From: Chloroflexota bacterium
Lineage (GTDB): Bacteria; Chloroflexota; Dehalococcoidia; JACVQG01
Assembly (NCBI GenBank): GCA_016210545.1
Contig: JACQTY010000248.1
Span: 1 to 36,047, forward strand
Direction of reading: 5' to 3'
Length of the DNA stretch: 36,047 nucleotides
The notes under the pieces are model-generated. The model did not search any database. It was not told the origin of the DNA and saw only the letters and a list, made by a program, of their open reading frames with translations. Below are positions 1 to 36,047 of this stretch, one piece after another. Position 1 is the first letter of the stretch, and each line of letters begins with the position of its first letter. The position numbers were made by a program, and so were the translations under genes.

Positions 1-25
1 GTCTTTCATACCTCACCCCCTTTGT

Positions 26-155
26 CCCCCTCTCCGATTTCAGAGAGGGGGAGATTGACCTAACCCTGAATCCCTTCCCTATACGGGAAGGGACTTGGTA
101 CGGGCACGGCACGCCGTGCCCCTACGAAACTTCCCCTTCCCACTCTGGGAAGGGG
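26..155. repeat. Cluster of four GC-rich hairpin repeats after the cas operon
   Basis: Four inverted repeats stand in a row: arms 26-34/43-51, 72-79/85-92, 102-109/114-121 and 133-141/147-155. The last ends one base before the cas6e stop codon. The same families recur near 9870, 28180 and 28330, so these are dispersed REP-like elements. The last hairpin could also help end cas transcription, but no T-run follows it on the minus strand. There is no gene here and no CRISPR repeat. Confidence 0.75.
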
Positions 156-1154
156 TTAGGTCTTACCTCCCGCTTCGCACATCTCACCTCTCAACGGCGC
201 CACCGAGAGCAGCCCGAAGCCAAACGCCTTGCCGGGGCCGATGCCACTGATGATGGCCCGACGGAATAGCCCGGCATCGGTGACTGTGAGAACGCCTTTG
301 TAACGGACGAGGCGTCTGCGGCCAGTGTCCTCCTTTGCCTCGGTCTTCTTTGCCTTCTCTGGTTCGGGCTTGCGCCAAAACATGTAACCCGGTTGGATGA
401 TGGGATGTCCCTCGACGCGGAAGCCGTGACGCTTCCCCTTACGGATGAGCCAATCTTCAAGCTTATCATTTTGGACAGGTACTCGCTGGCCCCCGTGCTT
501 CTGCTTATTGTTATTGGCAATTTCATCTTTGCGGACTGCGCGGGCCTGCTCCACCGCGACTAGAACTGTAGCATGGTCTAGGTCTGGAGCGGCAAGGAGC
601 ATGTTAGCCGTGAGGTCGCGTTCACGGTTTGATAGCTTTAGCTCGAGCTGTTTGATAGCAGCGCGGCACTCCGAATAGGAGCGCCTGTGACGCTCCACGG
701 AAGGCTTGTTGCCGTCGCCACCCACCTCGGCGCCGGTCTTGCATGCCGAATTGGCCGCGAGGCGGAATCTCAGTGCCTGCCCCGCCGCGAAGGCGGGGTC
801 AAAGGCCTTCACCTGTGGGTCGCACGCCAGCAGATAGCCCGCATTCTGGAAAGCATAGTCCCAGTCGGGCTTGATGGCAGATTGTACCAGAATCACCGGG
901 CTGCCGCCGGGCACGGGATCGATGCGAAACAGGAAGCCATTGTCGCTTCCTCGCTCAATGTGGACTTGCTTTGCGCCAAAGTCCTCCGGTTTGAAAGGCT
1001 GTAGGAAGTCCTTGTCGGCTGCTACCCTGGAAGCCGATGGAAACGCCATGCACAACCGCTGGTGAACATGGTAGAGGTTGCGCAGCCAGAGACGGCCGGG
1101 CCGCGGCCGGTCGGGATTGCTTCCCACATTTATAAGGAGATACGATATGTACAT
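156..1154 (-). CDS. cas6e: Cas6e (CasE/Cse3), type I-E crRNA endoribonuclease
   Basis: Cas6e cuts the CRISPR precursor RNA within each repeat and stays bound to the 3-prime hairpin of the crRNA in Cascade. His31 in YHVHQRL matches the catalytic His of the family (E. coli His20). The C-terminal glycine-rich loop GIGPGKAFGFGLL (about 306-318) is the family signature. At 332 residues it is much longer than the usual 200-250. The extra length includes a charged, probably helical stretch at about 150-215 and a Lys/Glu-rich loop at about 265-285. The start lies 2 bases after the cas5e stop, with an AGGAGGTGG ribosome site inside the end of cas5e. It is last in the operon; no cas1 or cas2 follows before the window edge. 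Confidence 0.93.
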   Translation of the reverse strand: MYISYLLINVGSNPDRPRPGRLWLRNLYHVHQRLCMAFPSASRVAADKDFLQPFKPEDFGAKQVHIERGSDNGFLFRIDPVPGGSPVILVQSAIKPDWDYAFQNAGYLLACDPQVKAFDPAFAAGQALRFRLAANSACKTGAEVGGDGNKPSVERHRRSYSECRAAIKQLELKLSNRERDLTANMLLAAPDLDHATVLVAVEQARAVRKDEIANNNKQKHGGQRVPVQNDKLEDWLIRKGKRHGFRVEGHPIIQPGYMFWRKPEPEKAKKTEAKEDTGRRRLVRYKGVLTVTDAGLFRRAIISGIGPGKAFGFGLLSVAPLRGEMCEAGGKT

Positions 1155-1156
1155 GT

Positions 1157-2275
1157 CTATTCCACCTCCTCCGGGCTGAGACGCCGGCGGCGGGTCTCCA
1201 GGGAGCGGAAGTCAATGATCTCTTTACGTTTCTTGATAATCTCGTCTCGCCAACGGGGTTCCTCGGGGTTGATGCGGTCCAGGCCCATGCCCAGGCCGTA
1301 CTCGATCATGGTTACGGCGTCGTGGCATAGCCGACACAGCGAACGGAGGTCATCCATGGTCTCGCCGCCGCCGGCGCGGCGGTAGGTGATGTGCTGGACG
1401 GTCCGGGTGTGGGGAGTAAGGGGAGCCTTACAGAAAACACACAGATGTTGGTCATGCTGCCACCGCTCTGCCTGGCGTTGTTTGTAAACAGAATCTTCAT
1501 ACGCTGCTTGGGGCCGCGGTGCAGGCGGTGTGTGTTGCTGCGTAGGGCTGTCCACGTGAACCTTCAGAGATGTGCGGACAATCAGCCGTGGCCAATGTAC
1601 AGACGGGTCAAAGGAGATCGGAACGTCGTACCAAACCTCGGCATCCGATGGAGCTATGGCGTCGTCAGAGGGCGCTTGCCATTCGATAAGGCAGGGCAGT
1701 TCCCCCGGCGGCGAGACACCGTCAACCTCTACTAGGCGGGGTTGCCAGGGAATGTATTGCAGGGCCTCCTTCAATCCTGGAAAGTTGCCCTGCCCGGCCA
1801 TGATGGGCACGGACGGGACACAGGACTTGCGGCCCAGGAAGGGCGGCCATTTTGGATCCTCCAAAGCCGTCTTTACATGCTGAATAGTCTCAGACTGGCC
1901 ACGTAAAGCCACCAGGAAGCTGGCATCGCAGAGATACTCGCGACGGCTAACCAGAGTCTCAATTGTTTTGGTGGTGCCTGTTATCTTGATCCCGCCTTCG
2001 GCCTTCAGCAGACCATAGCCGGCGCCAACGGTGTGATAGTCCCACCAGCGCGCGCCCGGTCGGTCAATGCGGACCCCCATTGCCAGCTTGTTCAAGTCTT
2101 TAAGGTGTTGCCGCGCGTCCAGGCGTCGTACGCCCATTGCCGCGCATATCAGGCCGAGTATACCGGACTTGGTCGGGGCCTCCATGGTGCGCCGGATGAC
2201 GAACTTGGAGGTGTCACCCCAGGCCTGAAGGGGGCCTTCTAGGCGGAGAAACAGAGTGTTGGCTGTGCCGGCCAT
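1157..2275 (-). CDS. cas5e-HNH: Cas5e fused to a C-terminal HNH nuclease domain
   Basis: Residues 1 to about 240 are Cas5e, the Cascade subunit that caps the crRNA 5-prime handle. Visible signs are the N-terminal LFLRLEGPLQAWG, the APTKSGILGLICAAMG region and the YLCDASFLVAL strand. A Pro-rich linker (about 243-258) leads to an HNH domain at about 262-330. It has zinc-knuckle cysteines C279/C282 and C314/C317, the first HNH histidine H295 (VQHITY), an acidic residue D309 where many HNH domains have Asn, and the last His H318 (LCRLCH). A basic helical tail ends at residue 372. Normal Cas5e is about 220-250 residues and has no nuclease. HNH-fused Cas5 in type I-E loci without Cas3 has been reported from metagenome mining; the inference is that this Cascade cuts its DNA target itself. 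Fusion is in one continuous frame, 2 bases after the cas7e stop. Confidence 0.93.
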   Translation of the reverse strand: MAGTANTLFLRLEGPLQAWGDTSKFVIRRTMEAPTKSGILGLICAAMGVRRLDARQHLKDLNKLAMGVRIDRPGARWWDYHTVGAGYGLLKAEGGIKITGTTKTIETLVSRREYLCDASFLVALRGQSETIQHVKTALEDPKWPPFLGRKSCVPSVPIMAGQGNFPGLKEALQYIPWQPRLVEVDGVSPPGELPCLIEWQAPSDDAIAPSDAEVWYDVPISFDPSVHWPRLIVRTSLKVHVDSPTQQHTPPAPRPQAAYEDSVYKQRQAERWQHDQHLCVFCKAPLTPHTRTVQHITYRRAGGGETMDDLRSLCRLCHDAVTMIEYGLGMGLDRINPEEPRWRDEIIKKRKEIIDFRSLETRRRRLSPEEVE

Positions 2276-2277
2276 GA

Positions 2278-3984
2278 TCAGGCTCCTTCCGGAGCCTTAC
2301 CAGCGTCCTTGACCTGCGACCATTCGAAGCCGATTTCCTTTACCATTGCTTCCACCAACCCCGCGGGGTTGCCGTCTTCGCCGACAAGGGTTTTGTAAAC
2401 TCCTGTGGTCAAATCCATGTGATTCTTCTTCGTGCCGTCTGGCTCGCGTTCCCAACCTTGCAAAGGATGGCGCCATAGCTGTGGGCTGAACCACAGCAAC
2501 GTGGATTTCACGCCAAAGGCATTGCGCAGAGAATGGACGTAATCCCCGAACTGTGCGATGCTCCGGCCTACCAGGCTGACGCTGTCGGCAGCGTCATCGG
2601 GCGGGTCGCCAATCTTGCGGGCTGGATCAGCAAACGCATTGGCATAGCTAACGGGTATCTTTCCGCTCTTCTTGATTTCGACCAGGATTCCCTCTGGTAA
2701 AGTGGGCGAGGCAAGGCCGTTCTGCTTTCCGCTGGGGGTAGTTTGCGCCGCAGCACGAAGGAAGTGGCCCACTGTGCAAGCCGCGAGGCGTTCTGCCTGC
2801 GGCTTCACCTCGTTTTCCCATTTCTTGGTGACTTCAGGGTCATTTTCCCTGTCCGGTTGCGGCCCGGCAAGGTTGTTCACAAGTTGGTCCCAGTCCAGGC
2901 AGAAGTACTTGTAAAAGCATGCCGAGTTGAACATGGCCTCATCCACATGCCCCGCCCCGCCGCCGGTCCTGCCCAGGTCATCCACCGCCGTGAAGTAGTC
3001 CACCTCATTAACCACGGCGTGGGTTGAAATGGCATGCGCCACCTGCATGGCGGCTTCTACATCCTGGAATGCATCGGACGTTGTCATCCGGCCAAAGAGA
3101 GCGATATCTACTGCGTCACAGCGATTAGCTGATCTTAGAGCCTCCTGAAACGTGTCCCACTCCTTTTTCCCTGGTTTGGGGGGCGCATCGTCCTTGAGCA
3201 CGCCCTTTTCCTCCTTAGCAGGACCTTTGATCAATTCTTTGAACCGGGCGGGGTCGGCCACACGAAGTGAAAGAAGGCGCTCAGCAATCAGTAAAGCGTG
3301 TGGGTATCCAGGTTGGTTATCCTCCATCTCCGGCTCCCCCGGGGGCTCCTCCCCTTCAGCAGGTTTGAGCAGTTCACGCATGCGGCATTTCGCAATGACC
3401 CAACTAACGTTGACCAGCCTATCTTGCTCCTTATCATCATCCAGGCCCGACTCAGAAAGATGCTCTCGAACCATTTCCTGGAACCCTACGACCGGGTTGA
3501 GAAAGTACTTATAGCAATCTTGTTGCTGTTCACGTAACTCACCCAGTTTTTGAACGAAAAACCTAGCGTGGCCTGGCCCCAGATGGATCAACTGTGCGGT
3601 CTTTGGTCGCTCATCTACCTTCGCCGCCCGTGGTGCCTTCGTGTCTTCCTTCTCTTTGCTGACGGCTATGCGCTGCGCCCTCAGGACGATTCGCCGATGC
3701 TCATCTGAAGGGATTTGTGATTTCAGCAACTCCTGCTGCACCAACCAGGGAAAGAACTTAGTCTTGGTTCCAATATGCCCAGACATTGCCTCATAGAACA
3801 TTCCTGGCCCTTTACTGTGCACGTCCTCCGGGTTGCCGGGGTTGCGGATGCTGCGCTTGAGACACTGGCTGGAAATGCGGGCGCGGGTAACGCCGCCGAA
3901 AAGGCAGGTCTTGGGCGCCCCCAGGTCGTCCCGGTTCAGGTTGGCCGGGCTGTGGTTCTGGATGATATGGATTTCAACAAGCAT
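2278..3984 (-). CDS. cas7e: Cas7e (CasC/Cse4), Cascade backbone subunit with large insertion
   Basis: Cas7e polymerises along the crRNA spacer to form the Cascade backbone. Family signatures are the N-terminal VEIHIIQNHSPANLNRDD, GGVTRARISSQCLKRSIR (about 31-47), DIALFGRM (about 293-300), the AHAIST...EVDYFTAVDDL stretch (318-337) and FNSACFYKY (352-360). At 568 residues it is far longer than typical Cas7e (about 350-390). The conserved FGRM block begins near residue 297, much later than usual, so roughly 150-170 extra residues lie between about 60 and 285. That segment is charged and partly Pro/Glu-rich. The ATG follows a GGGAGG ribosome site 5 bases upstream, 11 bases after the cse2 stop. 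Adjacent to the HNH-fused Cas5, so the insertion may relate to placement of the nuclease (inference). Confidence 0.93.
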   Translation of the reverse strand: MLVEIHIIQNHSPANLNRDDLGAPKTCLFGGVTRARISSQCLKRSIRNPGNPEDVHSKGPGMFYEAMSGHIGTKTKFFPWLVQQELLKSQIPSDEHRRIVLRAQRIAVSKEKEDTKAPRAAKVDERPKTAQLIHLGPGHARFFVQKLGELREQQQDCYKYFLNPVVGFQEMVREHLSESGLDDDKEQDRLVNVSWVIAKCRMRELLKPAEGEEPPGEPEMEDNQPGYPHALLIAERLLSLRVADPARFKELIKGPAKEEKGVLKDDAPPKPGKKEWDTFQEALRSANRCDAVDIALFGRMTTSDAFQDVEAAMQVAHAISTHAVVNEVDYFTAVDDLGRTGGGAGHVDEAMFNSACFYKYFCLDWDQLVNNLAGPQPDRENDPEVTKKWENEVKPQAERLAACTVGHFLRAAAQTTPSGKQNGLASPTLPEGILVEIKKSGKIPVSYANAFADPARKIGDPPDDAADSVSLVGRSIAQFGDYVHSLRNAFGVKSTLLWFSPQLWRHPLQGWEREPDGTKKNHMDLTTGVYKTLVGEDGNPAGLVEAMVKEIGFEWSQVKDAGKAPEGA

Positions 3985-3995
3985 GATTGCCTCCC

Positions 3996-4529
3996 TTATA
4001 AAACTTTAACGGCTTTCAGGTACTCCTCGGCCCAGATGTCGCGGACATCCCGCTTTAGCCGGTGCTCGTCCGCGCGATCCCAGATGGACAGGTCATCGAG
4101 GAGTTGCGCCCAGTCCAGGCCGGGACATCGCTTTCTCTCCACGGTGGCGGCCACCACATGCAGCGCCCAATGCAAGTGGGGTTCCAGGCCCGGCAACGCA
4201 GCTTGCAGCAAGGCATCGAACCGTCCACGATAGCGCTTTTGATCTTGTTCAACGGTCGGTTCGTTGGCACCCAGGACGGACGGCAGGTATCCACTATCAC
4301 CGGTAACAACGGGTATCGGGAACGCCCCGAACAGTTGGGCGATGAGCCAGCTTGTCTCCCGCCGGGGGGCGGCCTGGTTTCTCTGCCGTAGGGGCCACCA
4401 CACGCCCGTGAACAGGTCAAACCCGGCCAGAGACTTATCTGGGGGCTGGCCCGCCAGTCTACGGAGTCGCGACCTTTCCCCCTCGTTGAGTGATTGTAGC
4501 TGGTGTATGAACGCCGCTGCCTGACTCAA
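3996..4529 (-). CDS. cse2: Cse2 (CasB, Cas11e), Cascade small subunit
   Basis: Cse2 forms the dimeric belly of type I-E Cascade and helps hold the non-target DNA strand in the R-loop. This 177-residue, helix-rich protein has the family length (about 160-200). Typical features are the N-terminal FIHQLQSLNEGERSRLRRLAG, the LFTGVWWPL segment near 40, and the C-terminal LLDDLSIWDRADEH followed by RDIWAEEYL. The start appears to be TTG at 4529, overlapping the cas8e TGA, with GAGAGGCG upstream; this implies translational coupling to cas8e. No insertion is seen, unlike Cas7e and Cas6e. Confidence 0.9.
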   Translation of the reverse strand: MSQAAAFIHQLQSLNEGERSRLRRLAGQPPDKSLAGFDLFTGVWWPLRQRNQAAPRRETSWLIAQLFGAFPIPVVTGDSGYLPSVLGANEPTVEQDQKRYRGRFDALLQAALPGLEPHLHWALHVVAATVERKRCPGLDWAQLLDDLSIWDRADEHRLKRDVRDIWAEEYLKAVKVL

Positions 4530-6097
4530 GCCGCGCCTCTCTTTCGCGCCGCCCCTTTGGGTTTCTGAACGGCGCGCGGGATAGGTTGCAAATTGGTGGC
4601 ATTCGCTGGCCGTTCCATCGCCCGGTGCAATGCCCTGAGTGCCTTTTGAGTGGCCTCCCGCTGGCGCAGGGGCGATCCCGCCGCTACCATAGAAGACACG
4701 TCGTTGAGCACTGCTCTAACCGCATCGCGAACTCCATGCCGCCAGCCCTCCACGCGGCGGTCAACTTCCTCTCTGGAGACCGCTACTGTTATCTCGTCCA
4801 AGAATCTTCGGAACTGGGTGCGAAGTGTCGCTTCAATCTCGGCATCAACCATTGCCAGAGCAGATTTCACCTCAGGGCGGCCTTGTGCTTGTCGGGGGAT
4901 GGCCTGGACGATGTAGTACCTCAGGTTCATGTCGTCGAGACCATCGATTTCTGCAAGCGCCAGATCCCGGAGAACAACGTCCTCAAGGAGACGGTAGGCA
5001 ATCTTCCAAGTGTCCCCATGTTCGTCAAACGTCTTTGCCTGCTTGGTAAGGGGCTCATAGCACGTCACCGACAATTCCGTCCCGTATGAAAGGCGTTGCC
5101 CAGCGACGCGAATCGCCGGCACGGGTCCATCGCCGCTCGCTGATTGTAGCATGGCACGAGCGAGTTCTCGCCAAAATGCTGCCTCATACGACGGATAGCG
5201 CACGGGATCCGGCCCACGGAGCAGGTTATCTTTGTTACCCACCTTGTCGGCATTAGAAGCGGCCTTTGTGGGACGCTGGGCGGTAAGTGGATCACGCCAC
5301 GCACGACGGTCACCACTTCGGCTGCGCCCCCCCTTGAACACGAGCTTTGACACAAGAGGCCCTTGTGCTCCACAGCGGGAACACCTCCTATCACCAATTT
5401 GGATTAGCGGCCCCAGCCAGACAGCACGTGGTTGCCAGGTAAACCCTTCGAGTATACCTATGCTCTGTTGCGCTTGTTTGCCCATATCCCACGATGGGTA
5501 GTCGTCGTCCAACTCTTGCGACGGCCAATTGAGCAAGAGGGTTTCCATCAACGTATTGCCGCGGGGGAGAAAATAGGCGGGTGGTGCGTTGTTGATAGAG
5601 GGGGATTTCCCTTGGCCGCCTTGCGTTGCACATGCTGAGAGGCGAACCAGTCCAAGAGCACAGCAGGCGCGGCATAGGCCAACCGTACGGTCGTAAACGT
5701 GTTGAAAGTGGTTGATCTCGGTAGCGGCAGGCAAGTAAGCGAACAGATCGGATGCAGGGCGTTCCGCATTCTTATCAGCTTCATCTGAAGACTGATAGAA
5801 CCTTTTTCCCCCGCCCAACAGGTTGAAGCAATCCCTGTTGTCGTAGAGCTTGGAGAACCAGTCTTCGGGGAACGAGTCAGCGGGTGCGGGGGCTGCGTCA
5901 GTTGTTGGATTCCCCTTGCACCAATACAACACCGCCAGCAAAAAACGCATAATGGCCACGCGGTCCATGGGGTTGCTGGCTGCAATCTGCCGGATGCGAC
6001 CCGCCTGCGTAAGCGCGTTTTTGATGCCCACGCGGCATGCCGTTCCATTGGTATAGAGGACGGGAATCCAGGGTTCGTCAAGGAGATTGTACGTCAT
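4526..6097 (-). CDS. cas8e: Cas8e (CasA/Cse1), Cascade large subunit
   Basis: Cas8e recognises the PAM and starts target unwinding. In standard type I-E it also recruits Cas3. The N-terminal YNLLDEPWIPVLY is the classic CasA start. Two CxxC pairs, C142/C145 and C239/C242, match the zinc site of the family. The C-terminal third is a helix-rich bundle rich in Arg and Glu, ending in a basic tail. Start at 6097 is preferred over an ATG 33 bases upstream because GGGAGGTGG lies 6-8 bases before it and the protein then begins with the family motif. Length is 523 residues, normal for Cas8e. It is the first gene of the operon; the usual cas3 gene is not upstream, so the Cas3-docking role may be lost here (inference). 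Confidence 0.92.
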   Translation of the reverse strand: MTYNLLDEPWIPVLYTNGTACRVGIKNALTQAGRIRQIAASNPMDRVAIMRFLLAVLYWCKGNPTTDAAPAPADSFPEDWFSKLYDNRDCFNLLGGGKRFYQSSDEADKNAERPASDLFAYLPAATEINHFQHVYDRTVGLCRACCALGLVRLSACATQGGQGKSPSINNAPPAYFLPRGNTLMETLLLNWPSQELDDDYPSWDMGKQAQQSIGILEGFTWQPRAVWLGPLIQIGDRRCSRCGAQGPLVSKLVFKGGRSRSGDRRAWRDPLTAQRPTKAASNADKVGNKDNLLRGPDPVRYPSYEAAFWRELARAMLQSASGDGPVPAIRVAGQRLSYGTELSVTCYEPLTKQAKTFDEHGDTWKIAYRLLEDVVLRDLALAEIDGLDDMNLRYYIVQAIPRQAQGRPEVKSALAMVDAEIEATLRTQFRRFLDEITVAVSREEVDRRVEGWRHGVRDAVRAVLNDVSSMVAAGSPLRQREATQKALRALHRAMERPANATNLQPIPRAVQKPKGAARKRGAA

Positions 6098-6155
6098 GGG
6101 CTTCCACCTCCCGGGCGGAGTGGAGGTCAAGCAAGTGGCTCCGCTTGATGGAACG

Positions 6156-6183
6156 ATAATAACATATTTGTTCGGAATGTCAA
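6156..6183 (-). promoter_or_regulatory. Sigma-70 promoter of the cas operon
   Basis: On the minus strand TTGACA (6178-6183) is followed by 16 bases and TATTAT (6156-6161). This is a perfect -35 and a 5 of 6 -10. A transcript starting near 6149 would have a leader of about 50 bases before the cas8e ATG at 6097. The strength suggests steady expression of Cascade rather than silence. Confidence 0.75.
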
Positions 6184-6231
6184 GACAGACGCCAGATTGT
6201 CGGGGAGGGCGGTTTCACCGCGGAGTCGCCT

Positions 6232-6252
6232 GGGATTTGGTGCTTGGAAATT
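6232..6252 (+). repeat. Copy of the GGATTTGGTGCTT dispersed repeat
   Basis: A short copy of an AT-richer repeat family also found at 16407-16435, 16516-16544, 20498-20528 and 34043-34077. Here it lies between the cas promoter and the end of the beta-helix gene and is not placed before a plus-strand start codon. Confidence 0.6.
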
Positions 6253-6258
6253 CGCCGC

Positions 6259-7512
6259 CTACGGTATCGCCGGCACGTTGTTTTGCACTACGTTGTGTCG
6301 CGGCTCGGCGCTGATAGGGCCGAACCTATTCCCGTTCAGGGTATTGCCCATTATCACGGTGTAGTCGGCGGCGCCGGCTATCTTGATGCCAAACTCCTGG
6401 GTCTTCAGCGTCTGGTCGTCCCAGGCGTAGCTCGAGAGTACCATGTTGGAGTCCGAAGGCTCTTTCCCATCGTCCGAGATATGGATGCCATCGAAGCCTC
6501 GGCCGTTGGTCCCGTTGTTGCGGGCCAGGCTGTTCACGATGAGGTTCAACGACGAGTTGTACAGGTCTATCCCATAGCCGCCGTTGGCTACGGCCCATAC
6601 CTGAAGGGTGTTGCCGTAAGCGGTGTTCAGGCCGAACCCGGAGAAGGCGTTCAGATGGGCGACTCCCTGGATGTAGTTGCCGGACGCCCGGGTCAGATAG
6701 AAGCCGCCCTGGGCGTTGCCTTCGGATATGGTCCTGGTGAGCCTGTTGTTGCTGGCCTGGATTTCCACTCCGCTGTATTTGTTCCGCAGAGCATAGATGT
6801 CCGATAAAGCGTTTTCCTCGCCGTGGAAGATCCACACCCCGCCGTTGCCATTGTCCTCCGCCGTGACGTTGGATACCGTGTTGTTATGCGAGTCGGAGAT
6901 GACCAGCCCGTTGTCGCCATTATCAGAGACATGGATATCCCTGAGGCTATTCCCGTTCGACCCGGACAGCAGGTCGATCCCGGAGTTCCTGGCGCCGGTG
7001 ACCCCCACGTTGAACAGGGTGCTGTCGCTGACGCGCCGGAAGTGGATGCCCGAGCCGCTGAGTTGGCCTGTCTTATTGCCCACGATGCGGATATCGCTGA
7101 CCGTGAGGCCCTTATTGCCGTTGAACGGGTCGCTATTCACAATGGCCGCGGTGTTGGCGCCATCGCCGAGGTAGAGCCGGGGCGGGTTTCCCTTGCCCTC
7201 CAGGGATACATTGGATGCCAGGATGATAGCCCCCGATAGGTTGTACCTGCCCTCAAGAAGCACAATTTGCCCGCCCTCGAGGGGCAGAGACTGTATAGCC
7301 TTATTTATGAGGCGGTCATCGTCCTTCCCGGCGGCGACGTAGTCGGCCTTGACCGAGGCAGGGGACCCGCCGGGGGCTACGATGCGGGCAACCTTCGGGA
7401 GGACTGGGTTGCCCGCCGGGGGCGCGGTATCGGCGTGGGCGGGGAAGGCGCCGGTCAGCACGGCCAGGAGAGCAGTAACGATCAGGAGGGTTATCTGCCG
7501 TTTGCGTCCCAT
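6259..7512 (-). CDS. Secreted right-handed parallel beta-helix protein
   Basis: A 417-residue exported protein. A basic start (MGRKR), a hydrophobic core (about 7-22) and an AHA site near residue 27 form a Sec signal peptide. After this come about a dozen loose repeats of 20-24 residues, with N/G turns and V/I strands such as SGIDLLSGSNGN and NGLVISDSHNN. These are typical of PbH1/NosD-type beta-helices, a fold used by polysaccharide lyases and surface proteins. No catalytic motif could be picked out, so the substrate is unknown. The ATG at 7512 is chosen because it begins the signal peptide; the ribosome site is weak. An upstream in-frame ATG at 7572 would bury the signal. Its stop is about 75 bases before the cas promoter, but it is probably a separate unit. 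Confidence 0.8.
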   Translation of the reverse strand: MGRKRQITLLIVTALLAVLTGAFPAHADTAPPAGNPVLPKVARIVAPGGSPASVKADYVAAGKDDDRLINKAIQSLPLEGGQIVLLEGRYNLSGAIILASNVSLEGKGNPPRLYLGDGANTAAIVNSDPFNGNKGLTVSDIRIVGNKTGQLSGSGIHFRRVSDSTLFNVGVTGARNSGIDLLSGSNGNSLRDIHVSDNGDNGLVISDSHNNTVSNVTAEDNGNGGVWIFHGEENALSDIYALRNKYSGVEIQASNNRLTRTISEGNAQGGFYLTRASGNYIQGVAHLNAFSGFGLNTAYGNTLQVWAVANGGYGIDLYNSSLNLIVNSLARNNGTNGRGFDGIHISDDGKEPSDSNMVLSSYAWDDQTLKTQEFGIKIAGAADYTVIMGNTLNGNRFGPISAEPRHNVVQNNVPAIP

Positions 7513-7574
7513 TGAGACCCATATTAACAGATTTTGGGGCAATCGTTCATGTTCGGCTGCGCCGCAGTACATGT

Positions 7575-7670
7575 CATTCCGGCCACCGAGCCGGAATCCA
7601 GGGAAATGTAGTCGCCCAATTCATTGGGCAAACCCTGCCCCGACCTGTCGGGGCAACTACATCTTCTTGG
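7575..7670. repeat. Dispersed palindromic repeats between the beta-helix and YyaL genes
   Basis: Three inverted-repeat modules: an ATTCCGGCC...GCCGGAAT type hairpin near 7575-7598, GCCCAATTCATTGGGC at about 7614-7629, and CCCCGACCTGTCGGGG near 7639-7654. The GTAG/CTAC ends at about 7607 and 7662 make a larger inverted repeat. The CCCGACnnGTCGGG core recurs at 13116-13131 and about 14648-14663. Confidence 0.6.
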
Positions 7671-7714
7671 GGCTACTTTCGAGGGAAGACGGGCCGTGTT
7701 GCCTGCCGTCCGAG

Positions 7715-9775
7715 CTATGCCAACAAACGCCTCAGCTCCTCCGGCTCGGTAACGGGCTGGAGGCAGGCGTAGTTCTCGCAGATGTAGACAGTGGGGCGGC
7801 CGTCGACCATGTCTCGCCCCTCCAGCAGCGGAAGCCCCTCAACGGCCTCGTTCAGCGTAGTGTCGCGCCCCACCAGGACCCTGCCGGGGATAAAGCGGGA
7901 ATAAACGGCAGAGAGCAAGGCCGCCGTGCGCGGGTCGTCCCGCGGCCCGATGATGGCTATCTCTTTGGGCGCGGACAGATAGAAGTCCAGGGTGGAAAGC
8001 CAGTTCCCTGCCCCGGCCGGGTAGTCCAGCATCATGCCCTTTGCCGACCGCAGGGCCGTCGCCCCCAGCCCGGCGTAGTCCCTATTGCCCGTGACCACCG
8101 CCAGGCGCAGTAGCACTGAGGCGGCGTTGGAGTTCCCCGAAGGGGTGACATTGTCCGAGGCCTCGCGGGGCCGCAGGAACAGCGCCTCGTGGTGGCGGCC
8201 GGTATCGTAGAACGCCTTCTCCGAGTCGTCCCAGAACTCGTCGATCATAGTATCGGCCAGAGCGCGTGCCTCGGCCAGCCAGCGCAGCTCGAGCGTGGCC
8301 TCGTGCAGGGCCAGCAGGCCGTCGATGAGGTTGGCATAGTCTTCCAGGTAGCCGGGAATCTTCGCCTGCCCGTCCTTGTACGATCTCAGCAACAGCGGGC
8401 CCTGTTTCAGTTCGCATAGCATGAGGTTTGCGTTGGCCCGGGCAACGTCTCCGTAGGGGCACGGAGATCCGTGCCCCGTGCACAGGATGTTGGCGGCCTC
8501 GGCGAAGGCGGCGAGCATCAGCCCGTTCCAGGCGGTGAGTACCTTGTCGTCGGTGGCGGGCTTCACCCGACGCTGTCGCGCCTCCAGCAAGCGCTTCTTT
8601 GACCTGAGGATAATCTCTTCCAGTTCTTGTGGCTTGAAGCCAAGCTCTTCGGCTATGGCCTCCACGCCCTGCGGCTGGTACAGTATGCTCTTCCCCTCGA
8701 AGTTGCCCTCTTTGGTGACGCCGAAGTAGCGGTTGAAGACCCGGGCGTCCTCTTCGCCGATGACTTGTAAGATCTCCCTCTGAGTCCACACGTAGAACTT
8801 GCCCTCCACGCCCTCACTATCGGCGTCCTGGGCCGAGTAGAAGCCGCCCTCCGGCGATGTCATCTCTCTGACTACGTAGTCCAGGGTGTCTGCGGCGACG
8901 GCCCTGTAGAGCGGCTTGCCCGTGACCTGATAGGCATGAAGGTACAGGCGGGCCAGAAGGGCATTGTCGTAGAGCATCTTCTCGAAGTGGGGCGCCAGCC
9001 AGTGGGCATCGGTCGAATAGCGGTGAAAGCCTCCCCCCAACTGGTCGTGGATACCGCCTCGGGCCATCGCGGTCAGGGCCGCCTCCACTATCTGCAAGGC
9101 CGGCGGCTCGTTCGTCCGCACGTAGTAGCGCAGCAGGAAGTCCAGGGCCATGGAGTGGGGAAACTTGGGCGCCGCGCCAAAGCCGCCGTTTTCGTAGTCG
9201 AACTGCGTTTGCAGGCCGCGGTAGGCCTTCTTCAAGACATCCGCAGTCAGTGGCTCCACCACCGGCCCCGGGGCCAGAGACCGGCGTAGCTGCGCCCCCA
9301 GCTTCTCGCCGGCGCCCGATAGCTCCTCGCGCCGCGTTCGATAGGCCTGGGCGACAGCCCGCAGCACTCGGGGGAAGCCGGCGGCGCCGTCCCTGTCCTC
9401 CGGCGGGAAGTAGGTCCCCCCGAAGATGGGCTTTCCCTCGGGGGTAATAAACACGTTCAATGGCCAGCCGCCGCTGCCGGTCAGCGTCTGCACCGCAGTC
9501 ATGTACACCTGGTCCAGGTCGGGCCGCTCTTCGCGGTCTACCTTTATGCTGACGACGAGCTCGTTCATGACCCGGGCGACGTCCTCGTTTTCGAAGGACT
9601 CCCGCTCCATGACGTGGCACCAATGGCAGGCGGAATAGCCGATGCTCACCAGGATAGGCTTGTCCTCCTCGCGGGCGCGTCGCAAGGCCTCCTCGCCCCA
9701 GGGGTACCAGTCGACCGGGTTATGGGCGTGTTGGAGTAAGTATGGACTTGTCTCGTTAATCAGCCTGTTGGGCAT
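7715..9775 (-). CDS. YyaL/SPATA20-type thioredoxin-fold protein (DUF255 family)
   Basis: A 686-residue protein of normal length for the YyaL family. The N-terminal thioredoxin-like domain (about 1-170) begins with [21 protein letters not shown] and has the family CxxC at C50/C53 in SACHWCHVM. The rest is an alpha/alpha barrel like N-acylglucosamine epimerases and glycosidases ([27 protein letters not shown]). The cellular role of this family is poorly defined. A perfect hairpin repeat at 8456-8477 is read through in frame, adding about ten unusual residues ([11 protein letters not shown]) in the barrel. Monocistronic, ATG at 9775 with a weak GTAGG site. Confidence 0.9.
8456..8477. repeat. Hairpin repeat inside the YyaL coding region
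   Basis: Two 10-base arms, 8456-8465 and 8468-8477, are perfect complements with a 2-base loop. They are flanked by GTA, as in the GTAGGGGC-type elements found between genes (for example the arm set at 102-121 and at 14565). It appears to be a dispersed element accepted in frame. Confidence 0.7.
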
Positions 9776-10352
9776 CGGTTTACCTACTCTGACTCTGTCT
9801 CATCACTGTCCCACCATTATAGGCTGTTGAAGTGGGAGAGACAAAGTTCGCGTCGGACCTAACCCCCAGCCCCTTCCCGCACCGGGAAGGGGTGAAGTTC
9901 TCTCCCCCCACCGAGGGGCAGAGAGTTAGAGAGGGGGGGATTGCACGAAAGGACAAACACCGCGGAGAACGCAGAGGGGGGAGTTCCTTGCGTTTGTTGA
10001 GGGAGTCGACCGAACCCCGGCCCTTTCCGAGTCGGGTAGGGAGTTTCCCTGCCCGTCGTCTTCGGGCCTTGCACGCCCCTGCCAGAGAACTCACGGGCTA
10101 TGGCTGGGAAGACTCGTCCGGGAGCAGGCGCCACAATGCAGCCGGTGAGAAGGGGCCGGGGCGAGTCTTATTGAGCTTTTCATGCACGCGCAGCGGCCGG
10201 CGAATCCGATGTCCTGCATGGTCGACGCTTCCTGGGGAGAAGGTACAGGCCGCGATCTCGCCGGGAGTGTACGGGAGTGCAGTGGTAGCTTCTCAAACAT
10301 GAACGGATCAAGGCTCGCGACGGGCTGGCGGGCAGGCGCGGATGCAACGTAG
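9776..10352. repeat. Intergenic stretch of hairpin repeats with no gene
   Basis: No convincing gene was found in these 577 bases. From about 9856 it carries a GACCTAACCC lead and a hairpin with arms 9870-9878/9884-9892, the same arrangement as 56-92. C-rich and G-rich runs near 9901-9943 follow, with further short hairpins near 10017-10085. The open frames present have repeat-derived composition. Confidence 0.6.
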
Positions 10353-11405
10353 TTAGCGCGAAGTGATCACGAACGTTATCTCCGCTCTATCGGCTTCGCC
10401 TGCCCCGCGGACGGTAACGGGCGCATCGCGCGTGCCGGTTACGTCACCCGTGATGCGCCCGGTGGCCGTATCGTAACTGATCTCTAGAGCCTTTCTCCCC
10501 TTTACGGGGGAAGTGTCGCACAGGTCGTCCGAGTCCAGCCAGTCGTGGTCCCAGATCTCGATGCGTATCGGTATTTTTCGGTGGCTGTCATTCGAGAAAC
10601 CCAGGCCAAAGACCCAGTTTGGCGAGACATCGGCACGATTATCCTGGTGCTGGCTCCGCTCGAACCAGCATCCCGACATGCGGACCCTGGCATAGTAGTC
10701 GGCGGTTTTCTTCAATACGCCGGGGTCGGGGTCGTCGATCTGTTTCACCCGCTGAATCGTAAGGTATACAAAGCGCAGCGTCGGCGCCGTTGTGGGGCCG
10801 GCGATATGGTCCGATGGTACCTGGAATCCGGTGTGCCCAGCTTCATGCATCACTTTGCGCAGCCAACTGTAGCAGTCCATCCCCCGCACATTGCCCTGTT
10901 CTGTGTTGGCATTGTGGGTGCCGGGCCGGCACAGCTCCGTTGGCGTCCCGGCCGTGCCATCCATGACGCAAGCGTTGGACGAGTTTCTGAGCGCTTCGGT
11001 GGCCGGGCAATTGGTCCGTGCTCCACCTTGGTTCACTTCGTACTCATCCAGCAGCCCGGTCCAGGAGTGGAGAAATTCCATCAAATAGGCGCCCACCGAA
11101 GAGGTCTCGTTGACCTCCCAGTGCTCGGGGTTGTTGGGGCGTCCGTCTCTATGCCCGTGTGCGCCATGAGTGCCGGTCCTATGGACATGGCCAACACCTT
11201 TTCCTGTAGACGACAGCTCGCTCCTGTCGTCGTGAATGAGGAACAGGCGGACCCGCCATTGGCCGTCGGTGCAATCATAAAGGCGGTTGTTGAATTCCCT
11301 GAGCCTGCTTTCGACGGTGCTCAAATCGTTCCCCGTGGCCGTTGCCCGCCACAATACCTTGATGGGAAGGTGCGAGGCCCAAACCTCCGGCAGTTGGGTA
11401 GCCAT
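10353..11405 (-). CDS. Zincin-like protein with altered metal motif and C-terminal C2-like domain
   Basis: A 350-residue protein without a clear signal peptide. Residues 12-60 (LPIKVLW to LIHDD) and 105-180 resemble bacterial zincins of the HExxH...DEY type. In the place of the usual HExxH stands MEFLH (109-113) followed by the expected GLLDEYE (117-123), so the first zinc His is Met. A CVMDG Met-turn-like site lies at 146-150. A separate HEAGH occurs at 187-191. The C-terminal part (about 210-330), with IEIWDHDWLDSDD, is C2-like and may bind calcium. It could be a dead peptidase, or one with a shifted metal site. ATG has GGGAGGAG just upstream. A good promoter precedes it. Likely single-gene unit. 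Confidence 0.6.
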   Translation of the reverse strand: MATQLPEVWASHLPIKVLWRATATGNDLSTVESRLREFNNRLYDCTDGQWRVRLFLIHDDRSELSSTGKGVGHVHRTGTHGAHGHRDGRPNNPEHWEVNETSSVGAYLMEFLHSWTGLLDEYEVNQGGARTNCPATEALRNSSNACVMDGTAGTPTELCRPGTHNANTEQGNVRGMDCYSWLRKVMHEAGHTGFQVPSDHIAGPTTAPTLRFVYLTIQRVKQIDDPDPGVLKKTADYYARVRMSGCWFERSQHQDNRADVSPNWVFGLGFSNDSHRKIPIRIEIWDHDWLDSDDLCDTSPVKGRKALEISYDTATGRITGDVTGTRDAPVTVRGAGEADRAEITFVITSR

Positions 11406-11443
11406 ATCTCCTCCCTTCGTTCTGCCAATTCCAGAATACGCAC

Positions 11444-11472
11444 ATGTTATTATAAGAATACAGGTGTGTCAA
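11444..11472 (-). promoter_or_regulatory. Promoter of the zincin-like gene
   Basis: On the minus strand TTGACA (11467-11472), 17 bases, then TAACAT (11444-11449). The same pair of boxes with the same spacing precedes the heme operon at 24839. Two direct AGAATAC copies (11433-11439, 11455-11461) are 22 bases apart around the -10 and could be an operator. Confidence 0.6.
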
Positions 11473-11741
11473 GCGGCGACAGCTACAGCGACAGCTACCG
11501 GGGCGTCCCCGAAACGTGGCGATTTGCCACCCCAAATCAACTCGGATCTCTAACTCTCCAGAGATATCCTTCGCTGGCGCTCTCCGATGTATCGGGATGC
11601 GTCGGACAGGATAACACTGGAGAGCCTTCTCCTTCAGTTTGCGGCCCACAGTGCGAGAACCGAGACTTGTTTGATGCCTCTCTGCAACCGGGGCTACTCC
11701 GCCATTCTATTGTATTGGATACCCTGGTAGGGTCTGTTACA
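11473..11741. other. Intergenic region without a recognised element
   Basis: This lies between the zincin promoter and the sigma-factor gene. A TACAAT box at 11738-11743 could be a -10 for the sigma gene, but the -35 (TTGGAT, 11715-11720) is poor. An imperfect CGACAGCTACAG repeat lies near 11478-11498. Nothing else is seen. Confidence 0.4.
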
Positions 11742-11759
11742 ATGGCTTTGGAAGCTCCT

Positions 11760-12293
11760 ATGGAAGAAACGAAGCTAGTTGAACTTGCCAGGCAAGGGGA
11801 TGAGGCCAGCTTTAACCAACTGGTGGAGAAATACCACCGGCTGGCCTACAATCTCGCCTACCGCTTTTTGGGGCAGGCCGCCTCGGCGGATGATGTCACC
11901 CAGGAGGCGTTTATCTCGGTGTGGCAGGGGTTGAAGGGTTTCCGCGGCGGGAACTTCAAGTCGTGGCTGTTGCAGATCGTAGCCAATGCCTGCCGGGACT
12001 ACCTCCGCTCCCACAAACGGCATCCCACCGTATCCTATGATGCTATGCCTGTGCCTCCTGACCCGCCTTCTGCCGATCTGGAAAGCTCCGTAGAACTCGG
12101 AGAGTCCATCCAGAAGGGCCTGGCCCGGCTGCCCGAGGAGCAGCGTCTGGCGATCATCCTATCCGACGTCATCGGCCTGAGCTACGAGGAGATGGCCGAG
12201 GCCATGAAGTGTAACATCGGGACGGTCAGGTCCCGTTTGAGCCGGGGGCGGGCCAGTCTCAGGGACTGGCTGGTGTCCCAGGCGGTGTTCTGA
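11760..12293 (+). CDS. ECF-family RNA polymerase sigma factor
   Basis: A group 4 sigma-70 factor of about 177 residues. Region 2 includes FNQLVEKYHRLAYNLAYRFLG and the DVTQEAFISVWQGL stretch that binds core and the -10 box. Region 4 (LARLPEEQRLAIILSDVIGLSYEEMAEAMKCNIGTVRSRLSRGR) is the -35-binding helix-turn-helix. The start at 11760 has GGAAG upstream; an ATG at 11742 adds six residues (MALEAP) and is possible. A zinc-finger anti-sigma gene follows after 90 bases, so this is a sigma/anti-sigma pair. Signal unknown. Confidence 0.88.
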   Translation: MEETKLVELARQGDEASFNQLVEKYHRLAYNLAYRFLGQAASADDVTQEAFISVWQGLKGFRGGNFKSWLLQIVANACRDYLRSHKRHPTVSYDAMPVPPDPPSADLESSVELGESIQKGLARLPEEQRLAIILSDVIGLSYEEMAEAMKCNIGTVRSRLSRGRASLRDWLVSQAVF

Positions 12294-12331
12294 GCCCCGG
12301 CCTGAGCTTGCCGAATGGCTTGTCGAAGAGG

Positions 12332-12357
12332 GGAACTTTTGCCCCGCTGAAATCGTC
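12332..12357 (+). promoter_or_regulatory. Candidate ECF-type promoter before the anti-sigma gene
   Basis: GGAAC (12332-12336), 17 bases, then CGTC (12354-12357). This is the usual -35/-10 pattern of ECF promoters. It would drive the anti-sigma and SIMPL genes, giving feedback control by the sigma factor encoded just upstream. The anti-sigma ATG lies 27 bases after the CGTC box. Confidence 0.5.
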
Positions 12358-12383
12358 TTAATTCTGGAGAGGGGAAAAAGCCG

Positions 12384-13658
12384 ATGTTTGGGTTCTTGAG
12401 GTCCCGATTTGTCGGGAGGCACTGGGTGAAGGATAGGCTCTCCCTTTACCTCGACGGGCGCCTTGTCCCCGAAGAGAAAGCAAAGGTGGAGTCCCATTTG
12501 AAAGCCTGCGCGGCCTGCCGAGAGGAACTGGAGTCGCTACGGGCAACTGTAAACGCCCTGCGACAACTGCCCCTGGTGGCCCCGCCCCGTCCGTTTGTCC
12601 TGCCTGCCGAAGGCTCCCGGCTTGCCGGAGCAGTCAGACCCGCTTTGCGCCCCGTCGCCTTTTATCGCTTGAGGCTGGCGACGGCGGTAGTGGCGGCGCT
12701 CCTGGTGGCGCTCGTTTCGTGGGACAGCGTGGGGCGGTTCATGGGGCCGGTTGGTCAGGAGCCTTCCAGAGGACCAGCGCCGGCGGCGTCGCCACAGGCC
12801 CTGCAACAAGCGTCCGCGCCGACCCCTGGCCCGGCAGCGGCGCCCGCTGCCCAGGCGCCTGTGGCGACGCCGCCTCCTCTCTCATCGCCTACACCGGCGC
12901 CGAAGACCGGGCCATCCCCCGCACCAATGATGGCGCCCGCGGCTGCCCCCGTACCCAGGCCAGCGCCACTAGCGACTCCGTCGCCAACGCCTGATGAAAC
13001 GCAACCCAGGATAATGAAGGCGGCCCCCAGCGGCCCCGCGGCAGCCACTGCACAGGAAGCAGGCGGGCCGGTACCCCCGGCAGATGCAGAAGCATCAGCG
13101 CAGGCGATGGAACAGTCCCGACAGGTCGGGACGCCGCAACCGTCGCCGGCGACGGCCCCGGCGGTGGGCGTGGCCCCGGTCCCAGCGCAGCCGGTCGCAC
13201 CCCGGTCTCTCCAGGCACAGCCATTGCCGCCGCCGCCGCCCTCGATGCCACTGGCCCCACCCGCACGGGATGGTGCATCCGGGCCGGTCGAAGATACCGC
13301 ACGCCGGACGGGTCCGGCAGGGCCCGGAGCGGCCCCCGGCAAGGGAGGCGCTGCCGGGGTGGCGAGCGTTGCGCCCACTCCATCCCCGACGCCTCGGTCA
13401 GCGCAGGAGGAGCTAAAGGTTGCCCCGTCCGCTGAGCCTTCGGCCGGCGCGATGGACGCGGTCCAAGCCGCGCCCCAGTCCCCACCCGTCGGGACATCCG
13501 AGGCGCTGCCTCAGGCCCCGGCCCAACCTCCGTACAGCCTCGGACTGGGCGTCAGAGAGGCGGAGATCGCGCTGGGGGCGCTGCTTGCGTTCCTGGGCGC
13601 GGCCACGATCTATGCCTGGCGGCGGGCCAGAAGACAGGTTAGAAGGAAGGAAAGATGA
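12384..13658 (+). CDS. Membrane-bound zinc-finger anti-sigma factor with long Pro/Ala-rich outer domain
   Basis: A 424-residue protein. The N-terminal ZAS/zf-HC2 domain has the HxxxCxxC site at H38, C42 and C45 and should hold the ECF sigma factor in the cytoplasm. A membrane helix follows at about 97-113. Then comes about 270 residues of low-complexity Pro/Ala/Ser/Thr-rich sequence, probably outside the cell. A second hydrophobic segment (about 393-411) with a basic tail (RRARRQVRRKER) ends the protein. The family model is release of sigma when the outer part senses stress; the trigger here is unknown. A CCCGAC/GTCGGG dispersed repeat is embedded in frame at 13116-13131. The stop overlaps the next start (ATGA). 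Confidence 0.82.
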   Translation: MFGFLRSRFVGRHWVKDRLSLYLDGRLVPEEKAKVESHLKACAACREELESLRATVNALRQLPLVAPPRPFVLPAEGSRLAGAVRPALRPVAFYRLRLATAVVAALLVALVSWDSVGRFMGPVGQEPSRGPAPAASPQALQQASAPTPGPAAAPAAQAPVATPPPLSSPTPAPKTGPSPAPMMAPAAAPVPRPAPLATPSPTPDETQPRIMKAAPSGPAAATAQEAGGPVPPADAEASAQAMEQSRQVGTPQPSPATAPAVGVAPVPAQPVAPRSLQAQPLPPPPPSMPLAPPARDGASGPVEDTARRTGPAGPGAAPGKGGAAGVASVAPTPSPTPRSAQEELKVAPSAEPSAGAMDAVQAAPQSPPVGTSEALPQAPAQPPYSLGLGVREAEIALGALLAFLGAATIYAWRRARRQVRRKER

Positions 13659-14530
13659 AGATGAATAAGAAATGGCTCATGGTGGTTGGTCCGCTATTGG
13701 CTTTGGCCCTTGCGGCAGGCGCCTGCGTGAATGCCCCGGCGGCGGCGCCCGCGCCCGGCCCGGCTAACGGTCCGGTGGCCGCGTCCCAGTTCATAGTCCC
13801 GCCGGTGTCCTCGCAGCAGACCGGCCTGTGGGTGAACGGCGAGGGCAAGGCCACCTTTGTCCCGGATATAGCTGTGTTGACGCTGGGCATCGAGTCCCAG
13901 GACCAGACGGTCGCCGCGGCCCAGAACAAGGCCCGGGACGCTATGAACCGGATACTGGCCGCCCTGAAGGCCAAGAACGTCGCCGATAAGGACATCCGCA
14001 CCACGTCGTTCAATATCCAGGCGGTCAGGCAGTGGCTGGAGCCTCTGCCCGTCCCTTCCGTCCCCCGAGGAAAGCCTGAATCCACACCGGGCGGATTTGC
14101 CGAACCTGGCTTCAAGCCGGCGCCCAAAGAGGTTATTGTCGGCTACCGGGTCAGCAATACGGTTTCGGTGAAGATACGGAAGATCGACGAGGCGGGCCAG
14201 ATCATCGATGCTGTATCAGAGGCGGGCGGCGACCTGACGCGGGTCAACGGCATCGGCTTCACGATGGACGATTTCACGCCTCTGCGCACCCAGGCCAGGG
14301 AGAAAGCGGTGAAGGACGCCGTAGCCAAAGGCAAGCAGATGGCTGAAGCTGCCGGAATCGGTCTGGGCAAGACCATCTACATAAACGAGAGCGGCGGCTT
14401 TGTCCCCCAGACTGTCCAGTTCAGGAGCTTCGGGGTGGCAGCGGCCGCGCCGTCGGCTGCGCCGACTCCCATAAGCGCCGGAGAGCAGGAGTTGAACGTC
14501 TCGGTGCAGATGGTGTTCGAGATAAAGTAG
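13655..14530 (+). CDS. SIMPL-domain (DUF541) lipoprotein, copy 1
   Basis: A 291-residue exported protein. The N-terminus has a basic start, a hydrophobic core and AGAC before Cys24, a plausible lipobox although Ala replaces the usual Leu at -3. The mature part has a Pro/Ala linker and a SIMPL domain from GLWVNGEGKATFVPDIAVLTLGIES to the C-terminal LNVSVQMVFEIK. SIMPL proteins are periplasmic or surface proteins of unclear action, often linked to envelope or oxidative stress. Start overlaps the anti-sigma stop, so they are co-translated. A close paralogue follows. Confidence 0.85.
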   Translation: MKMNKKWLMVVGPLLALALAAGACVNAPAAAPAPGPANGPVAASQFIVPPVSSQQTGLWVNGEGKATFVPDIAVLTLGIESQDQTVAAAQNKARDAMNRILAALKAKNVADKDIRTTSFNIQAVRQWLEPLPVPSVPRGKPESTPGGFAEPGFKPAPKEVIVGYRVSNTVSVKIRKIDEAGQIIDAVSEAGGDLTRVNGIGFTMDDFTPLRTQAREKAVKDAVAKGKQMAEAAGIGLGKTIYINESGGFVPQTVQFRSFGVAAAAPSAAPTPISAGEQELNVSVQMVFEIK

Positions 14531-14840
14531 GGGTTCAGCATGCTGGACCCGGTTCACGGCCGTAGGGGCGGGTCTCAGACCCGCCCCCCCCAAACTATGG
14601 TTCCTCCTGAAAAAAGAGGTTCCCCGATAAATCGGGGACGGGGGTCTTCCCGACAGGTCGGGACAGAACTAAACCTTCCCTCAAGCCCGCCCTGAGCCTG
14701 CCGAATGGGATTGGGGGATAGAGAGGGTGGATCAAGACTTTTTCAGGGGACACTACTACAGTCGGGGGCAGGGAACCCGACCTGCAATTTGAATGGATGA
14801 TTTGCGGGTACAATACAGCAGTTGAGAGGAAGTAGGAGAA
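14531..14840. repeat. Repeat-filled gap between the two SIMPL genes
   Basis: No gene is seen. A perfect hairpin (arms 14565-14575 and 14577-14587) belongs to the GTAGGGGCGGGTCTCAGACCC family; related copies lie at 15688-15720 and 19336-19358. A CCCCGATAAATCGGGG hairpin (about 14622-14637), a CCCGACAGGTCGGG hairpin near 14649 and a CCTGAGCCTGCCGAA motif near 14691 follow. The first hairpin may act as a weak terminator. Confidence 0.6.
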
Positions 14841-15659
14841 ATGAACAGGAAATGGCTCATGGCGGTTGCTCCGTTGCTGGCCCTGGCCTTGCTGGCAGGC
14901 GCCTGCGTCAACGCCCCGGCGTCAACGCCCGCGCCCGGCCCGGCTAACGGTCCGGTGGCCGCGTCCCAGTTCATAGTCCCGCCGGTATCCTCGCAGCAGA
15001 CGACCGGCCTGTGGGTGAACGGCGAGGGCAAGGTCACCTTCACGCCCGATATTGCCGTGCTTAGCCTGGGGATAGAGTCGCAGGAGAAGACGGTGGCCCT
15101 GGCGCAGGGCAAGGCGCGGGACGCTATGAATCGGGTGCTGGCGGCACTGAAGGACAAGAACGTGGCCGATAAAGACATCCGTACCCAGATCTTCAGCATC
15201 CACCCGGTGACACAGTATATCCAGCCTCAACAGTTTCCGGTTCCGCAACCCGGCAGGGAGGTGATCATCGGCTACCGTGTCAGCAACACCGTTGTCGTTA
15301 AGATACGGAAGATAGCAGATGCCGGCCAGGTGATCGACGCGGTAAGCGAGGCCGGCGGCGACCTGACCAGGGTGAACAACATCGGCTTCACCATGGACGA
15401 TTTCACGCCGCTGCGCAACCAGGCCAGGGAGAAGGCAGTGAAGGACGGCGTGGACAGGGCCAAGCAGATCGCTGCGGCGGCGGGAATCACCCTGGGCAAG
15501 CCGACGTACATAAATGAGAGCGGGGGCTTCTTCCCCCAGGACTTCGCGGCCAAGAGCTTCGCGACGGAGGCAGCGGGAGGCGGCTTTGCACCGACGCCCG
15601 TCAGCCCCGGAGAGCAGGAGCTTAGCGTATCGGTCCAGATGGTCTTCGACATGAAGTAG
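14841..15659 (+). CDS. SIMPL-domain (DUF541) lipoprotein, copy 2
   Basis: A 272-residue tandem paralogue of the preceding SIMPL protein. The signal region and the first 35 mature residues are nearly the same (for example the PAPGPANGPVAASQFIVPP segment), while the middle (HPVTQYIQPQQ) differs. A lipobox-like LAGAC precedes Cys22. The C-terminal SIMPL block (VSNTVVVKIRKIADAGQVID, NIGFTMDDFTPLR, LSVSVQMVFDMK) is well kept. The ATG has AGGAAGTAGGAG upstream. The strong N-terminal match at the DNA level suggests a recent duplication or gene conversion. Confidence 0.85.
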   Translation: MNRKWLMAVAPLLALALLAGACVNAPASTPAPGPANGPVAASQFIVPPVSSQQTTGLWVNGEGKVTFTPDIAVLSLGIESQEKTVALAQGKARDAMNRVLAALKDKNVADKDIRTQIFSIHPVTQYIQPQQFPVPQPGREVIIGYRVSNTVVVKIRKIADAGQVIDAVSEAGGDLTRVNNIGFTMDDFTPLRNQAREKAVKDGVDRAKQIAAAAGITLGKPTYINESGGFFPQDFAAKSFATEAAGGGFAPTPVSPGEQELSVSVQMVFDMK

Positions 15660-15687
15660 GGGCGCACGGGGCGCGGGCAATTCGTAT

Positions 15688-15720
15688 GGCAAGGGGCGGG
15701 TCTCAGACCCACCCCTTGCC
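15688..15720 (+). repeat. Long hairpin after the second SIMPL gene
   Basis: Sixteen-base arms around a single C, with one mismatch. It is a copy of the GGGGCGGGTCTCAGACCC repeat family and is placed where a terminator would be, although no T-run follows. Confidence 0.6.
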
Positions 15721-15811
15721 TGAGGGTGCGTCTCCATCTCCGGTGGAATCCACCATCCTGCACACCACCCTTCCACCCCTTCCGCGCCGTCCGCGTACTC
15801 CGCGTGAGCAA

Positions 15812-15843
15812 CCCAACCTTACAAACACCCAACCTTACAAACA
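15812..15843 (+). repeat. Perfect 16-base tandem duplication abutting the rrf2 promoter
   Basis: The unit CCCAACCTTACAAACA occurs twice head to tail (15812-15827, 15828-15843) and ends exactly at the -35 box. It could be a pair of activator sites or a simple duplication. Confidence 0.7.
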
Positions 15844-15897
15844 TTGACAACCCCATATCAAGCTGCTAGAATTCTTGTTGTTGACTCACTAACTCAA
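15844..15897 (+). promoter_or_regulatory. Promoter and candidate operator of the Rrf2/sulfur cluster
   Basis: TTGACA (15844-15849), 17 bases, TAGAAT (15867-15872). Just after the -10 is an interrupted palindrome, TTGACTCACTAACTCAA (15881-15897), where the transcript should begin. This is a good place for the Rrf2 protein to repress its own gene. The operator role is inferred. Confidence 0.65.
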
Positions 15898-15916
15898 GAA
15901 ACTCCAGGGGGTGTCG

Positions 15917-16351
15917 ATGAAACTATCCGTCCGAGTGGACTATGGCGTCCGGGTGCTGGTGGACCTGGCCCAGAGATATGGCCAGGGCGCCGTACATAGC
16001 AGCGACATCGCTGCCCGCCAGGGCATCCCCGAGCCCTATCTCGACCAGTTGCTCATGGCGTTGCGCAAGTCGGGGTTCATTAACAGCAAGCGGGGGCCTC
16101 AGGGGGGCCATAGCCTGTCGAAGACCCCGGCGGAGATAAACCTGGGCGAGGTTATAGCTGCCCTGGAAGGCTCCACCGCCCCCGGTTGCGTCCAGGAGCC
16201 CGGCGGCTGTGAGCGCTCCACTATTTGCGTGCAACGGGACGTGTGGCGGGCCGTCGAGGAAGCTACTCAGAAGCTGCTCCAGGCCACCACCATCAGCGAG
16301 TTGGTGCAGCAGCAGGAGCGCCGGCGCGAAGGCGCAATGTACTATATATAA
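15917..16351 (+). CDS. Rrf2-family transcription regulator with IscR-like cysteine triad
   Basis: A 144-residue winged-helix regulator. The N-terminus MKLSVRVDYGVRVLVDLAQ, the recognition region IPEPYLDQLLMALRKSGFINSKRG and the wing GPQGGHSL are typical of Rrf2/IscR/CymR. Cysteines C91, C98 and C104 (Cx6Cx5C) match the iron-sulfur ligand positions of IscR, suggesting a 2Fe-2S sensor. ATG at 15917 follows AGGGGGTG; a GTG two codons earlier is also possible. It heads the sulfur cluster and likely senses iron-sulfur or cysteine status (CymR-like), by context. Confidence 0.88.
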   Translation: MKLSVRVDYGVRVLVDLAQRYGQGAVHSSDIAARQGIPEPYLDQLLMALRKSGFINSKRGPQGGHSLSKTPAEINLGEVIAALEGSTAPGCVQEPGGCERSTICVQRDVWRAVEEATQKLLQATTISELVQQQERRREGAMYYI

Positions 16352-16358
16352 GCGCCAA

Positions 16359-16544
16359 ATACCAAGTCCCAAATCCCAAACGGGTCGGGGCTGCCGTTCA
16401 CCATCTGGAATTTGGCGCTTGGAGCTTGGGACTTGTCGCAGTATAGAAGCAGGAGATACCAAGTCCGCCAAATCCCAAACGCGCTGAAATACCCGGGACC
16501 TTAACGGAACCCCCTTGGAATTTGGCGCTTGGAGCTTGGGATTT
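16359..16544 (+). repeat. Duplicated dispersed-repeat cassette before the first cysteine synthase
   Basis: Two cassettes, 16359-16435 and 16456-16544, each begin with ATACCAAGTCC and end with GGAATTTGGCGCTTGGAGCTTGGGA. Each has inverted modules (CCAAATCCCAAA against TTTGG/CTTGGGA), so each may fold. The second ends 15 bases before the TTG start. Related copies precede the starts at 20541 and 34090. Confidence 0.7.
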
Positions 16545-16559
16545 CCGCAGCGAGGTTGA

Positions 16560-17522
16560 TTGGTCAAGAAACTGGTGCAGAAGAGCCTCCTGGAGGCTAT
16601 AGGCAACACCCCCCTGGTCAGACTCAACAGACTTGGCCAGGGCGCCGGCGAGATATGGGTCAAGCTGGAGTTCCTTAACCCCGGCGGCAGTATCAAGGAC
16701 AGAAGCGCTCTGGCTATTGTGCGGGAGGCCGAGGCCCGGGGCAAGCTTGGCCCGGGGGCGACCATCGTTGAGGCCACCGCCGGTAACATGGGTATTTCCC
16801 TGGCCATGGTGGCCGCTGCCAGAGGGTATCGGGCGGTCCTGGTAATCCCGGAGAACGTTGCCGCAGAGCAGCGCTACAGGCTGTTGCGTCTGGGGGCGGA
16901 AGTGGTATTGTCTCCGGCTCGCGAAGGCATGGCCGGGGCGATGGCCATGGTAGAAGACATGGAGCGCAAGAACCCGGCCTACTTTGTGGCTCGCCAGTTC
17001 GAGAATCCGGCGAGCTGCGAGGCCCACCGGCGGACGACAGCCGCGGAGATCCTCAAAGACACCGGCGGCAGAGTGGATGCCTTTGTAGCCGGCATAGGCA
17101 CCGGCAGCACCGTCACGGGGGTTGGCCAGGCATTGAAGGAGAAGGTGGCGGGCGTACGCATAATCGGCGTGGAGCCGGCGGCGTCCCCCTTGATCAGCCA
17201 GGGAAGGTCCGGTCCCCACACCATACCGGGGATAGGCGCCAACTTCATACCGCCCCTGCTGGACCGCCGGGTCCTGGACGAGGTGATCGCTGTATCCGAT
17301 GCTGCGGCCCAGGAAACGGTGCTGAGGCTGTCCCGGGAAGAGGGGATATGCGCCGGCCTGTCCGGCGGGGCTAATGTCTGGGCATGCATGAAGGTGGCCG
17401 AGACCCTGGGAGGCCGCAAGGTGGTCGTCACTGTCTTGCCCGATGGGGGCGATCGCTACTGGAATCAGCTCCTGAGCAGTGAGGGCGCCACCGAAACTTC
17501 GGGCAACTCGAGAGGAGTTTGA
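16560..17522 (+). CDS. PLP-dependent cysteine synthase family protein (CysK/CBS-like)
   Basis: A 320-residue fold-type II PLP enzyme. The Schiff-base lysine is K46 in NPGGSIKDRSA. The substrate loop, usually TSGNTG, reads TAGNMG (73-78). The PLP-phosphate loop is GIGTGST (178-184). It probably replaces the hydroxyl-leaving group of an activated serine with sulfide or a thiol. The altered loop makes O-acetylserine use uncertain; a beta-synthase acting on homocysteine or another donor is possible. The TTG start is preceded by GCGAGG. The stop is 4 bases before the E1-like gene, so it is in one operon with it. Confidence 0.82.
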   Translation: MVKKLVQKSLLEAIGNTPLVRLNRLGQGAGEIWVKLEFLNPGGSIKDRSALAIVREAEARGKLGPGATIVEATAGNMGISLAMVAAARGYRAVLVIPENVAAEQRYRLLRLGAEVVLSPAREGMAGAMAMVEDMERKNPAYFVARQFENPASCEAHRRTTAAEILKDTGGRVDAFVAGIGTGSTVTGVGQALKEKVAGVRIIGVEPAASPLISQGRSGPHTIPGIGANFIPPLLDRRVLDEVIAVSDAAAQETVLRLSREEGICAGLSGGANVWACMKVAETLGGRKVVVTVLPDGGDRYWNQLLSSEGATETSGNSRGV

Positions 17523-17526
17523 TTTT

Positions 17527-18357
17527 ATGGCTGTGACCCTGTCTGAGACGCAAATAGAACGCTACAGCCGGCACATCCTGCTGAAGCAGGTCGGGGGCAA
17601 GGGACAGAAGAAGATACTGGAGTCCAGCGTTCTGCTGGTCGGGGCCGGGGGACTGGGCTCTCCGGCAGCCCTTTATCTGGCCGCGGCCGGCGTGGGCAAG
17701 CTGGGCATCGTCGACTTCGACAAGGTGGACTTATCCAATCTCCAGCGTCAGCCCTTGCACCATACCCCGGACGTGGGCAAGCCCAAGGTCGTCTCGGCCG
17801 CCGAGACCATCGCCAGCCTCAACCCCGACGTCCAGGTGGTGCCGTATACGGCCAAGCTCACCTCAGAGAACATTATGGGTGTCATAGCTGGATATGACGT
17901 GATCGTGGACGGGAGCGATAACTTCCCCACCCGCTACCTGGTGAACGATGCCTGTGTCTTCGCCGGGAAACCCCTCGTGCATGGCAGCATCTTCCTCTTC
18001 GAGGGACAGGCCACGGTATTCCAGCCGGGGAAAGGGTGCTATCGCTGCCTCTATCCCACGCCGCCCCCGCCCGGCGCCGTTCCCTCCTGCCAGGAAGTGG
18101 GGGTGATCGGCGTGTTGCCGGGCGTCGTGGGGCTTATCCAGGCCACGGAAGCCATCAAGCTGGTCCTGGGGATCGGCACTAGCCTGGCCGGCTACCTGCT
18201 GGTCTACGATGCCCTGGACATGGAGTTCCATAAGGTCAAGCTACGCCGCAATGCCGCCTGCCCGGTGTGCGGCGACCACCCCACGGTTACCAAACTCATT
18301 GATTATGAGCAGTTCTGCGGGGTGGCGGTCACCGCCGACCATGGGAGTCACGCATGA
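17527..18357 (+). CDS. ThiF/MoeB/HesA-family E1-like adenylyltransferase
   Basis: A 276-residue enzyme that adenylates the C-terminal Gly-Gly of a small sulfur carrier (ThiS, MoaD or CysO type) so it can be thiocarboxylated. ATP-binding GAGGLGSP lies at 39-46, followed by IVDFDKVDLSNLQRQ with the expected acidic and Arg residues. VDGSDNFPTRYLVNDAC is the family block. Zinc cysteines are C171/C174 and C245/C248. ATG at 17527 follows AGGAG. It sits between two cysteine synthases and overlaps cysM by ATGA, so its carrier likely feeds CysM. It has no C-terminal rhodanese domain; the separate rhodanese and TusA downstream may supply sulfur. Confidence 0.88.
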   Translation: MAVTLSETQIERYSRHILLKQVGGKGQKKILESSVLLVGAGGLGSPAALYLAAAGVGKLGIVDFDKVDLSNLQRQPLHHTPDVGKPKVVSAAETIASLNPDVQVVPYTAKLTSENIMGVIAGYDVIVDGSDNFPTRYLVNDACVFAGKPLVHGSIFLFEGQATVFQPGKGCYRCLYPTPPPPGAVPSCQEVGVIGVLPGVVGLIQATEAIKLVLGIGTSLAGYLLVYDALDMEFHKVKLRRNAACPVCGDHPTVTKLIDYEQFCGVAVTADHGSHA

Positions 18358-19289
18358 AGTTCAAGGACATCCTTGACGCTGTCGGCCATACCCCCCTGGT
18401 GGAGGTCGCCCGGCTCAGCCCCAAGCCGCAGGTGCATATCTATACCAAGCTGGAGGGGAATAATCCTAGCGGCAGTGTCAAAGACCGTATCGCCAAGTAC
18501 ATGATCTTGAAGGCCGAGGAAGAGGGCAAGCTGACCCCGGATAGGACCATCCTGGAGCCTACCAGCGGCAATACGGGGATATCGCTGGCCATGATCGGGC
18601 GAAGGCGCGGCCACAAGGTCAAGGTGGTTATGCCGGAGAATGTCAGCTCGGAACGCCGGGAGTTGCTGGAGCTGTACGGGGCTGAGATCGTGTATTCCGA
18701 TGGCAGCCAGGGGACTAACGGGGCCATAGAGGTGGCGCAAAAGATGGCCGCTGAGGACCACCGTTACTTCATGCCCTACCAGTACGGCAACGAGGCCAAT
18801 CCGCGCGCCCACTATGAGACGACCGCGCAGGAGATCATCGATGACCTGCCCGATGTCGACGTATTCGTGGCCGGGCTGGGCACCGGCGGGACCCTGATGG
18901 GCGTGGGGCGGCGGCTCAAGGAACACAATTCTAAGGTGAAGGTTATCGCCACGGTCCCCCACCCCGGAGACCTGATATTTGGCCTCAGGAGCCTGGAGGA
19001 GGGCTTCATTCCGCCGATCCTGGACCTGGCGCTGCTCGACGGACGACTGCTCATAGATTCCTGCGACTCCTTTATGGGAACGAGGGATCTCGCTGAGAAG
19101 GAAGGTATCTTCGCCGGCGTGTCCTCGGGCGCCGCCATCCGCTGCGCCCAGCGGGTGGCCCAGCGCATGGACAAGGGCAACGTCGTGGTGCTACTGGCCG
19201 ACGGCGGTTGGAAGTACCTGAGCACGCACCTGTGGACAAGGCCGTGCGAGGGTCTGGACCAGGCTGTGCAGGGCAAGATCTGGTGGTAG
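18354..19289 (+). CDS. cysM: CysM-type cysteine synthase (likely O-phosphoserine/thiocarboxylate dependent)
   Basis: A 311-residue fold-type II PLP enzyme with Schiff-base K43 (NPSGSVKDR), substrate loop TSGNTG (70-75) and a GLGTGGT phosphate loop. The region FGLRSLEEGFIPPI and the C-terminus DGGWKYLST...GKIWW look like mycobacterial CysM, which uses O-phosphoserine and the thiocarboxylated carrier CysO. The Arg in FGLR may bind the phosphate. The start overlaps the E1-like gene stop (ATGA), which supports the carrier-dependent route. Substrate is inferred from similarity and context. Confidence 0.85.
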   Translation: MKFKDILDAVGHTPLVEVARLSPKPQVHIYTKLEGNNPSGSVKDRIAKYMILKAEEEGKLTPDRTILEPTSGNTGISLAMIGRRRGHKVKVVMPENVSSERRELLELYGAEIVYSDGSQGTNGAIEVAQKMAAEDHRYFMPYQYGNEANPRAHYETTAQEIIDDLPDVDVFVAGLGTGGTLMGVGRRLKEHNSKVKVIATVPHPGDLIFGLRSLEEGFIPPILDLALLDGRLLIDSCDSFMGTRDLAEKEGIFAGVSSGAAIRCAQRVAQRMDKGNVVVLLADGGWKYLSTHLWTRPCEGLDQAVQGKIWW

Positions 19290-19387
19290 TTGAGAGGCGA
19301 GAAGCGTGTGGTGGGAGGTGGGAGGCATACTCGTAGGGGCTGGTCTCAGTGCCCGCCCACTTTTGGGACAAAGGAGACAGCAATCTC

Positions 19388-20359
19388 GTGCGTAAGAAGA
19401 CAGTTGATGTGAGGGCCTTGAAGGCCAGCGGCTTTATCCGCCAGACGGAGAATGAGTACTTCGTGTGCCGACTGCGCGTGCCCGGGGGCAACATAGTGAC
19501 GGAAAAGATGGTCCAGGCGGCGGAGCTCGCCAAGAAATACGGGCGGGGCTACTGCCATTTTACCTTCCAGCAGTCCATCGAGATACCTTACGTCAAGCTG
19601 GACGACATGGATGCCTTGAAGGCCGAGCTTGACGGTCTGGGCCTGCGTATGGCCAACTGCGGGCCGAGGGTCAGGGCCATAACCGCCTGTCAGGGCTGCA
19701 AGGTCAACCCCTACGGGCGGGTGGACGCTCCAGGCCTTGCTGCCGCCGCCGATGAGAAGTACTTCGGCCTGGACACTCCGGCCAAGTTTAAGATAGCCTA
19801 CTCCGGTTGCAACATCGGCTGTCCGAACCCCCAGGAGAACGACCTCGGCTTCCACGGCATGGTGGAGCCGGAGCTGGCGCCAGAGCTGTGCAACGGGTGC
19901 ACATTGTGCGTCCAGCTCTGCAAGTCCCGGGGAGGTGAATCCCTGGTGATGAACAAAGAGACCAACCTCCCCGAACGGGATGACAAGCGCTGCACCTACT
20001 GCGGCGAGTGCATCTACTGCTGCCCGACGAACGCCTGGGTGGTCAAGCGCATCGGCCACGCCGTTTACGTGGGCGGCAAGCACGGTCGTTTCCCTCGCTG
20101 GGCGAACCGGGTCGCCGACTTTGTCAGCGACGAAGAGACCTTTGAACTGATCGAGAAATGCGTCGCCTGGTATAACCAGAACTCCAAGAGGGGGGAGAGG
20201 TTTGGAACGGCCATCGACCGGCTGGGCCTGAAGAAGTTCAAGCAAGAGGTGCTGGGGGACAAGTACACCGCCGCCAAGGAATGGGACGTTCACGGCGACC
20301 GGCCAAAAGGGGTACACTATCGCGTGCTGCACTCCTGGGACCCCGAAGACGATGAATAG
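19388..20359 (+). CDS. Siroheme and 4Fe-4S sulfite reductase with ferredoxin domain
   Basis: A 323-residue single-chain nitrite/sulfite reductase-family enzyme. The N-terminal half has the siroheme fold (YCHFTFQQSIEIPYV). Likely siroheme-cluster cysteines are C101, C104, C141 and C145 (CxxC and CxxxC, rather than the classic Cx5C first pair). A ferredoxin insert has two 4Fe-4S sites: C168/C171/C174/C178 and C202/C205/C208/C212. It resembles small anaerobic AsrC-like enzymes and should reduce sulfite to sulfide for the cysteine synthases. The GTG at 19388 with AAAGGAG upstream is chosen; a GTG at 19349 has no support and lies in a dispersed repeat. Confidence 0.85.
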   Translation: MRKKTVDVRALKASGFIRQTENEYFVCRLRVPGGNIVTEKMVQAAELAKKYGRGYCHFTFQQSIEIPYVKLDDMDALKAELDGLGLRMANCGPRVRAITACQGCKVNPYGRVDAPGLAAAADEKYFGLDTPAKFKIAYSGCNIGCPNPQENDLGFHGMVEPELAPELCNGCTLCVQLCKSRGGESLVMNKETNLPERDDKRCTYCGECIYCCPTNAWVVKRIGHAVYVGGKHGRFPRWANRVADFVSDEETFELIEKCVAWYNQNSKRGERFGTAIDRLGLKKFKQEVLGDKYTAAKEWDVHGDRPKGVHYRVLHSWDPEDDE

Positions 20360-20540
20360 TAAATCCGAAATCCTAATTCCTGAACCCTAAACAAGCTCAA
20401 AAGGGGATGGGGGGATGCCTGCTCGGGTTGATGGATTCCCTTGTTCAGAGGTGAAGAAGCAAATGGGGTTTTGGGATTCGGTCTTGGGATTTGTTTAGGA
20501 TTTGGTGCTTCGAATTTAGAGTTTCCCGAATTGAGGAGTT
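20360..20540 (+). repeat. Dispersed AT-richer repeat upstream of the TusA-like gene
   Basis: The segment 20473-20528 has the GGATTTGGTGCTTCGAATTT family sequence. It ends 13 bases before the ATG at 20541, and GAGGAG falls in between, the same arrangement as at 34043-34090. Inverted modules (AAATCCGAAATCC near 20362) begin the gap. No gene is seen. Confidence 0.6.
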
Positions 20541-20774
20541 ATGGACGAGAAGCAAAACGGCTTGTTGGACTTGAGGGGTGTTAGCTGCCCCATGAACTGG
20601 GTCCGCACCAAGATGGTCCTGGAGGATATGGAGATCGGGGAGAAGCTGGAGGTCTGGCTGGACGACGGCGAGCCTATCCGCAATGTGCCCCGCAGCATTA
20701 AGGACGAAGGCCACAAGCTCTTGAAGGTAAGCCCTGTCGAGGACTACTTTCGCGTAGTGATCGAGAGGGGTTAG
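20541..20774 (+). CDS. TusA-family sulfur carrier (CPMN variant)
   Basis: A 77-residue TusA/YeeD-like protein. The sulfur-carrying cysteine is C16 in RGVSCPMNWVRTK. The second Pro of the usual CPxP motif is Asn here. The rest (MVLEDMEIGEKLEVWLDDGEPIRNVPRSIKDEGH) follows the family's beta-alpha pattern. It likely passes persulfide sulfur within the cluster, perhaps to or from the sulfite reductase or the rhodanese next door. GAGGAG precedes the ATG. Confidence 0.85.
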   Translation: MDEKQNGLLDLRGVSCPMNWVRTKMVLEDMEIGEKLEVWLDDGEPIRNVPRSIKDEGHKLLKVSPVEDYFRVVIERG

Positions 20775-20814
20775 GGATGGGCCTTTTATCGCGGATTTGC
20801 TCGCCGCGCTGGGG

Positions 20815-20905
20815 GGTAGCGGGTGGGAATCCCCCTATCCCCCTTTACGTAAAGGGGGCAGTCCCGAAGCGTCGGGACGGGGGATTTTCGCGGCCCGGGG
20901 GATTA
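20815..20905. repeat. Hairpin repeats before the rhodanese gene
   Basis: A CCCCCTTTACGTAAAGGGGG palindrome near 20840-20859 and a CCCGAAGCGTCGGGAC hairpin follow each other. These are dispersed repeat types, so the in-frame stretch upstream of 20912 is unlikely to be coding. Confidence 0.6.
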
Positions 20906-20911
20906 TCGAAC

Positions 20912-21859
20912 GTGGGGCGGAGGAAGGCCGCTGTCCTCCCACTTCTGTTCCTTAGCGTCGCCCTGGCGCTGTTAGCCGCCTGCGCTCCCAAGCAGACTCA
21001 AACGCCGCCTGCTAAATCACTGTTCACATCTTTCCTCGTCGAGGCCGACTGGCTCAACGCGAACCTTTCTGCCCCGGAGTTGGCCCTCATTGACCTGCGG
21101 GCGGCGGCTGATTACCGTCAGGGGCACATCCCCGGCGCGGTGAACCTCTCCATGGCGCAGATCACCGATCCCAGGAATCCGGTACGCGGCATGCTGGCCC
21201 CCAGGGCTGAGATGGAGAGCATTATGCGCGGCCTGGGCGTCAGCCAGGACAGCCTGGTGGCTATCTACGATGACGGCGGCGCGCCCGGCCCCGGGCGTCT
21301 GTTCTGGGCGTTGCACTACTACGGCATGGAGCGCATCGCAGTCCTCAACGGGGGCTATGCCGGGTGGCGGAAGCAGGGGCTGCCCACGGATACGGCGGCG
21401 GCAACGAAAGCAGCGGGAAACTACACAGCCACGCCCAATCCCTCCCGTTCCGCGGATAAGGACTACGTTAAACGGAGCATCGGCAAGGCGGGGACGGTCA
21501 TCCTCGACGTGCGCAGCCCGGCTGAGTACGAGGGGAGCGTCAAGAGCGCCCAGCGGGGCGGGCATATCCCCGGCGCCATCAATGTGGACTGGACCAACAA
21601 TCTGGCCACTGTGGACGGCGTCGCCAGGCTGAAGCCAGCCGACGAGCTGAGACGCCTCTACGAGGGCCTGGGCATCACCCGGGACAAAGAGGTCATCGTC
21701 CATTGCCAGACCGGCGTGCGGGCGGGTCAGACCTACTTCACGCTGCGCTATCTGGGCTACGGCCAGGTCCGTCTCTACGATGGTTCCTGGGAGGAGTGGG
21801 GCAACGACGCCTCCCTGCCGGTAGCGGTTGGCAAAGGCAGCGATGCTCCGATGAGGTAG
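20912..21859 (+). CDS. Two-domain rhodanese lipoprotein (thiosulfate/mercaptopyruvate sulfurtransferase)
   Basis: A 315-residue exported protein. A basic start, hydrophobic core and LLAAC lipobox (Cys24) give a membrane-anchored form outside the cytoplasm. The first rhodanese domain (about 45-165) has lost its catalytic Cys (YDDGGAPGPG loop). The second (about 185-305) has the active loop CQTGVR with C265. This inactive-active layout is standard for tandem sulfurtransferases. It would move sulfane sulfur from thiosulfate or a similar donor. The GTG at 20912 is chosen because it starts the signal peptide; earlier in-frame starts run through repeat DNA. Confidence 0.85.
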   Translation: MGRRKAAVLPLLFLSVALALLAACAPKQTQTPPAKSLFTSFLVEADWLNANLSAPELALIDLRAAADYRQGHIPGAVNLSMAQITDPRNPVRGMLAPRAEMESIMRGLGVSQDSLVAIYDDGGAPGPGRLFWALHYYGMERIAVLNGGYAGWRKQGLPTDTAAATKAAGNYTATPNPSRSADKDYVKRSIGKAGTVILDVRSPAEYEGSVKSAQRGGHIPGAINVDWTNNLATVDGVARLKPADELRRLYEGLGITRDKEVIVHCQTGVRAGQTYFTLRYLGYGQVRLYDGSWEEWGNDASLPVAVGKGSDAPMR

Positions 21860-21962
21860 CTACCGCGCTTAGGCTGATGCTCGGGAAGAGGCTCTTGCTA
21901 ACCGCCCTTGACAACAGTAACCGTTTTCTGCGAGCCTCTAGAGAGGGTTGCGGGAGGGCAAC

Positions 21963-22715
21963 GTGGCTAAGGATACAATAACCCTGGCCCTTAACGGAGA
22001 AGTGACCATCCGCCACTTCGCAAGCGCGATCTCTAATCTTGAGACGCTAGTGCAAGCTTTGTCCGACGAACTCGGCGTCGCTGACAAAGTGGAATGGGTT
22101 ATTCACGACTTGCAGGTTGGCAGCGCCACGGCAACGATCCGGGGGGAAACGGAGATCCTCGAACAAGCTGAACGGGTTGTGGACGCCTACGCAAGCGTGG
22201 GCAAGTCGTTGCAGGCTGGCAAGCGACCCGACTTCACGGACCGAGTGGTTAAAGCGGCTTCTGCCATCACAGGCATATTGGACGACCGTGTGAGTTCTGT
22301 TAGATTTGAGACGGCCGATCTGGACGTGACAATTTCTCGACACGCGGATGTGACGTCGCCTGTGGCGATAGTGAAGTCCTTTGGCGCCATAGAAGGGCGA
22401 GTACAGACACTTAGCAATAGAAAGGGCCTCCGCTTCAATCTGTATGATACTCTTCATGACCGAGCGGTTTCTTGCTACGTAAAAGAAGGGCAGGAAGATC
22501 AGCTGCGTGAGGTCTGGGGGAAGCGGGCAATTGTTGAAGGTGAGATTAGCAGGGAACGACTCTCTGGGCGCCCCGTTGCTATTCGCCAGGTGTCCGCAAT
22601 TCGAGCGTTATCCGAGGTGGAAAGGGGAAGCTATCTGGAGGCGCGAGGCGTGTCGCCTTTGAAGGCGGGAGCCCCGATGCCAGAGGAGACCATCAGGCGG
22701 TTGCGTGATGCCTAA
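21963..22715 (+). CDS. Unrecognised protein, partner of a PIN-domain gene
   Basis: A 250-residue soluble protein that I do not recognise. Its GTG follows a clear GGGAGG site 5 bases upstream. The N-terminal half has a beta-alpha pattern (TITLALNGEVTIRHFASAISNLETLVQAL, then VEWVIHDLQVGSATATIRGE). A middle strand-rich region and a C-terminal basic region (EISRERLSGRPVAIRQVSAIRAL) follow. It overlaps the PIN gene by 8 bases, so the two are co-translated. By context it could be an antitoxin-like partner, but it is far larger than common VapB proteins. Its codons look more AT-rich than the sulfur genes around it, suggesting acquisition. Confidence 0.75.
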   Translation: MAKDTITLALNGEVTIRHFASAISNLETLVQALSDELGVADKVEWVIHDLQVGSATATIRGETEILEQAERVVDAYASVGKSLQAGKRPDFTDRVVKAASAITGILDDRVSSVRFETADLDVTISRHADVTSPVAIVKSFGAIEGRVQTLSNRKGLRFNLYDTLHDRAVSCYVKEGQEDQLREVWGKRAIVEGEISRERLSGRPVAIRQVSAIRALSEVERGSYLEARGVSPLKAGAPMPEETIRRLRDA

Positions 22716-23190
22716 CCAGCGGCAACGCCTTTATTGGGATGCCAATGTCTGGCTTTCGTATATTAATGCTATCCCAGACCGTCTACCTGTATTGGATGCT
22801 TCGCTTGCTGACAGCGCCAGCAGCAACGGCTCGATTGAACTTTGCACGTCGGCTCTTTCTCAAGTCGAAGTAGCTTATGGGAGGTTGGAACAAGACAAAT
22901 TCGCGTTGGACCCAGGCGTCGAAGGGAAGATTGACAAACTTTGGGCCGACAGGAACGCGGTGAAGGTGGTCGAATATCATGATGGTATAGGCGCGGAGGC
23001 CCGCCAACTGATTAGGATGGCCATACCTAAAGGCTGGAGTCTGAAACCGCTGGATGCAATCCACCTCGCGACTGCAAAATGGTTCAAAGCAGCGGAGTTT
23101 CAAACTTACGACACTCGGTTACTGAAATTCTCTAATGAACTTGGTTTGCCGATCTTGCAGCCACATGCTCAGCAAGGCCGACTTCTTTAA
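22708..23190 (+). CDS. PIN-domain ribonuclease-like protein (VapC-type)
   Basis: A 160-residue protein with the four acidic residues of a PIN nuclease: D11 (YWDANVWL), E54 (SQVEVAYG), D116 (LDAIHLATA) and D135 (TYDTRLL). PIN toxins cut tRNA, rRNA or mRNA using magnesium or manganese. ATG at 22708 lies inside the end of the upstream gene. Such overlap is common for toxin-antitoxin pairs. The target is unknown. Confidence 0.85.
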   Translation: MPNQRQRLYWDANVWLSYINAIPDRLPVLDASLADSASSNGSIELCTSALSQVEVAYGRLEQDKFALDPGVEGKIDKLWADRNAVKVVEYHDGIGAEARQLIRMAIPKGWSLKPLDAIHLATAKWFKAAEFQTYDTRLLKFSNELGLPILQPHAQQGRLL

Positions 23191-23202
23191 GATGAATGCT
23201 CC

Positions 23203-23613
23203 ATGTTCTATTTAGAAAAACGTTTCTATGACGAGATAATCGCTCACTCCCGCGAAGATAACCCCAACGAATGTTGCGGCTTACTGATGGGCGCCGACGG
23301 CAAGGTCCTGGAGCTGCGTCGGATGACCAACTCCCTTCACAGCCCGATGCGCTACAACGTGGAGCCGAAAGAGCTCCTTCAGGCCCACCGTGACATGGAC
23401 GAGAAGGGCTGGGACATCATCGGCATCTACCACTCCCACACCCACACCCAGGCCTACCCCTCGGCCACTGACATCCAACTTGCCTTCTGGCCGGACGCCC
23501 TCTATTTCATTGTCTCCCTGGAGGACTCCCGGCAGCCCCGCCTCCGGGCCTTCCGCATCAAGGACGGCCAGGTGACAGAAGAGACTATCAACGTGGTCAA
23601 ACCCTGGAAGTAG
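23203..23613 (+). CDS. JAMM/MPN+ metallopeptidase (Mec-like)
   Basis: A 136-residue zinc peptidase of the JAMM family. The metal motif is HSHTHTQAYPSATD (HxHx7Sx2D), and an N-terminal Glu in NECCGLLMG fits the remaining catalytic position. In mycobacteria a related enzyme, Mec, frees cysteine from the CysO-cysteine adduct made by CysM. With the CysM and E1-like genes upstream, the same job is likely here. It lies 12 bases after the PIN gene, which seems to separate it from the rest of the sulfur operon. Confidence 0.87.
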   Translation: MFYLEKRFYDEIIAHSREDNPNECCGLLMGADGKVLELRRMTNSLHSPMRYNVEPKELLQAHRDMDEKGWDIIGIYHSHTHTQAYPSATDIQLAFWPDALYFIVSLEDSRQPRLRAFRIKDGQVTEETINVVKPWK

Positions 23614-23655
23614 GGGCGCATCGGCTGCAACCTGCTCTTGGACGCCAGGAAGCGC

Positions 23656-23722
23656 CCCCGTCTCCCCCCACCCTGAGCCGCGGCGAAGGGTCTACAGCCT
23701 GCGGTGGATGCTCGACCGCAAG
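23656..23722 (+). repeat. Direct repeat, copy 1
   Basis: A 67-base unit with 65 matches to 23904-23970. It contains the CCCTGAGCCG..GCGAAGGG motif. The 181 bases between copies hold no gene. Confidence 0.8.
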
Positions 23723-24054
23723 CTTAATCGTAGGGTGGGTGCAGCCCCGATGAAATCGAGGCGAAACCCACCACCCCGGTTTCACCAAGAATAGTGAGTC
23801 TCGTTTCATCTCACCCGGCCCACGACCAATGGAGCTGCCACGAAAATGGATCTCGCAGATACAATATCTCCAAAATCAAACCTAGCTAAGTTAGCGCCTA
23901 TGTCCCCGTCTCCCCCCACCCTGAGCCGCAGCGAAGGGTCTACAGCCTGCGGTGGATGCTCGACTGCAAGGATGGGATTGAGTGTGAATTCACCGCGGTG
24001 CCGGGTTCCCCCGAGTCCGTCCCGCCCTCACCCCCCATAGCCTCGCTTTGCTCT
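23723..24054. other. Gene-free gap around the direct repeats
   Basis: No gene, tRNA or promoter of note was found. The stretch lies between the JAMM gene and the convergent membrane-protein gene and includes the second direct-repeat copy. Confidence 0.5.
23904..23970 (+). repeat. Direct repeat, copy 2
   Basis: The second copy of the 67-base unit at 23656-23722, differing at two positions. The pair could be the trace of a small mobile or recombining element. Confidence 0.8.
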
Positions 24055-24636
24055 TCACACCCTGATCGTCGCCATGACGAAGATGATGCCTAACTGAAGC
24101 AGTCCCTGGATGCCGCCCAGCTTGGCGTTCCTCATTCCCAGGCGGGCTATCTTATCGGTATTGGCTTTCTCGGATAGCAGCTCCTTGAATATCTGGATCT
24201 CGTTGGGGAGAAGGAGCCCGAACCCTTGAATGGTAAGTATGCCTGTGATGACAAGAGCGGCGATGAGCTTTGGACTGGACAATGAAAGGCCCATGTGCGA
24301 CGTGAGCTGAAGGCCGGCGGTTACCGTCACCCCGGCTAGCACTGGCATGAGGAAGGTCATTTTCGGCATCAAGCGCTTGAATACGACGGCCCGGTCCCTC
24401 GGCTCCATCTTGCCCAGAGACGGACCGAGGACAAACCCCATGAACAGATCGATGCCGGTCCACATCGCACCGGTCATTATGTGAACATAGTTGAGGCTGA
24501 CGAGGGGGCCGAAGTTGGCGGCGTACACCAGAGCGCCGATGGGGATGAACACCGCGATCAACACGAACGCCGGACTGGCCATCTGGACGATGCGTGAGAA
24601 TATGCCGGCCTGTGCCTGGGTCTTCTCGGCTGCCAC
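24055..24636 (-). CDS. Integral membrane protein of unknown function
   Basis: A 193-residue protein with about five hydrophobic segments: about 20-42, 48-72, 93-112, 122-143 and 172-190. A segment with YVHIMTGAMWTGIDLFMGFVLG recalls CopD/HemJ/DUF2269-like four-helix membrane proteins, where such His residues may bind heme. That link is only a resemblance. The start is GTG with GGCGGTG upstream. It is divergent from the heme operon, which makes a heme-related role worth considering. Confidence 0.7.
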   Translation of the reverse strand: MAAEKTQAQAGIFSRIVQMASPAFVLIAVFIPIGALVYAANFGPLVSLNYVHIMTGAMWTGIDLFMGFVLGPSLGKMEPRDRAVVFKRLMPKMTFLMPVLAGVTVTAGLQLTSHMGLSLSSPKLIAALVITGILTIQGFGLLLPNEIQIFKELLSEKANTDKIARLGMRNAKLGGIQGLLQLGIIFVMATIRV

Positions 24637-24707
24637 TATTACACCGCCGGTCCGAAATCTCGCGGCGTCAGGGCGCCCGCCTGAGCAACGGCGGCGGACG
24701 ACTTACG

Positions 24708-24736
24708 ATTTTATGCCGACTGTGCCTCTGAGTCAA
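24708..24736 (-). promoter_or_regulatory. Promoter of the membrane-protein gene
   Basis: On the minus strand TTGACT (24731-24736), 17 bases, TAAAAT (24708-24713), each 5 of 6 to consensus. The transcript leader would be about 65 bases. Confidence 0.65.
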
Positions 24737-24838
24737 TAGCCTGGCGGCCTAATGTGGCGGGGTCGTCGCCGTGTCCCTGCCAATGCGGTCGTTTGGCTAA
24801 TCTTGACCGATGGCATACCTGATCCTATCTGCGTCAGT

Positions 24839-24867
24839 TTGACAACGGGCTGTGAAATCTTTAACAT
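24839..24867 (+). promoter_or_regulatory. Promoter of the heme operon
   Basis: TTGACA (24839-24844), 17 bases, TAACAT (24862-24867). The ahbC ATG lies 21 bases further on, with GGAG in between. A second possible pair, TTGACC (24803) and TATCTG (24826), lies just upstream. Confidence 0.65.
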
Positions 24868-24888
24868 AAGAAGTGTATTGGAGCAAAT

Positions 24889-26046
24889 ATGATTGGGATT
24901 ACCAAGCTCTTATGTGGCGTTGAGACCCCCGGCGACGACCTCCGCTATCGCGGCGATGGCTCCGTCCACCGCAGGCCCGTCGTCGTATGGAACATGACCC
25001 GGCGCTGCAACCTGCACTGTGTCCATTGCTATGCCTCGGCTGTGGAGAAGCCCAGCCCCGACGAGCTGACTACCGCCGAGGGCAAGGCCCTCATGGATAG
25101 CCTCGCCGCGTACGGCGTTCCCGTTATCCTCTTCTCCGGCGGCGAGCCTCTTACCCGCCCCGACCTCCTGGAGCTTACGGCCTATGCCTCCAGCAAGGGC
25201 CTGCGTTCCACGTATTCCACCAACGGCACCTTGATCACGCCGTCCCAGGCCAGGGACATGAAGCAGGCTAACATAACCTACGTCGGGGTGAGCCTGGACG
25301 GCCTGGAGGCGGCCAATGACCGTTTCCGGGGCAAGAAGGGCGCCTTCAAGGAGGCGTTGAACGGCATAAGGCACTGCCGCGAGGCGGGCGTCAAGGTGGG
25401 CCTGCGCTTCACCATAACCAGGCAGAACCGGCCAGAGATACCCGCGATACTGGACCTGATAGAGTCGGAAAACATACCCCGCGTGTGCTTCTATCACCTG
25501 GTCTACGCCGGAAGGGGTAGCAAGATGGTCGAGGCGGACCTGACCCATCAGGAGGCCAGGGAAACGATTGACCTGATCATGGCCCGGGCCGCCGACTTCC
25601 ACCGGCGGGGGCTGGCCAAAGAGATCTTGACAGTCGATAACTATGCTGACGGCGTCTATTTGTACTTACAGATGAAGCGAGAAAACCCCGAACGGGCCGC
25701 GGAGGTGTTCCGGTTCCTGAAGTTGAACGGCGGCAACAACTCAGGCGTGGGCATCGGGTGCATAGACCACGAGGGCAACGTCCACCCCGACCAGTTCTGG
25801 CGGCACTACAGCTTCGGCAATATCCGGCAGAGAAGCTTCGGGGACATCTGGGAGGATACCTCGGACCCCGTGATGAAGGGCCTCAAGAACAGAAGGGCCA
25901 TGGTCAAAGGTCGCTGTGCCCGTTGCCAGTTCCTGGAGCTGTGCGGCGGCAATTTCCGGGTGCGGGCTGAGGCGGTGTATGGGGATATCTGGGCCCCCGA
26001 CCCTGCCTGCTATCTGACGGACCAGGAGATAGGCATCGCCCAGTGA
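24889..26046 (+). CDS. ahbC: AhbC, radical SAM 12,18-didecarboxysiroheme deacetylase
   Basis: A 385-residue radical SAM enzyme. The SAM-binding cluster motif is C40xxxC44xxC47 in WNMTRRCNLHCVHCY. The LFSGGEPLTRPDL segment binds SAM. A SPASM-like C-terminal set of cysteines (GCIDHEG near 290, CARCQFLELCGG near 345) holds a second cluster. The sequence fits AhbC/NirJ, which removes two acetate side chains from 12,18-didecarboxysiroheme to give Fe-coproporphyrin III. Assignment as AhbC rather than NirJ rests on the neighbours, which form a heme operon without other nir genes. Confidence 0.87.
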   Translation: MIGITKLLCGVETPGDDLRYRGDGSVHRRPVVVWNMTRRCNLHCVHCYASAVEKPSPDELTTAEGKALMDSLAAYGVPVILFSGGEPLTRPDLLELTAYASSKGLRSTYSTNGTLITPSQARDMKQANITYVGVSLDGLEAANDRFRGKKGAFKEALNGIRHCREAGVKVGLRFTITRQNRPEIPAILDLIESENIPRVCFYHLVYAGRGSKMVEADLTHQEARETIDLIMARAADFHRRGLAKEILTVDNYADGVYLYLQMKRENPERAAEVFRFLKLNGGNNSGVGIGCIDHEGNVHPDQFWRHYSFGNIRQRSFGDIWEDTSDPVMKGLKNRRAMVKGRCARCQFLELCGGNFRVRAEAVYGDIWAPDPACYLTDQEIGIAQ

Positions 26047-27173
26047 CTGAAACCAAAGCACCCGCCGACCAGCATCGAGGCAAGCCCGCTTTCGCCGAGC
26101 TAGACTTCTCCCAATCGCCGTTTATCGTTTTCTGGGAGATGACCAAGGCCTGCGCCCTGGCCTGCCGCCATTGCCGGGCCGTCGCCCAGCCGCGCCGCAG
26201 TCCCCAAGAGCTGACTACCGAGGAAGGGCTGCGCCTGCTGGGCGATATCGCTGGTATGGGCACGCCGCTTATGGTGCTCACTGGCGGCGACCCGCTCATG
26301 CGCCCCGACCTGATGGAATTCATAAAGTACGGCAACGACCGGGGCATGAGGATGTCTCTGGCCCCCAGCGCGACGCGTCTGGTCACCCCGGAGACCATGG
26401 CCAGAGCGAAGGAAGCCGGGCTGGCCCGCGCCTCCTTGAGCCTGGACGGTTCGACCGCCGAGATCCACGACGCCTTCCGCCGTACCCCCGGCTCCTACGA
26501 GCGCACTATCCGGGCTATTCAAGCCGTCGGCGAGGCCGGAGTCTCCCTGCAGATAAACACCACCGTCACCCGCTACAATCTCGACGATCTGAAGAATATG
26601 ATGGACCTGGTCCCTAAGTTCAAGGCCGTCCTGTGGGACCTGTTTTTCCTGGTGCCGACGGGGCGCGGGCAGCACGATGACATGATAAGCCCGCAGCAGC
26701 ATGAGACGGTGTTCAACTGGCTGTATGACCTGGCGGGGCAGGCGCCGTTCGACATCAAGACGACCGCCGCCGAGCACTACCGGCGGGTGGCTATCCAGAG
26801 ACGGACAGAAGAGGCCCGGAAGGCTCAGGTGGTAACGGCTCCGGGCTTCCAGTACCGGGATAACATCAGGCGGGCCTCGAAGGGCGTCAACGACGGCAAC
26901 GGCTGTTGTTTCATATCGCATATTGGAGATGTTTACCCCAGCGGCTTCATGCCCATCGTGGCGGGCAATGTACGCCAGCAGTCGGTCACTGAAATCTATC
27001 GCAAGTCGTCCCTCTTCCTGGAGCTGCGGGACACCTCCAGGCTGACAGGGAAGTGTGGCCGCTGCGAGTACAATCACATCTGCGGGGGTTCCCGGGCCAG
27101 GGCCTACGCCATGACCGGGGACTACCTGGCGCCCGAGCCAAACTGTGTCTATCAACCGGGGAGTCCAACCTGA
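26043..27173 (+). CDS. ahbD: AhbD, radical SAM Fe-coproporphyrin III decarboxylase (heme synthase)
   Basis: A 376-residue radical SAM/SPASM enzyme with cluster motif C37xxxC41xxC44 in FWEMTKACALACRHCRA. The LTGGDPLMRPDL block and C-terminal cysteines (GNGCCFISHIGDVYPSGF, CGRCEYNHICGG) fit the AhbD family. It converts two propionates of Fe-coproporphyrin III to vinyls, the last step of siroheme-based heme synthesis. The GTG start overlaps the ahbC stop (GTGA). Confidence 0.85.
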   Translation: MTETKAPADQHRGKPAFAELDFSQSPFIVFWEMTKACALACRHCRAVAQPRRSPQELTTEEGLRLLGDIAGMGTPLMVLTGGDPLMRPDLMEFIKYGNDRGMRMSLAPSATRLVTPETMARAKEAGLARASLSLDGSTAEIHDAFRRTPGSYERTIRAIQAVGEAGVSLQINTTVTRYNLDDLKNMMDLVPKFKAVLWDLFFLVPTGRGQHDDMISPQQHETVFNWLYDLAGQAPFDIKTTAAEHYRRVAIQRRTEEARKAQVVTAPGFQYRDNIRRASKGVNDGNGCCFISHIGDVYPSGFMPIVAGNVRQQSVTEIYRKSSLFLELRDTSRLTGKCGRCEYNHICGGSRARAYAMTGDYLAPEPNCVYQPGSPT

Positions 27174-28159
27174 TGGAACTGGATTCTTCCGACAAGCATC
27201 TGTTAGAAAAGATACAACAGGCATTCCCGCTGGCGGAGAAACCTTTCCAGGAGCTGGGCCAGTTCCTCGGACTGGACCCGAAGGATGTACTGGCCAGGGT
27301 GAAAGACCTGAAGGCCAGACGCATCATCCGGGAGATCGGCGCCATCTTCGACAGCCGGGCGCTGGGCTACCAGAGCACACTGGTAGCTGCCTCTGTTCTC
27401 CCCGAGCGGCTCGATACCGTGGCAGCCGTCATCAGCCGGCACCCCGGAGTGAGCCACAACTATGCCCGGGAACACCGCTACAACCTGTGGTTCACGTTGG
27501 CGGCGCCCCCCGGAGAGAACATGGCCAGGACCGCCGAAAAGCTTGCCCTGGGCGCCGGGGCGGACTCGGTCATGGTGCTGCCGGCGACAAAGGTATTCAA
27601 GATCGGGGCCTTTTTTCACCTTTCCGACGAGGAGGTCACAGTCGACGGAGGCAGGGACGGCCGGCGGGAAACCACCGCGGTATCCCCGCCCCATCTCACT
27701 CCCCAGGAAATAACCGTCATCAGGGAATTGCAGCAGGACCTGCCTGTCGTGGAGCGGCCCTTCGAGGGAATGGCGGCAAATCTGAAGATAAGCGAGGCTG
27801 ATGTGGTGGGGCGCGCCAGGGAGTTCCTTTCCCGGGGGCTTATGCGCCGCTTTGCTGCCCTGCTCTACCATCGGCGTCTGGGCTTCGTGGCTAACGGTAT
27901 GGGCTGCTGGCGGGTGCCGCCGGAGCGGTTGGAGGAGGTCGGCGAGACCCTGGCCGCGTCGTCCCAGGTAACGCATTGCTATCAGCGAGTCACCTACCCG
28001 CAATGGCAGTACAACCTTTTCACCATGGTCCACGCCCCGACCAAAGAGGGGTGCCTGGCCACCATAAAGTCCATGGCCGGACAGGTCGGCATCGCGGACT
28101 ACATTGTTCTTTTCAGCACCAAAGAGTTCAAGAAGGCCATGGTGAAGTACTACTGGTGA
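27173..28159 (+). CDS. ahbAB: AhbA-AhbB fused siroheme decarboxylase
   Basis: A 328-residue protein made of two Lrp/AsnC-like halves. Half 1 (about 1-155) has an N-terminal helix-turn-helix and VSHNYAREHRYNLWFTLA. Half 2 (about 175-328) has VTHCYQRVTYPQWQYNLFTMVHA. These are the signatures of AhbA and AhbB, which together decarboxylate siroheme to 12,18-didecarboxysiroheme. In Desulfovibrio they are two proteins; a fused form is also known among NirD-L types. ATG at 27173 shares one base with the ahbD stop (TGATG). Confidence 0.87.
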   Translation: MELDSSDKHLLEKIQQAFPLAEKPFQELGQFLGLDPKDVLARVKDLKARRIIREIGAIFDSRALGYQSTLVAASVLPERLDTVAAVISRHPGVSHNYAREHRYNLWFTLAAPPGENMARTAEKLALGAGADSVMVLPATKVFKIGAFFHLSDEEVTVDGGRDGRRETTAVSPPHLTPQEITVIRELQQDLPVVERPFEGMAANLKISEADVVGRAREFLSRGLMRRFAALLYHRRLGFVANGMGCWRVPPERLEEVGETLAASSQVTHCYQRVTYPQWQYNLFTMVHAPTKEGCLATIKSMAGQVGIADYIVLFSTKEFKKAMVKYYW

Positions 28160-28164
28160 ACGAT

Positions 28165-28375
28165 GACCTCACACCCTTTCCCCCTCTCCGTTGACGGAGA
28201 GGGGGAAGGTAACGCGTGCAATAGTCTCTGTAAGGCTGTGCAAGTGGCAGGAAACAGGGGATTCCAAAGGGGCGTTGCCCCTTTGGCGGGGTATTAGGGG
28301 TGTCCCCTAAAGCTCCTTCTCCTCCCCCTTCTCCGTACGGGAGAAGGGGGACAGAGGGGGGATGAGGTCGCAATA
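28165..28375. repeat. Four hairpin repeats between ahbAB and sirC
   Basis: Inverted repeats: arms 28175-28190/28195-28209, 28264-28273/28277-28286, 28294-28300/28304-28310 and 28324-28334/28340-28350. The first and last are the CCCCCTCTCC and CCCCTTCTCC hairpin types of the window edge. No gene is present. They split the heme operon and could set different expression of its two parts. Confidence 0.7.
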
Positions 28376-28379
28376 GATA

Positions 28380-29021
28380 ATGTCTGACCATTACCCCGTC
28401 TTCCTGAACCTTTCAGGCCGCACCTGTGTGGTGGTAGGGGGTGGGGAGGTTGCCGAGCGGAAGGCAAAGACGTTGCTGGAAAGCGGCGCCCGGGTGCGGG
28501 TGGTCAGCCCCCGGATCACCGAAGGGCTGAAGTCGCTGTCGGTAGCGGGCGCTGTGGAGGTGGCGGCTCACCCCTTTGAATCCGGCGACCTGGAAGGGGC
28601 TTCCCTGGTCATTGCTGCCACCAGCGATGCCGGGATCAACCGGCAAGTGGCGTTGGAGGCGGAAAAGAGGCGGCTCCTGGTCAACGTGGTGGATGTGCCC
28701 TCGCAGGGCAATTTCATCGTTCCGTCAGTGGTCCAGAAGGACGGGCTGGTCGTGGCGGTTTCCACCGGCGGCAGAAGCCCGGCGCTAGCCCGCAAACTAC
28801 GGCAAGAACTTGAAAAGACGTTCGTGCCCAAGTATGCTATGCTTTTGGGACTGGTTGCCCGGGTGCGGCAGGACCTTAAATCGAGGGGGATACGTGTCGC
28901 CCCTGATGCCTGGCAAACGGCCCTCGATGGGGAGCTGATGGACCTGGTAGCCCGCGGTGAAATGGAAGCGGCCCGGCACAAACTGGTGACCAGTCTGGAG
29001 AAATGGAACAAGGCGCCATGA
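28380..29021 (+). CDS. sirC: Precorrin-2 dehydrogenase, Met8/SirC type
   Basis: A 213-residue enzyme that oxidises precorrin-2 to sirohydrochlorin with NAD. The Rossmann motif is VVVGGGEVAERKAKTLLESGARV near residue 16. VNVVDVPSQGNFIVPSVV carries the Asp position used by Met8/CysG. STGGRSPALARKLRQELE matches the helical tail. Met8 and CysG also insert iron, and no separate ferrochelatase was found here, so this protein may do both steps (inference). Its stop overlaps hemA (ATGA). Confidence 0.9.
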   Translation: MSDHYPVFLNLSGRTCVVVGGGEVAERKAKTLLESGARVRVVSPRITEGLKSLSVAGAVEVAAHPFESGDLEGASLVIAATSDAGINRQVALEAEKRRLLVNVVDVPSQGNFIVPSVVQKDGLVVAVSTGGRSPALARKLRQELEKTFVPKYAMLLGLVARVRQDLKSRGIRVAPDAWQTALDGELMDLVARGEMEAARHKLVTSLEKWNKAP

Positions 29022-30280
29022 ATTCGATACTCGTGGTTGGCGTTAACCATACTACCGCCCCCGTGGAGATGCGGGAGAAGATGGCGTTGAGCACCGACAA
29101 GATGAAAGAGGTAACGGAAGCGCTGCAACGCTATCTGGGGCCCAACGTGGTCCTGTCCACGTGCAACCGGACTGAGATCTACGCCGTCGGGGAAGAGCCC
29201 CTGAAAGACAGCCAAAGGCTCCTCCAGTTTCTCAGCGATTACCACCATTTGCCCAAGTGGTTGCTTACCTCCAGGCTGTACACTCATGTCCACGAAGACG
29301 CCATCCGCCATCTATTCCGCGTGGCTTCCGGCCTGGACTCAATGATTCTTGGGGAAGAGCAGATCCTGGCGCAGGTGCGCCGGGCGCTGGAGATAGCCGA
29401 GTCCAATGGTAACTTGCGGAGCCCCCTTTCTCACATCTTCCGCTATGCCCTGCGGGTAGGGAAGCGCGCCCGTACCGAGACTGGTATCAGCCGCTATGCA
29501 GTATCGGTAAGCCGCGCCTGCGTGGAGTTGGCCCAGAAGGCGGTAGGCGACCTTTCGGACCGTACCGTTCTCATCATCAGCGCTGGGGAGATGGGGAAGT
29601 TGACAGGCAACATACTCAGGGACAGCGGCGCCAGTCGCATTCTGATAATCAACCGCACCTATGACAGGGCAGCGGCCCTTGCCGACCAGTTGAAAGGAAG
29701 GGCGGTCCCCTTCGCCGACCTGGGCAAGGCCCTGGTGGAGGCGGATATGGTGGTCAGCGCCACCGGCGCTCCCACCTTTATCCTTGACAGGGCCCTGGTG
29801 GCCGATGCCATGAAGGCTCGTTCCGGCAAGCCCCTCTTTCTGATCGACATCGCCGTCCCCAGGGATATCGATCCGAAGGTGGGGAAGCTTCAGAACGTCT
29901 GTCTTTATAACATAGATGATCTGCAGGCTTTCAGTCAGGCCAGCCTGGACGAACGGAAACGGGAGGGGTTGCGGGTCGACACCATAATTGACTTTGAAGT
30001 GGCGGGCGCCTTGAGGTGGTGGAATAACTTGAAAGTTGTGCCTACCGTTGTAGCGCTGCGGGAGCAGGCCGAGGCGGCGCGGAAGGCCGAGATGAAGAAG
30101 ACGCTGAAAAAGATGCCCGGGCTAACCCCCGAGCAGCACGAGCGCCTCGACGCCATGACGAAAGCCATCGTCAAGAAGATGCTTCATAAGCCCACGGTCT
30201 TCCTCAAAGATGAAAACAAGGGCCACCGCTGTCTTCCCATAGCGCGGGAGTTGTTTGGCCTGGATGGCAAGGTAAAATAA
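29018..30280 (+). CDS. hemA: Glutamyl-tRNA reductase
   Basis: A 420-residue enzyme that reduces glutamyl-tRNA to glutamate-1-semialdehyde with NADPH, the first step of C5 tetrapyrrole synthesis. The catalytic Cys is C49 in VLSTCNRTEIY. SGLDSMILGEEQILAQVR is the family signature, ISAGEMGKL the NADPH site, and the C-terminal dimer helices end near residue 405. Start at 29018 overlaps the sirC stop; an ATG 15 bases earlier is less likely because the family begins with the ILVVGVNHTTAP strand. Confidence 0.95.
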   Translation: MNSILVVGVNHTTAPVEMREKMALSTDKMKEVTEALQRYLGPNVVLSTCNRTEIYAVGEEPLKDSQRLLQFLSDYHHLPKWLLTSRLYTHVHEDAIRHLFRVASGLDSMILGEEQILAQVRRALEIAESNGNLRSPLSHIFRYALRVGKRARTETGISRYAVSVSRACVELAQKAVGDLSDRTVLIISAGEMGKLTGNILRDSGASRILIINRTYDRAAALADQLKGRAVPFADLGKALVEADMVVSATGAPTFILDRALVADAMKARSGKPLFLIDIAVPRDIDPKVGKLQNVCLYNIDDLQAFSQASLDERKREGLRVDTIIDFEVAGALRWWNNLKVVPTVVALREQAEAARKAEMKKTLKKMPGLTPEQHERLDAMTKAIVKKMLHKPTVFLKDENKGHRCLPIARELFGLDGKVK

Positions 30281-30282
30281 GT

Positions 30283-31212
30283 ATGGTTGCTTCTGCCACC
30301 GTTGTTGTTGGCTCCCGCGGGAGCGCCCTGGCCCTGGCCCAGACCCGGGAGGTGATCACGCAGCTAGCGGCTGGATTTCCCGCACTAAGCTTCCAACTGA
30401 AGAAGATCACGACGCAAGGCGACCTGATGACAAGAACGCCGTTGCCCGAGATCGGCGGCAAGGGCCTCTTCGTCAAGGAATTGGAAATTGCCCTCCAGAA
30501 CAAAGAGATCGATCTGGCCGTACATAGCTTTAAGGACCTGCCCACGGAGTTGACTCCTGGCATGATGATAGGCGCCATAACGCGGCGGGAGGATGCCCGC
30601 GATGCCCTGGTCTCAAAGTCTGGCGGGACGCTGGAGACGCTGCCTGATGGCGCCGTTGTCGGTACTTCCAGCCCCCGGCGGGCGTCCCAGCTCATGGTGT
30701 TTCGTCCCGACCTGGAGATAGTGAATCTGAGGGGTAACCTGGATACGCGCCTTCGCAAGGTGTTCGATGGCCCGCTGGATGCCGCGGTCCTGGCGGCGGC
30801 TGGTCTTGTCCGTCTGGGTCAGAAGGACAAGATAAGTCAATATGTGCCTCCCGAAATCATCCTACCCGCTGTCGGTCAGGGGGCTCTGGCCATAGAGATA
30901 CGGGAGAACGATGCCAGGATGACCGAGATAGTCAAGACATTGGACGACGGACCGACTCGCCAGGCGATCACCGCCGAACGCGCCTGCCTTGGGCACCTGG
31001 GGGGTGGATGCAATGTTCCCATAGGTGTCTATGGACGGGTCCGGGGTGGGGTCCTTAACCTCCAGGCAATAGTGGCCGATCCCCACGGAAACCATATAGT
31101 CCGCACCGGGCTTACCGGGGATGTGGATATGGGCGAGGGGCTGGGACACCTGCTGGCTCGCCGTCTCCTGGCGCTGGGCGCCGATAAGCTTCTCATAGGG
31201 GAGGCGGGGTGA
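30283..31212 (+). CDS. hemC: Porphobilinogen deaminase (hydroxymethylbilane synthase)
   Basis: A 309-residue cytoplasmic enzyme that joins four porphobilinogens into hydroxymethylbilane. Motifs are VVGSRGSALALAQT (substrate-binding Arg and Ser), LAVHSFKDLPTE (catalytic Asp), GTSSPRR, and the dipyrromethane-bearing Cys243 in GGGCNVPIG. It starts 2 bases after the hemA stop and ends overlapping the next gene (GTGA). Confidence 0.95.
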   Translation: MVASATVVVGSRGSALALAQTREVITQLAAGFPALSFQLKKITTQGDLMTRTPLPEIGGKGLFVKELEIALQNKEIDLAVHSFKDLPTELTPGMMIGAITRREDARDALVSKSGGTLETLPDGAVVGTSSPRRASQLMVFRPDLEIVNLRGNLDTRLRKVFDGPLDAAVLAAAGLVRLGQKDKISQYVPPEIILPAVGQGALAIEIRENDARMTEIVKTLDDGPTRQAITAERACLGHLGGGCNVPIGVYGRVRGGVLNLQAIVADPHGNHIVRTGLTGDVDMGEGLGHLLARRLLALGADKLLIGEAG

Positions 31213-32765
31213 GACCGGGCAAGGTATACCTGGTCGGGGGCGGCCCGGGGGCCGAGGGCCTTATTACCCTCCAGGGGGTACGCTGCCTGGAACGGGCCGA
31301 TGTCATCGTATACGACCGCCTCGTAGACGATAGGATACTATCGTATGCGAAGGCGGGCTGCGAACTTATTTACGTGGGCAAGGGTTCCGGCCAGCATGTC
31401 ATGGAGCAGGAGGAGATCAACGCGCTCCTTGTAGCCAAAGGGAGCGAAGGCAAGTCGGTCGTCCGCTTGAAGGGGGGCGACTCTTTTGTTTTCGGGAGGG
31501 GTGGCGAGGAGGCTGAGGCGCTGGTCGCCGCCGGCGTCCCCTTCGAGGTGGTCCCGGGGGTTACATCGGCGATAGCCGCCCCCGCCTATGCCGGCATACC
31601 GGTGACTCACCGCCGGCTGGCGTCTTCCTTTGCCGTCATAACCGGACACGAGGAGCCGGGGAAGGAGTCCTCCCGCATCGCCTGGGCCAAACTGGCTACG
31701 GGGGTGGACACCCTGGTCTTTCTGATGGGCAGGGAAAACCTGCAAGCCATCTGCAATCAACTCACAAAGCACGGGCGTCCTGCCAGCACCCCGGTTGCCC
31801 TCATCCGCTGGGGTACGTTGCCCCGGCAGCAGACCCTGGTAGGCACGCTCGCCGACATAAGTCAGAAGGCGGAGGCGGCCAACTTTGGCGCCCCGGTGGT
31901 GACGGTTGTGGGTGAGGTGGTGTCGTTGCGAGAGAAACTGCGCTGGTTCGATAACCGGCCCCTCTCCGGCAAGCGGGTGCTGGTAACGCGCTCTCGCAGC
32001 CAGGCCAGCACCCTCTCCAGGCTTCTGGCCCAGGAGGGCGCCCAGCCTGTGGAGCTGCCTGCCATATCGATTGAGCCTGCCCCCGACGTGGAGGCCATGG
32101 ATAGGGCGTTGTCCCGCCTGTCGGAATTCGACTGGGCGGTGTTCACCAGCGTGAACGGCGTGGAGGTCTTTTTCTCCCGCCTGTTCGCCCTGGGGAAGGA
32201 TAGTCGGTGTCTCCAGGGGCTGGGTATCTGCTCTATTGGAGAAGCTACGTCAGCTTCGCTCAAGGAATACGGAATTCTTCCTGACCTGGTCCCCGCAGAG
32301 TTCACCTCGCAGGGCATCCTGGACAGCTTCCGGAGCCATAAGCTTGGCGGCGCGAAATTCCTTCTCCCAAGGGCTGATCTGGCTGGCAAGGAGTTGGCCG
32401 ACGAATTGGCCAGGATGGGGGCCGAGGTGGAGCAGGTGGTTACGTACCGGACCGTTCCGGCGGGGCGGGCATCGGACGGCGCCAAGCAGGCATTTAAGGA
32501 CGGGATCGACATAGTCACGTTCACCAGTTCCTCGACCGTACGAGGGCTGATGAATCTGCTAAACGGAAGTCTGGATGTGTTGAAGGGGAGCGCAATTGCC
32601 TGCATCGGCCCCGTTACCGCGGAGACGGCGGAGAAGGCCGGACTCAAGGTAGACGTGGTGGCCCCGGAGCACTCCATCCCCGGGCTGGTAAAGGCCCTGG
32701 TGGAGCGGTACAGCGTCCCCTGCGGCGTGGACAGACCTCCGTATGAAAGGGAGCTGCTGGGATGA
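31209..32765 (+). CDS. cobA-hemD: Fused uroporphyrinogen-III methyltransferase / uroporphyrinogen-III synthase
   Basis: A 518-residue two-domain enzyme. The N-terminal CobA/SUMT part (about 1-245) has [32 protein letters not shown] and [20 protein letters not shown]. It makes precorrin-2 with two SAM. The C-terminal HemD part (about 255-510) has [29 protein letters not shown] and [12 protein letters not shown], and closes the ring to uroporphyrinogen III. The fusion passes product straight from HemD to CobA; such fusions are common in Clostridia and related anaerobes. The start is GTG overlapping the hemC stop. Confidence 0.94.
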
Positions 32766-33001
32766 CGGATGAGATCAAGGTAGACAAGACACTCGATTGC
32801 ACCGGGTTGCTTTGCCCCATGCCTGTGGTCAAGACCAAACTTGCCATCGACGAGCTCGCCCCCGGGCAGGTGCTGAAGGTCATATCCACCGACAAAGGGG
32901 CGAAGAAGGACTTCCCCTCCTATTGCGCCGAGACGGGCCATACGCTTTTGAAAGCGGTAGAGGACAAGGGCGCGTTCATCTTCTTCATAAAGAGGGCGTG
33001 A
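32762..33001 (+). CDS. tusA: TusA-family sulfur carrier
   Basis: A 79-residue protein with the full TusA motif LDCTGLLCPMPVVKTK; the carrier Cys is C18. It overlaps cobA-hemD by ATGA and is followed by a DsrE-like protein, a common pair in sulfur-transfer modules. Its place in a siroheme operon suggests a link to sulfite or sulfur metabolism. Confidence 0.9.
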   Translation: MTDEIKVDKTLDCTGLLCPMPVVKTKLAIDELAPGQVLKVISTDKGAKKDFPSYCAETGHTLLKAVEDKGAFIFFIKRA

Positions 33002-33012
33002 GGAGGCAAGCT

Positions 33013-33567
33013 ATGGCTGAGAAGACCATGAGGCCGGGCGAGCCTGTTACTCTGGACGCCGAGACGTTCAGGCGGCTCCACGCCCAAGCGCACAAGGCGA
33101 TGGGCCCCAAGCGGCTGGCTATTATCGCCTCCAAGGGGACACTCGACATGGCCTACCCGCCGCTCATCCTGGCCGTCACCGCGGCCTCGATGGGTATGGA
33201 GGCGGGGATATTCTTCACCTTCTACGGCCTGGACATTGTGAACCGAAAGAAGTGGAAGTCGCTGAAGGTAGCGCCGCTGGCCAATCCGGCCATGCCTATG
33301 CCTGTCCCCAACATTGTGGGCGCGATTCCGGGGATGACCGCGATGGCCACGGCCATGCTCAAGCGCATGATGTCGAAGCAGAACATGCCGCCCATCCCTG
33401 AGTTCGTGGACATGGCCAAGCAGTTGGGCGTAAAGCTGTTCGGCTGTTCTACCACCTGCGGCGTCATGGGCGTCAAGGACGAGGACCTGCTGGATGGGGT
33501 GGAGATAGCCGGCGCCGCCGCCTTCTTGGACTACGCCGCCCACGCCGACATAACCCTCTTTGTCTGA
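33013..33567 (+). CDS. DsrE/DsrF-like protein (DsrE2 type)
   Basis: A 184-residue protein with IIASKGTLDMAYPPLILAVTAASMGMEAGIFFTFYGL, typical of DsrE2-type sulfur-relay proteins, sometimes labelled peroxiredoxin-like. Hydrophobic stretches near 38-60 and 85-110 may contact membranes. GCSTTCGVMGV near 140 holds the likely sulfur-binding cysteines. AGGAGG lies 7 bases before the ATG. It likely trades persulfide with the TusA encoded just before. Confidence 0.85.
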   Translation: MAEKTMRPGEPVTLDAETFRRLHAQAHKAMGPKRLAIIASKGTLDMAYPPLILAVTAASMGMEAGIFFTFYGLDIVNRKKWKSLKVAPLANPAMPMPVPNIVGAIPGMTAMATAMLKRMMSKQNMPPIPEFVDMAKQLGVKLFGCSTTCGVMGVKDEDLLDGVEIAGAAAFLDYAAHADITLFV

Positions 33568-33746
33568 AAAAGGCCCTGTCCTAAGTACGGGTACCCCGAT
33601 TCATCGGGACCGTGCCCCCGCGGGATCGCAAACGCCCTCTACGTAGCATCAATGTCCCGATAACCTGAGTCCCGCACTCGCGCCCTTTTAATACAGACGC
33701 ATTAGTCTTATATGCATTACCGCTCCGCGAGGCGGAGTCTTCGACC
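33568..33746. other. Gap after the heme operon with short hairpins
   Basis: A CCCCGATTCATCGGG hairpin near 33594-33609 and a CTCCGC-GAG-GCGGAG hairpin at 33723-33737 are seen. Neither has a clear T-run. No gene was found. Confidence 0.4.
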
Positions 33747-34004
33747 ATCAGGCGCTACAACTGGCGCATTTGCCTCGTCGTTTTTGGTATAATCACTGCA
33801 TGCCTGCTGATAGGTGCAGCCCTGCTCATCAAGTCCAGCCCTCGACGCATGGGTCTGCGTCTATACGGGGAAAAACCCCCGAACGACCCTGGCGAGCCGG
33901 CGGACCCCGGGGGCGCCAGCAAGGTGACCCCTTCTGAGCAGGGCATGAGCATCGGGCGGGCGATGCGGACCGGCGCCTTCTGGATGCTGGTGGGGGCCGG
34001 GTAA
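33747..34004 (+). pseudogene. Possible small membrane protein ORF lacking a normal start
   Basis: An open frame runs from a stop at 33666 to TAA at 34002. From about 33747 it reads like a real protein: basic lead (IRRYNWR), a membrane helix (about 18 residues from ICLVVFGI), then a hydrophilic tail ending FWMLVGAG. There is no ATG, GTG or TTG before the helix; the first ATG (in frame) falls after it. It may start at ATC or another rare codon, be a remnant, or be chance. An extended -10 box (TGGTATAAT) lies inside it near 33785-33793. Confidence 0.3.
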
Positions 34005-34042
34005 TGACCACAAGGGGGGGCCAACGCCGTCCTCACCCGTCG

Positions 34043-34077
34043 TTTGGGATTTGGTGCTTCGGATTTGGGATTTTCCC
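34043..34077 (+). repeat. Dispersed AT-richer repeat before the CoA-transferase gene
   Basis: A GGGATTTGGTGCTTCGGATTTGGG copy in two overlapping half-units. It ends 13 bases before the ATG at 34090, with GGGAGG in between. Confidence 0.65.
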
Positions 34078-34089
34078 AAGGGAGGTGTC

Positions 34090-36047
34090 ATGAATCAGCC
34101 TGATTCCGCCCTGTCCCCGTACAGGGCGCTGGACCTGACCGATCAGAAGGGGTTCCTTTGCGGCAAGATCCTCGGCGAACTGGGGGCCGATGTCATCAAG
34201 GTGGAGCCGCCCGGCGGCGACCCGGGCCGACGCCACGGCCCGTTCTATGAGAACAAACCCGACTCCCGCGAGCGGGATCTGCGACCGGAGCGCAGCCTGT
34301 ACTGGTGGGCCTTCAACACCAGCAAGCGGGGCATCACGCTGGACATCACAGGTCGCGAAGGGCGTAACACCTTCAAGAAACTGGTAGAGACCACGGACTT
34401 TGTCATCGAGTCCTTCGCGCCGGGTTACCTGGATAACCTGGGCCTGGGGTACGCCGCCCTCCAGAGGATAAACCCGGGTGTGATTCTGGCCTCCATCACC
34501 CCCTTTGGTCAGACGGGGCCTCACAGGGACTTCAAGGCTACCGACCTTACCCTGATGGCGATGGGTGGGCAGATGTCAGTGTCCGGGGACTCGGACAGGC
34601 CGCCGGTGCGCATCAGCGCCCCGCAGGCGTTCATGCACGGCGGGGGCAACGCTGCCGCCGCCTGCCTCATCGCTTTACACTACCGGGAGAGGACCGGCCT
34701 CGGCCAGCATATCGATCTGTCCATCCATGAGGCCGTTGCTCGCAGCCTGGGCTCGGAGCTGTCCTACTGGTACTACTCCGACCTGGTATGTCATCGCTAC
34801 GGGCCTTGCCGGCCCCGCGGCACAATCCTGATACGGGACGTGTGGGAGTGCCGGGACGGATATGTCACCCTCAAGGTGCTGGGCGGGCCGAGGCTCCGTG
34901 AGATCCGCCCCCTGATCGAGTGGATGGTGCGCGAGGGCAAGGCCGGGGCGCTGGCGAACACCGACTGGAATAATCTGGGCACTTTCACCAAGTTCAACAG
35001 GGAGGTGGAGGAGTTCAACGATATCGTTGCCGCCTTCTTCAAAGAGCACACGGTGGCCGAGATAATGGCCCTGACGTTGTCGGCGCAGCTTCCCATCATG
35101 CCGGATAACGCCGTGGGTGATGTCACCCGGAACGAGCAACTGGCCGCCCGCAACTTCTGGGTCAAAGTGGAGCAGCCCGAGATAGGCCGCGCCGTTGTCT
35201 ATCCCGGGGCGCCTTACATCCTCAGCGAGACCCCGTGGAAGATGCGCTGTCCCGCTCCCCGCATCGGCCAGCACAACGAGGAAGTGCTCTCCGGACTTCA
35301 AGACGCGTCCAGACCCAACAGACTCAACGAACTCAGTAGACCCAATAGGCTCAATGAAGTCAAGGAACTCCCCGCCCGGGCCCTGGAAGGCATCAAGGTC
35401 GCCGATTTCACCTGGGTACTCACCGGCCCGCTGACCATCAAGTATTTGGCCAATTTCGGGGCCGAGGTCATCAAGGTGGAGTCTGGCACGCGTCTGGATA
35501 ACTCCCGGATCACCATCCCTTACAAGGACGGCATCGAGGGGGTCAATCGCGCCGGCCCGTTCCAGCTTTTCAATGCCGGGAAGAAGAGCCTGTCGTTGAA
35601 CTTGAGCCACCCCAAGGGGCGGGAGCTGGCCAGGAAGGTGGCGGCCTGGGCCGACGTGGTGGCCGAGAACTTCACCCCCGGGACCATGGCCAAATGGGGC
35701 CTGGGCTACGAAGACCTGAAGAAGATAAAGCCGGACATAATAATGCTCAGCGCCAGCATCCAGGGGGGCACCGGGCCGTACAAACAGCATCCCGGGTTCG
35801 GCTGGAACCTGAGCGGCGTGGCCGGGTTCAATCACCTGACGGGCTGGCCTGACCGGGGGCCGGTGTCGCCGCATACCGCCTATACGGACTGGGTCGCCCC
35901 GGTCTATGGGGCCATCGCCATTCTGGCTGCACTGGACTACCGCCGCCGCACCGGCAAGGGGCAGCACATCGACCTTTCCCAGTTCGAGGCGGGTGTGAGC
36001 TACCTGGCAGCCGCCATCCTGGACTATACGGTGAACGGCAACTCGCA
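34090..36047 (+). CDS. CaiB/BaiF class III CoA-transferase, two fused domains, 3-prime end outside window
   Basis: At least 652 residues, open to the window end. Domain 1 (about 1-400) has LDLTDQKGFLCGKILGELGADVIKVEPPGGDPGR, LYWWAFNTSKRG and a likely catalytic Asp, D152 in KATDLTLMAMGG. Domain 2 (from about 430) repeats the pattern with GIKVADFTWVLTGP and YLANFGAEVIKVES, but FGWNLSGVAGF stands at the matching site without the Asp. Class III enzymes move CoA between carboxylic acids by way of an acyl-Asp. The substrate is unknown. A linker repeat, RPNRLNE twice from residue 408, joins the domains. GGGAGGTG precedes the ATG. Probably a separate unit from the heme operon. Confidence 0.88.
   Translation, partial: MNQPDSALSPYRALDLTDQKGFLCGKILGELGADVIKVEPPGGDPGRRHGPFYENKPDSRERDLRPERSLYWWAFNTSKRGITLDITGREGRNTFKKLVETTDFVIESFAPGYLDNLGLGYAALQRINPGVILASITPFGQTGPHRDFKATDLTLMAMGGQMSVSGDSDRPPVRISAPQAFMHGGGNAAAACLIALHYRERTGLGQHIDLSIHEAVARSLGSELSYWYYSDLVCHRYGPCRPRGTILIRDVWECRDGYVTLKVLGGPRLREIRPLIEWMVREGKAGALANTDWNNLGTFTKFNREVEEFNDIVAAFFKEHTVAEIMALTLSAQLPIMPDNAVGDVTRNEQLAARNFWVKVEQPEIGRAVVYPGAPYILSETPWKMRCPAPRIGQHNEEVLSGLQDASRPNRLNELSRPNRLNEVKELPARALEGIKVADFTWVLTGPLTIKYLANFGAEVIKVESGTRLDNSRITIPYKDGIEGVNRAGPFQLFNAGKKSLSLNLSHPKGRELARKVAAWADVVAENFTPGTMAKWGLGYEDLKKIKPDIIMLSASIQGGTGPYKQHPGFGWNLSGVAGFNHLTGWPDRGPVSPHTAYTDWVAPVYGAIAILAALDYRRRTGKGQHIDLSQFEAGVSYLAAAILDYTVNGNS
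35311..35361 (+). repeat. 24-base repeat in the CoA-transferase linker
   Basis: Two imperfect 24-base copies (35311-35334, 35338-35361), 27 bases apart, encode RPNRLNE twice. They lie exactly between the two CaiB domains. Confidence 0.6.

Follow-up and report, generated by a model that had tools for sequence, protein, structure and literature searches.

An HNH-bearing type I-E Cascade from a Chloroflexota bacterium: a member of the I-E2 class in a subclade with enlarged Cas7e

Does a type I-E operon whose Cas5e subunit runs on into an HNH domain encode a Cascade that cuts DNA by itself, and is it a new kind of system or a further member of a known one? Such an operon lies at one end of a 36,047-nucleotide stretch of DNA (the window) from a Chloroflexota bacterium (contig JACQTY010000248.1, assembly GCA_016210545.1). 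An earlier reading made from the letters alone (the sequence-only reading) had assigned it to a class, already reported, in which HNH fused to Cas5 cuts DNA independently of Cas3. The literature bears out the existence of this class (PMC10910872, PMC11822464, PMC12669027). The Cas5–HNH system was discovered, and its cleavage of double-stranded DNA demonstrated, by Altae-Tran et al. 2023 (PMC10910872); the Cloacimonetes homologue cuts double-stranded DNA without Cas3, and inactivation of its HNH abolishes activity (PMC10910872). Several cryo-EM structures are available (PDB 8yb6, 8yha, 8zlu, 8zp7 and 9jxs), the HNH lies between Cas6 and Cas11 in Cas5–HNH Cascade structures (PMC11822464), and the 2025 classification gives the class the name I-E2 (PMC12669027). 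Because the class has been found, its cutting shown, its structures solved and its name formally given, we count the locus as a new addition to an established kind. Cas5–HNH Cascades, which cut DNA precisely and need no Cas3, attract interest as editing tools, and only one of them, from Cloacimonetes, has been well studied so far. Our analysis supports the assignment of the locus as a previously undescribed I-E2 member, distant from the one studied and belonging to a subclade in which a backbone subunit is half as large again.

Cas5e and HNH share one intact frame

The sequence-only reading had described one frame that joins a complete Cas5e through a Pro-rich linker to an HNH domain, with C279, C282, H295, D309, C314, C317 and H318 as its key residues. 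The minus-strand open reading frame (ORF) is intact, both parts match their family profiles, and all seven residues are found at those positions (Table 1). In family scans, residues 7-224 matched TIGR01868 (E 4.5e-48) and Pfam Cas5 (E 6.2e-40), and residues 279-321 matched PF01844 (HNH) with an E value of 2.8e-5, which passes the curated cut-off. A sequence search aligned the fusion end to end with the solved Cas5–HNH chains (8yb6, 8yha, 8zlu, 8zp7 and 9jxs; E about 1e-105, with 5.5e-105 for 8yb6 and others), and a fold search with the Cas5–HNH model returned the same chains as top matches (E 1e-33 to 6.5e-39). When the AlphaFold monomer was compared with the known chains, the domains agreed and the angle between them differed (TM 0.56, rmsd 12-15); given this difference from the complex, the monomer model speaks neither for nor against the placement of the HNH here. 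The full-length match to a solved Cas5–HNH chain, together with 51 relatives that have the full architecture, confirms that the fusion is genuine and far beyond chance.

Table 1 Features of the Cas5–HNH Cascade operon in the window
Feature	Position	Strand	Description
cas8e/cse1	4526..6130	-	534 aa counted from TTG
cas11/cse2	3996..4529	-	177 aa, TTG start, 4-nt overlap with cas8e stop
cas7e	2278..3984	-	568 aa, enlarged backbone subunit
Cas7e insert region	3121..3579	-	residues 136-288, predicted mostly helical
cas5e-HNH	1157..2275	-	372 aa, ATG start, no internal stops
Cas5e part of fusion	residues ~4-226		Cas5e family profiles
Pro-rich linker of fusion	residues ~243-262		SPTQQHTPPAPRPQAAYEDS
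HNH part of fusion	residues ~275-360		Zn Cys 279/282/314/317, H295, H318
cas6e	156..1154	-	332 aa, crRNA endonuclease

A complete type I-E2 effector operon

The rest of Cascade (cas8e, cse2, cas7e and cas6e) is intact and in order, as the sequence-only reading had it: the four partner ORFs are open and family-matched, and the operon runs cas8e–cas11–cas7e–cas5e-HNH–cas6e with all five genes open. Family scans assigned each subunit to type I-E, with Cas11 just below the NCBIfam cut-off (26.5 vs 28.5 bits) and above that of Pfam. Translation of cas8e likely starts at the ATG at residue 12 (MTYNLLDEPW...) rather than at the listed TTG. By its motif, H31 of Cas6e is presumably the counterpart of the E. 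coli catalytic histidine, and it is kept. For all four partner subunits, the best PDB match is the same Cas5–HNH complex that the fusion matches; with the full gene set and the HNH residues, these matches uphold the proposal that the locus is a new member of the class. No cas3, cas1 or cas2 was recognised within the window, and the operon is preceded upstream by genes for a beta-helix protein and a DsbH-type thioredoxin protein.

The closest characterised system, that of Candidatus Cloacimonetes (Altae-Tran 2023, PMC10910872; Zhang 2024 Mol Cell), shares the gene set, the Cas5e–linker–HNH layout, the HNH residues and the absence of cas3. It differs in that the two Cas5–HNH proteins are only ~50% identical and fall on separate branches of the family tree, that Cas7e and Cas6e are longer in the window (568 vs 378 aa and 332 vs 272 aa), and that cas1-cas2 are not seen in the window's genome. 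The Cas8–HNH Cascade of type I-F4 (Selenomonas sp.) also has a built-in HNH in place of Cas3, but there the domain sits in Cas8f on a type I-F backbone and is of independent origin (PMC10910872, PMC12669027). Canonical type I-E systems (E. coli, Thermus and the control locus L053) have the same five Cascade subunits from the same families, whereas they have no HNH and cut by means of Cas3. They are recognised by a cas3 with the Cascade operon and a Cas5e without HNH, and the window shows neither feature.

HNH is conserved across 51 related loci

The sequence-only reading had proposed a search for Cas5–HNH homologues and a tree. A single scan of public genome contigs yielded 51 loci with the full Cas5–HNH architecture, spread over many phyla, plus one canonical Cas5e locus (L053), and trees were built. 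Loss of key HNH residues in all relatives had been named as evidence that would count against the earlier proposal; instead, the zinc cysteines and both histidines (C279, C282, H295, C314, C317 and H318) are invariant in every HNH relative that covers those positions. As judged by dN/dS values of ~0.06-0.21 for the HNH part in close relative pairs, the domain is under purifying selection in the relatives and is thus maintained. When Cas5 domains were placed in a tree along with 20 canonical Cas5e proteins, the HNH fusions lay on one side of one branch with weak support (31/85), which is compatible with a single origin of the fusions.

Two relatives are noted for their sequence context. In L103 (genome G156, contig C123, 42-1147), of the same class, Cas5 and HNH lie in two overlapping frames with the shift in the linker, which may be a real frameshift or a sequencing error; overlap of its contig with that of L104 gives a whole locus with cas1-cas2. 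Another relative (L107, IMGVR_UViG_3300005916_000376) is borne on a contig listed as viral.

Cas3 in the genome and in the relatives

The genome that contains the window (3.34 Mb) is 93.8% complete, and neither the window nor this assembled part holds a Cas3 above cut-off, the remaining few percent being unseen. Three weak matches to the Cas3 core proved to be Mfd, RecG and an MrfA-type helicase. A full Cas3 was likewise found in none of the 51 relative loci, whereas the canonical control L053 does show one. In two relatives, N-terminal Cas3 stubs (~66-73 aa matched) stand directly upstream of cas8e (L032:6493-6705 and L019:6584-6802) and are likely relics of the replacement of Cas3.

We surveyed Cas3 in 45 genomes, comprising 44 HNH hosts and L053. 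It scored above cut-off in 14 (13 HNH hosts and the control) and in none of the other 31. Cas3 could therefore act in trans in those 13 hosts. In a Synergistaceae genome (MAG3, JAESII010000004.1; L008 and L099), a canonical I-E operon (cas8, cas7, cas5, cas6, cas1 and cas2, with a Cas3 match nearby) precedes a 96-repeat array, and a Cas5–HNH Cascade (L008) whose own cas1 is in fragments comes immediately after the array. This HNH-Cascade may draw crRNAs from the neighbouring canonical array; its close relative L009 has cas1-cas2 intact. Intermediates of these kinds among the 51 relatives (Cas3 stubs, loss of adaptation genes, an HNH-Cascade in tandem with a canonical system) open the order in which Cas3 was replaced to direct study.

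CRISPR array and adaptation genes

A pattern search located the genome's own array on a separate contig (C122), where seven identical repeats (ATTGTCCCCACGCACGTGGGGGTGAACCG) with 32-nt spacers run up to the contig end; operon and array are on different contigs, and their linkage is not seen in the assembly. The same repeat occurs in HNH loci L002 and L004 and in the class relative G156, where it is the array repeat of the joined L103–L104 locus. The array is oriented as expected if it followed the operon downstream; cas1-cas2 would then either fall within the gap or have been lost. The window's contig ends 155 nt past cas6e in repeat-rich sequence that does not contain a cas1 start, so the direct surroundings of the array are unseen. 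In most relatives cas1 begins <= ~100 nt after cas6e (exceptions: L034 at 202 and L002 at 693); although common there, the adaptation genes are not taken here as a defining feature of I-E2. Cas1 and Cas2e had no match in the 93.8% complete genome; spacer acquisition has therefore possibly been lost, or the genes lie within an assembly gap. In L021 (after 8800), cas1 is missing and only a cas2 remnant stands between cas6e and the array, while the effector genes and the array are kept.

The six complete spacers had no exact matches in viral contigs. Spacer 6 partly matched the cas6e of L021 and L036 (18/19 nt); this was discarded, as over the full 32 nt only 19-21 positions match, a chance level. 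Shortly past the last I-E repeat on C122, a short sequence (CGGGTGCGTGGATTGAAAC; L093:13791-13809) looks like the terminal part of a different type of CRISPR repeat, and one near copy of it occurs elsewhere in the genome (C228).

Proposed mechanism and alternative explanations

With the gene order, the open frames, an HNH that is conserved and under purifying selection, no Cas3 detected and a matching array, we consider it very probable that the locus is a type I-E2 effector operon whose HNH cuts both DNA strands independently of Cas3. The array transcript would be cut by Cas6e at the 29-nt repeats, and Cas8e, Cas11, several Cas7e, Cas5e–HNH and Cas6e would assemble on a crRNA with a 32-nt spacer. 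Target recognition would lead to a full R-loop and then to HNH cutting. The HNH, carried on Cas5 between Cas11 and Cas6, would lie near the PAM-distal end and cut both strands there, so that Cas3 would not be needed. We infer the assembly of the complex, the placement of the HNH, the cut positions and the independence from Cas3 from the characterised homologue.

Among the alternatives, we give most weight to decay, which we nevertheless think unlikely: the operon could be a decaying or array-poor remnant, its effector genes still open, its adaptation lost and its array frozen, that confers little or no immunity now. Such a history would suit the failure to find Cas1 and Cas2e in the genome, the lack of a cas1 in the 155 nt that follow cas6e, and the decay of cas1/cas2 in two relatives (L021 and L008). 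Yet none of the five effector genes is interrupted, their key residues are conserved, the seven repeats are identical, and cas1-cas2 may be merely unassembled, given that the contig ends past cas6e.

It is far less probable that a Cas3 supplied in trans does most of the cutting, with the HNH in an accessory role such as that of a nickase or collateral ssDNase. The 13 Cas5–HNH genomes with a Cas3 elsewhere and the canonical I-E system that adjoins the HNH-Cascade of L008 lend this idea some plausibility, but no Cas3 passes the cut-off in the genome that contains the window, and the homologue, which cuts double-stranded DNA without Cas3, is inactive once its HNH is inactivated (PMC10910872). Finally, a draft assembly of 263 contigs with the locus at a contig end raises the question of whether a sequencing or assembly artefact joined cas5e to an unrelated HNH gene. 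The chance of this is negligible: the identical architecture recurs in 51 further loci across many phyla and in solved structures, and its conservation in independent assemblies refutes the artefact.

Enlarged Cas7e and Cas6e

As anticipated by the sequence-only reading, the Cas3-independent Cascade proposed here has large Cas7e and Cas6e subunits: 568 and 332 aa vs medians of ~398 and ~260 among the relatives, medians that include some over-long ORF starts. Cas7e measures 568-591 aa in the window, L006, L012 and L017 and about 370-440 in other relatives. In a tree built from those columns of Cas5, Cas7, Cas11 and Cas6 that most members share, the window forms one clade with L006, L017, L012 and L046 (SH-aLRT 100), with L021 as its sister; the Cas7 of L046 is cut short near a contig start, so its length cannot be scored. 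On this tree, the enlargement of Cas7e is the mark of a subclade and not unique to the window. The gain in the subclade's intact sampled proteins over the more usual ~380 aa comes mostly from a helical insert. The long-Cas7e loci from Armatimonadota (L006 and L017) and Desulfomonile (L012) have the same Cas7e inserts as the window, but in them cas1-cas2 directly follow cas6e and the window's extra Cas6e insert is missing. This second insert, of roughly 60 aa around residues 150-215, was absent from all 11 relatives compared.

The Cas7e stretches missing in most relatives (residues 136-185, 191-199, 213-220 and 237-288) together add ~120 residues and lie in a region of 153. A structure model renders them as helices, with good confidence between ~141 and 280; confidence is low near residues 14-74, 115-133 and 289-355, and we therefore draw from the model no more than the helical nature of the insert. 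The insert had no PDB relative by sequence, no Pfam family except Cas7 itself, and no occurrence in any other of 400 sampled genomes from the same phylum. Repeated on each of the several Cas7 copies in a complex, the insert would make the backbone considerably more massive along its length. We put forward tentatively, as a doubtful proposition, that members of the long-Cas7e subclade differ in function from other HNH-Cascades: a mostly helical insert on each Cas7 might build an extra layer along the complex that alters HNH cutting or release, or the docking of a partner. The subclade is a natural experiment on the contribution of the Cas7 backbone.

Other features of the window

Outside the operon, the window contains tandem duplicated SIMPL (DUF541) genes (13655-14527 and 14841-15656) whose DNA is ~80% identical; the pair adjoins an anti-sigma-like zinc-finger gene and a sigma-factor-like frame. 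Two further ORFs (16560-17522 and 18354-19289) contain related stretches, ~72% identical over 83 nt, which suggests a paralogous gene pair.
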